64,000 nt of DNA from Umbelopsis isabellina. Taxonomy: Eukaryota > Mucoromycota > Umbelopsidomycetes > Umbelopsidales > Umbelopsidaceae. This document shows, piece after piece, positions 1 through 64,000 of the stretch; position 1 is the first letter of the stretch; each line of letters starts with the position of its first letter. A program made the translations under genes and the position numbers. The stretch covers positions 1,601,569-1,665,568 of the forward strand of contig JAEPQZ010000004.1 of NCBI GenBank assembly GCA_016758905.1, read 5' to 3'. Below the pieces are notes generated by a model. That model worked only from the letters and a program-made list of their open reading frames with translations, had not been told where the DNA came from and searched no databases.

Positions 1-3000
1 TGGAGGCGCGAGTTAGTATCGTTCGCGATATGCTCAGTAACTTCCATGAGCGCTTTGCCGATTTGATTGGAGATGCAACAGACGACGATGATAACGAAGT
101 GGCTGATTCGTCAGCGGTTAGCTTAGATTACTATGGTCGATTCAAAATAGTTTTTGATGAACTGGAAAACAAGTATGAGCGAGTTCGAGACTGGGTTGAC
201 CAAGTTCGACTTTGGTTTGTGGAAGCTGAACGCATTCGAAAGTGGATAGAGGTGCGCATTGATATCATCGAGCAAGAAGATAAAGATCGCCTAGAGTCAT
301 TAGATACTGAGGTTTTTGTCAGTCATGAGGAGATCTTAGAGCTACTTCAAGCACATGAAAAGCTGGAGAGAGAAGTTGAAAGATTCAATCAAGACGATAT
401 GTCTCGTCTTCGCGCACATGTTAAAGCTCTAACTGGTTCAGAAAGACAGACTAAACTTAGTCCAGCTGATACAACTACCATTGAAATCACTCTTATGACT
501 TTAAATATCCTTGATCGCTTGATGCATATGTTGCGTCAACATTCTGCAGTACTGCAAGAATTGCTACTTCGTATTCTATGGGAGGAAAAGTTCGAGCATG
601 CGGTGGTCTGGGTAATGGACATGGACAAGCGTGTAGACGAATTCTTATTTGGCGCTGCTCGCTGGAGTATGCGCGAAGAACAATTTGAATCAGACGAAGA
701 TGCACATCCTGTTAAGACAGCTATGGAAAAAGTGATTTCCACTTTATTAGACATTGAACAAACTGTTGCAGATTTCGATCAAGGTTTTTACTCGGAAACG
801 CTAGATGCGTATCAAGATCTTGAAGATGCAGTTTCTGAAGATATGCCAGATTATCTTACCACAAGACAAACTGGCTTAGAGTCGACTTTTGAAGACTTGA
901 GCAAGCGTATAGCATTCACTCGCCAGGCCGTGGAGCAACATTTGGCTGTTATGGATTTAATGGCGCAATTCCGAAATGTTAAAGAAGAAGGAGAAAATCT
1001 TCGAAAAGATCTCAGTATAGCTGAAAGAACTGCAACAGCTGATGACTCAGATATGGTTTTTATAGAGAGGAATTCAGAGTTCCAGCAGCATTCAGTGCAT
1101 CTTGTTACAAATGTGGCAGCTCGTATTCCCTATCCAACAACTCCACAGATGGAAACGGCCTTAGGCGCTCAAGATGCACATGAAAATGAGCTTGCAAATC
1201 AAGAAATCAAGAGCACTGTCACCGCACTGGGTATGCAATTGGCATTGATAGCCGAAGGAATTGAGCAAAAATTAGCATCTTATCGACATGTTCTTGAGCT
1301 TCAAAAAAGATGCAAGCAACTGTGCGATGAGATGCATAGAATGACTGTTTGGATGGAGGAGAAAATTGTCAATATCAAGCAATCTAAAGTTAACCCTGCT
1401 GTAATTGATCGCTTGCCGTTTGATAATGATGAACTCTTGCGACTCGAAAAGGAGAAAGACGGTATCCAATCGAGGCTGAGTATTCTGGAAGAAGGTGATT
1501 TGTCCGAGCTTTTTGAGAATGTTCGACTATTGGAAGTAGAAGTAGATGCATCAAGCTCGGTAGCTGTTGACAGAAGTACGGTTATCAACAGTGTCGAGGC
1601 CCTGAGTGATCAGCATCAGCTCTTAAAGAAGATCTTGAATGAGCATGCTCAGGAACTTGATGTTGTCCGAAAACGCTTTACATGGGAAACTCACGTCAAT
1701 AGATGTCAGCAATGGATTTCTACCACTGCACGAAAACTTTCAGAGTTTGCAGATAAGAAGGCACAATGCCGGCCATCTATAGAACTTTCTCCATCATTTG
1801 GCGAAGACGATGATAAAGCTCAAACTTTTCAACAGCTTCAAAATCGTTTGACTGAATTCACTGAAAAACAGCTTGCACTTGCCATTTCATCGTTTGAGAT
1901 CATGGTCGAGGAACTTTCTGATATACTGCGCGACGACGAACCAGTTCCCGGTCACATCCAAGACACTCAAAAACAACTTCTCCAAACCTATCATACATTG
2001 GAAGAATTGTTCGCATATGTTGCACAACTACTTGCTCAGCGTTCCATATATACTGAATATGCTTTGCGTAGTATAGAACTTCAAAGAGAAGCAGAAAAAT
2101 TGCGAGATGCGATCAAAAAGTCATTTCGTCGGATTATGGAGGACTCAAACACGACATTCGAGAGTCGAATTGAAGTCTTGAAAAGCGAGATAGAGAATGG
2201 TCGTAAAGAATGCATCGATCGGCTGCCTATTGCAGTATTCGATGATTCTCTTACCAAATTATGGTCGATGTACAGCCAAGCAAAACCAGATTTACAGGCG
2301 GGAGACAGCATAAAGCAAACAATGAAGCGAAAACAAGCTGAGCTGGATGCTCTTGTAAAGGTCATCGAAGACATGTATAATAATTTGCAGGGAGCTCTAA
2401 ATTGCAAAGATCAAATATCAATGTACAACACAGAGCTGCTTAAGCTCCAGGAATGGATCATCCCTCGCGGAAAGTCTCTCGTTGCTTCGCGCATCAACGT
2501 CACAAGTGATGACTTGAGCGCTCTGACGAAAGACTACATTTCTGAGCAAGTAACTGCTTTGGAACAGAACGAGGAAGAAATCAACGAATTCGAAACAACA
2601 AGGCTACGTGTTGTGCATGATAACATTGCTAGCTTGGTGCAAAAAATCCTCAGTCAACCTGATTACAAAGGCTTGGATGTTTCTAGCATAGCCAATGAAC
2701 TTGAGAGGACATTGGCTGCTTTTCGCCAACTTCGTGACGAAATAACATATCAAAGGAATTTAATTGGTACTGCTGAGCAACGAGCGAGATATGATGAAGC
2801 AGTACTAGAACTGTTAGCATTATTGCAATCATTCACCGAGAAACTTGGAATCTTGGTAGTCACCAGGGATGCTTTGCTTACAAGAAACGAACTTACTCAA
2901 AGCCATCTTGAAAACTTTCATAGTGACTTGCTAGAAATAGATGACGAAGTCCAAAGTTCTGTAAAGGAGATGTTATCCAACTGCCAGAGCCAGTACGACG

Positions 3001-6000
3001 CTTTCGTACACAAGTTGACAAAATTGAATCCTCCATTAAGTGAACCAGAGCATTTACGATTGCAGTTGAACAGACTCCAGCAGAGCATATCGCAGACTGA
3101 TGAAACAGTGGCTACTCGTCTCAAGGAACACTCATTGCTAGAACGTCGTTTGGAGCTGGATAATTCCATTCAAGCTGCTTTGACACATCTACAATCTTTC
3201 AAGAGCAATATTTTCAAGTTCATAGATGAAAAAGCTAAATGGCATTCTAGTGCCGATGTCAAAGAAAAGCCTGATGACAGCCTCCAGAAACATTATGAAG
3301 AAAAAGATGCTGAATTGCTTGATTATGATCAGTCGACACTATCTCAGCTTCAGGATCAATTTGCCGTGTATAAGCAAGAGACCACCTTTCATGGCTCACA
3401 ATTCCTTCATCATATTGATGGCAAGATAGAGCAAATGACTCAAGATCGAAACGCTAGTCAAAGTGCACTTGAATTTGCCAAGAATGTTGTTGCTCAGCGA
3501 TTAATAATGGACAATTTTATTCGGGAAACGAACATGCTCGAAGATAAAGCTGTTGCCATTCGGAATGCTTTGACCAGTTCAGCTAATGTGGATGAGCCTT
3601 CAGACATGATTGATAAATTTATAGATGATGTCAAACTTGCCAAAACCAATATTTCTAGTAGCCTTACGTTCCCTGTGCGTCCTTTGGATGTCACCGAGCA
3701 ACAACAGCAACGAGATGAGCTGTCAGATAATGTTATCCAAGAAACTGTCAAGGCGCGAACTAACAGACTCGAAGAACTATCAGAATCTCTTAAAACTTTG
3801 CTCAAAAATAGAGAGCATTCTTCTCGTCGTGCATCATCTATTGATTCATTCAAAGCACAAGCTGATACCTCCAAGCAATGGATTGAGTATCGTATTGACT
3901 TGATTCAATCTACTATGTCCAAATCTGAGACGATTTTCACGACACGTGAGATGCGTCCTCTTGTGCAAGAGGCTGAGTCTTTGGACACTGCTGTTGATTC
4001 ATATCGCCATTTGTATACATCGTTGCGAAATGAATGTAATGCTACTTTGACTGTCCTCCGCGAAGACAATGGAAGTGTTGATGTGGCACAAGATATAGCT
4101 ACATTGGAAAAGATACAACAAGAATTGGATGATTTATGGAGGGAGCTTTTGCAAAAGTTATCCGATGCCTTATCCCATTTGCATTCGTCATATGAATCAA
4201 AAGAGTATCTTGAAACGGCGAATAACTTGTTGGCTGATCTTGAGCATTTACTCCAAACAATCATGAGTGTGGAGCCAGCAACTGTTGAGGATGCCTTATT
4301 GGATGCTTGGCAAGCAGATATCAACCGTAAAGAAACTCGAGAATTGAAGGAGATTCAAGATACCATTGCTCGTGGCCCTCAAGATCTTTTGTCCTCCGAT
4401 TTTATGAAGCTTCAGGCAATTGTAGACCAAACTGAAGATATTGTTGCTCAGATACGCAAGCACTTGGCATATTTGTATGATCAGGCCAATATCAATGGCT
4501 TGCGCAGAAACTACTATAGCAACCATGCGCCTTTGCAAGAGCAATTTGCTAACATCCTCACTGCTTTATCTGAACTGCTGCAACAAAAATGCATACTACC
4601 CACCAGTGATCCATCGACTCAAGATGGCTTGCTTGATGAGTTACTGAAGCAACAGTTCTCCATTGTTACCCTTGTCAACGACCAATCTGATGCATACAAT
4701 GACCTTCGCTCTTTGTACGCGTTTGTCATGTCCCAGGAACATCTAGCAGATATTGAGACGGAACAGTCGGAGCTTGATGAAAGTTGGAGTCTCATCAAAG
4801 AGAAGCAACATATTGCCGACAAAGCTTTGCAAATGTTGAAGCAACTTAGTAGCCAATATGCTGTTCTGAACAAGATTCGAGGGAATGCTGAAGACAGGGA
4901 GTTTAAGCTACAGGGGCTTGCGTCCAGTGATGGCGCAGAGAAGGAATCTTTGGTCGAAAGATTGTTTGAGGAGGTTAATGCTGACAAGAGCATACTAGAG
5001 GAGATGAAGGAAGCTGCTAGACGAAACCAAACGTCGCTTGTAGAAAACATGCTCTCGGTAGCGACTAATCAAGAAGCATTCATGGAATATTTTGGTGGAG
5101 TTCTTGATCATCTACATCAGCAAACTGCATCTGTCAAAGAATTACAGGGCCAGTTGTCTAATGAACGAACAGTGGAACAGTTCAGCAAGGATGTTGCTGA
5201 CTTTGTTGCCAGTCAAGGTTCACTCTATACCTCGATGATCAGCTGCCTCGAAAAGGACGATCTGGTTTCTTCTAGCGAGAAATTAGAGGCATTGTTTACT
5301 GAAATGAACCTAAAAGTCGCAGATGTTGATGATAGAATGGTTTTTAGTCAAGATGCTGCTGAAAGTTTACGTCATCGCAGTAACAGCATCGTCAACCGAT
5401 GGCCTGGCGCCAAGTTGGAGGAAGCTGTTCAGTCTGTTGATCAGATGATGGAACGCTTATCACTAGGTCAATTATTGCTAAGCAAAGTCCATGATCTAGT
5501 GGCCAAGAGTTTGGAAAATAATAGGGATTTCTTCGCCATCACGGCTACGCTAACAACTTGGAAGTTGAATGCCACACAAAACGTGCTAGAAGAAAATCAT
5601 TCCGAGTCTGGAAATGATACTGGTTACCTGGAAAAACTAAACAAGCAAATGGAGAATTTCGAAAATACGTCCCTTCATGAATTCGAAGCTTCATGTAGAA
5701 GGATAGAATCTATGTGCGACGAATTGGAAGCTCGTCAGCACAAAACAGTTACTGGGATCAAGGATGTCGTTCAGAGCAAACTTAAATCTGTTACAAAGGA
5801 TTGGAATTCGCTAAAGGCATTCTTGAACCACGCACAGCAGAATGCTGAAGATAACCGTTTGAACACCTTGGCCAGCGAAAAGATCAATGAATTGATACGA
5901 TATGTTTCTGACACAACGAGACATATCAACAGTCTCCAGCTATCGGATCCAGCCGTGACTGTTGACGTCAGAGAGTTTGAATGTTTGCAGAAGGAGTTGA

Positions 6001-7320
6001 AGCAAGCATTGGCGACTAAAACACAGGAATTGGATGAGCTTTTCGAAAGCAAGTTCACTGAAGATGAACGAGTGACAGAACTTCGATCCAAAGTTGAAGC
6101 TCAGGTTACAGACCTGCACAACCTCATTCAGGATCGCAAAGAACAGACTGATATGGCTGCCAAGTTGAAGGAACATATGGAACTCATTGACCAACTAGAT
6201 ATGGATATCGGTCGTGTAGCAACTAGCATCGACAAATTAGCGCCACAACACGCGAGACTTGTAGAGAACCAATTGATCAAATCAGACCTGCAATCTATGC
6301 TGCAGTCGCTCAATCAGATAAGAGAGAAACGTGGTAAGATGATAGAAAGTCAGCTAGTGGTAGTGAAGAAGTCATCAGATGCTCTCGTGAACGATTGGCG
6401 AGCGGATAAACGGTTAGGCACAATAATAGACAAATGGCATAAGTTACAAGAGCTAATGCAAGTTCGTGGCCAAGAACTGGAAATCTGTATTCAAAAATTG
6501 GATCATGAATTTTATACTAAACTTGCTGCAGCAAAAACCACAACACGCCTAACCCCAAGAAGACCATCGTTAACACCTAGCACCAGCAGTAGAACAAGAA
6601 GTGATTTCTCATTCCACCGCAACTCGTCGAAAATCTCATTGCAAAGCCACAGTTCAACAGAGTCGTACAGAAGGCGACGGAGCAAGAGTCCAGCGCCGAA
6701 TCCAAACTATAATAATAATCTGGTAAAGCCGCATAATCAATACTTATCAGATCCGAACAGTGATCTTGACACTGAGGTTGGGCGTATCGTTAACGCATCC
6801 CCTTATCGTATCAAGGTCAAGCGAGTCCCTGGAGAGGTTGGCAAATATTGGTTTGGTGAAGAAAACCGACGCCTTGTTTACTGCCGCATCCTGCCAAGTA
6901 AATTGGTTATGGTCCGAGTTGGCGGCGGATGGGTGGAGCTTGCCCAATTCCTTAGCGGTATGTATATTATGATATTGACGTGATTGAGCCCTGAAAAACA
7001 ATTTACTAATCTCTCACATGATAGACCATGGTATGAAGGAAGGCACGTTCACTAGAGTGAAAGAAGATCTGCAAACCAAGTCTGACAACTTAATACCCCC
7101 ACGAGCTACTTCTCCGTCTGGCCGAGTTGTTTTGCGTGGTGGTGGCGGACTTGCAACACCTAACGTGCAATCCCGGTTAAACGGACCAGGCAAAGGAACA
7201 AATCCAGCTATGACTGCAGGCTATAAGGATGGCAACACTTTTGTGCGAATAGACGAGCAAGGAAATCATGTGGTTGCCAAGATGACCAAAGCAAAAGATT
7301 CAACCATATGGAGACCATGA
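1..7320 (+). CDS. Giant spectrin-repeat protein with C-terminal GAS2-related domain (5' end outside the window)
   Basis: The frame is open from position 3 through an ATG at 30 and on to 6957. A 67 nt intron (6958-7024) then joins a last exon ending at TGA 7318-7320. About 2,400 residues are visible, and the start is probably further left because the frame is open at the edge. Most of the protein is helical, with helix-A-like Trp motifs of spectrin repeats (for example VRLWFVEAERIRKWIEVRID near residue 55). A Ser/Arg-rich linker lies near residue 2190. After it comes a GAS2-related (GAR) domain with the core KYWFGEENRRLVYCRIL and a VRVGGGWVELAQFL segment completed by the second exon. The tail is Gly-rich and basic. 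GAR domains bind microtubules and spectrin rods act as spacers, so this is likely a cytoskeletal cross-linker. Calponin-homology domains, if any, would lie outside the window. Confidence 0.85.
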
Positions 7321-7475
7321 TACCCCAATACCGTTACCTTATAATTAATATACAGTAGAGGATAGTTTACACGGAGCCAAATATCTTTACTGCAGTATAA
7401 GGAAAAAATTTCAAGGCACGTTTATAAACTGTGTTATTTTTTTCAAAATTGGCGTGTACCTGTCTTTGCCCTTTT

Positions 7476-7494
7476 ATCTGATCCACATCTGATA
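7476..7494 (+). promoter_or_regulatory. Paired GATA-type motifs upstream of FTR1
   Basis: Two ATCTGAT elements lie 30-50 bp upstream of the FTR1 start, at 7476-7482 and 7487-7494 (the second reads ATCTGATATTG). They resemble the ATCWGATAA site bound by fungal iron-responsive GATA repressors (the Fep1/SREA/Urbs1 family). The same 11-mer occurs upstream of the ferric reductase at 40979. Binding is inferred, not shown. Confidence 0.4.
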
Positions 7495-7524
7495 TTGGCT
7501 TGCCCTTTACTTTAAGTGTCAAAT

Positions 7525-8849
7525 ATGGCGGCTCAAGATTTGTTCAATGTGCCCATCTTCTTCATTATGTTCAGGGAGACCACCGAGGTATGGCTACGTT
7601 GTCCTGTGCTTCCACTTCCGCACCTCCGATTTTGTTTTTATATGTGGTTCGACTGACTAAAGAACTTGCTTGCTCCAGGCTGCAATTATTTTATCGGTGC
7701 TATTGTCCTTTTTGAAGCAGGTCTTCTCAGAAGATGAATTCACCTACAAGCGTCTCAGAAAACAAGTCATTGTAGGAACTGCAGCCGGCCTGGGAATCTG
7801 CATAGGTATTGGTGCGGCATTTATTGCTGTATGGTACACCGTCGCTGCCGATTTATGGAGTAGTAGTGAGCTTCTTTGGGAAGGCATCTTTTCCGTCGTC
7901 GCCTCCGTTCTCATTACTGCCATGGGTTTGGCTATGCTAAGAACTGAAAGAATGCAAGAGAAGTGGAAAGTGAAGTTGGCAAAGTCATTCAAAGAAGAAG
8001 ATACCTCTACTGGTCGATTCAAAACGCTAACTCGACGCTACGCATTCTTTCTTCTACCCTTTGTTACCATTCTTCGTGAAGGACTAGAGGCAATTGTCTT
8101 TCTAGGCGGTGTAAGTATGATACTTTTGCTGTTGAATAGTCTATTAGCTCTTACTAATGGCTTTATGAAATTTTTCAGGTTGCGCTTGGAGCTGACGGCA
8201 AATCCATCCCCATTGCTGCAATTATGGGCATTATTTGTGGTTGTTTGGTTGGCTTTCTGCTTTACCGAGGTGGCTCATTGATGCGTCTCCATTGGTTCTT
8301 TGTGGTTTCCACTTGCATCCTATACCTTGTGTCTGCTGGACTTCTCTCCAAAGCTGTTGGTTATTTCGAACAAAACGCTTGGAATAAGGTCATTGGTGGT
8401 GAGAGTGCTGAGGAGGCTGGTGCAGTGATCGGCTATAAGATAACCACAAGTGTTTGGCATGTCAGGTTAGATATCGATACCCCTTTAAACACGTTTTGCC
8501 TAATTGAAGCTAATTTTTACTTTTTTTGCTCCTATATAGCTGGGGTAACCCTGATGTCTTCATTACCGCCAACGGTGGATATCAAATCTTTAATGCAATC
8601 CTTGGATGGAACAACACAGCTACAATTGGAACTATAACCAGCTATTGCCTGTACTGGGTGTTCATTAGCATTTATCTAGTATATTTGAGATGGAAAGAAA
8701 GACGACAGGCGATAAAGAAAATGAATGCTTCAACTCAAGACTCCTTAGAGAGGGAAGGTTCAAATACAACCGTGATTGAAAACGAAAACATCAGAGAGAT
8801 GGAGGAATCAAGGCCAGACAAATCACTCGACGAAGCCTTCAGAGTATGA
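7525..8849 (+). CDS. FTR1: High-affinity iron permease Ftr1
   Basis: Four exons (7525-7587, 7679-8110, 8179-8465, 8540-8849) give 363 aa. Ftr1 carries Fe(III) across the plasma membrane together with a multicopper ferroxidase. The two hallmark iron-binding motifs are visible. The first is RETTE (residues 17-21, an REXXE form), which spans the first splice junction. The second is REGLEAIVFLGG, ending at the second junction. About seven hydrophobic segments are present. The late NPDVF...NGG...LGWNN block and the Lys/Glu-rich cytosolic tail are typical of the family. The start is the first ATG in the exon and gives the usual short N-terminus. No ferroxidase partner (Fet3) is adjacent, but a ferric reductase lies at 39-41 kb. 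The gene converges with the SWIM protein gene 124 bp downstream. Confidence 0.95.
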
Positions 8850-8973
8850 ATAATCTACCAAATCAGCATTGTACATAATAAAATGGCTAAAAATATCTTC
8901 ATGCTCCATAATAAGTGCATTTATAACACTGCACAAAGGCTGTGAAGAGACGCTTTGGCATTGGCATTGACAC

Positions 8974-10416
8974 TTATAGTGAAAACAAATCATCCAGCAT
9001 TTTGTCCAGTTTTTTCTTCTTTCTTGCTCCATCAAATGCTGGCTCTTCTTGAGCTTGCAAGCCGCGTATCCCCTGTTGAGTTTGATCGGAGGTCCGAAGA
9101 TGAGACTTTTGCATGTCAATTTCGTGTTTTGTTTGCGCCGCAGACGATTTTTGGCTGCTGTTTTCTTCTATAGGACCATCGTCGTCAGTAAAGCTTGCCA
9201 GACGTTTTGCTGCCCTCGTTAGAGGTTGGCTTGTTGATGAATTCTGTGTCGGCGTATCGTTCTTTTGGGGAGTAAGGTTCAAAAGATCTTTGTCCATAAA
9301 CTGTTGAAGAACTGCAGAGCTGGGCTCTGATTGACTGTTATTTTTGGTTATATTGGAGCGAGAAAAGCGAGTGGAAAGTGGTTTTGAGGGACCAGGTGTA
9401 TGCGAATGCTGGTCATGATCATCAATATCACTGTCGCTGTCAAACACTGAAGTTCGATTAGCTGTGGGATTTCTAGCCGGTGCCTTCGCCTTTGCCACTT
9501 TCGGCTTTTCTACTACAGCCTAACGAGAGTAACGGGTTAGTTTAGCATAATGAATCAGGCAAATATGAAATGTATGCGCTATATGTAAACATACTGGGGC
9601 AGTGGCAGATATGCAATCCGAGGGCTGTTGGTCGTTTGTTACAGATATTACTGCTTCTTGAATCTCTGGTGCAATAACGTCAGCAGCTGGCTCTACCCTT
9701 TTTCTTTTCTTCGCACCTTTAGATGGAGCAGGTTCAGACCATTGAGTCGGTATCTTGCGGCGTCCTTTGCTTTTTCTGGGAGTTGGAGGCAGCAATATAG
9801 GATTGTCGCTGCTTTCAGCTGGTTTGGCATCTGCCACAACTGTGTATTCTGCTGTTGCCGTGTTATCTCCAGAGCTTACACCGGGTTGTTCGATTGATTC
9901 TTGCTTATCGGAAGAAACATCTAAAGGTAAGGTACTCTGACTTTGATCAAAATCTTCTGCCCCTTCCTTGAACTTGAGAAGGAGAGCTACTATATGTTTA
10001 CAACGGCCTTCCTTGCCAACATAGCAGGAACAAAATCCGTGCGAGAAGACTATCATTTAAGAAATGTTTAAACTTAGCATAATCGTTGCATAGGTACGTT
10101 TCACTCCGTTTGATGAACTATAATACTTGCCTGTCTCATGACTACCTGTTCCGAGCAAGATGCGTAGATTATATGGCGCCTCGCTTGTTCCTTTTGCCTT
10201 GCCAGTCAAGAAAGCGGTTTCGTCTTCAAATTTAACAGCCAAATTTGAGAGTGTCGGTAGTAAGTCTTTTCCTTTTTTAAATGAATTTGGGTTTCCAATA
10301 TAGTGTTGAATACTCTCATTCGTGAGTCTACCAGCAGTTCGTGACAGAACATTGCCATTTCCATTATCGTTATGTGTTTTATTTTCTATATTGCTTGGCT
10401 CATTGATATTCGTCAT
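8974..10416 (-). CDS. SWIM zinc-finger domain protein
   Basis: Three exons (10416-10098, 10049-9595, 9519-8974) give 439 aa from the ATG at 10416. The SWIM-type zinc site is CSCYVGKEGRCKH (CxC-x7-CxH pattern), formed at the start of exon 2. It is preceded by a helix-rich segment with TNESIQHYIGNPNSFKKGKD. The remaining C-terminal ~270 residues are low-complexity and charged, with Lys/Arg clusters (KGAKKRKR, GARKKKK) that look like nuclear localisation signals. SWIM domains bind DNA or protein partners; the partner is unknown here. Upstream, an additional open stretch could be spliced on (AAT/AAC junction near 10473), but that region is the 3' end of the neighbouring gene in another frame, so the first internal ATG is preferred. 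The start is the least certain part. Confidence 0.75.
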
Positions 10417-10532
10417 AACGGTATCCTGTACAATAATCTCAACGCCATTCACCCATTCGTCCCATACTTGATGGTTCTTGGTGATCGGTTAAAGTTAGCA
10501 TACATATCGAACTTTTGTCCAAGCTAGATGAC

Positions 10533-12229
10533 TTACATTGCAACATATCCCATGTGAGACCATATTGCCTTGCTGCTCAAAATTTGTAAGTTCTTTACTG
10601 GCACCCTTGACAAGTGGCTTATTACTGTCGGGTAGTTCGCTAGGAATCGTTCTATAACAGAGAAACATGTAAGATATTGAAAGCAATAGTCATCCACTCA
10701 GACTCAGAAATTACTCACAATCTGTGTGGCGAGATATATGTTATCTGGTCTTGTGATGGTGATCCTTTCACTTTTGCCAACAGAGACTCTCTGTGTAGAG
10801 GATTAGCGATTTTGAGCAACTATATTCTCATTGCTTCATGCACTAACATTTCTGTCCTCCATTTATTCAATGTGAAAAAGCTTCGGTCTCTCAAAGAGAA
10901 AGAGAGTAATTGGCGAAGATTATATGAACGGCCCTTTGGTGCGTCGCCAATAGCCCATTGTGCTAGGAGACATTTACTCAAAACAAGGTGGTGGCGATGT
11001 TGTAACCTGTAAGCCGTCAGTTGAGAATCATAATATACCAGAGCAAAACAATCTGTTTCGTACCATGCTATCAAATTGTAAACTTCATCTGTAGGATTTT
11101 CTTCCATCCCATCATATGGAGTGCAACAAATGTATATAGGAGCAGCTCCGGCTAGACTTTGTATGCCTGGTTTCGTGGCCTGGCGATATCGCTTTATCGT
11201 ATCTTGCTTCCTAATTATTAGAGGGCAATGAACTATTTGTCGCAATAAAGGTGGAGCATTCAATCTCGTAGATGCTTATTTAACTTACTTTTTCAAGGAC
11301 AAACTCGAATAATTCGGTATCATCCCGAAAATAGCTTTCTCGTTACCTACAAGAATGATCCTAGTTCACCGTTAGCTTTGTTATGGATCCATACTATTAG
11401 GAAGACCACTGGATTTTTGTTAATTACCTTGGAAATTTCACACAATGGGTGTAGGCTTCAATTAACCTAGGTACCATTGGATCAAATTTCAACCCATTTT
11501 CAATTGTAAATGATGCTAACTGCTTGGAAATATGTACAATCAAAGCCTATTTCAATAAGCTTATCAGTGTATGCTACTTTTATGGCTACATACTTTGACA
11601 GGAAACACCGACCGTTTTTTCAAAGGGCTGATTAGATATGCAAATGGCGGTATCTAAGCGCATTTTGGGTGGAGAAATTTCAAAATGATCGAACAACTCC
11701 TTGTCAATATCTTTTGGCGCAAACTGATTATTGTTGAGGCATCGATCTGCCCAGAGTTCAAGAGAAGCGTCGCCATTGGTGGACTCGGCAAAAGAGGCAG
11801 CCCAGCCTAGCCATAATTGCTTTTGATACGGAGTTACGGGGAGCACAAGTAGTCCGACGCGTATGGTTGAACGCCGCGATCTCAAGAATTTAATGATATC
11901 TCTGGTCTGTGTAGCAGCTAGAGGGGCTGGGAAATGAACAGCTAACTTCTTGGTTTCTTGCTGTATTTTTTGCAGAGGTGTTTAACAATGATAATTAGGA
12001 AGTTGGCGCGATAGTATACGCCACTCACCGAGTCTAAAATATGCAATAGATTCTTTCCCAATTCTCGCACTGTCACCTGTATGGAATGCGGACAGTATAG
12101 ACAATGAGTTTGGTGAAGTTGTGTGTGATAGTAGATCGCAGAAACAGTGGGACATCCATGAATGTACACGATGTCGCACTGCTCCATGCTACTTTTCGGG
12201 ATATGCAAAATGCAGAAATAGGCAGCCAC
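10533..12229 (-). CDS. Unrecognised 7-exon protein
   Basis: Exons 12229-12029, 11960-11613, 11546-11428, 11334-11289, 11206-10844, 10790-10715 and 10651-10533 join in phase to 423 aa and end at TAA 10533-10535. I do not recognise the family. Visible features are an N-terminal segment with IYIHGCPTV-like hydrophobic strands, a strongly hydrophobic VGLLVLPVTPYQKQLWLGW stretch in exon 2, and an acidic/aromatic SYFRDDTELFEFVLEK segment across exons 3-5. The C-terminus reads NIYLATQIVKRF...SHMGYVAM. No signal peptide or clear membrane segment is seen, so a soluble alpha/beta protein is likely. Exon 2 faintly recalls the Mediator Med13 N-terminal domain, but this is too weak to name. A second in-frame Met at position 15 (near 12187) is an alternative start. 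The gene is divergent from the gene at 12495. Confidence 0.6.
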
Positions 12230-12381
12230 TGAACCGGAAATTGCAAATTTGTGCGACCATTAAACTGAAATAACTATCTGTCTTTGCCCAACAGCTAGTA
12301 GTTCTGTTCTGCTCATCTGCAAGCCATCACTATAACTGTCATTTTCAAGCACCAACTCTGTTATTGTCAACGAATAAAAGG

Positions 12382-12389
12382 TATAAATA
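12382..12389 (+). promoter_or_regulatory. TATA box for the gene at 12495
   Basis: TATAAATA lies 106 bp upstream of the ATG at 12495, in the 265 bp divergent gap. It makes the ATG that overlaps this box (12390) an unlikely start and supports 12495. Confidence 0.5.
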
Positions 12390-12494
12390 TGCAGTACTTC
12401 TGCAAATTATCATAATTTTCTCGGGGTTATTAACGTGGTTCCTGGCAACTTTTAAAAAGTTGTAGCTTCATCACCGTAGGCAGCATTAGCACGC

Positions 12495-14219
12495 ATGTCC
12501 AGTACCAGTACTCATTCAACAATGACAACCACTGCAACAACGAAAACAGAGAAGACAGGGGCAACCACTGGGTTGAGTAGCACTACCCATACTGCGGAGA
12601 GAACAACAACCTCTCACTCCAATACAGAGCAACAAACGACAACGACGCAAACCACGTCAAGCGAGGAAGCTACCAAAACTGAAGCTTCCACCATGTATCT
12701 CACCAACAGTGCTATTTCCAGCATAGCTATCGGCTCGTTGAATGTGTCAGCTTTATTGGGTACAAATGTTCCTACCAGCACTTTCAGCAGTCCTATACCA
12801 AGTAGTACCCCCAACGGAGTTGACTGTTCACTCGATACCATTCACGCTGTAAACGGCGTTTGTAACTCTGGTTATTACTGCAATGTTACTGCCAGTACCT
12901 GTTTGACATTATTGGCTAATGGATCGGCATGTACAATGAATTCTTCATGCGTGTCGACTCATTGCATGAATGGTATTTGCTCCATAGCGAGCACAAATGC
13001 GACATCAACGACCCCGGACGATCAGGGCCTAAGCAAGGGGGCCGTGGCTGGAGTCGCCGTTGGTTCAATTACAGGAGCGGCGGCTGTTCTCGCATTAGCT
13101 GCTTTCTTCCTTCGTCGCCGACGACCAAAGAAAAAATTCAACCGTGGCAAAGGAATTACACCGTCCATGGTGTTCAGTGACGCAGATGCCTCCAGCCGCT
13201 TCAGCCTGTTTGGAAATCTCAATTCAACCAAAACATTCAGTGGCGATATGACGAACAGTATGTATTCATTCGCGTCGCCAACAGCTGCCATAGGCTCAGT
13301 TTCTCCGTCGCCAGTGCCAAATGCATATTTGCCGTCAGCACCATCAGAAAAGACAACTGCCACTATCGATTACTATTACAATATTCCCGGTGGTATCCCA
13401 CCACCAGCTGTGGCTAAGGTCCCCAATGCACGTCAAAGCACTCGATCAAGCGCGGCAAGATTGTCCAAATATAACTACTTGGCTCAAGCATTTACTCAAA
13501 TGCGCACTTCTTATGCAGCTAATTCTAGTGAACATGATAAAAGCATGTCATTGGAGACGCCAGGGAATAGCATGTACAATAGCAGAGACGCTCTTCGAGC
13601 TGGAAGTATTGCAGCCGACTCGTTGTCACAAGCTCTGGATGAATCCGCCGCCATGCCAGGTGAAACGGAATCAAGTCATAAGAGAGATTCTGATGTAATA
13701 CCCAAAAATTTCAACCAAAAACAGCAGGCAAGATACCAAATGCAAAGCATGTATTCAACATTCAGCCGCGATTCCGACATAATAGAGCCTGCAACCAACA
13801 CTCATGAAAATATTCGAACATCTGGATTTGCGGCTATGAATCCATCGCACGATAAAGATGGCTCCGCTGAGGCTGGTCCCCAGACAGCTAATCAGATTGA
13901 ACTGTCACCAATGGTTGGAGAAGCTAGAGTATCTCCAGTTGTTCCTCGCATTACCATTTACAACGAACACAATGAGGAAGAAGGGTTAGATAAATCTCAT
14001 TCATACGATAATCGCTTTGATATGCCAGCCGGTATGGACTATCAAGGCAGTTTTCGCGGTAGCTTTATGAGTGATGTTAGCCACTTCTCGGTAGACTCCA
14101 ACCCGTTCAGAGCTCCAATGGCTGCAAACAATTCATCAACAGATGCTTGGACTCAAGAAGATGGTGATATCAATAAGACAGCCCATCCACCATCATCTAA
14201 TACATACAATTATTTTTAA
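12495..14219 (+). CDS. Ser/Thr-rich single-pass membrane protein
   Basis: This is a single exon of 574 aa. Residues 1-70 are almost wholly Thr/Ser, a mucin-like stretch likely to be O-glycosylated. Residues 110-165 form a Cys-containing ectodomain with repeated CN/CxNG elements (VDCSLD, GVCNSGYYCN, CMNGICS). A Gly/Ala-rich transmembrane helix (about residues 178-206) is followed by the stop-transfer sequence RRRRPKKK. The remaining ~365 residues are cytosolic, Ser-rich and disordered. The layout resembles fungal wall-stress sensors or mucin-like surface sensors, but I cannot assign a named family. Oddly, no cleavable signal peptide is visible, and TAG precedes the start in frame. Either a short upstream exon was missed or the protein inserts through its single helix. 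Confidence 0.8.
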   Translation: MSSTSTHSTMTTTATTKTEKTGATTGLSSTTHTAERTTTSHSNTEQQTTTTQTTSSEEATKTEASTMYLTNSAISSIAIGSLNVSALLGTNVPTSTFSSPIPSSTPNGVDCSLDTIHAVNGVCNSGYYCNVTASTCLTLLANGSACTMNSSCVSTHCMNGICSIASTNATSTTPDDQGLSKGAVAGVAVGSITGAAAVLALAAFFLRRRRPKKKFNRGKGITPSMVFSDADASSRFSLFGNLNSTKTFSGDMTNSMYSFASPTAAIGSVSPSPVPNAYLPSAPSEKTTATIDYYYNIPGGIPPPAVAKVPNARQSTRSSAARLSKYNYLAQAFTQMRTSYAANSSEHDKSMSLETPGNSMYNSRDALRAGSIAADSLSQALDESAAMPGETESSHKRDSDVIPKNFNQKQQARYQMQSMYSTFSRDSDIIEPATNTHENIRTSGFAAMNPSHDKDGSAEAGPQTANQIELSPMVGEARVSPVVPRITIYNEHNEEEGLDKSHSYDNRFDMPAGMDYQGSFRGSFMSDVSHFSVDSNPFRAPMAANNSSTDAWTQEDGDINKTAHPPSSNTYNYF

Positions 14220-14407
14220 CAGTAGTACCTCACACAATAATTCGCCTTCGCCCACTTAGAAACGATGTTGTCATAGCAATTTTCTATTAAAGGCTTTCAT
14301 CCTCACTTAGTTTTGCTGCCTTCAAACTTGTAAACTTTGTATTTATTCCAACAATAGAACACCTGGAATTGCTTTCTCTTTCAACATTGTGAATTAGCTT
14401 GTGCTCA

Positions 14408-16262
14408 ATGGTGTTCGTTGCTGTCCATGTTGGCGCTGGTAAAGTTCCTTGTTACACCTGTGGTTGTCGCGTGGAATAAAGTTTAATAATTATATGTAGG
14501 CCATCATTCACGATCCAGCGAATCAAACTACAGAAATGCTTGCAACAAGTTTGTCTTATCTTCTCATACAAAATAATTCTAAGATTAGCCCCACAGTTCG
14601 CTAAATCTGATATGTTTGCTAGAGCATGTCGAGCTGCTATGACACAGATTCGAAATGGCGGAACTTCATTAGAGGCAGTCGCAGCTGCTATTGCCGCTTT
14701 GGAGGTAAAATTGCATTTATCAATATCAAGTCGCTGTAGCAAGTCAGTAGCTTATTTCATGGATGCCAAATCCAGGATGATCCCTCTACTAATTCAGGGA
14801 CTGGATCAAATTTAACCTTACAAGGAACTGTTGAGTGCGACGCAAGTATAATGACGGACCAGGGAAGGTTCGGTGCAGTTGGAGCTGTATCTGGTTTGTA
14901 TATCAAGCACTATATATATGTGAAATCAATTAGACATCTAAGCAAAGTACTTCATTGTTTGAAAAGGTATCAAAAATCCTATATACGTAGCTAAGAAGCT
15001 GCTTGACGTCGCGCAGGAAGGGTTGCTACCGCTAGGGAGAGTGTCCCCAATGTATGTTTGAGAAATGCGTTATCCGCTAATCCAGAACTTATGCTACAAC
15101 ATACTTTTTTAAGTTTTATGGTAGGACCGGGAGCCGGAGAATGGGCGAAAGAGCACGGTCTCGAGACAATTTCCAATAGCAGACTTTTAACTGGTTAGTT
15201 GGGATATTCTGTGTCCTTCTATGGTAGCGTGCTATTCACCACTCCTTGCCATATATAGATTCATCGCTAAACACTTATCTCAACCACATGAGAAGATATC
15301 ACCAGGCGAATGATTCGGCCAGGAGGCAAAAACGTTTTAAACTCTCATCAGACGCAGAAGACGATGAGAGTGATTCATTAGGCCATGACACAGTTGGAGC
15401 GATATGCGTGGACGCCATAGGAAACGTAGCCTCAGGTGTTAGTAGTGGCGGGATATCATTGAAATTTCCGGGCCGCATTGGTGAGGTACAGTTCACGATC
15501 ACATCCTGAGGCAGATAAGTTTGTACAAACTAACGTCGTGGTATAGGCCGCAATATTTGGCAGTGGTTGCTGGGCCCAGAAAATGTCTGGGAATGCTGAT
15601 TCAATGGCATGCAGCTGTACTGGTATGAAGCTTATAAAATCATTGGCAAACTACACTATTGATGTCTCAGACCAGTGTTTTGTCAACAGGCACTGGAGAG
15701 CAACTTATGCTTACGTCGCTATCTCAACAATTTTCATTTGCTATGCAGGAAAATGTAAACATACATGAAGCAATGAAGAAGACATTACAATCCAAATTTT
15801 TAGGTGCTTTTGACTTTCGCTCGCAAAGATATCGTTTGAAAACCATTGTTCTCTAAACCGCTACTGTAGATGATCCTGTACTTGATACCTTTCCAGAAAA
15901 GAACGCCGGCTTGCTGGCCGTAAAGTTTACAAGCCGAGTAAAAAGTAGTCGCTGCGATATTGTTGAGCTTTGCTATGGCCACACTACGCAAAGCATGGTA
16001 TGTCATACTTCTTTTAGTCTAATATGTGTACTACTTCACAAATGATGAATACAATATGATAGGGCATTGGCTATATGAGCGCCAACCATGGAAAACCACA
16101 AGTAAGCATTCAGTCATTTGACTCTTGTGCTGCATGTTATTTAACCTGATTTCAATCCGACTTTAGTTTAAAATGTCTCGAAAATCGCCTGATGGCAACG
16201 AGCAAGATATTGTTTGCTCCAGCTTAATGTTCAAACTCAACAAGGAAGCACTCCGTAATTAG
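14408..16262 (+). CDS. Taspase (threonine aspartase, Ntn-hydrolase family)
   Basis: Twelve short exons (14408-14438, 14500-14548, 14623-14704, 14776-14893, 14967-15051, 15114-15193, 15259-15485, 15547-15622, 15690-15803, 15870-15997, 16063-16101, 16167-16262) give 374 aa. The N-terminus MVFVAVHVGAGHHS matches type-2 asparaginase/taspase proteins. The segment GSNLTLQGTVECDASIM follows. The nucleophile lies in DTVGAICVDAIGNVASGVSS, where autocleavage before Thr should release alpha and beta chains. GSGCWAQ and GTGEQLM complete the active-site shell. An insertion of charged residues (RRQKRFKLSSDAEDDESDS) precedes the nucleophile, as in taspase-1 rather than plain asparaginases. Taspase cleaves after Asp in nuclear regulators; the fungal substrate is unknown. 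All introns are 55-75 nt. Confidence 0.9.
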
Positions 16263-16674
16263 CAAGAACAAACGCAGTGTCAGGAAAAATCACATTAAAA
16301 AAAGAAAACAAGAACAAATAGCACAGTTATAGTTGAGAATACCAAGTTGTGGTCCAGAGGGGGCTCACGATATCTAAATTTAAATATCAGTATGTATAAG
16401 CAGTACATAGTGAAAAGCATGGAAGAGCGTTAGGTTTTAAAATGAAGCTGCCTAATATACCGCGGTCCTATGAGTTGATTATCTATTATGACTGATTATT
16501 ATGATGTGGTTGCTGATATGGCTTATCGATGCAGTTTAGAGTGTTCGTGTTTCTTTCAACTTTAGATCATACATTACAACACTTTAAATTGACTAACCAA
16601 GAATATGAGGAAAGTGTTGTTTTTGACAGTAGAGTTAATATGTAGATGTATTTAACACTTCTATCTATGAAAAA
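16263..16674. other. Gene-free gap between convergent genes
   Basis: AT-rich sequence between the taspase and dolichol kinase 3' ends. It presumably contains both 3' UTRs. No reading frame or RNA gene was seen. Confidence 0.6.
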
Positions 16675-19070
16675 TCAATATCCAGATTCTATCAGAGCAA
16701 ACATGAACAATGGAACCACCAAATTGTCATTTTGTGTGGAAAAGGCTTCCATTAGTCCTGTCATAAGAACGACAAAAGTGTACCAAAACCACCAAGACAT
16801 GTCGAATCCAACTGATAATGGTGCTGTGGTATACAGTATCAAACCTGAACCGAACAAGACGCTCAGTACAAAAGCCATGGTTCCTTCAATAGTTTTGTGA
16901 CTTCTAAACCAATGGATTCGGCCAAAACGTTTGCCAACTAGTGAGGCCTGCAAAGTAGCGCAGTATAGTCAGTACAGGCGATAGCTGTTTCCAAAAATCA
17001 TATGCAACATACCATGGCGTCACCAAATCCTAAGGTTAAGATACCTGACAAGCTAGCTAGCACATTCGACCTATAGACAAGGTAAGTATAAGAAATTGCC
17101 ATTTATCAATTGCTCAGTGCATGAACTCACCCTTCAAGCCAAACAGATTCAGCACAACCAAGCAAGAGGTAAACATGGCTGAGAATTACGGGACCAAGAT
17201 CTCGACTGTCTATAAACTCAGTTAAAAACATATGAATGTTTTTGCCATAGGGCCAAACGGCGAAGAATCTTAGATATTCCAAGTAAATAAATGCTGCGAG
17301 AGCCACGGAGAATGCCAATTGAAGGAATGCAGGTTCATACAGCATGCCTGGTACAAACATGATCACAGCAAGTGCATGGAACAGCTTGCGTTTTTTGTTC
17401 AGGCTACTTGTTAATTGCTTTACCGTAGATGGTTGGCTTCCTACATGCGGTGATTGAGGGGTATCGTGGACGTCCAAGACAAGTACCCAAATGACGACAG
17501 TGACAGCAACGGAAATTGCCCAGAACAGACAAAGGGATATACGTGATGGAGACATGAACACATACTTGATTGTCCTATAGATTTCATGTAAGTTACTGTT
17601 TGCGATTGCTGTTATGACGGTTATGTTTTAGATTACCATAGGAATGCGTTTTCTCCGAGGAGAGCAGTACATAACGGTGATATCAGACATACTATCGTCA
17701 ACGCCGTTATAAAGTATATCAAAAGAGCAGCAATAATCTTGCGGCGTCGAAGAGATGACTGTTGAGTGCCTCCGGTCGACAGAGACTTCCAGTATCTTCT
17801 CTGTGCGAGACTACGAGAATGCCAAAGGATGGGATAGGTGAAGAGGCCGATCAATAGTATGCCGAGAATGACAGCATGACAAAGCACTTTAACAGGGGAC
17901 AGCTTCCCACTGCCGACAAGATAGATAGGCAAGGGGTGTGACATAAACTATGAAATGGTCAGTTACTTTGTGTGCATACAATACGCCTATACTCGAATAA
18001 ATGCTTGTTATTGACTGTACCTTTCCCATCATCATAGTAACAGCACTCATTCCCAACAAAGTTCCAGCTTGTGATATAATGCACATTTCCCCAAAAGTAA
18101 AACTCCTTTTCAGCGCAGTGGCGCACAGATATAAATTAAGCTGGAACATAACAACATACATCAAAACATAGCCAAGAGGTAGTGTTTTCAAATGCATTAA
18201 AAGTGGCGTAAAGCGGACAAGAAGGATGGTTAAGCAGCTGGAGATGAACAAAGTGGATAACAGAACGCCATATTTGAGGCTTAATTTTCGGAACGGTCGC
18301 ATAAGGTAGCTAGCATGGATATGCATGATGCTGATGATACCGAGAAGTAAGACGAGTTCGAATATGGTTTGATAGTATGCCACTACGATAACCATGGAGA
18401 GATGAGCAATTGAATATGGTGAATGTAAATAATTAGTCCCTTACTTACAATCATTTTGTATGTTCTTATTCTGGTCATCATTAATGGCTGTACTGATCAA
18501 TTTCGAAGATGCCACCAGTGGTGTCAATAGGATGCCACATATGGCACCATCATCGGCCCCACTCCTGCAAATTCATGTGTTAAAACGAATTTGACAACTA
18601 TATAAGTCGTTCCAGTTAACGAACCTGAAAGAAGCTCTGCTTTTTCCAAATAAACGACTACGTCCAACTCTGACATCCCTGACTTTCGAAACGTTGACGT
18701 CCGGTTCACTTTTTCCTAAACTAGATTTGGCATCAAACGTCCGTCGTCTTCGCGTCGGCGTCTCGGAAGCCCGCTCTATATTTATTTCTCCATCTTCGTC
18801 GTCTGAAGAGTATGACGAAGAAACATCTATCTTGCTTTTGTTCTTTGCTCGAAAACTGAATATTGTTGCGATGAATGCCAAACATGTGAAAATAAGCAAT
18901 GTCGCAGATAATTGCGTTGCAGTTTCAGCAGAAACGATATCTTCCAGCTTTGATAGCCTCCAAGACGACCATAAGGCTGCGAGAAACCATACAATACGCT
19001 CTGAAGCGGATGTTTCCAAAATCTCACTGCCGTCGTCTTCAATACGCCAGGGATCAACTTTGGTTATCAT
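16675..19070 (-). CDS. SEC59: Dolichol kinase
   Basis: Seven exons (19070-18625, 18564-18449, 18382-18021, 17947-17637, 17574-17131, 17070-17013, 16947-16675) give 669 aa from the first in-frame ATG. Dolichol kinase makes dolichyl phosphate in the ER membrane using CTP, for N-glycosylation and GPI anchors. Family motifs are KKRKLFHALAVIMFVPG in exon 5, LGFGDAMASLVGKRFGR across exons 6-7, and LMEAFSTQNDNLVVP near the C-terminus. More than ten hydrophobic helices are visible. The protein is longer than yeast Sec59 because of a charged, Ser-rich N-terminal region. The frame stays open upstream to about 19375 without an ATG and looks coding (GFASASSVEENTF). A further 5' exon is therefore possible and the start is uncertain. 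Confidence 0.85.
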
Positions 19071-19554
19071 TGGTTCAACTGCTGGCCGCCTTCTCCGTGA
19101 AGCAATTGAAAATGTATTCTCTTCAACAGACGACGCTGACGCAAATCCACTTTCATAGTTATGGTCTTTTGGAGGAGCTAAGGTCTTTGGCCGATCACCA
19201 AGCGCCTGATCGCTATGGTCGGACACTGATGATGGTCTGTGCAGTGTATCTATTGGAACGAGAGAATCCTGGTGGCTTGTAGGCGATGAGGTATGTCGTG
19301 AGCGTCGGCTCGATGCTGAAGAGCTTGTAAGGGGTAGATCGCTAATGATTGCGGTGTAATTGCACTCTCAGCAACGGTTCTGCTTTCAAACAACGCAGTC
19401 TAACGAGATAGACGAGCCGAAACTGTATCACGTGCAAGGGTTGTCTAAGAGCCCTTATCCATTCGGGCCATTTGAACAAACTACAAGCTTATTTCTGCTA
19501 CACGTGACAAGTGAGAACCGGTAGCTTTCCTTGATATCCTCCATGTACCTTTAA

Positions 19555-22500
19555 ATGAGCAACGGTAAAGAGGACGATTCAGTGGGATCTTGGTCAAAGC
19601 ATAATCGGCATATCAATGAGCTTCAACACTTGCGACAAGCTGTCCAAGTCCCCATGAAATACTCTTTGGGTACTCTAACAAGAGCTGACTCTGACGCTCG
19701 TAAGCGGACAAGAACGGCTGATGGTACACACAAAAAGTCAAAGTCATTTTTTGATGGCTCACCTTACATGGTGGCATCGCCACAACCGATAGATTTAGAA
19801 ACAGCCGAATCATCCTACATGTTCAAGAGGGAACCGTCTGTGAAGCGTAGAACTCGCTCAACTTCCTCCGCTGGACCTTCGCCAACTCCGTCCACGTCTT
19901 CTAGCCGAGTTTCATCTGTTGATAATCCATCGTTTTCCTTATCAATGGACAAGAACAAGAGCTGGCTTCAAGAGGATAATGGTTCGGAAAATACCAATGC
20001 CTCTCCCAGCCCGGACAGGAGTCTGAGCAAGAGGACAACCAAAGACTCAAGACGAAAAGATGGAGACAAGGAAAATCGTAAACCATCTCGTAGTCAGGGT
20101 ATATATCCAATAAGCGGATTTGGCAAATGACACACTGATTTATTAACACCATTAATCTAGCACAACCAAAAGTAACACAATCCACAAGCACTGACATTCT
20201 GGACACAGTATCAAAAGGAGACATCTTCAGGTTGACAGAAATGACTACCTCTCGTTCAGATACTTCTAAGAAGCCTCCATCATCGAAGCATGGTTCCATA
20301 ACAAGTATGTACGTTTTATCAGTCTGCATCTAGAGCTTTTTGAATTAATCGCCCTGTGCTTTTCATAGGATCGTCGAAACAGCGAAGGCCGAGTGAGCAA
20401 GTTGTAGCTGCAGCCAAACACTTGCGTCTTCCAATTGAGCGCCGATATTCCGTTATGGCTGATATGATAACGGAAGGAGAAACATATAATCCACTCGAAG
20501 TAATTAGAAACCGCAATTTGCGACAAAATGAAGGAGAAGCGAATCCGAATTTTCTGGACGATCGGTACATCCACATTTTGGACCCTTGGTATGTGCCCAG
20601 TGAAGAATTGATTGCACATAACAAGTGGCGAAAGGAACAAGCAGCAAAGAAAGAGCAGTCTGTCAATGTTGAGGAATCTGAAAGTAATCTCGACACCCAG
20701 ATGAAAGATGTGTCTCCAGCCCCTGTGACAACTGAGAGTTTTCATGACACTTCTCGGCTCTCTATCGAAGGTGGAAAGAGCATTGGTCTGCAACCAATGA
20801 TCACCTCTCCTCAACGAAAGGATTTCATTTCTCCATCACCCTCTTTATCACCTGTTTCCACACCACCGAGATCTCCAAATATCAGTACGTATCCTGATAG
20901 CGTTTACGGCAATGATGAAGAGGACGATAGAAAGGAGTTTGTTGAAAAACGAAGATCATGGTCAAACCCCTTCTCCAGAAAAGATAAGGGTAAATCCAAA
21001 AGCAAATTAGATGGGGACATGGAACCTAAAAGAAGACATCGCAACGACGAGTTTATGCATCATTATCAAATAACACCCTTGAACAAGCCTGAATCAACAT
21101 CGCAGCTGACATCAACCAACCAAAGTAACAGCTCCCTTCCTGAAAATGCTATCCAGAAAGGACAAACTCTACTAGTACCTGTAGAAAGACATGGTCCTTC
21201 GCCCGGTCGTCACCGCAGATCTCTATCAACATTGGACGTCCCTACACTCTCATCGCATAGGCTAGTCACTCCTGAAGCTTTGGCCAGTGGAGAAAGCACT
21301 GTAGAACTATCTTCTGAAGATACACAATCAAGGCCATCTATAAGATCTCGCCGGCATTCATTTGATAATCTCCAGTCCTCCTCTACCGGCGGTCATCGGC
21401 ATTTCGGTATTTGGTCTGACAAACATCGTAAGAGCAAAAAGCATGGCATTGCTTTTGACAATGAGCAAAATGATGCCGATGCAGATACCAAGTGGCGATT
21501 CAGACACATTCTAAATAATAGCGATACGGAGAGTGAGAGCAACGAAAGCGATTATAGAGAGCATAGGCGGTCTATGAGGCGAGATCTTCGAAAATTGTTA
21601 AAGAAGGAGACAGAATTTACGGTATATATCCACTGTTCTGCCTGCACGTGCTATATTGGTCATAAAACTAACGTTTGAAACTTGCAACTTTTGACAATAG
21701 AACAAAACACAATCAAGGCCATCATCTCAAAGCCCTCCATATGAAGAGGCATTGAAACGCGAACTTACGCCAGATGTGATGTCAGCTGGTACTTCGCTAG
21801 AGACACGGGTTGCTTTACAAGAACAAAGACTGAGAGAGATGGCTTTGTACAGTGATCTAGAGGACGAAACTGATATACAATCTGTCAACGATTTGGACAG
21901 GGGTCATGTGCAAACACTGCGTAGTGACGAGAGTGAAAAAGCGTCACCTCATCTTGGCTCGGATGAACCGACTGTTGCAACACACAAAGTCTATTTGGAT
22001 GGAAGGAATCTACCGGCGGAGGTTCAAGCTATGGTGCAACAGTACGAAGCTCTGAATAGAGTTCAAAAAGTATCTACTAGCTCTAAACAGGTTGCTGAGC
22101 AGCCCGACGAAGAAGATAATGCGAGTTCCATTCTCAACACTGATGCTGACGCTGATACCGAAAGTGCCACAGTATCTGAAGTGGGTACGGAAGACGCCTC
22201 TGTTGATAAAGCTAGCGAAGATAAGTTTGATGAGGATGATGAGGATGATGATGACGAAAAACCTGCGGATGGAAAATTCAGTATGTACATCGGTACCAGG
22301 CTGATGATCTTTTTCGAATATGCACTAACATATTTTGGTTTCCTAGTTGTCATCGAGGCTACCGAAAACGACGATATACAATTTACTAAGTTGCTTAATG
22401 TTGATCTGGATTTACCCAGTGCAAGCGGTGGGTATTCAAGCAATTGATCACTCATGTAATGCCTTATGTTTCTGTGATTTACTAAACCGTAACTGGGCTC

Positions 22501-23779
22501 AAAGGTATACTGGTCGATTTGCATGTGTCGATGCTAGGGAATGGTGATCAAGACTATAATAGGTAAAGCAATGGTAGCGAATACTAATTTGTAGATCATA
22601 TCGGATTTACTCACCATTTAAATCACAGTCTCGAACCTGTATTAGAGGACAATATTCAAGCGTTGAATACGGAGCTGGAGAAATCTAGATCTTTAGCAAC
22701 TGAAGCAAAAGTAAGCGTTATCCTTACACTGTTTGAATAACCTTGTAAGCTTGGAACTAAAATCCATTCTTTAGGCATTTTATGAACAGCATCGGCATAC
22801 CTTACAGGAGCTGATATTAGACGAAGCTCATGAGTATGGTGAGCTGGGATTATCAAGCTCACTTAGCTCCAATGGAAGTTTTGGAGGACTTTATTTGGAT
22901 AAGCATGATATAATAGGCGATAATCACACCAGCGAGGAAATGACTGGTACTAGCTCGCACAGCATACAAATATCACCGACTGCTTCTCCCAATCGGTCGT
23001 TGGCTGGAAGTTACACGGAATTCGGCAGCCACAGTTTACAACGAGCACCGTCACTTCTTTTAAATAATGTACCTTACCGATCCGTCAGCCCCTTCGATTA
23101 CCGTCAAGAAGAGGTCAGACTGGGTATCAATGCCTTACGTGGCGAACTGGAACTATTTCAGCAAGCACTACATGAGACTGAAAACTTGATCAAAGGCATT
23201 CAGACTGATATGAATAATACGTCTGAAAGAATTCCTACCATTTTACATGATATCCCAGAAAATGATTACTCAATGGTGAGTGATGGCTTAGCCTAAAGTG
23301 TTATTCATTTAGACTTGCATTGATCTAATATGTACTTCTGTTGCAGCTCAAAAAATTGGAAGTAGAAGTTGACTCTATCCTGGCTAACCGTGCCAAAAGC
23401 CCTTGGCTTGACACTGGTTATGCACTGCTATCATATGTTTTAGCTTGTAAGTTTAACGGATGCCGTCATATCAAGAGAGATGTCTCTAGCAGTTACTAAT
23501 GCATCTTATATAACAGACACGGCCTTTTTCCTGTGGGTGATCATTCGCGTCTTCAAGTGGATTCGTGCTGTTGTTATTTTCCCTCGGACGTTGTGGACCA
23601 CTTATTCTGAATATCTAGTCGAGCGTGACAAAGCTGTTAAACGTGCCAGTTTGCAGGCAGTCACCTCTGGGTTTGACAAGGTTCCTTTCGAATCTGATAA
23701 TGGTCGTCGGCACCATCGCCAACACCGGCGACGACGTAGTTCTGGCGTTGATATACCAAAACCATCGTATACAATGTAA
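19555..23779 (+). CDS. Large Ser-rich protein with coiled coil and C-terminal hydrophobic anchor, family unrecognised
   Basis: Ten exons (19555-20098, 20161-20304, 20369-21621, 21701-22280, 22347-22427, 22505-22562, 22629-22710, 22775-23275, 23347-23446, 23517-23779) give 1,201 aa. The first ~700 residues are disordered, Ser/Pro/Arg-rich and full of likely phosphosites. Within them is an ordered island with RYSVMADMITEGETYNPLEV and DDRYIHILDPWYVPSEELIA. A PPxY element (SPPYEEAL) opens exon 4. An acidic run (DEDDEDDDDEKP) ends exon 4. Helical coiled-coil segments fill exons 7-9. A hydrophobic pair, LSYVLAYTAFFLWVIIRVF and then a basic FPRTLW tail, is built across exons 9-10 and suggests tail anchoring to an internal membrane. 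I do not recognise a named family. Confidence 0.8.
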
Positions 23780-23909
23780 AGATGGCTAATTCGATCTATC
23801 TTTCTTTTATCAAATGTACATAGTAGTTTTACGACTCATTCTATTCTTTTACTGTGACCTAATGCAAACAGTCTATATATACAACACCATAATTATAATC
23901 CTGTTTGAA

Positions 23910-24967
23910 TTACGCTCGATGTATGCGCATGAGGCAAACAGCTTCTTTTTTGAAATCGGGATGCAATTCTGAATTGGGAATCTTTTCGTGCACAAAACCA
24001 TGCTCGCTTAATTTCTCGAATAATAAATTGTCGATTCTCGTTGATCGAGTTTGATGGGCAAATAGTATTTTTGCATCGACTGCCAATGGAAGCTCTGCAA
24101 TACATATGTGCATCAATAAATCAACCTGCAGGAATAGCTCAACAATGAAGAGAATCATACCTGCCATGGTTTGTACCAGGTATGGCACAAGGTACTCAAC
24201 CCAAACCACATCAGAGCACAATACAACGTGGAATGGACCATTTTGCAAATTCATCATATCACTCTCTCTAATAAAACTTGCCCTTAGCTTTCTGATATTA
24301 AAAAAATTGACTAACAGTATCCTTACCTATCAATCCAATCCAGCGACTGGACGCTCTCCACCCATCCATGGCCTCGACCATGAATATGTAAATTGTTAAG
24401 AGCTGCTACCCCTTCAGCCGCATTTATCCCTTCCTTTGCGTCTGTTATAACCACTCGTGCACCAAGAGCAGCAGCGACGATTGAAGGAAGTGCTTTTCCA
24501 GCCCCCAACTCAATGACACGCTTATGACATACTGAAGAGGGATGTCTCTCCAGGTACTTTGCAAGTATTACTCCGCAATCCCATAAACTGGAAGAAGTCC
24601 TGACAGTATGGTCTTGGATGATATGGTCATCGTGGCTGGCTGCTTGAGATAACCAAATTGGTGTGCCATTTATATAGAAATAATTGGCGTTGGCATCCTG
24701 TTCCGTCAAAGGCTTTTGAAACTGGAAACTCGGAAACCTTGAACCCTCTATAGCAAGAGGTATTTTGCTGGTACTTGTTGAATTATATTCTTCCCGCCGC
24801 TTTCGTCTTTCCTCAAGTATCTGGAGCTGACGTTCAGTTGGCATGACTTCACGTGGCGAGATTTTTCCACGATTCAGATCTATGAAGGATCTATGAAGCA
24901 ATAACGCTGCGTTGGCAGGCAATTTTTGGCACAGACGACAATTTTTTTTTTTCCTTTTCTTTGCCAT
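23910..24967 (-). CDS. METTL21-type protein methyltransferase
   Basis: Three exons (24967-24327, 24291-24161, 24094-23910) give 318 aa. The AdoMet-binding motif I is VIELGAGKALPSIVAAALGA, preceded by TSSSLWDCGVILAKYL, which is the Trp-containing motif typical of the Methyltransf_16 family. Motif II is GARVVITDA. The post-I block is FHVVLCSDVVWVEYLVPYLV, where the usual D-x-x-Y/W active-site position is seen as SDVVW. The Lys/Cys-rich N-terminus (AKKRKKKNCRLC) looks like a nuclear or nucleolar signal. Members methylate lysines on elongation factors, chaperones and ribosomal proteins; the substrate is not predictable here. The second intron could be read through in frame, but splicing it restores the conserved spacing. 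Confidence 0.85.
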
Positions 24968-25044
24968 TCTTTTTGAGATTCAGCTCTCACATTTCTGACA
25001 TTTCGCCTCAGGTTTTAAAAAGCTCGTGCTAAAGACACTTAGTG
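24968..25044. promoter_or_regulatory. Compact bidirectional promoter gap
   Basis: Only 77 bp separate the ATG of the methyltransferase (minus) from that of the OTU protease (plus). Any core promoters must overlap or extend into the opposite 5' region. No clear TATA box is seen. Confidence 0.5.
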
Positions 25045-26470
25045 ATGGGGAGACGAAAGGGTAAAGGTATGTGGCTGTACATTGTGACTGAATCGGTGAG
25101 ATTAAGAGGTCTATAACAAGGCAAACAATAGGTGCACCAGATGGGGGAACACAGGCTCTTCGTCGCAGTCGAAGGTTACAAAAGGTTGGTAAAAGCGTAT
25201 ACGGGCATTATGGGAGATTGTGATATTTACAATTCCATGTGTGAAACTATGTGGCTCATGCACATTAATATTTGTATCCGTGCGTAGCATTTCCTCGCGG
25301 ACGACGGTTGGGGAACCCAGGGTCTTAGTCGATTGTTGCAGGAACTGGGGTACTGCACCAAGGACATGGCTGGTGATGGCAACTGTCTTTTTCGGTAAAC
25401 TGCCATGTCTTTGGAATTGACAATGTCTCCGACGTATACTGATTGTTTGTTTTAGCGCGCTCTCGGACCAATTTTACGGCACCGACAAGAATCATGCTGA
25501 AATACGACAGGAAGTGTGCCAATTTTTGCGTAGCAATCAGCAATCTTATCAGATGTTTGTAGAGGATGATCAAACGTTTGACTGGCATATGGATAATATG
25601 GAGAACTCTGGCGTCTTTGGTGGTAATATGGAATTGGCGGCGTTTGCCAAACTCCATAAAGTTGATATCAAGATATACCAACCGGGTTTCATGTGAGCTT
25701 ACTACTTTTCTATAATTTTGAATTGAAGGGCACTAACGTTCTATATCAGATATATCATCAATGGTGGCGATGATGTAGATGAACCTAGACAAACATTACA
25801 TATCGCGTAAGTATTCTACATTTTCCATTGATCTACCACAAGCGGCTCAATCATTGCAAATTTGGCAGCTATCATAGTTGGGAACATTACAGCTCTGTAC
25901 GAAACATTGACGGCCCTTCACATGGACCTCCAGAGATTCAGGATCGGGTAAGTTGATCCCTGGTATTTCGCAGGCACGCTAATCTGTGGAGGGACTCCGA
26001 CTAATGCGGTACATAATTATAAGTCTATCGAGAAAAGCTCTAGCTCGGAGCCAACAAAAAATGAAAAAGAAGTGATGAATGCCTGTCCCAAAGCGTCTCT
26101 GTCACAAGTTCGAGAGCAACTGATAGCACATAATCAGGATGTGGACGAAGCCATTGAAGCATTGTATGAATCGGAGTATCAAAATCACGACTCTGAAATT
26201 GAAAGCCAGCCTAATTTAGAAGATCCTGCAACCGATGAAGTAGTTAGCTCGCCTGACAAAAACGGATCAGATATTGTAAACGACGCAGATACGCCAAGTC
26301 AAGATAGCGGTATGGACGAAAAGCGGAAACGAAAGAGAGTCTCTGCTCGAGACCGAAAAATGCAGGCCAAAATCAAACAAAAACAACAAAGGAAAGCAAA
26401 GAAGAAAGCTGTGGAAGATGAACAGCAAGAAGCCAAAGTGACCTCTGAGCTGCGACAATTGTATATATGA
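25045..26470 (+). CDS. OTU-domain deubiquitinase (OTUD3-like) with UBA-like segment
   Basis: Seven exons (25045-25066, 25132-25184, 25288-25394, 25456-25692, 25750-25806, 25869-25947, 26024-26470) give 333 aa. The OTU active-site block is KDMAGDGNCLFRALSDQFYG, with catalytic Asp and Cys in GDGNC, split by an intron right after LFR. The catalytic His lies in LHIAYHSWEHYSSVRNI. A UBA-like three-helix segment (CPKASLSQVREQLIAHNQDV and following DEAIEAL) lies near residue 225, as in OTUD3 proteins, and should bind ubiquitin. The C-terminus is Lys-rich (DEKRKRKRVSARDRKMQAK). The enzyme should remove ubiquitin from substrates in cytosol or nucleus. Exon 1 encodes only MGRRKGK. Confidence 0.9.
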
Positions 26471-26488
26471 GAATCGTAGTAGTGAAAG

Positions 26489-26509
26489 TTTTTTTTTTTT
26501 TTTTTTTTT
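26489..26509 (+). repeat. 21-base poly-T tract
   Basis: A homopolymer run just after the OTU gene stop, probably in its 3' UTR or terminator region. Confidence 0.9.
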
Positions 26510-26680
26510 GCAGATAATCAAGACTTGTTTTGAATAGTGTATAGTAACAGTTTTTCTCATAATAAATAAACAAAATCGTTCTAAAAAATGAAAGGTCGGA
26601 GGGACAAGGTAAAGTCTCCCGGCTACTTGGGGCTGGCTTGCAAAAATCCAGCTTGACTACCTCCGCCAACATATACTATA

Positions 26681-28864
26681 ATGGCTAATTACGAGCCATT
26701 ACCTAATGGAAACAACTACGATGAAGAGGACACTATAGAGGACACGCACTTTAGTGAAGACGACACTGAGGAGGCTGGTCTGATGGCTAAATCTAAGCAA
26801 CAATATGCTGAGCTCGAGGTTGACGACTCATCAGCGTACGAGGGGGCTCCATTGAATCATGTTCAAGCAGAATCGCTTGACCATTCACCGTTACGACTAC
26901 CAACAGATGGAGGATCGATATTCGAGAGTTTTGTCAACATGGCAAACAGCATTGTCGGAGCCGGAATCATCGGCTTGCCGTTTGCCTTCAAAGAAGCAGT
27001 AAGTAAACCCCCAAACCCCCAGTGAGGGATATTCGCGAACCATGTGCAGTAGAACTCTTTTCATGGTCAGCAGTCGCAGTGCTATTCTTGGGATTTTTTC
27101 TGACCCGGTCTATCGTTGTACAGGGATTGTGGATGGGCCTCGTCTTGCTCATAGGACTGACAGTTGTAGTGGGTAAGTCAAGACAGCTAGTACAGTCCTT
27201 TGTATGGTGGATCTTTCTAACATTTGCACGATTGGTAGATTGGACAGTGCGACTTTTGATTTTTAATGGCAAAATGACCAGCCAGACAACTTATATCGAT
27301 CTGATGGACTTCACCTTTGGCCGGCCAGGAAGAATATCAATCTCCATTTTTTCATTCATATTTGCATTTGGAGGTAAGACGGATTTGGGTAAACGCTTAT
27401 GCATGATGATCACCGATAACTGATTTTCAGAATTTCTGTTGGCAGCTATGTGCGCGTATTGCGTGATCATTGGTATGAGAGAGTTTCCATTTCCACTTGG
27501 ACCCTGAATTTATTTTTTTTGAACTCCTTTTTGGAAGTTCCCAGTGAGCATTGTTATTAATATCTTGCCGTATGTAGGCGATACCATTCCCCATGTTATA
27601 CGACTATTCGTCCCGAGCATCGATACCATTCCAGTCTTATGGATGTTTTCCAACCGACGGTTATGTATAACCATATTTACCATTACAGTATCTTGGCCAT
27701 TATCTATGTATCGTGATATATCCAAGCTGGCCAAAACCAGCGCATTGGCCTTGTCTGCAATCTTTGTGATCATAATAACAGTCCTCATTGAAGGACCTAA
27801 AATGCCTGCTGAGATTCGAGGTGCGCCGATTAAACCTACCGATTTCATCAATAACGAAGTATTCCAAGCTATTGGCGTCATGAGTTTTGGTAAGTACACA
27901 CAGCATGAGAAAATTAGAACCAGGTCATAATTGTGGAGAATTTTGTACACCGAAAGGCAAAATTCAAGTTTGCGTGATGGTGTTTACGTGTTGGTGGAGG
28001 GGGAACGTTCACCAAATGTAACGTTTACTAAACTCAATAACCTTGTACCAGCGTTCGTATGCCACCACAACAGTTTTCTCATCTTCGGATCTTTGCGGCA
28101 GCCGTCAATGAACCGTTTTGCCACGGTGACACATATCAGTCTAGGAGTTTCGTTTGTAACGTGCATGACGCTGGGACTTTCAGGCTACCTCGTTTTTACA
28201 GACAAAACTACGGGTATTTATTGCCGAAATTGGACAATGTTGCTTAGGTGTATCCACCAAATGCTAAATCATTAATTTATTTTTTTTTGTGGTGGGACTT
28301 GTCCAACCTCAATAGGCAACATTCTCAATAGCTTTCCCCAAGATGACTTTTTAATCAATATAGCTCGTTTAGCATTTGGTCTAAATATGTTCACGACCAT
28401 TCCACTGGAAACATTTGTGTGCCGAGAGGTAACTTTATCCCATAGACCGCCCAATGAGCTGCCACGTCGAGCCATTTCACTAACGTGATGGAATGGCACT
28501 TTTTGCACCAAATATTTGCTTTTAGGTCTTGGAAAACTTTTTTTGGCCAGGCGAGAGATTCGACATGAAGCGACACATATTACTGACCACTGGCTTAGTT
28601 ATATCAGCACTGCTTATTTCGTTAACAACCTGTAACTTGGGATTTGTGTTGGAGTTGACTGGCGGATTTTCAGCTACCGCGTTATCCTACATCCTACCAC
28701 CTGCGTGTTATCTGAAGCTATCTGGTGGCAATTTGTGGGACAGGAACAAGCTCAGACACTGGGCTTGTATTGCTTTCGGCGTAGTGGTCATGGTACTCAG
28801 TACCTTTCACAGTATTCAGAAAGCTATATATGGGAATGATACCGATGCACAATGTGATCTATAA
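26681..28864 (+). CDS. Amino-acid/auxin permease-family transporter (vacuolar Avt type)
   Basis: Eight exons (26681-26998, 27124-27172, 27239-27373, 27446-27472, 27578-27889, 28052-28213, 28316-28428, 28526-28864) give 484 aa. An acidic ~85-residue N-terminal tail precedes the signature NMANSIVGAGIIGLPFAFKE of the first helix, typical of SLC38/Avt carriers. Helices then alternate regularly to about eleven. The AFVCHHNSFLIFGSL segment and the following ...RFATVTHIS are conserved in Avt2/SLC38-like members. Fungal Avt proteins move neutral amino acids across the vacuolar membrane by proton exchange; the substrate is not predictable. The gene has a very short fourth exon (27 nt), needed to keep the frame through helix 5 (AMCAYCVIIG). 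Confidence 0.88.
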
Positions 28865-30015
28865 TGATTGGAGATATACGATTAGACTAGGTCTCCGAGT
28901 CCTTAGAAATAAATGTTTATATATTGATTTCATTTTTCAAAGTTTAGACTGAGCCTGAGCGTTAGATGTCGGTTGAATCCAGTAACACACCATGAGTAGT
29001 TGGGCAACAGTGTGTAACAAAAAATAACTGTATCACTCTAAGAAAAAAATTTTTTTTTATTTCCTAGTACCAACACGTTGAATTATCTGTGGTGCTTTGA
29101 TGCTCGTTTGTATCTGTACCCCGACGTTAGCGGCCCTTCGTCTCGACCCACACATCAATGTGTTGTATTGGGTAACATATGAAGAAGATTCAGTCAATCG
29201 CACGTGCATTTTAACGCAGGTAGCTACTATTTTGGCACAAATTTATGATGCATGAACTTGAAAATTTTTAAGAATAGTTTTCCGTCTTCTATATCAATTG
29301 AGAAGGTGATAACATTGGAATCTATGAGTTGAGGCAATATTTGCGAGAACAGATGTGAATCTAAGATGCTCAATACAAAACAAGGTTATGGTTGGAGGGA
29401 TGTTTGTGTACATTACAGATGGCCGCCACTGGGACCTCTGAGAACGTGATTTTATTTGCATTATTTTCATGGTTTGGGCCCGAACATTTGCTAGCGATGC
29501 ATACTAATGATTGCTGCACTCTACTATTTGTAGAAGTGTGTTGGAATATCGTTGCATTTTTGCTGCACATATATTTCCACACGAAAACCCCTTTCTTTTT
29601 AGTTTAACAGACCTATACCAGGATTCAAATCAAATCTTTCTCAAGTGTTTGGTGGCACACATTTGGAAAAAAAAAAAAAAATGGTGTTCAAACGATGCTG
29701 ATCCTCATTGGATAAGCCATTACACGCAAAAATAAGATTTTTTTCTTAACGTCAAGAAAGTAAAAACAGTTAAAAGAGTTTGGTTCATTTAGCGGGGATC
29801 CATCACTTTCTATCAACGCGGTTGCTAGCAAAGGAAATTATTGTCCGCAAATAGTATGGGGTTAAGTTTTCGCTTCGAATGCATGCAAGCTATATGAAAA
29901 GTATCGGGGAGTTAGCGGCAACACAGGTTAGGTGGACAAAGCGCAAATCGAATGGCACAGACAATTTAGTTGACTTCTGAAATTCCTGTATTCTTGGTTA
30001 CCTTTTTATTGATTT

Positions 30016-30030
30016 GGGGGGGGGGGGGGG
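30016..30030 (+). repeat. 15-base poly-G run
   Basis: An uninterrupted G run 30 bp upstream of the TATA box of the homeodomain gene. It could form a G-rich structure or be length-variable. Confidence 0.9.
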
Positions 30031-30060
30031 TGAGCTGCTGGAGGCCTTCTGGATCGAGTC

Positions 30061-30070
30061 TATATAAAAA
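30061..30070 (+). promoter_or_regulatory. TATA box of the homeodomain gene
   Basis: TATATAAAAA lies 180 bp upstream of the ATG, implying a 5' leader of about 150 nt. Confidence 0.6.
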
Positions 30071-30249
30071 CCTCTCGATATTATCGCTTCTACTCTTTCC
30101 CTTTGCGTACTACTCAACTTCCTTGGCCGTTATTCACCATCAAAGCTTTTGGTCCAATCCTTTTATTTTACATCATTTTTACTCTGCTGTAAAAAAAGTT
30201 ATTAGTTGTTTCTCTCCTTTCAATTTGACTGACTGCTGACTCTACGAAC

Positions 30250-30915
30250 ATGCTGTTGACTCGCAGAGAATATAACGAACAGCGTCCTCAGGGTCGTCGA
30301 GCTCTTGATATTATCAATCTTTTGTGTGATCAAGATGATCGCCAGCGATATAGAGGAGGAAAAGAGCAATCACCTCCATCAGACTCAAATACCAGCAGCC
30401 CGGAAACGCCCTGCTTAGAATATTTGGAGCCTCCATTATTGCATCCATCGGGTTCAGAGCCATGCATATATAGACATACAAAGCTACCATTCTTGCCCGA
30501 ATTATCGTGCTCTCAAGTATCCCCCCCTCTGTCTCCTGTTTCTCTTCCATCTATTACGGATCTACAGTATAACACCAATGGCTTCAACTCTACCAAATCA
30601 TACTTGGAGCCTCCTTCTAGGTATGAAAGTACTTTTCGAAGTATTCATTTCGGTGAAATGGATGCTATTCGCTTTAGCCAAATTCTCAAAGCGAAGCGAA
30701 AACGTGCCAATGCTTACCAATTGGACGTTTTGAATCAAGTGTTTGAAAAAACCTTCTTTCCCTCTACTGAGTTGAGGGCTGAACTTGGCAAACAACTGGG
30801 CATGAGCCCACGAACAGTTCAAATTTGGTTTCAGAACAAGCGCCAGGCAATTCGCACCAGACAACGCACGGCCGTTGAGCATCAACATCAGTTTTCAGCT
30901 GCAAGATACATGTAA
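30250..30915 (+). CDS. Homeodomain transcription factor
   Basis: This is a single exon of 221 aa. A homeodomain occupies about residues 140-200. It starts with KAKRKRANAYQLDVLNQVFE (basic N-terminal arm and helix 1) and ends in the recognition helix TVQIWFQNKRQAIRTRQR. It carries the invariant Trp48, Phe49, Asn51 and Arg53 equivalents in WFQNKR. It is a typical 60-residue domain without the TALE three-residue insertion. The N-terminal half is Pro/Ser-rich and disordered, and only about 15 residues follow the domain. It should bind TAAT-like DNA in the nucleus. The resemblance is to fungal Yox1/Phx1-type factors, but the target pathway cannot be read from sequence. The gene has a clear TATA box and no intron. 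Confidence 0.92.
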   Translation: MLLTRREYNEQRPQGRRALDIINLLCDQDDRQRYRGGKEQSPPSDSNTSSPETPCLEYLEPPLLHPSGSEPCIYRHTKLPFLPELSCSQVSPPLSPVSLPSITDLQYNTNGFNSTKSYLEPPSRYESTFRSIHFGEMDAIRFSQILKAKRKRANAYQLDVLNQVFEKTFFPSTELRAELGKQLGMSPRTVQIWFQNKRQAIRTRQRTAVEHQHQFSAARYM

Positions 30916-31855
30916 AGGCTCGGTCAATCGATAAATGCTGGCAATATCATAATCGTTCCCTCTATTTGTGTTCTTATCTTTAACATCCAAATCATCTAAC
31001 ATCCTAAATCATTGCATCAAATCGCACAACGTAATCACTCATACTCTTTTCAGAATCAACCCACTTTGTTAATGTAATTCATTTTGCTATTTTTCTCTGT
31101 CTTTTGATTTCCCTGGCCAAGCATCTGTAGATGTAGCTTTTGAATCTTTCTTTTCTCCTAAAAATAAAAATAAAAACGCTAGATAAACATAAAATGACCG
31201 TTTGCTGGACATTCTGAGGGTTCTGTGACCTGATCATCATAAAGTTGGGGGGAGCGGTAGCCAGCATTGGGACTTTGACCCGGTCAGTGTTGTTATTTGT
31301 CTATCGATCCTTTCCTTTTTCATTCCGAGTTGACTGCAGCAAAAGAATCAGAAAAGGAAAAAATTACATTTTTGACACGTTCTGCAAACATGTTACTATA
31401 AACCGGGATCGACCGTTGAAGAGTTTTTCCCTTCATGCATGTTTAGTGCATGCATGCTCCGAACTTTGTTGCTATGATGAGGCCATTGGTAGATGATATC
31501 TGAGTAAGGCTACTTGCTTCTGCTACAAGATTTGCCTAAGTTGTACTAGAATCTGTTTGCATAGTTGGTGCTGTAAAGTCAAACAGCTAGCTCTTTTGGT
31601 CCCAGGTATGGCCCATATTCGCCAATATCAACGTCATGCATAATTAGTTATCGATACACTAAATGGCTAAAGAGCCACGCTACGTGGCTACATGGATACA
31701 ATGCGACACTGCATGTTTACGTGTGAATGAGAATATTCTATTTTTTCCTTCTGCAATGATTGTACGTTCAATACAGGGTCATTCGTTGAATGCATGTGTA
31801 TTAGACGGAGCAAATACTTGTAAGTGGTATTTTATTTACGCTACGCAAATAGCAA
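30916..31855. other. Intergenic region, no convincing gene
   Basis: Contains the homeodomain 3' UTR. A 72-residue frame at 31663-31881 lacks recognisable motifs and overlaps the 3' end of the acyltransferase gene on the other strand. Confidence 0.5.
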
Positions 31856-34595
31856 TTATACTTGTGCAGTTAGATCGATAGCTTTAGCATATTCTTCAAT
31901 ATTAGATAGTATTCGTTGTGTTACATTTTCAGGCTTATTGGCAACGATGCGAAGTAAGTCCAAGGTCATCTCCCAGTTGCCTATTTTTTTTTATAATAGA
32001 CATAGCACAGTATTAATATACATTACCATAGCATTTTTAAAGGTGTAGCCTTTCACTTACCCAACAGGTTAACGTGATCCGATGCTTTAGATCCTCCTCG
32101 GACATCTAAGGCGCTTTCACTGACTTCATGTGGATATTCTCGGGCAATGATAGGACTATGGCCAGGATTATATAAATCCGCGTATTTAGTCCATCCACCC
32201 GAAGGAGCACTCATGTATCCCAGTGACAAGAGTGGAACAGTTCCATCCCTTTGCGTGCCGTATGTTAGTTTTGAAAACACTTGATTGCTCAAATGAGGAC
32301 TTACCCTTCACCGAATCGGACACCAGTCCGAATATTTTCATCTGGTCTATTGACCGTACTATCAATGAACTGGATGCAGAAAAGATTTGACATCAACACT
32401 TGTATCCTCACATGCATCATGAAGCTTCGTATACTACTTACAAAGGAAGATGACTCATCATCAACCACACTAGCAGATGGTAAAGAATCTCCCATTCTGG
32501 CTTTGAAAGCGCGGAACATGCGCTGTAACTTTTTGTCATCCTTCATGACATCTTCAGCGCTTTTTTCCGCGTTGACGCTTTCACACTGTTCGCCACTGCC
32601 AGCATTGCACACAGTTTTGCCTCCATCGGTTTTTCCATAATAGTAACTTCGCTCGGTCTCAACTCCAACACCGTAGAAACAGTAAATCTTCATATTGGGC
32701 GCATTAGGCAAACGGGATTCTAATGGGTTCGACCAAGTAGTGTGATCATCATCATTGCGCTTTAGTTGTTTCTTTGACGTAGTGAGTCCGTACGAGTAGT
32801 TTAGGCGCAGTTGATCGTTGAATTCTACTGAAGTTGAATTATACAATAGGTCTATGCTTGCTTGGGACGTGTAGTTGGAGACTACACCATCATCATCTAT
32901 TGATAGCTCGCCATTCGTTCCAAGTTCTTGTGACTCTTGAGCAAAGGTCACCATAGCACCATACGAGATTCCGGTTGTCTCATGATTTACCTCATCGTCT
33001 GGCGCCCACGTCAAGTTACCCCATACCTGGTCACCACCTTTTGGCAACATTGAAGAACCACCTGCCCAAGTACGAATCAAATCTGCTCGCTCACGGCGTG
33101 AAAAGAACTTTTCCAGCAGATATGTGCCAAAACTTCCAAGTTGCAAGGTATCACGAGTTTCGCCTGAGAGCATGAATGCCAATGCTTTTGGAACACCAAT
33201 CATCGGACCAGCAATATTGGCAAAAGTCTCAATATGATCCTCTGTCCATGATTTGCCTCCATTACCACCTTTCGGACTTTCAGCCCATTTCAAAAAGTAG
33301 GGGAACAATGTAGAGCCTATATCGCGGTCAGTCTGCTAGCTCATATGGTAATTTTGCCACACAAAATCTACCTACCCATTGAGTGAGTCATGACCACCGT
33401 CTTTTTTCCGTGAATCTTCTTGTAAATCTCAATTTGCGTTTTCAACTTTGTGAAGAAATTGTCGCGTACTTCTAGATTATGATATGACAATCTCCAATCA
33501 TAGCTTGCAAGATACATCATATTGGAATCATAGCCGACTTTTGGGTCAATGAGCAATTAATGAGGGATTTCGATTCGTATCATTATAGCTAATTTTCAAC
33601 TCACTGGCAGCTAGATTCTCTATGATTTTTGCCCAAACCCAATATCTAATATCCAAAGGTTTAAACATCAGACTCTGTACTTTGGAAGCGAAACAAGAAA
33701 ATTTTAAACTTACCCAGTTACAAAGTAGTCTGCTGCATCAAGACCTAAATAATTCTTGGTGAATATGCCAATCAATCTCACATAGCACCGATTCAAAAGT
33801 CATACCTTGTGCCGCTCGCAACTTGATGCCTTCGGGATCAAGCCCGGTCACGGTATCCAACTTCAAGTGCTGAGTCCAGCACGCTTTGTCAAATAAAACA
33901 GCCTTGAACATGGCTAAATGAACAAGGACACGATCAACAACATGCTTTTATCCCATATATCCAAAGTCGCAAAACTTACTAGTTGTTCCCCACATGCGCT
34001 TTCTGAAATATTTCTGAGAGCAATTGGATACACTCCAACTTTCCAATCCAGTTGACACGATACCGGGCAATAGAACAACCGGAAAATGAGGACTAAGTTC
34101 CAATTCATCCCTATGTGGTACGGTCAGATAATATTCGCATCCTGTTCAAGAGCTTCAGTATACATACATTGCCTCTAAAGCTGGCATAAAAGGCTGTTCA
34201 CTTGGCGCATTCGGCGTGATAAAATTGGTCATGTTGGCAAACAATTCGTCCATGAGGTCAGTGCTTGGTATTTTGCTAGCGATATCCATATCAGCAATGT
34301 ACATTGCTACCAAATCCTGAAGCTCACCAAAGTGAGCGGACGCTGGTGAAGCCGCTATCATTCCAAACGCTGCCAGTACGCCGATCGACAAACCAAGAGC
34401 GAAATGAAAAATCTTCTTTCGATACCAAGGCTGAATGTCGAGCGTCATAGATCGAGAATCCGCCAGAATATCTTCGGGTAAGAGCTTCTTTAGTTCTATT
34501 GCCTCGGTGACACCCTTGAACTGACTGTCTATATTAGTATCGCCATTTTGCTGGTTTGCTTTACCAGGCTTTTTGGCTCGTTTTCGAATTGGCAT
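31856..34595 (-). CDS. LRO1: Phospholipid:diacylglycerol acyltransferase (PDAT, LCAT family)
   Basis: Ten exons (34595-34168, 34110-33980, 33913-33806, 33744-33714, 33645-33605, 33537-33376, 33316-32442, 32369-32305, 32248-32061, 31980-31856) give 717 aa. PDAT moves an acyl chain from phospholipid to diacylglycerol to make triacylglycerol at the ER. One N-terminal transmembrane helix (FHFALGLSIGVLAAFGMIAA) follows a basic cytosolic tail. The lumenal domain begins with FPVVLLPGIVSTGLESW. The catalytic Ser is in VVMTHSMG, split by an intron. The Asp is in RDGTVPLLSLGYM and the His in SDHVNLLGNW. The Trp-rich lid region MWGTTSMF is present. The length is slightly above yeast Lro1 (661 aa). The last coding exon, after the His motif, was found by splice phase and matches the family C-terminus. 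Confidence 0.93.
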
Positions 34596-36048
34596 TGAAT
34601 GAACCTGGCTACAGCATAATAAATTTCAGCGCGAACCAAAATTTGATGCCAACTCGGTGGCAAGTGTCAGTCACATGCGGTGATATCATATCTTTAACTT
34701 ACAATGGCATAGATACTATTAAAGACGATATAATCTTATGTTATAACCTTATATCTAGGTTGGAGCTCGAGCATGTTTATTGATGGGGCAATATCGCGCT
34801 GTATTAGTCTCGGATCTCGGCTATTGGACTTTGCTGTTAAATTTTATATGCTGTAGTTTCACTAATGCTTAGCGAGGCGAGAGTAGTTTTTGATACCATC
34901 AGGCTCTATATGACCATGGTCTCATACATTCTATCTTTCGTAGCGTTTTCATGGTAGTCGAATTTGTGACGTGACATTGGCGCATTTATACATGCTGGAG
35001 AATGCTAGCCAATAGAAATCAAATTGTTCGATAGCTCTCTGTCATATCCGTCATGAATTAGATATATTACAGCCTCACCTGTTACCTCACCCTCTCATCT
35101 TGAAGCTGTTGCGTAAAGGATATTAGCTTTTCGATATTATTGATTGAGAGAAGATATGGCAACAACAAAACTTCCTTTGCGAAGATATATTGGTCACTGT
35201 CCTTTTTAGAGTTTGTTCCTGAAAGAATACGGGAAAATGAGCTATTCAAAGTAGTGTGACTTCATTTTTTGAGGTTTTGACAAATATCAGCATGATGCCG
35301 AAGCTTTTTGACCTTGGGTCAGCCGCATTGATCAACCCAAATCCAGGATTGAATGATGGAAAAACATATCTTAATCTTTGTTTCTGATACATCCAGGCAA
35401 CAAATCACAAACCAACTCCAACAGTTAAATTTCATTGATCCTCCAGAATCTATCCAATCAAAGAGAAAACGAAATCGGACAAGTGCGATGGCACGTAGGG
35501 CTTGACCCGCTTTATCGCAAGAAATTAATGGACAGGTATATTTTGACAGGTATATTTTGGAATTTTACTATTAGTATGTACATGTGCGGCTGAACGCTCA
35601 AACATGCTAATTAGCTGAATTATTTCAACTACAGAGCAAGGAAGTAATACATTATTTGTGATACATGAGCGAATATCTTTTTCATCACAGATAGACTTCA
35701 TTGCAATATACACAATGGAAAAATAACAATAAGGATTATGATGTTGTCGAATTGCTGAGTAACATCAGCTGTATGACTGCGGCTCGATGTGAGCAGCAGT
35801 TTCAATGCAAGGTTCACGCCGATCGAAATCTGACAGTCTGTGCCGATGTATCAGTCTTCAAACTGCTAAAATCGCACCTGGAGGTTAACCGAGATAGCCC
35901 AGTTCTTGGGTCACTTTCATGCGAACTCACATGCAAGTTGCCTAATATGGCAATCCTTACCTATTTTTTGGGTCATCCCCGGAGATAATCCGCAACCACA
36001 TTGAAATCGGCCTCAGACACAATCTGAGAGAAATTTTTGCATTGCTAG

Positions 36049-36054
36049 TGACGT
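36049..36054 (+). promoter_or_regulatory. CRE-like TGACGT element
   Basis: TGACGT (in GTGACGTGAG) lies about 340 bp upstream of the catalase ATG. A second copy at 36306 suggests a bZIP/ATF-type stress input. The inference rests on short motifs only. Confidence 0.3.
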
Positions 36055-36305
36055 GAGTATTTGTTAAATGTGACAACAGTGACACCTTCTTATTGATCCT
36101 TGCGCCATACATACTGACAAAGACCTAGTACAAATACAAGCACTCTATTCGATAAAACAACGCAGAACATGTTTGATGAAAAGCTGTAAGGTAACATGAG
36201 GCCAAAGACTAATGTCATAAAGAGTGCCATGGCCACTTTGCATTATTTGATGCTAGAAACATTTGAGTTTAAGGAGGTGAGCCATTACCGTGTATAATCT
36301 CATTG

Positions 36306-36320
36306 TGACGTGCATAAAAG
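36306..36320 (+). promoter_or_regulatory. TGACGT element next to a TATA-like box of the catalase gene
   Basis: TGACGTGCATAAAAG lies about 70 bp upstream of the catalase ATG and combines a bZIP-type half site with a CATAAAAG core promoter element. Confidence 0.35.
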
Positions 36321-36386
36321 GAATCACATAAAAACTTGATATCTACATCAACCGGAAAATTTCACACTATCATCAGCTTTGCAAAC

Positions 36387-38730
36387 ATGACTGATTTGGT
36401 AAACAAAATGTCCTCTATGAAGGACAACATGGCAGAAGCATCCGCAACAAAGCCAGGCTCTAGCAAGAAGGATCAATTTCTTGAGAAAGCCTACCGAACC
36501 CAGGATAACGAGCCTGGTCATTTCATTGCTACTCCCACTGGTGTTAAGATTGATCACACTGATGACTCACTCAAGGCTGGTGAGCGTGGTCCTACCTTGA
36601 TGGAGGACTTTCACTTCAGATACACCATGACTCAATTCGATCATGAACGTATTCCTGAGCGGGTGGTCCATGCCCGCGGTTCTGGTGCTCATGGTTACTT
36701 TGAACTTTTCGAGTCACAGTCCGATATCACCAAAGCTGGTGTTCTAACTGACACATCAAGAAAAACCCCGGTTTTCGTTCGGTTCAGTACGGTTCAAGGT
36801 TCGCGCGGTTCTGCTGATACCGTTAGAGATGTTCGTGGATTTGCAGTAAAGTTTTACACCGAAGAAGGTAACTGGGATCTTGTTGGAAACAACATTCCAG
36901 TTTTCTTCATTCAAGACGCTATCAAGGTAAGACTTGAATATTGGACGAGAGCGACAATCGGCCATATTTTCATTAACTTGCCTTCTTAACCAGTTCCCTG
37001 ATCTTGTACACTCCTTGAAACCGGAACCTCATAATGAAATCCCTCAAGGCCAAACTGCCCATGACAACTTTTGGGACTTTGCTTCATTGATGCCTGAGTC
37101 AACCCATATGTTGATGTGGATTTTGTCTGATCGCACAATTCCTCGCAGCTACCGCATGATGCAAGGTTTTGGAGTCAACACTTACATTCTGGTCAATGAA
37201 AAGGGTGAAAGAAGATTCGTAAAGTTCCACTGGAAGCCTCTTCTTGGTACTCATAGTTTGGTATGGGACGAATCCCTTAAGCTTGCTGGTCAAGATCCTG
37301 ACTTCCATCGTAGAGATCTTTGGGAAGCCATTGAAAGTGGAAATTACCCACAATGGGATTTCGGTCTCCAAGTTATAGACGAAAAGGATGAGGATAGCTT
37401 TGATTTTGATCTTCTTGATTGTACAAAAGTCATTCCCGAGGAACTCGTTCCTGTAAAGTGGATTGGCCGCATGACGTTGGATAGGAATCCCGACAATTTC
37501 TTTGCTGAAACCGAGCAAGTTGCTTACTGTACTCAGCATGTCGTTCCTGGCATTGGCTTCAGCAATGACCCTATGTTGCAAGGCCGTAACTTCTCTTACC
37601 TTGATACTCAGTTGAACCGTTTCAATGGACCAAACTTCAACGAGGTGCCCATCAATCAGCCGGTTTGCCCGTTCTTCAACAATTTGAGAGATGGCTTCAA
37701 CCGTCAAAGAATTAACAAGGGCAAGACCAACTATTATCCAAACCGCCACATGAATCCCAAGCCAGCTACAGCTGAAGAAGGTGCATTTGTACACTTCCCA
37801 GAAAAGACTGAAGGCATGAAGATCCGCACCCGAGGATCGAAATTCAGAGAACACTACAATCAGGCCAAACTTTTCTACTATTCCATGACTCCGGTCGAAC
37901 AACAGCATATTATTGATGCTGCTTCTTTCGAACTTGGAAGAGTAGATGATCAACAAATTCAAGTTCGCATGATTGAAGGCTTCTTGAAGGTTGATTACAC
38001 TTTTGCAAAGGCTGTGGCTGATAACTTGGGTTTGGAAGTTCCCCAAGCTAGCGGAAATGACGCATACAATGGCAAGCTTTCTCCAGCTCTTAGCCAGCTC
38101 GTTGCCCCAGTACAATCTATTGCTACTAGAAAGATTGCTTTCGTTGTAGTAGATGGATATGACAAGGCTCAAGTCTTATCTTTGAGAGGCGCTATAAAAG
38201 CTGCCGGTGCCATGACACTTATTGTTGGACCGCGCCGCGGAGTCGTTAAAAGCCAAGATCAATTGAACAGCTCAAAGGAGAGCTCAAGCACTGTCAAGGT
38301 CGACGAAGAAGGCATCTCTGCAGACTTCTCAGTCTTGACCGCACGATCAACCCTTTTTGATGCCATTGTGCTCATTGGTACTCAGCAGGCTTTGGAACAA
38401 TCTGGACAGCGTGGCCAAATTATTCACTTTGTGAATGAAGCTTACAAACATTGCAAGGCGGTTGGACTTGTCGGTGGCGCCGTGGAATTTGCACGAAAGT
38501 ATTGTTCCATACCTCAAACTGCGCTTTCCACCGATAACACTGTATGTTGTGAGGACGGTGTTGTTACTGTAGCTCAATGGACGGAAGCCACTGAAGAAAG
38601 TTCCTTTGCAAAGCAAACAGTCGAGGCTGTCAAGAGCATTGGTAAAACCACCAACTTTTCAAAGTCCTTTATCGACGCTGTATCACAACACCGCTTCTGG
38701 AACAGAGATGTCTCCTCTGTTTCCGCTTAA
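36387..38730 (+). CDS. Large-subunit (clade 2) heme catalase
   Basis: Two exons (36387-36926, 36994-38730) give 758 aa, the size of HPII/KatE-type catalases. The enzyme splits hydrogen peroxide to water and oxygen. Catalytic His is in [15 protein letters not shown] and catalytic Asn in [13 protein letters not shown]. The heme-ligand Tyr lies in [13 protein letters not shown], with the R-x-x-x-Y spacing. A C-terminal flavodoxin/DJ-1-like domain (from about residue 590, [18 protein letters not shown]) marks the large-subunit class. No signal peptide or C-terminal SKL is seen, so it is probably cytosolic. The start at 36387 is chosen because it lies downstream of the TATA-like box and fits the family's N-terminus. 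The gene converges on the ferric reductase gene 300 bp away. Confidence 0.95.
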
Positions 38731-39030
38731 ATTGATGAAATTTTATTCATGGTTGGCTTGACAGCATTTTAGTTATATATATTCGTAAAGATGGCATACA
38801 TAAAATTGGTCATTTTGTTAATAGTAATCGTCACCTCCTTTATTATTGTCCTAATCGTTCCAAGGGAGCGGAAAGATTGGTTGTCTTCCTTTTTTTTTTT
38901 CTATTACTTGTGTTAATATAAGCCATTTGTTATTATGATGGGGTTATGATTACCATTGTCTTAAACAGAATAATTAGACGGTTGCCACAGAGACATGACC
39001 ATTTATTCTATCTTAAACTATCGAAGCTAC
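38731..39030. other. Gap between convergent catalase and ferric reductase genes
   Basis: AT-rich 3' UTR sequence with a T11 run near 38890. No gene was seen. Confidence 0.7.
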
Positions 39031-40940
39031 TTAAAGAAAGAAGGACTCGAATTCCATCTTTATGCTTAAATTCTTGTTCGCTAACTCAAAGGTCTGAATA
39101 CCAAAAATACCATCTTTAGTAAAGCTTTCAGGTCCACAAATGAAAATGCCAAGCCTTAACGGTTTCCCATCATCAAGAATAGGAGCAATATGCTTGTTGA
39201 GGAGAGCTGTAAAATGTGGTCTACCTCGAGTTACCAGTGTTTCATTTCCTACAGGTTTATCATATCCAGGATTGGTGGTATCAAACAATTGGACGACTAC
39301 TGGCGAAGTAACGTTGGTATCACTGGATAACCAGTACTGAACTAGTGAAAACTTCTCCATGGATTCGACGCCAGCAGTCCAGAACAAGAAGATTTTTTTC
39401 GCGGTAGGTGGTGGAACCGTAGGGAGACCTTTTTTCAGATCATCCTGAAGTGACTGAATCGCAGCAAGGGCAGGCGTAATTCCTGTACCACCAACGTAAA
39501 ACATGAAAGCGTCCAGGCTACTTGCCTCATCAACCATGCCCATGCTCTTGCCGTATGGTCCCTGGATGCAAGCCTTTCTTAGTGGATTTGTCTGCAAAGC
39601 TTGCGCGAGCTTGTTAGTCCACTCAGAGTCCGAACCTTGACGTCGATTAGGTGCAAAGACAAATGTTAACGTTTTTGCAGTGGACTCAGCTATAGTGAAA
39701 GGGTGGTAATTAGTGGTGGAGATGTCTGGAACAGCAATGCGGACAAACTGGCCCGGTATGGCGTTGGTGGATATATTTGTTTGAATTTTGACGGTATAGT
39801 AACCACAGTCTTCGTAGGTTACCGACAAGATGGGATATCTGACAAACATAGCGTAGAGACGAGTAGTCACATCTATACCATATAGACACAGACCTGGCAA
39901 TCATCTATGTTAAGGAGAAATATCAATCTGAACATTTGAGCAAAGGACTTACCTGGTATAAGATAATAGATTGACATGGATGCATGTAGATAAGCGAAAA
40001 GAATAGAGATAAAAACAAGAAAATGAATGAAATAGAAGGTGTTATAAAATTTACGGCGTAGGAATCTTATGGAAGATATAATAACGAAACCAAGAATGAA
40101 GAAACTGATCATGCCGGTGATAAAAAGATAATTGCTATCTCCCCACGGATGAGGATCATAAATAACTGTGAAAAAAAGTTTATAAAGGGGAGTAATGTCC
40201 ATGGAGTAAGAAAGCATTGCTAGCACAAGATGTATAACAGATAACCAGAATAGACTAAACCCAAGCCATTGGTGAACACGAAGCATAGATGTATACGGGA
40301 GATCAAGAAATGTCGCAAGGAAAGAGTTCTTGGACACAGGCAACATAACTAGACCAAAGTTGATGGCCAGAGAGTCTCCAGTAGTTAAAATCATTGTTTC
40401 ATAGACGATGCGTATCCATGGCCAGTACATTGTGAAAAAACCAACTCCCATGTCAGTAGATCCATCCATACTCATAACCATGGAATCCCACATGTTCCAG
40501 TAAGCTTTCCAAATCATGGCTGGCACGCCAACATTCATCACCAGAAGAGCCACGACAAACCAGATGATCTCACCTAATGCAATGGTGGAAGTAGACCAAA
40601 TGGTTTTAGAGAGAACTTGCTTGAAAGAAGGGACTTTTTGAGCAGTCAAGGCAATGATTGCAGTCAGAGTGAGGAAACAATAGAAAACGGCTAGAGTGTT
40701 ACGGACAGGTACTTTTCTTGATCCCATTGATTCAATGCAGAAGTCAGCAAAACACCAGCTACGATTATCCAGCATGTAGTACACAAACACCCATGAGGCA
40801 GGGAAAAGGGCAACAGAAAGCAACCCTGTGGAGATCTGCAATGCTGTAAGGGCTCTTTTTCTTGAACTCTGTGCAAGTGAATACTCGGATAGAGACAAAG
40901 GTTTATGCTTTTCTGGGGAGAACAATTTCGCAGAATTCAT
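39031..40940 (-). CDS. Ferric reductase transmembrane protein (FRE/NOX family)
   Basis: Two exons (40940-39953, 39893-39031) give 616 aa. The N-terminal half has about seven hydrophobic helices. Heme-coordinating His residues lie in LRVHQWLGFSLFWLSVIHLV and FYFIHFLVFISILFAYLHAS. The C-terminal half is the FAD/NADPH module: NYHPFTIAES (FAD), GPYGKSMG, FYVGGTGITPALAAI (nucleotide binding) and IFICGPESF, ending in EFESFFL. It should reduce extracellular Fe(III) or Cu(II) with cytosolic NADPH. It functionally complements the FTR1 permease at 7.5 kb, and both share an upstream ATCTGATATTG motif. EF-hand motifs are absent, which fits a metal reductase better than a regulated NADPH oxidase. No signal peptide is evident. 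Confidence 0.92.
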
Positions 40941-40978
40941 ATAAGTTTGTAACGAAAAAAGATATAGATGTCAAATTG

Positions 40979-40989
40979 ATCTGATATTG
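40979..40989 (-). promoter_or_regulatory. GATA-type motif upstream of the ferric reductase
   Basis: ATCTGATATTG (read on the plus strand) lies 39-49 bp upstream of the ferric reductase ATG. It is identical to the element upstream of FTR1 at 7487. It resembles the fungal iron-repressor GATA site. Confidence 0.4.
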
Positions 40990-43133
40990 CCAGAAAGATG
41001 ATGGCCAACAAAGAGATATGAAGCTACGGTACGTTCAGACAATCGGTTTATATCAATGAACGTAATTTTGCGATTGGCTACCGGAGTTTGAGCAGTTGCA
41101 TTTTTTTCTTTTTTAAAATGTACAAGCTCATTGTTATTGATTTGAATCCATCCAATTGATCCTCAGCTGTGCGCAATCCCGAGCGTTGCTCAGCGGATCT
41201 GCTTGGGAGCATTTTCGTATGACTCAGAAACCTGAGTGAAAGTACATTCAAAGAGCTATTTTTGCCATTTCAGAATGTCTAATTGGGTGAACCCTTTCAT
41301 TGAAACGTTTTCATCCCAGGATTTTGGCAAGAAACTGTAGGTTCAGGGTCTAAATAATACTACACCTACCGGTCCTCTTTTTACCATTTACAAGCTCTTT
41401 ACAGAATTAGTCTGCATCCTAAGATCTGTCAAGTTTTGTGTTGGCGCGGCTGCCACTGGGTCAGTACTCGTCAGCAAAACTGATCTTGCTAATATCTATG
41501 GTCCTTTGTACAGCCCCTATTGTACTTATGAATGCTTTGTATCTTCTTTCCTCCTTATAACTACAGTGTTCCACAGTCGTTAACTCTAGTGGTTACTCCA
41601 CTGCCGATGCATTGCTCACAAATCATATCAATGCATGAATTTACCCTCCCTAACGCTCACTTTAGTATTACTGTGTCAAGCACAGTTGAACGCATGACAA
41701 GGAGTTTCTTAATGTCGGACTACTCATGAACTCCCACGAAGGACTTTCTATCAGGCTAACAAACATTCGGTCTGTCAATCACTAGCATGGCTGGGATACT
41801 TTCCCTACATGACTAACATGCTGAGGAGATCAAACTTTGATTTTGTCCGAGCGTCATCGGAGATCTACTATTAACACAAGGTTATCCGTTGAAGTGGAGG
41901 CAAGCTTTCTTTGGAACCCATCCGGCTATGTCGGTCACGTAACACTTGTTTGTCACGTAACGCAAGTTTGGTCACGTAACGCAAGTTTTTTGCAGTGTTG
42001 GCTTCAAGTTCCATCATTTTCTGCTGGAAGATACAGAACTGAGTGTGAGGATACTTATGTTGTCAAGTTTCTATAAAACACTGACTAATAGTTACTTCAT
42101 GGATACTAGTTTGATATTGGATAAAAGACTAATCTTTATTGCAAGCTATGATAGTAGACTTTGGTTGTCTATGGATCTCACTTGCGGTGCAGTTTTGCAG
42201 TTTCAATATGTGTGGCAGCTCATTAAACCTCGTCTTATCCTTTAAGATGTGACTAATTTTCACAAAATTACTTTGGACATTACTATCCTATGCTTGACGC
42301 CAACTGGACGAGCTGTGAGTCTGTTCTTGATTTTCAACTAGCCTGCTAGTTGTAACGAGCCACGCGATGATTCAATTCCGAGTTAGCCTAGTGTAGCTTG
42401 AATGCCTGCCCAGTATCACTCAAGGTGTGCAGCCAAGGTACCTGGCGCAAGTCTGGTTCCAGTGTTGAGTAACAACATCTGGCGTCTCATTTAAAGAGCT
42501 TGCCTGCTATGTACCTCAAAAACACTCACCAGCGTGACCGTTGCTCCCTTGGCTCCTCATTTTCGTATGGAACAAAGAGACTACTTGCTATATATCTATC
42601 TAGCCTGTGTTGCATTAGCAGATTATATTCGAAACTGGCTGCACGCTGGAGCTGAATTGCCTGTTCGGCATCCGTCAAGTCATGATAGTTGGCGATTCTT
42701 TGTAGACAGATATGGTCAGCCTGCTGGTGGTGGAAGCAGATCAAGTGCGAAATCGACAAGCGTCATCTCTGATAAGCCCTGTTGTAAGTGCTCCGGAAAC
42801 AACGTAATCACTGGGTCTTGTTCCATCACCTTATTTGCGGCAAGTCTTATTTGAACATATTGCTAAGGCTAGGATATGCTCGTGATGGTCTAAGAATTGG
42901 AGAGCGTCCAACCCAGCGATATGAGCGGAGAGTGCGTGATCAAAACAGGAAGGAGCCTATCCGTTACCATCAGAGTCAGCACCAGAGATGAGAAAAGAGT
43001 TTTTCAACTATTATCATAAGGAGTAAGTGAGAGCGGTCCAGTACGAAAGGGAGAACTTTGATGAATTTATTTTCCATTTTGGATGGGGCAGCTCGTTTTG
43101 GAGCAGATATTCGGCTACTAGAAGTTTGTGATA
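40990..43133. other. Gene-poor region
   Basis: No gene can be supported. Short open frames at 42.5-42.8 kb exist on both strands without motifs. A three-unit repeat at 41934 is listed separately. Confidence 0.45.
41934..41988 (+). repeat. Short tandem repeat around GTCACGTAAC
   Basis: GTCACGTAAC occurs three times (41934, 41952, 41971) with 18-19 bp spacing. The last two units share GTCACGTAACGCAAGTTT. Each unit carries a CACGT E-box-like core. Confidence 0.75.
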
Positions 43134-43613
43134 TCATGGATTCACATAACTTACACAAAATGAGTAGACCGGGAGTCTCTTTTTCAACCTGTCGAATATA
43201 TGGGCTAGTCTGAGCTGACGGGTCGGATGCATGATATGCCTGCTTGCAATAAACTTGAACGTCTCGTCCCTCTGAAGCTCAGTATCCCTCCAATGGACCG
43301 TCATCCGTCCATCGGCTGCCACTGATACCCTCTGGCCATGTAAGCTGACAGGGAAGATGGGGTCCGTCCTGTGTCTGGCCAGAGCTTGGATTCTTTGGTT
43401 CTCAGAGGAGAAGTGATCAGGCTTGGCTTGCTTTAGAGCTCTCATAATCCTTTCCCCGTGAGCCGTGTAAACAGCCGCTCCCAGCTCCTCATCCCACATC
43501 CAGTCGTCATTCTGTGCGTCAGCCGGCGGATACTGGCGCAGAATCTGTGCCAAAGGATGCTTTCCAGCTGCTCTTCGCTGAGTACTCTGATGCCTTATTT
43601 TCCGGCAGGTATC
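43134..43613 (-). pseudogene. Possible coding fragment, unrecognised
   Basis: A minus-strand frame is open from about 43613 to 43134 and looks richer in G+C than its surroundings. It reads like soluble protein (DDWMWDEELGAAVYTAHGER; QRVSVAADGRMTVHWRD). No start or partner exon is convincing. A plus-strand frame at 43514-43798 is also open, so the coding strand is uncertain. It may be a transposon-borne or relic gene piece. Confidence 0.3.
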
Positions 43614-43799
43614 TGCCCCATGGACATTTACATACGATGTTCCCCGAAGACGCTTTAAAAAATTCGTCGATCCGTGGCAAGTGGTATATGTTGCGAATAG
43701 TGACTATTGTTCAGAGCTCTGATATTGCGGCTGCGGCTCACTGCCATAACACAGGTGAGTTTAGCTCGAGTTCACCCGCACAGATGACACTGCAATGAG

Positions 43800-44400
43800 C
43801 AACATGCGAAATAAATTCAGATGACAGAGGTAGTCGCCATCGCCATGCAGGATGACAAAAAGTGTTTTTAGCCGGCAGAGAATTGATACCATGTAAGGTA
43901 TTGGGCGCCACTATTTGAACTTGTGTAGCCACCCGATGGTGCTATCACCCGGGTACCTCCCCATAAATTGACTGAATCCCACCAGTCGCCAAGCAAAGCA
44001 TGATTCAGAATAGCTAATCATCCGATTAGCCATATTACAAGTAACCCGATCCTCACCATACTGCTCCCATATATACAGTTGCGACCTTGGAATACATACA
44101 TCTTGCTAATATAGCCATATGCTATTAAAAGCTACTAGACCACTTGTCAATTGACTCTCATCATCATCCAGTCAGTCTACACTATTCAATCAAAGTTTGT
44201 GTACTAAAGTTTTAGACAGCATCATGGACGGCGCTCAGGACCCGAAAGATGATACCTGGTATGCCAAGTCGTACCACAGAACAGCCATGTGTTACCATGG
44301 ATCTTCAATATTTTCTTTTAGAAGCGCAGCATTACGGCGCTTGCTTTTTTCCTCCACTACTCAATCATCAGTGGCTTGACATATGCTTGAATCAAGCAAC
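43800..44400. other. Upstream region of the kelch gene
   Basis: No gene seen. A short frame at 44224-44379 has no recognisable domain and stops before the kelch gene's signal-peptide exon. Confidence 0.5.
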
Positions 44401-46420
44401 ATGATACTAAGCATGACGGTGGTTGGATGTTTGATGTTTATGGCATTAGCATCCCAGGCTCCACCAACACGATGGGCCACCAGTAAAGTTTTTTGTACTG
44501 TGAATTCGCTAATGGATTTCAGCAATAGATCCACTGATTAGACTCACCTTGCAGATTGCGCTATTGTACAAACATCTATATATTGCTATGGAGGCGATAA
44601 TAGAGTAGCTGGAGTCGACACAACACTATCAGACACATGGGCATTAGATGTTGGCAGTACATTTGCTGTTTCCCATCCGTCTTGGACCAACATCAGTTGG
44701 TCAAATCTGCCAAATACCCCTAGAGCTCTTGGAACCATGAACGCTCTCACAGATGGCATATCACTTGTCATCAATGGTGGAGTGACTGCACCTGCGGGTT
44801 TAGCTGAGATTAATCAAACCATTGCCTTCAACACGGTGACAAAAGATTGGAAAGCTATCAATAGCTCCTTGATCGCACAGACTCGAGATCATCAGTCTGT
44901 CATTGATGCAAATGACAAAATATGGTATTTTGGAGGCCTCAGGTAAATAAATGAACAGCAACAAACAAAACGACCAAAAGATTGGCGTATGATCGCTGTC
45001 TAATCCATCTATTTTGGGTGCGTGCACGCGAAATGACACTTTTAGTGACCTTGAAACTGGCCGTACAAACATTTCATATTGGCAAGGGTTGGCAGCTTTG
45101 GATACAGTTGTAAGTTAGCCATAGTGCAAAAGTCAGTGCATCAAATATGGTGTTATTCCTTTGATACGGCGTTCATGTCTTCTGACTATATTATGTAGAG
45201 TTGGCAATGGACTACCAGTAGAGGAACGAATGGAGGTTACCTCAATTCCAGAATTGGACACACTATGACCATTCTGCCGAATGGTATGATTTACATAATT
45301 GGTGGCGACATGGCTAGCTTGCTTCCCGGATTAGATTCTCGGCGCTATCTTCAATGGTCGCTGACTCTAGCACCCATGGGGTCTATTGTTGCCTACGATA
45401 CTGTCAAAGGAATTTGGACAACTCCGAGCGCTACGGGCACCATACCTCCTTCTAGAAATTTTCACAGTGCCACATTAGGTAGGTGCATCTATAATACAGA
45501 TACTTTGCGCTCCCATATTGCTGCTCTAACTTTGCTGTTTTCAAGGTCAAGATAATAAAACTATTATTATCTTTGGTGGTGCAGCAGGTAAAAGGCTCTG
45601 CCAACTATTGTAAGCCGTTTTGATATTCTAGCTGACAATCAAACCACAGGTGATAGCGATTCTACTCTGTTCAACGATCTATACACTCTGGACTCGGATA
45701 ACATGAATTGGACGCATATAAATATCGAAAATGCGCCCAGTGCTCGATTTGGACATAGCGGTTTGTATTATTCTGATAATACCAATGGCGGTGGTGTCGT
45801 ATTAAGACATTTCGGTTTTTAGCTGTGCAAGTCAATGAAACCATGTTAATATTGTTCGGGGCCAATTCAACAAACAATAGCCTTAGCGATATCAATGCCT
45901 TGGATACTGTGAACTGGAAATGGGTTCAACACTTTAGTGCGTCCGGATACACGCAACAGTCAAACAACAGCTCTCCTGCCGCTGCAAATGGGACCTTGGC
46001 CTCGGCTAACGACAGTACTACTAGTAATAGTTTGGGGGCTGGTGCAATTGCCGGTATTGCTGTGGGAGGCGTGGTTGTTGTGGTAAGTAGCATTCATGAA
46101 ATATATATATATCGTATCTCCATCTCATTGGTCACTGTTAGGCCGCCGTTGTAGTACTGTTGCTGTTACGCAGGAGCAAAAAGAACAAGAAGCGAGGTAG
46201 TCACGGTGACGATTTTCAAACGGAACTTGTTGCAAATAATTCAAATACAAAGATGGGCGGTTCGCTAGCTTCCCCTCAAAAACATTGGTATGATGCCAAT
46301 TTCCGTGGAACGGAACCAGTAGAGGCTTTGCCGTCAGGGTACCACACCTACAATGCCAAGCCCAATGTTGCCGCTGAATCAGTCATTGATCCTCATAGCA
46401 AGCCTGACGAGTATTATTAG
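44401..46420 (+). CDS. Kelch-repeat single-pass membrane protein
   Basis: Eight exons (44401-44482, 44555-44942, 45046-45109, 45199-45478, 45546-45587, 45650-45760, 45823-46082, 46142-46420) give 501 aa. A signal peptide (MTVVGCLMFMALASQA) is encoded by exon 1. The ectodomain has about six kelch blades, recognised by paired Gly before aromatic/acidic blocks: SIYCYGGDNR, WYFGGL, MIYIIGGDM, IIIFGGAAGDS and LILFGAN. Several Asn-linked glycosylation sites (NNS, NDS) are present. A Ser/Asn stalk precedes the transmembrane helix AGAIAGIAVGGVVVVVAAVV, followed by RRSKKNKKR and a ~70-residue cytosolic tail ending in DEYY. It resembles fungal surface kelch proteins of unknown function. The intron after blade 5 is only ~60 nt. 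Confidence 0.9.
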
Positions 46421-47995
46421 ATGCATTGACTGAGCAAAAATATCTACTTTCTAGACTCGCTTCGCTCTTATATTGCTGTCATTTGGCGGCTGAACCATAG
46501 CCCTGTTATTGTACAATACGGTAGAAACTGCTCATGTCAATTTCGTTGTATTTTTATCTGTAAACCTTTATCTTATTTGCTGTCAAAGAGTTTGACTACA
46601 AACTACTTGAGCATTTTATATACAAACTGCAAAACGGATTGAAGATGATTCGTCTCAACGGGCTAGGAGAGACGAAATAAGTAGTTTGCTTTTGAAAAGA
46701 CTACTGGGTCTACGAGCTCTATGGTCGTTGATGGAAAACATTACATTCCGGATGCAGAGCACCTATTATAAGACACTTTTAAACGCTTTAATCGTCAGCT
46801 CATAAAGTCTCGGCATCGATGTAAAGAAGATGACTACCAAACTGGTCGATCATCGTTACATTCAATTCCTGCACTGATTTTACAACTTTACTTTCTTCAT
46901 TTGCTGTCACGTAACTCTTAACAATATAGCATGTAACGATAAACAACTCGGTGGTATCTTCCGTGTAGGCTGGATGTACGTGTGCTTCTCACGTTGCCTT
47001 CGAAGAATCTACATAGACGTGCTTGTTGTTTTGTCACAATGACACTTCTTACAAGATGCAAAGTCAGCATATATTGTGTTCAAGTATTCGTATATGTTAC
47101 TGGATTGAAAAAAAAAAAAAGAATACAGTCTGCTGCAGCTGGATTGCTGTCACTGATATATTGGGTTTCCTTACTTGATGTGTGCTAAATATGACACATG
47201 CGCCTCAGTACCCAGGTCGCACACGTGCTGCCTTTTTGACTAGCCAACACAAAAGGACAACTCTCTTCGTTTTGAAGAAGAAAACACTTTTGACTCAGAG
47301 CCATCAACTTGACTGACTTTCCCCTTTTTCTCAGAGGCTAGCCCAATTACCTTTAATGACTCAGCTTGTCTTCCAATGTTTGGAAGACTTTTACGCTGTA
47401 CTGTTGTGTATAACGGGTTTCTCTTTGACACCATCCCAGCTGACAACTTACTCTAGCCACGAGAGACGGCTTTCGTCAAGCCTTTCAAACCTTCCTCGTT
47501 GCATGGTCTTAAACAGAATTAACGCTGTCTCCAACTAAGTGCTACTCTGAGCCATCATGGTTTCTCACTGGCTATAATGTTGGGAAATCGTGCTACAGGG
47601 CTGGCTGCTGAAGCAGGGTCTGCTTTTATCTACTTTGAGTGGAAGAGAAGCTTACTGCTACATGATCTCGACGACGATGATGTGGACTCGGCTGAAGCAG
47701 CTAGCACACCTTTGTTCACAAAAGGATTTTGTAAACGTCCTGCCCGAGCAAGATCAAACAAATTTTGCTTCTTCTGACTAAAATTGTTAAATCAGCAACT
47801 CTATAACTGCTTTAAATCCTCAACCATCAAGCCACTTTGTTATCAGCATGGATTACTTATTTACATCAAACGCTCCCCCCCCCCCTTTTCTAGTGAAGTA
47901 TTTCTCTACCCGCGCCAGATTCCATAGGCAGCACAACAGCCGCATCGCTGTTTATTTAATGGTTCAGCCGCAGTCTTGTAATGGATAATCGATTC
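46421..47995. other. Gene-poor region with degenerate sequence
   Basis: No gene can be supported. It includes an A12 tract near 47108 and a C11 run at 47875-47885. Frames at 47.2-47.8 kb are short and unsupported. Confidence 0.5.
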
Positions 47996-48136
47996 ATGCT
48001 ACCAAAGATTCACCAACAGTGCGGTAGCCGTATACGAACAAATAGTTGGCTTTGCTCCGATCGTGGTCAATGTCCTCGAAATGGCCTTACAATCCTACGT
48101 TGCAAAAAGTACGGCATACTATGGAACCGCGCTTGA
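47996..48136 (+). pseudogene. Remnant resembling the zinc ribbon of a Fanzor/TnpB-type nuclease
   Basis: An isolated 46-codon frame ends CGSRIRTNSWLCSDRGQCP, then NGLTILRCKKYGILWNRA and a stop. The spaced Cys and the closing LRCKK-x-GxLWNR closely resemble the C-terminal zinc ribbon of TnpB/Fanzor proteins, which continues as WNRDxNAARN. The second Cys of the last pair appears as Tyr (KKY for KKC), and the frame stops where the catalytic Asp of WNRD is expected. No RuvC-like core was found upstream on this strand. This looks like a decayed transposon end; the family call is from memory of motif shape. Confidence 0.4.
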
Positions 48137-50516
48137 TAGGAGTTTTGACTCGTTTTGATGGTGATAAAAACCTTCTGAGTGCTGGGCTCAGCTATGACCA
48201 AGTACAAGCAGTGATTGCTTGGTACTACACCTCCATTGTTGGAACTCAGCTCATGAGCCTGATGGATCGGTATAGAAAGCAGCTTATCAATCTGGAAAAT
48301 AACGAGTCGGTCTTCGTTAGCGACTTTCAGCTTAAGTCCGGTATGTCATGACTGTCAGGTTATATTCCCTCTCAGAAAACCGACGGGAGCAAAGACAAGT
48401 ACTAATGATAAATCGATTTCATCTTCAGAAATTAGCCTTTAAACTCACCAGTCATCAATATGTCCAGCATTGCTCCTCCTGCCATTCCCGAAAGCGAGAT
48501 TTTTGGCTCATCTTCATACCAAAATGATCAGAGAGTTATTTGAGAAGGAAGGCATGTGGGATAACAAGCACTTTGATACCCGGATCATGTGCAGGTGCAC
48601 GCTCAGGAATAGCTCCATGAATTTTAAGATTCATCAACGTGACAAAAGCACGATATCTTATGAGCGCCTGCGTGTTTAAGAAGGTTTTTTCAGGGCTTGT
48701 TAACTAAAAACACTGGCAATGGTACGTTTTTGCCTCCCTAGAATGAGCCTGTCGATCGGGAAATCGAGCTTGGCTAGGATTAGCATTACCGACGCCGAGT
48801 GGCAAGCTCTAGTCTCGCTGAAGAATGACGCACACTTGTACAAGGTGCTCTTCAACCATTGCAAAGGTACTTCAGAGCAACGAATTGGCATGGAATATGG
48901 GTTGTCGAGGTGAGTACAACCAAGTGGTTTCAAAGTGGCAGCAACTCATGATATCATTTGAGCGCTGATTTTGACATTGGATCCTTTCAATGCAAGGCTA
49001 TTATTGTCAGCCAATCTCTCAAGCATTTGGCTAATAATGTTTGTAAACAAGCCAGCAGAAACGCCGAAAAAATTAGTTGTCAACGCTGTCAATAAATTGA
49101 ACGGAGCTTACAGCCTGGTTGAGGTTGCTTCATTACAACTAACTTTCTTGTAAAATATGTTTACTCCAACAAGAAAGACAATACATCCAAGACCAAGGAG
49201 GCACCAGCTAATGTAGCCGGGATCCAAGCTGAGGAATTTCAAAGGCTGCATCATCAGCTGCAGAACCAGAGGCAGAAACGGGCTGCTCTGCCAGAAATGG
49301 TAGGTAACATGCATACGTATTGTTAGATTTCACTTCATACTGACAATGATCATCTGGTAGTGCGTTGTCGTCCAAGACCTTGCCTCTTTGTGGGTTGCGA
49401 TTGGTCTGCTCGGTCAGATCGCCTCTGGTTGTGCAGTATCGAGCATTCCCGTTGGGAACACTGGTATCTCGACAGAGGATCTGCGACTGGCCCGGCTGCG
49501 AAAATGTAGTCATGAAAGGGAAGAAGTGCCAGTCGCTTGTGACGAGGAGGACCGGCGTGGTGGCTGATAGAAGAGAATTTGGAGACAAAAGATTAAGGGA
49601 GAACAGGTACGTTTTTGGACAAGGATTGCAGCACTATGTTTTTACTGACTACAAATCATTTAGAGACAATAAGGGGAAGAAGGTTGAAAATAAAAAAAAT
49701 TAAAGCCTTTTGTTATTGATGTTTATCAGACATTGTTGGTTTATTTTATTATATATGTATAGCTGCTCTTGTTATGATGGCTGTTCTGGCAAGGTGCTCA
49801 TCAAAGCATGTATATCAAATCCCGTTCTATGTGTTCTCGAAGCTGCATTTGATCGAATATTTTGGTTACACACAATCTCGTTTCTAGTACTTAATCCTAC
49901 TGACAACATTTCATCGTTTGAATCGAGAAATATCTTGTCAGAGTCATCGAGATAATTGGCTTTCTCTCATTGCAAGATTATATCAAAGAGACTTGTCAGG
50001 ATACCTTAGCACACTATTGCGTTTTTTGCCACGCTCTCTTTGGTTGAGATTTGGTAGTCTACTTGCTATAACCACGAGTTATACCTTTGACTCAATCAAT
50101 CACAGCTTGCTAATATAAGAATCTTTGGTATCATCTAAGGTAATTTCTCACATATGTAATTGCTGGGCTCATGTATCATATAATCATGATAAAAACATGA
50201 TATGAGGTGAATCAAAAGATTATGTATTCGATCAACTCACAAAATTTGAGTTTGAAAAAGGGTACAGAAATTATTCAGACCCTCGATCGAATATCGTTCC
50301 CATAAAACAAATGAATTGGGCGTCTCTCGTTTAGACTGTCAAATAGATAGGTGATGCGCATTGTATGCCGTCGTACATTTTCAACCTCCTCTAGATTCCA
50401 TGATAGAGCTTCATCTGATTTATCTTTGTTGAACAGTGAAATACTTTGTCAATATAGTCGACTTATGAGTGGTAATCTGTTGAACTTACATGGACTTTGA
50501 TCTGCCCATTTAGCAA
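48137..50516. other. Degenerate, gene-poor region
   Basis: Several open frames look weakly coding but have no joinable exons: plus strand 48046-48351 (AGLSYDQVQAVIAWYYTSIV), 48719-48913, and 49365-49703 (RICDWPGCENVVMKGKKCQS, a Cys-bearing segment). They are best read as relics of mobile-element or duplicated genes. The stretch from 49.7 kb holds nothing clear. Confidence 0.4.
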
Positions 50517-51830
50517 TCATTTGTTGCTGGGTGCGATAGAGATCAACGTTGAACTGACATTAAGCTCATCTGGATATACAGGTATAGATTCCCTAGGAAG
50601 CTTACACAGATCCAACGGCATTAGCTTTTGTAACGATAATGGCATATAATGTGGCGTCCAGTATAAGACGTGGCAGCCATCCATAATACTGTTAGGAAGC
50701 TCGGGCCAAGTTGGATCCCAGAAATCTGATAATAATTTGCTTCGATCCTCGCTTATTGGGGTGATTCTATAGGTTTCCACTTCATATTCGTCCATGCTGA
50801 AATAAATTGGAGCATAGTTGCCAACTCTCCAATCGAAACACTGACGTAGCAAGATAGATGGCTGGCATTGCGCATGTCTTGGTAAGCGATGGGTCAAATT
50901 GGCCCGTCCATAGATATCGAATTCAATACCCTGTAGACAGCCTAGTACAATGACGACTGATCCCCATTAAAACAAAGTAATCAGTGAAACTTTCAGCAAT
51001 TGCGTTTAGCCGGTAAATGTCATTTCGACCAGCAACCTCGTTGATTAAAACTTTACCGACACCATCTTTCATGTATTTTAGATCAACTTTATAACTTTCA
51101 GTATTAAAAATTGCTGAAATCTTGTTCTCCAAGTCTGAATCTGCGCCGAGTATCAGACTCAGATTAGTCTGCAAACTCCATCCCGGCTCACAAGTGACAG
51201 AAAAGCAAGCAAGAATCATCCTATCCAAGCGTACACGAGTTAAATCGCTTAAAGCCGTGTCTATAATCCTGCTGAAATAGCCATCTTTTCTGCATTGATA
51301 TTTGTAATGTTGCTTTTTACTCCGATGCTCCCACTCCTGTGCTTCATCTGCCCTTTCGAAGTTTGGATTGGGTTGGTCTTCATAAGATATCCTCATAACC
51401 TCATTATTTGTGAAATCAGCTTCGCGAATATAATACCTCCATCGTTTCTGATTTTTGAAAGCCTGCCCTGATGCCAGCAACGGCCATCTAATTACAGCCC
51501 ACCTTTCATCATAGATAACTTATCATCATCCGCATCATCATCATCATCACTTGTATATTCTTCATATGGATCTTCATTATCATAAGTTTCAAAAGTGATT
51601 TGATGGGCGAAATTTTGAAGAAATATCACAAAGCCTATGGGAAAATCAGCTTGTAGGTATGACTCCATATCAGCGATGTACTTGGCATTGAAGAGTGGGG
51701 GCCTTGTAGGCAGCCCAAAGATCTCTGTCCTTTGTCATATAGCCGATACGACTTGGCTGTGAATCTTGATAATATACAGTATAAAAATTGTTCGTTGCTT
51801 CCAAGAATCTGAAATATAAAAAGAATCGTA
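50517..51830 (-). pseudogene. Frameshifted gene of unknown family
   Basis: Reading the minus strand, coding-like sequence runs in three blocks. A first block (about 51830-51590) contains FLEATNNFYTVYYQDSQPSR and then, after a frame change near 51690, AKYIADMESYLQADFPIGFV. A middle block (51500-50960) contains QKRWRYYIREADFTNNEVMR and ends ESFTDYFVLMG. The sequence continues in another frame from a GGGG run near 50955 as VVIVLGCLQGIEFDIYGRAN and on to the stop at 50517. Removing one G from that run would reconnect the last two blocks. An acidic GAT repeat (51520-51545) lies between the first two. No domain is recognised. It is either a decaying gene or one with sequence errors. Confidence 0.45.
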
Positions 51831-52979
51831 AAAAGAATTATACTTACGAAGACAGTGGCTATTATTTGCAGTACTCAGTTTTAAGCAAGCAGTAAAGGGG
51901 TTTTATACCAGCAATGGAGAGTTAACGTACTAGGAAGTTAGTGGTACTTAATCGCTCTCATTTTAAAACGTGCAATGGCTTCCCTCTTTCTACACGGCAC
52001 ACAAAATGTGGGATCTCGTCAACCACCATCACTGACTTTGGCTTCTGCTCTTGAAAGTGCCGACCCCAATAAGGCGCAGCATTTGACTTACGAGTCCTAT
52101 TTATCAGAATGTAAAAAAAAAAAAAAAAAAAATTGAGTTTTTAATCCTTGAATCAAGTGGTTTGGTCCTAAAGTATGCATGCGGTAGTCAGTCGTGGTGA
52201 CTGTGTCGAAAGGATTTTCGAAGTATCAGATACGATGAGACCACTTGCACCAAAAGAGTGGTGGGAACCATTAGAGAGATTCAGGATCTGTGATTGCGTT
52301 TGAAGCCTAAGTACGCAGAGGAAGAAGCACATTGGAGCAGTTCAAAAACTTCGACAAGCATGAGTTTGGGAAAAAAGCGTTGGAATTTGAACAGTAGAAG
52401 ACCATTGTGGATAAGAAGCGGGCACCAAGGATGGAGCAAAATGAGTAGTCTTGCAAAGTTCGTTGAGAGCTATGCGGGTGAATAATTTTATCAATAAGGA
52501 GAAATCGAGTCTTCAATTGTAAACTATGTAGACTCAGCTTAAGTATGGTGCATTTCACAAAGAGCTTGCTCAACAGGACAGCTTGATAACTTTCTGCAAA
52601 AGAGGGACTTTCCGAAACGCCATTTCTGTCTGATCTCACATATACAAATGCTGCGCTTGCTTGTGTAACCATCTGGCGCTGGCTGTAGGAGAGGTCAATC
52701 TGCATACCGAATTTCTTTGTCTGAATTTGGCCCGGAAAATTGCATTGTCTTTGAGGATTTTATTCAGATAATTCTTCCAATATATCTAGTGAGCTTACTC
52801 TCTTTCTCAGACTACACTTCCTTGATATTAGTGTATAGGAATTGGAATGCTCATTAACATGTCCTAAATCTCAATTCCAAATACATTCTAGATTTAGTCA
52901 TCTTGCTGCTTTGCAGCAGTGATACATTTTTGCCTACACCTGTTGAGTCGATAAATTTCTCTTTAGTTGCCTAGTGAGA
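51831..52979. other. Gene-poor region
   Basis: Holds an A20 tract (52113-52132) and short unsupported frames at 52.3-52.7 kb on both strands. No gene is called. Confidence 0.5.
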
Positions 52980-55900
52980 ATGGAATTACAGAACCAAAAC
53001 TTGGGACTTTTAACTCGCGCTCAATTGGAAAAATATCCTTGATGGCTTTAACCACCCCGCCTTGTATCAATTTCATGTGGAGCCTCATTATGGGCAGTAC
53101 GTGCTTAATTTGGTGCGAGTTCGTGTAGGTGTTCAACGGACTGACGGCATACCCATTGACTGGGATGAATTTCACGAGTGATTGAGTACACAAAGATACA
53201 GCCAACACTGCCGACGAGCCAGTGAAGGGGTTGAAGCGGTGGTCAGACGTTCGACTACTTTGAATAATTGGCAACTTCGGCGAAGCGACCGTCGTACTGG
53301 TTCCCCAATGATGTATATGGATTGGTTGAGCCATGTCAACACATGGGCACAAGGTGAGATTGCAGACCAATCCTGTAAGTCAGCTGAAAATATAAAAGGG
53401 CTCACCCAGTGCTACTTGTTACAGCCAATAGCTATATTCTATTCTGTGGAATAGGACCAGCAGATCAAGATTGGCAGGTTCGCTTGATGTGGTACAAGAG
53501 TTGCATTCTCGCATGATGTTTGTTATCATACATTGTCAGTTGTCACCTATTGATGCTCGATCCATTATTCCACTGCTTGATCAACATACTCCTTCTCTTA
53601 ATCAACTCGCCCAAATAGTTTTACCACAGTCTTTGGAGCAAGCTGTGAACTATGCCCTTCGCAGATATTACGTCGGCTGGGATCGTCAGCTGGAAGATGG
53701 CGATCAATTGAAACTCACGAGCAGTACCGATATTGGCTATCTGTCCCTCGAACAATCCATTAGTAATACATGGGTTGTAATGGCTACCCCCAAAAAAGCT
53801 CTAGACAAGACCAAGATTGGACATGGGATGCTCAGTTGCTATTTTGACCAACATAGACAACAAGAAATGAGCCCCGTCGTGATACTACCTCAATTGCAAG
53901 TTCGTCGATCGCATGCGCCAGTAAGAATGTTTTTCAGCAGGCAACCAGATATAGGCATGGTACAAATGGGACTGAATAATCTGCAGCAGGAATTGCTTGC
54001 GAGGTATAGTTTATCGGGTAATATAGCATGGCTCCATGTAAGCTCGCCTTTTCGATATTCAGCCGACTTTGGACCCCAATGTCGCATTTCAAGAGTGATG
54101 GCAGACTGGATTTGACTGAGTGGAAGCACTATTTGAGTGTGAGAATCAAAACAGCACAGCAGTTTCAAAACATTGAGGATAATGGTTGGGATGTTATTGT
54201 TGAGCCTGTGGAGGTAGAGGTAGGAGTAGCGGTAGCGGTAGCTTTGCCATCGCCGATGCCGATGACGACGATACCGACAAATGCACGCCAATTACCTTCT
54301 GGGATCACTTTGCTCTACTTGAGAGTCTCCTCGGGTGACAAACACATCTACGGGAACGGACTTGCTAAGCAACTATGTTACATCTTACCTAGAATCCAGG
54401 ATCTGATCAGAGAAACCACCAAGTTATATGTAATAGCAGAGTGCAACTCTTCATCCATGTATAGATGGCAAAACCGGAATATGTGGATTCAGTTCTACAA
54501 TAGTCTCTACAATAGTCTCGAACAAGATCATGGACCAATTGGCATAGTAACCGCTACACCAGACCGACTGACCAGACGACCAGAAGTCATACCACTGATA
54601 CATGCGCAATTTGAAAGGCAGCGTTGTAGATGGTTCAGTTTCAATGTTCTTGAAGAGAACCCAGATTAGTTGGTACAAGTTGATGAAGATCAGCATCAAG
54701 ACCTCGCTGCTAAACTGACATTGTCAATGGTAAGTATCATAATGGTCCGTTAAGTTATACCGGGTCTAACCCCTATGATAAGAACATCTCGCTGCAGTTT
54801 GTCTACTATAACCGTGGTTGTGAGCAAATGGCAAAGACGGTCAATCAGATTCGCTATATCCAGGAACTGCAAGCTCATGGAAACGCAACTGGAGTTTGGA
54901 AGATTGCATTCATCCGCGCGCAGCGCCAGCTGGTTACACGGTTTTGCTTGGAAAGACATATCACTCTAATTGTTATAGTTTCCAGAACCAGCCCAGAATG
55001 GTCCAAAAGACAAAACGACAAAAATTGCGAGCCTTCCTTGAATTTGCAGGAATATTTCTGCCACCAATTTGTCGACCCATTGAACCTGAATGTTCAAGTA
55101 GAGCAGTTACAAATCAATGGTGAGAGTGCCTTCGGCTAACAGACTATGAGTCGTCTGACACAACATATGGCCGCGCGAGGAACATTCTGATACTGGCTAG
55201 CAGCTTTGAACGGCTCACTAGGAGACAAGAACAGTTACTGGAGATGCTGGCCTGGCAAGAGCGAAACATATGGGTTATGAGTTTCCTATGGCCATTGCGT
55301 CGAGAGTTACCTTATCCAACAGATACCGCCAGTGTGGCAAGATTCATAGACATTGTACCACAGAACTTGGAGGACCCGCAGCTAATTCAAGATATTGTCA
55401 ACGGGTTTGCTAGAACCATTGCTTTACGCTCGACAATTTATGGTCATCCTGTAGTCATGCCTATGGTGCTGAGCGATCATAATCTATCCTTGATAGGTGC
55501 GGCAGTCTCTGATGCAGAAAACTTTGTGACACGTAACATCGACGTTGTATACTGGTCTACAACGCTACCTCAAAATGCACCGAGACACCAAAGGACCCAA
55601 AGAGGTGTTTTAAGGCGTTGGGAGGACTTTTGGAAAGGACATATCTCGCAAACCACCGGTAAGCTGCAGTCTATATTCACATAGATTTCGGAATGCCTAG
55701 TTAACAGTGGTTCATAGGCTTGAACCAAAGTGATATCCATTTTCAATGCATGAACAGTATAACAGCTCAAGGGTGTGTCAACAGATATTTTCGCGGTGAT
55801 GTTGCCCGAATGATCCCTGGCTGTTATTGTCGCAACTGTGATAAACTCCATACTCGGCTTTGCCCTTGTACAGGTCACGACAACTGCTCATGCCTAGTAC

Positions 55901-56042
55901 CATGCATCTGTGCCTGTAGGCATTGTCATAAGACAGGTGAGTGTCAGTCCATTTCAAGGTACTTTGAGATGTAGCTATCAAGTCATAGTTGTTTGACAAA
56001 AGTAAATCAGCTCCAGACGACAGACGCAACCCACAGATCTAA
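52980..56042 (+). pseudogene. Serine-recombinase-like multi-domain gene with Cys-rich C-terminus, decayed
   Basis: Exons inferred from splice sites and phase: ~52980-53374, 53425-54037, 54094-54729, 54798-55097, 55151-55658, 55718-55936, 56011-56042. Exons 3-5 contain a resolvase-type catalytic domain. It has ITLLYLRVSSGDKH (Arg and nucleophile Ser of the Y-x-R-x-S motif, codons 54322-54330). It also has IVTATPDRLTRRPEVIPLI (the D-R-L-x-R motif, 54562-54576), then strand CRWFSFNV and a helix-E-like segment. A second unit follows with FIRAQRQ, where the Ser position is Gln, and ILILASSFERLTRRQEQLL. An upstream unit is more degenerate (WVVMATPKKALDK). Exon 6 encodes the 11-Cys module. The frame is broken by a shift near 53037, TGA 53179-53181, a shift near 53470 and TAG 54667-54669. 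The family assignment rests on motif spacing. Confidence 0.55.
55822..55929 (+). other. 11-cysteine module (copy A)
   Basis: 36 codons with cysteines separated by 1, 2, 7, 1, 5, 1, 3, 1, 1 and 2 residues, then His directly after the last Cys. It contains LCPC, CIC and CRHCH. It sits in exon 6 of the recombinase-like gene, 7 nt before a gtgagt donor. The pattern suggests a multi-zinc-binding fold. It matches no domain I know. Confidence 0.75.
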
Positions 56043-57769
56043 CCTAGTCCATGACAGCCATTTCAGCATGGTTACTTGACACCTTTTCATTTTCTCAGTT
56101 ACCACGCTCCTCCACCCCATTCATAAACTTCGATACCCATGTGCTTTTTTTCATATATCCCATCTCTAATATTCAAGAATCATACACACTTGTTCGTCAA
56201 TATTCAGAAGTAACACCCAAAAATAGTTATCATAAAATCAAATTTATATTCTTCCTTCTCCAACACATGTATCTGAAAAAGCTACCTCGTTCCAGCAACA
56301 GGATATCTGTATTTCACATGATGTAGAATCCTAATTCACATACCTATGTGTTTTCATTGTCCATTCATGGTGTTCAGCTACTCACTGTCTTTCACAAATA
56401 CTCTCTGAATGGTCAACACAACGCAGCTCTGTCTACACGTCTAAAGGGACTGATACTATGGATATCCTGTGCGCCAAGGCATTCCACTGCACACAATGCC
56501 GTTCACCCAGTCCATACGGTCTCATATGGTAACGTCAAGTATAACCCACCCGCTCACGCTGTAAATGGCATTTCAGTGACTGCTTTTCAGCGATATCTCT
56601 TTGGTAAGCCAGCAACAAGCTATGACCAGCATGCTTTGCATAATCATATTGCCAAAGTATGTAAGAAAAATATATAATTTCTGTTGCATTTCAGACAAGT
56701 GCATCGCAAAGAATATATTAAAGCTGGCTCTGGTAGCTACAGTTGCCAGAGAATTTCTGTATATCTCCCAGCCAATAGAAGAAACGGCTACAATATTCGG
56801 GAAGAAAATCTACCCGTGTATGTGAAACTCTAGTAGAATGCACTACAAATATGTCGACAAAAACCATAAGATAACCATAAATAGACTGAAAGCTATACAT
56901 ATCAACAAATCCAGGTGCTAAAGGATTGCCATTTTTTCCCTCAAACACCTACCGACTGCTAGTAAGCTAAGCATTATTGCAATGTGCTATTTCTATCGCT
57001 ACAATCGTCAGTCACGCGTGCCAAAAAACAATCAATAAACATGCTCATAATAATCGTAACCCAATTTCCCCATCATGTGTTAATACTAGTTGACATAGTC
57101 GAAGTAGTGACTTCTGTCCTCATATCTAATGAGGAGCAGCTGCGTTAGTAAATGTCTCCCAATGTGACACAAAAACGGGTGCCTGCATCGGAATTCCATA
57201 AATAGCAACTCAGCTGATATGAGACTGCTATTGCTAAGCCACCATAACATAACTTTCTTCCATAAATTTAACTTCTGAAACCAACAGATTGTAATATTTC
57301 AACCATAAAAACGGGATATGACCGTCAACGCCTGCGTCTAATTTTTGATTGTGTATAATTCTCTGTTCCATTCCTTCCTCCTGCTTTCACATCGGTAAGG
57401 AGGCACAAAAACTAATTCCTCCTAAGGTCACAACACTCCGAAGCAATATTCTATAACGGGCTCCGATACAACATGAACCAATCATATATGGTAATGAGGT
57501 ACTAAGCGACACTAATGACTTCACTTTCTCTTTTCACAACCCACATATCCTCATAAAATACTTTTCCGAGCTTCCTAAAGAAAGAGATAGACATAGTAAA
57601 CAGTGAAACTTCAAAGCAAAATAGCTAAAAAATTGGGGCTATCTCCCGTGCTAAAAAATTCCAAAATCGGACAAATGTGTCGCTCCCTAACCTAAATTTC
57701 TTTTCTGAACCATAACTTCTTCCTTCAAGTTATCTTTCCTTCATAACTAAGGATGGATTTTCCTCTATC
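56043..57769. other. Gene-poor region
   Basis: A 109-residue plus-strand frame (56348-56677, with VSYGNVKYNPPAHAVNGISV and then a gtaagc donor after YLFG) could be one exon of another element-borne gene, but nothing joins to it. The rest holds no visible gene. Confidence 0.4.
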
Positions 57770-57788
57770 GTCCTTCGGGACACATAAC

Positions 57789-57819
<31 letters not shown>

Positions 57820-57885
57820 GGCCCCTGCACAAGGATGACACTAAGCCTCTGAGATGATAGTAGCTACGGCTACAAAACTATTTTT
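57770..57885 (+). ncRNA. U6 spliceosomal snRNA
   Basis: The 5' hairpin GTCCTTCGGGAC is followed by AAATTGGAACGATACAGAGA, which contains the invariant ACAGAGA box. Next come GATTAGCATGGCCCCTGCAC with the AGC triad and the internal stem-loop, then AAGGATGACA. A T5 run at 57881-57885 fits a Pol III terminator. U6 forms the catalytic centre of the spliceosome. The 3' part after GATGACAC (from about 57843) does not match the usual U6 tail, so the end is approximate and a truncated or retro-copied U6 is possible. No intron interrupts it, and no clear TATA box was seen 25-30 bp upstream. Confidence 0.85.
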
Positions 57886-57968
57886 GCCTGGTACAGGAGT
57901 GTCTAAGTCTTTTTTTCCTAAATCAAAGCCAAAGCATAGATAGCATAGATCCAAAGACAAAGTGGCGG

Positions 57969-58019
57969 GCCTGTGGCTAGTGAGGCGAATTCCAGGGACG
58001 GAGATCACTAGCCACAGGC
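57969..58019. repeat. Perfect 15 bp inverted repeat
   Basis: GCCTGTGGCTAGTGA (57969-57983) is the exact reverse complement of 58005-58019, with a 21 bp spacer, so the transcript could form a strong hairpin. Related CTAGCCAC-GGC words recur near 58700 and 58968. Confidence 0.85.
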
Positions 58020-58071
58020 TTCTTTTCAAGTGCCAAGGTAAGAATGGCCCAGTCTCCAGGTTCATCTATCT

Positions 58072-58600
58072 GGCTAAGGATCGCCCAATTTTCAGCTCTG
58101 TATCTCGCTGAGGATGGTCCGAGTTTTCTAGATCAATCTTCCTCAGTAAGGATAGTTCCAGCTTCTAACTCCATGTCACTGGTAAGCATAGTCCCCCAGA
58201 TTCCAGGTCCATATCACTAGCTAAGAATGCGCTCGACGTCCCAGAATCTCTCAGTCGATATCGATGTCCTCAACGTTCTAATTCTATCTGCCTTGGCTAT
58301 GGGTGGCCTCAGTTCTCTAGCTTCATCTCGTTCACTAAGCATGGTCCGGGATTTCTAATCCTAACTACCTTCACTGACCATGGCCTCGGCTTTCACACTC
58401 CATCTCACTCGCTAAGGGTGGTATCAGCTTTCTAGCTCATTTCACTCACTAAGCACGGCCCGGGTTGTCTAGCTTCATCTCAATCACTAAGCATGACTTC
58501 TGCCTCTAACTCTATCTAAATCGCTAAGCATGGCCCCAGTTTTCTAGCCCCATCTCACTCAGGTAAGGAAGCTTCTAGCCTCCAGCTTCAACAGTATCAG
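58072..58600 (+). repeat. Degenerate minisatellite, 36-39 bp period
   Basis: About 13 diverged units around CACTAAGCATGGCCC followed by GTTTTCTAGCTCCATCTCA. The CTAAG-like anchors fall at about 58335, 58374, 58412, 58449, 58487, 58524 and 58563, with earlier units at 58075, 58111, 58148, 58186 and 58223. Confidence 0.75.
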
Positions 58601-60459
58601 CTGAGTCAAGGAAAATCCTTGCTAAGCAAAACGAGTACATGATGCTGGCCTAGAGAAAAGTGGCTGGATGAAGATTGCCCTGCCACAGGAAGCGGAGTTG
58701 CTAGCCACTGGCTTTCCCTAGCTACAGGCGTGAACAAGTGAATTGTCATCCATATCCTATCAAGGATCCTGGATGCCCGTTCAGCAAGCATAATGTAGAT
58801 ACGCATCGACCTACTCGCGATGACTCTGATATCATGTGACTACGACTAAAATCACCATGCTCAAATCGAAGGCATGTCTGTGGTTTCCAAGCAGTTGAGG
58901 AGATGGCACAGGCACAATGACACGTGGCGTGTCGCAGGCTGACACCAGCCACAGACACTGGTTTCACTAGCCATAGCTAGCTGTTGCCACTTTGAAGACT
59001 ACTTTTCATGTAATCACCAGAGGTAGATAGCGCGGACACAGAGGTAAAGTCGCAGACAGCTAGGCTATCGCTAAGCTTCCTAGGGGAGCCTCGCTGTCTC
59101 ACCACCACCACCGTGGTACCATGCCCACCGCTTCTCGTACTCATCGACGATAGTCGCACGAAAAGCTAAGGTATGTGCACACTACTGAAATCTCTCTAAA
59201 CTCGTTCTCTCACTATCTATTTTCATAGTTGCTATCCATGGTCGTTCAGGGGTCATACTCTCATGGTCTACAACCACAAGTAATCATTCTATTCTGTAAA
59301 TATCTTCTAGAACAATGCTTTGACAGCAAATCGCCCTTCAAAAATGTTATTCATGCAACAATAGTCTGCCAACTAAGCAGCTGAAATCGGATTCGCGCAT
59401 CTGAAATCCCTCGGATATGCGCATATGCAAGGTAAGCACCAGATGCTTCAAGTTGAACCAACCAAGTGACCGGAACAATGTCGAAGCCATTCCAGAAAAA
59501 AATCTGTCTTTCGCTAAAAATCCCACAGGAAGCTCATGCATCTAACCAAAAAATTCGATTTCTGGAAGTGATGTCCAAAGACCATGGTAAAACGAGTAGT
59601 CAGAACTATCTGTATCCTAAGTGTTGTCTGCTTCAGCTGGCTATCTAGACAAGATGTGCAGATTTCTCTAGCTGTATTCAGAGAACTTCAACTAAGCCCC
59701 CCACTGACCGAACGAAAATCGATAAGTATTCTCCCAATGATTTTCCATCGAAAAATGAAGCTCGAAATGTCATGCATGAGATATATCGGAGAATCAACAG
59801 ACACGAAAGTTCAGTGGATAACATCGTTACAGTAAATACGTGCTCGAGTCTAGTAGTGGCCACTAAAGAATTCTATTTCTAGTCAAAGAGAAAAAGTACA
59901 GTGAAAGGTCAAAGATAACAATCCAAGTGCAGCTGCTGATTTCAATTGCCGTATTTGCCTGTGGATCAGCACAACAGTGGCCCTCTCATGTATGGTCCGC
60001 CGCTCCTCAGGGGAGCTATGAGTTTGATCAAAGGTTCGGAGAAGCTGGCATGACTGATATTTCACATATCAAAACGTAACTCCCGCGCAAATCAAATTGA
60101 ATTGACACAACTACGGCACTATCAAACCATCGATTTCCAAAAACATAATCAAATGTTTTCATGATGCAAGCTAACTACTGAAGCAAACATGAAGAGCAGC
60201 ATATTCTGTCTGTTTTTTCGTCCATTTCACTGAAAGTGCTACCTTTTTCAATGCACTGAGTTTGCATTGGTCTCATTTTCTTTGTTTTCAGGCTGATACT
60301 TCAGAGGGGGGTAAAAGCACACTGACTACTCCTAAGACCGTGTACTCAGTGCTATGTGTTGAACCCTTTTCGATCCTCATGAGAGAAAAGACGCTGCTTC
60401 TAAAACAAAGTACTGTGCGACGTCATCATCAACGCAGAACAAAAATGCCTCAGTAAACT
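58601..60459. other. Gene-poor region
   Basis: No gene or RNA recognised. Scattered copies of a CTAGCCA-type word occur up to about 58.98 kb. Open frames near 59.5-59.8 kb have no coding character. Confidence 0.5.
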
Positions 60460-60960
60460 GGCATACAGCAGCAAGGTAGCTCAAACAAACCATCACACAG
60501 TTCCGAAACACTTTGACCACATGTTTTCAGGGAGAAAAGGGAACTACCAACACAGAATTGAATTGAATTGAATTGAAAGAAATGAAAAAGTGAATTGAAT
60601 TGAAATGCCTCAAGGGTATGAATGGGAAACGATATAAATGGGGATTTGGACGGATTCGCATACAGTAGCTAGGTGACTCAAACAAGCCATCATATAGCTC
60701 CAAACACTTTGACCACATGCTTCTCAGGGAGAAAAGGCTACTACAACACAGAACTAAACTAAATGAATGAAGTAGTCAATTGAACGAAGATTGAAATGAT
60801 TTGAAATGCTATGAATGACGTGAATGGGACACGATTTGAATGGAGAATTGAATGAATTCGCATACTGTAGCTTGGTGGCTCTATAAACCATCACACCTCC
60901 AAACACTTTGACCACATGCTTTTCAAAAAGAAAGTGGTTACTATACCACAGTGGGTAAGG
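60460..60960 (+). repeat. Three-unit tandem repeat, 196-199 bp period
   Basis: Units are anchored by CTTTGACCACATG at 60511, 60707 and 60906. Each is preceded by GCATAC(A/T)G(C/T)AGC and CCATCA, and followed by (A/T)CAGGGAGAAAAGG or a diverged form. Between units lies sequence built on GAATTGAAT words, which continues to about 61.2 kb. Confidence 0.85.
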
Positions 60961-61358
60961 TATACGAATTGAATGGGTTGATTGAATGATGCGTGCACTG
61001 AATGAAGTGAACGAAGTACGTGTATAGAATGAATTGAACGAGTGGCTTGTATCGACTGAATGAAAGGCGTGTATTGAATGAATTTGATTGAATGGTATAC
61101 AATGCCTGACTTGATTGAATTTGGCTAAGAATATAAACGAATGATTGAAAGATTTTATTTCCTAATTGAAGCTGATATCTTAAGACGTAATTGAACAAAG
61201 AAATGAAAAGACGGATGGAAGGCACTGGATTGTAGTCTAAATTTCAACCAGTCTAACTGTTAGAGTCCATGTGGAAACATGTCAGCAATATATCTACATC
61301 AAAGGCTGTCATGGCGCAGCCTCTCCATCAGATCCCATAAAAGTACTCACCGGAGCCT

Positions 61359-61466
61359 GTGGCAAGTTCTACATGGACAAATACAAAAAACTGGGCAGAT
61401 ACAACCAGCGATACCATTACAAGGACATAGTTGCGAGCGCAAGCCCTTGCAACGACTGCAATTGCA
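61359..61466 (-). other. 11-cysteine module (copy B)
   Basis: A minus-strand 36-codon stretch has exactly the cysteine spacing and length of copy A at 55822, with LCPC, CIC and CRTCH shared. It too is followed by a gtgagt donor 8 nt downstream. Upstream on the minus strand, coding-like but broken sequence (61.54-61.80 kb, for example ALSDTEIPYRRQ) may be the matching recombinase C-terminus. It is likely the tail of a second, inverted and more decayed copy. Confidence 0.65.
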
Positions 61467-61541
61467 ACTCTGGTCCATATTGGCCGCAGTTGCATTTGTA
61501 GCTCGGTTTGGACACTGGTAACTTGTCTGACTGATCGACAT

Positions 61542-63817
61542 TTCTGCTTACCATAAGGTTTGAAAAAGATTGTGTCCGGAAGTCAATCATGATTGGTCCA
61601 TGCCGCGCGCAAAACGGGATTCAGTAGGAGCACTATGGGGTAGCGTAGTGGAAGAATAGAAGATATGTTTGTCTGCGATACGGAATTTCGGTGTCTGAAA
61701 GGGCCCTGGTCAATGCCATGGTTGCATCGCAAAATGGAGTTTGGCATTATAGTTGATAGGCCATGAACAGCTGCTTGCAGAACAGCTGTATGATGCAAGC
61801 CTCCCAGATAGTGTGGGCCAGCTGGATGTCAACAGCATCTAGCAACGTCGTTTCCTCATCGGTGTTATGCGAGTTGCAAAGTGTAAGTTAGGAGCCACAT
61901 CAAATCAGTACCGGTACTCCTTGACGTTACTACTGAGTTTCCTGTAGTGGAGACAATGAAAAATTGACCATATAAAACAAAATTCTCTCCTGCAAACCGT
62001 TGGCCGCTTGTAACGAGGTGCTTGAAAACGGGTTCCCGATGGTCGATGGTAGTGAAAAGCACTATACATGTATATATCAGCTGCTTTATGATTAAAGAAA
62101 GGTACTAACTAGCGCGAAGATATTGGAAATGTCAAGAGACATGCTTCTTCGGAGTCTGGCTTTGATGTAGTTGAGTGTTGGCCGACTAATTCATAGTATC
62201 AGTCGGAACGTCAACTTCTGCAAAATCATCCCATTCAACACCGTATACACTTGATTCAGTAAATATATTTGAACCAGGTCCAAATTTCAAAATATAAACT
62301 AAAGTGGGGCTGCACATCAGCAACGAAATACTCTGGTACCGTCTTTGAAAACTCACGAATTGTTATACTATTACAAACGCTTTTTAGAGCATCTACAAGC
62401 ATTGACACTCACAGAATTTAAGTAAGACTTGCAGCAACAAAGTGTTTTTGAGGTGCAGGTCAAGAAAGCGCTAAACGAGATGCAAACGCAACTTTTAAGG
62501 CTGGAATTCGTGAATTTAAATGCAATATCAGAACTTGACATTGATTGGTCGCCTGTTATATGAAGTGGAGCTTTCAAACGTGGCATATGCAATATTTAAT
62601 TACTTTAACAAAGTAGGCATTCTTTTGCTATCAATGTCCTTAACGAATAAATGAATCTAACTCTATTTTCCAGGAGAAATACAAGTCGAGACTTGAGAAT
62701 TAAACATATGAAATTGGATTGGGATGGCAGTGATGTTTAGAAGCGTTAGTATAACGACGTCAGCACAATTAGAAAGGGAACGGTCCTTTCGAGATAGATA
62801 CTACAATATATATCATAAGTAATAAGCAAGTATGATGAAAAGTTACCAAGCCGTATTTGGTTGGGTGATGTGATTGACAAACTGATAAACCAATCAAATG
62901 AATAAAATGCGATGTTGTCATCTAGAGAAGAATACACATGACGACTTTACGTTGTCTTTAACCATAGCAAGGATAGAAGCAGTGGAAAGCTCAAAATATA
63001 GCAAAACAGTCGTTAATCCGCCAATAAAAAAGAATCTATGGAGAGGTTAGGCTTGTAACACAAGATTAAGAAAAGGTTGATAAGAGCGGATAACTAAGCA
63101 AAGCGATTATTACCAAACCGAAAAGAAAGAGTTATGAGAGAACAGAAATTTGCGCTGAGCGAGTGGACTCAAATATTCTTTTTTGCAAATATCTATGCCT
63201 CACGACGTCTTTCTAAATTCGGCTATCAGACTGCCTCGCTGAAGTTTCTACTCTATTATGACCATGCTGTGCTCCACGGAGGTAAGAGAGTATTTATAAA
63301 CAATAAAATAAATGGTTATGAAAGGCGTAAAAGTTGATACATTTATATTTAGGTATAAAAAGTAGATATAAACTAAATATTGAATATTATAACATAAAAT
63401 CGATTACAAACGGAAGGCATAGCATTAGAAAAAAAAGATACAGAGTACAATAATATAAGACCAAGACATCAGAATAACACATATAAGATGAACCAATAAA
63501 CAGAAAAAATAAGTTATGGAACACAAGGAAGACAAGACAGAGCATACGACAAAGAAACAAACAAAAGATTAAACAAATATAAATATAAGAAACAGGAGTT
63601 AACATATAAATTATAAAATATAAAATTTAGACTTTAAGTTATAATTGGTATAACGGCAGATTTTAGCGAATTTAGGATTGAGAACAAAAGAGTTAGAACT
63701 TCGGGTATAAAAATCCAAGCATTAAGATTTAGAATTTTTCTGTCGAAATATATTTTCCTAGAAAATTCATTCAGGCCATGGGACTTGCAAAGATGAGCGT
63801 ACAAATGTGTTAGCAAG
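61542..63817. other. AT-rich region without genes
   Basis: Apart from the possible relic adjoining copy B, no gene or RNA is seen. From about 63.3 kb the sequence is very A/T-rich. Confidence 0.5.
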
Positions 63818-64000
63818 CTGGCAGAGCTACGGGCTGGCAGAGCTACGGGCTGGCAGAGCCATCACACTAACGGCTGGCAGAGCCGTCCGAAGGGCGGGTG
63901 CCAGGTGAAGTCAGGCTGGAGACACTTCATATAGGCACCGAATGGGGGGGTTACTGACTGGCAGAGCCGTCCGAAGGGCGGGTGCCAGGTGAAGTCAGGC
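63818..64000 (+). repeat. GC-rich tandem repeat running off the right edge
   Basis: CTGGCAGAGC occurs at 63818, 63834, 63850, 63874 and 63958. A 43 bp segment at 63874-63916 is repeated exactly at 63958-64000, an 84 bp period. The window ends inside the repeat, so the array probably continues. Confidence 0.85.

Follow-up and report, generated by a model that had tools for sequence, protein, structure and literature searches.

The window, meaning the whole stretch of 64,000 nucleotides that was analysed, harbours a decayed, spliced gene on its plus strand (copy 1), composed of six open pieces, e1 to e6, between about 52980 and 56042 (Table 1). Two in-frame stops (TGA at 53179 and TAG at 54667) interrupt the reading, and the frame is not the same in e3 as in e2, nor in e5 as in e4; a start at the ATG at 52980 would require a third frame change. 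The putative introns have GTAAGT, GTAAGC or GTGAGT donors and AG acceptors, and in the case of intron 3 there is an alternative AG a few bases downstream. An earlier sequence-only reading had described a gene with introns, decayed by two stop codons and two frameshifts, and this description was borne out, with at least two frame changes. The Cys-rich C-terminus that it proposed was also found, as a 3' exon whose cluster follows the pattern CxCxxCx7CPCxGxxxCxCxxxCICxCRxCH (55822-55929) and holds 11 cysteines, C40 to C74 (numbered as residues of the open piece 55705-55971).

Table 1. Features of the two decayed gene copies in the window.
Feature	Position	Strand	Remarks
Copy 1, whole decayed gene, ATG to TAA	52980-56042	+	TAA at 56040-56042, after the last intron
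N-terminal piece (...PALYQFHVEPHYGQY...IDWDEFHE stop ...)	53050-53374	+	In-frame TGA at 53179-53181; weak counterpart in copy 2
Putative intron 1 (GTAAGT...TTACAG)	53375-53424	+	
Open piece e2, eroded first unit of the sequence-only reading (WVVMATPKKALDKT)	53432-54112	+	
Central serine-recombinase-like catalytic domain	54298-54666	+	Followed by in-frame TAG at 54667-54669
Putative intron 2 (GTAAGT...CTGCAG)	54730-54797	+	
Piece e4, after intron 2 (FVYYNRGCEQMAKT...)	54798-55136	+	Frame change to e5 near 55124-55139
Candidate second unit without Ser, ERLTRR at 55208-55225	55124-55330	+	Profile scores compared with shuffles
C-terminal domain ahead of the tail (...VVYWSTTLPQNAP...)	55331-55658	+	Copy 2 counterpart at 61664-61599, 50% over 22 residues
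Putative intron 3 (GTAAGC...TTAACAG)	55659-55707	+	Donor position kept in copy 2
Cys-rich 3' exon	55708-55936	+	Cluster C40-H75 at 55822-55929
Putative intron 4 (GTGAGT...AATCAG)	55937-56010	+	Donor position kept in copy 2
Copy 2, second decayed family member	61330-62400	-	N-terminal motif, C-terminal domain, Cys tail at 61547-61347

A second decayed copy (copy 2), absent from the sequence-only reading, lies on the minus strand at about 62400-61330. It extends over approximately 1.1 kb, and its pieces follow the order of their copy 1 counterparts. The only clear relative of the Cys tail in the window was found here, at 61532-61356 on the minus strand (44% identity over 59 residues, E 4e-10). 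The C-terminal counterpart, IFYSSTTLPHSAP, was a better match (E 8e-4 within that 2-kb region) than the N-terminal counterparts, PEYFVADVQPHFSLY and VEWDDFAE, which are weak individually and are supported by the order and strand that they share with copy 1. The two copies also have two splice donors in common, GTAAGC behind the C-terminal domain and GTGAGT behind the tail, as well as the 11 cysteines and H75 of the tail. Between the two tails, pN was 0.41 and pS 0.79 (saturated) over 59 codons. This divergence, together with the shared cysteines and H75, indicates that the lineages split long ago, that both were selected and that both died later. Judged from these comparisons, copies 1 and 2 are members of an old family formerly under selection and now dead. 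No counterpart of the central domain was found in copy 2 between the N-terminal motif and the C-terminal domain; consequently, copy 2 is unable to confirm a recombinase identity.

Some shorter likenesses to copy 1 were observed. At 43739-43760, CACTGCCATAACACAG followed by GTGAGT resembles the end of the Cys-tail exon (55921-55942, 19 of 22 bases), and a small ORF there reads AHCHNTGEF; it is perhaps a third tail, far more decayed. A 19-base inverted match pairs 52663-52681 with 54921-54939 (18 of 19 bases complementary), where a minus-strand ORF (52759-52310, QRQMVTQ...FVYVRSDRNG) can be compared with e4 (QRQLVTR...ITLIVIV); the match may come from a fragment of a third copy in inverted orientation, or may have arisen by chance. 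At 56096-56010 there is a likeness to e5 in antisense (E 0.07 against the window), which was taken as chance.

By its content the window appears to be fungal. It has introns of the spliceosomal type, a U6 snRNA gene (57770-57885; Rfam RF00026, 79.8 bits) 1.7 kb downstream of copy 1, and a long catalase. The best match of this catalase in PDB is 'Catalase 1' (1sy7, 597 bits), HPII-type chains scoring about 500 bits or less. Two overlapping minus-strand ORFs of 149 and 198 residues (50520-51519) had no Pfam match and look like a broken orphan gene. Repeats comprise units about 200 bases apart at 60461-60933, which hold CACTTTGACCACATG (three copies) with GCATAC-rich flanks, a cluster of seven degenerate 40-base repeats at 58105-58560 (spacings near 38, 75 and 150) and, at the window edge, an exact 43-base direct repeat (63874-63916 and 63958-64000, starts 84 bases apart).

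Motifs and profile scores of the central domain

The sequence-only reading had pointed to Y-x-R-V-S followed about 80 residues later by D-R-L-T-R. Both motifs are present in one open frame (54022-54666), YLRVSS starting at 54316 and DRLTRR at 54562, the two starts being 82 codons apart. YLRVS (54316-54330) corresponds to the Y-x-R-x-S nucleophile motif of serine recombinases, and the DR-x-x-R motif, present as DRLTR, stands at the normal spacing from it. The residues concerned are Y (54316), R (54322), the Ser at the nucleophile position (54328), Q (54370), R (54475), D (54562), R (54565) and R (54574). A six-frame search of the window gave the pattern Y.RVS, 60-95 residues, DRL[ST]R once; none of 150 order-2 Markov windows contained it, and a looser version gave identical counts. 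When 72 recombinases were compared, the central domain kept 8 of the 12 columns that at least 75% of them conserve and all seven columns common to at least 68 of the 72. The four columns that it lacks are three in the second conserved block (D, S and G) and one serine before the conserved Q.

The 72 sequences, which are non-redundant serine-recombinase domains, were used as an HMM. They include Gin, PinE, TP901-1 and phiC31, IMG/VR relatives of the Gin and TP901-1 proteins, and PF00239 matches from genomes of the phylum of an Oscillospiraceae MAG; the profile is mixed, as 32 of the 72 come from short stretches taken by position, some of these being of the IS607 type. With this HMM, the piece 54022-54666 ranked first among the 751 six-frame window ORFs of at least 40 residues (15.3 bits, E 6.3e-4), and the next ORF was unrelated (E 0.095). 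The score was not reached by any shuffle of the piece (0 of 20,000, of which 12,897 were reported, low scorers being unlisted; best 8.5 bits) or by any ORF from 150 synthetic Markov windows (0 of 124,140; best 11.8 bits). Because the piece had been picked for its two motifs, the shuffling was also performed with YLRVS and DRLTR fixed; none of 5000 shuffles of the remainder reached the score, which removes the bias from the motif-based choice.

An HMM of 32 large integrases also placed the piece first in the window (12.4 bits, E 0.0048), and its score was reached by 1 of 5000 motif-fixed shuffles, or by 4 of 5000 when new shuffles were made. Shuffling only between the motifs gave 3 of 5000 with the 72-sequence HMM and 4 of 5000 with the large-integrase HMM; shuffling only after the motifs gave 43 and 286 of 5000 respectively. 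The cleaned small-recombinase HMM (4 sequences) ranked the central piece 42nd (0.8 bits, E 21; 732 of 5000 motif-fixed shuffles), a 9-sequence set chosen as small recombinases ranked it 36th in the window (E 24; 772 of 5000 shuffles) and the cleaned IS607 HMM (13 sequences) ranked it tenth (2.1 bits, E 6.2; 197 of 5000 motif-fixed shuffles). A comparison by hhalign with a narrow 12-sequence profile was uninformative (score 17.2, reached by 3 of 200 shuffles). In six comparisons between true recombinase subfamilies, the median scores were 23.8 to 92.4 bits and the minimum was 11.6 bits, mostly better than the 15.3 bits that the central domain reached with the mixed HMM and the 12.4 bits with the best single one. 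By these scores, profile support for the central domain is one-sided, coming from large-integrase-type profiles, and the likeness of the central unit to recombinases looks to go beyond chance. The resolvase-like catalytic domain of the sequence-only reading is thus backed by the large-integrase and 72-sequence profiles, but it is not singled out by the small-recombinase and IS607 profiles.

The low rank with the IS607 HMM bears on one alternative, namely that copy 1 encoded an IS607-type, Fanzor2-linked serine recombinase, a kind already reported from fungi. In the available text of the two reports, yeast carries IS607-type serine recombinases (PMC2715888), and some Fanzor2 elements of eukaryotes and giant viruses are found with them (PMC3627910). 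In the available text of PMC6188088, the IS607 TnpA has its DNA-binding domain ahead of a single catalytic domain, whereas copy 1 has hundreds of residues on either side of the domain, introns and a Cys tail. Such an origin appears highly improbable.

Model structures, flanking domains and candidate further units

Single-sequence searches of Pfam, NCBIfam, PHROGs and PDB gave no recombinase matches, only non-significant, unrelated hits; no PF00239 match was reported for the central domain and e3 had no NCBIfam hit. AlphaFold2 models of the central domain were poor (pLDDT 49.7 for the single sequence, 52.7 when 17 genuine recombinases were aligned with it). Among the 50 structure matches listed of 1303 for the single-sequence model there was no recombinase, nor was there one among the 50 listed of 567 for the 17-recombinase model. 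A fold search had been suggested by the sequence-only reading as a check on the resolvase fold; at these pLDDT values, the absence of a resolvase from the first 50 matches listed is no refutation. The single-sequence model has the order strand, helix, strand, helix, strand, two helices, strand. This is the order of recombinases, and many folds share it.

In serine recombinases, the fourth strand is followed by helix E with its conserved E/R. A helix E was not recognisable after the central domain, where the profile alignment ends at 104 of 147 even with 20 post-stop residues; the region is broken and this is a weak negative. Recombinase (PF07508) and zinc-ribbon (PF13408) domains were not found in e4, e5 or e6 (both were detected in the TP901-1 control), and there was no HTH_7 after the central domain (HTH_7 was detected in the Gin and PinE controls).

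These negative searches, and the poor models with no recombinase among the matches listed, would be expected if copy 1 belonged to a decayed host gene family of unassigned function, the recombinase likeness of its central domain being convergence or chance in one broken copy. The small-recombinase and IS607 profiles that pass over the domain speak for the same reading, as does copy 2, which keeps the ends of the gene without the central domain, and a one-in-1600 match (E 6e-4) would be less rare if many windows were read. It is opposed by the motif-fixed comparisons, in which the remainder of the domain beat 5000 of 5000 shuffles with the 72-sequence HMM and all but 1 and 4 of 5000 with the large-integrase HMM. 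We consider a host gene with a fortuitous likeness a serious alternative, with a chance somewhat short of even.

The sequence-only reading had assembled the protein from several resolvase-like units, one of them keeping E-R-L-T-R without the nucleophile Ser and an earlier one more eroded. FERLTRR is located in e5 at 55205-55225, after a strand-like stretch. The score of the first 80 residues of e5 with the 72-sequence HMM was reached by 19 of 5000 shuffles (70 of 5000 when ERLTRR was held fixed), and that with the large-integrase HMM by 17 of 5000 (73 of 5000 with the motif kept). The best match between e5 and the central unit lies in another register, MYRWQNRNMWIQFY / MLAWQERNIWVMSF (13 of 5000 shuffles gapped, 0 of 2000 ungapped), which is not what a simple repeat would give; in register and outside the six motif residues, the match is weak (907 of 20,000). 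The piece e2 did not stand out from its own shuffles, of which 2278 of 5000 reached its score with the 72-sequence HMM and 2309 of 5000 with the large-integrase HMM. Its match to the central unit was weak (140 of 5000 gapped for residues 21-165, 297 of 5000 for all of e2 and 20 of 2000 ungapped), and its WVVMATPKKALDKT can be aligned by eye with GIVTATPDRLTRR. For e4, the corresponding HMM counts were 132 and 486 of 5000.

WQERNIW of e5 (55124-55681) resembles WQNRNMW of the central piece (54022-54666), a likeness that none of 2000 shuffles reached and that is not in the register of the recombinase motifs.

From these scores, the central unit is the one supported recombinase-like unit; the E-R-L-T-R unit is possible, its 19 of 5000 being suggestive, and the eroded e2 unit, with 2278 of 5000, is unsupported. 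A more elaborate arrangement would be a tandem array: a single polypeptide would carry consecutive recombinase domains, an active unit standing between two regulatory, nucleophile-less units as a built-in multimer. In its favour are the alignable stretch of e2 and the e5 scores, which with the 72-sequence HMM exceeded those of 4981 of 5000 shuffles (4930 of 5000 when ERLTRR was left in place); the weak in-register match of e5, its better match off-register and the failure of e2 to exceed its own shuffles with either HMM count against it. We regard the array as improbable.

Relatives, inferred function and comparison with known recombinases

No credible relatives of the window proteins were found in IMG/VR, no Cys tail was found in GTDB genomes, and tblastn searches of phages with e3 and of plasmids with the central domain gave nothing credible. 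These collections cover viruses, bacteria, archaea and plasmids, so absence from them says little about fungi. Two IMG/VR loci were discarded as chance matches, one (L001) antisense to a 474-residue ORF that resembles a phage terminase by eye and the other (L251) antisense to a 108-residue ORF. A word-matching search of open-access full text showed no publication on a serine recombinase of Mucoromycota among the matches listed.

Terminal inverted repeats (14 bases, at most 1 mismatch) were not found for copy 1 (51900-52980 against 56042-57760) or copy 2 (60400-61330 against 62420-63900). The available text of PMC6188088 describes IS607-type elements as having no terminal inverted repeats either, and the missing repeats therefore do not decide on mobility here.

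Our preferred explanation, to which we give a probability of about 0.45, is that the locus holds the fossil of an intron-containing fungal gene family, with at least two members here, whose central domain probably came from a serine-recombinase catalytic domain. Taken by itself, true descent of the central domain from a serine recombinase seems slightly better than an even bet on the profile evidence. Its nearest relatives would probably be the large integrases, though it is far from them. The family was perhaps a transposase, as the sequence-only reading had suggested. The likeness to the profiles outside the two motifs, the catalytic positions that are kept, copy 2, the former selection on the tail and the decay are observed; descent, catalysis, zinc binding and transposition are what we infer. 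In the intact protein, the serine of YLRVSS would have cut DNA and joined it covalently to the protein, the flanking arginines would have held the phosphate, and the Cys/His cluster would presumably have folded around zinc for DNA binding or subunit contacts. The DNA that such a protein moved or rearranged would most likely have been its own element.

A bolder form of the preferred explanation posits a so far undescribed superfamily, made up of eukaryotic DNA transposons or of domesticated recombinases and unrelated to IS607/Fanzor2, in which a large-integrase-like serine recombinase is built into a large, intron-bearing protein with a Cys/His tail and possibly extra inactive recombinase units. 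We hold this to be rather doubtful. The eukaryotic serine recombinases in the available text of PMC3627910 and PMC2715888 belong to the IS607 type. A large fungal family with introns and a layout of its own would, if true, represent a second entry of serine-recombinase chemistry into eukaryotes, and its intact members could be studied as candidate DNA integrases. The tail signature given above, drawn from two fossils, is a handle for seeking intact members. If the central domain proves otherwise, this is an ordinary decayed gene family.

Among known systems, IS607-family TnpA is comparable in that serine recombinases of this family are reported from fungi and other eukaryotes (available text of PMC2715888 and PMC3627910), but the protein of copy 1 differs in domain order and size, and the IS607 HMM does not single out its central domain. 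With the small resolvases and invertases (Gin, PinE) it shares the positions of YxRVS and DRLxR; by contrast, it has no HTH_7 after the domain, is much larger, contains introns and is not picked out by their profiles. The features in common with the large serine recombinases (TP901-1 and phiC31 integrases) are YxRVS, a Q 18 residues after the Y, an R before the second helix and DRLxR. It differs from them in sequence (17-24% identity when aligned by MAFFT with 17 recombinases), in the position of the domain in the middle of the protein, in its introns, in its Cys pattern and in that no PF07508 or PF13408 was found after the domain. We file the protein in no named subfamily; it may have worked like a large serine recombinase, and perhaps descended from one.
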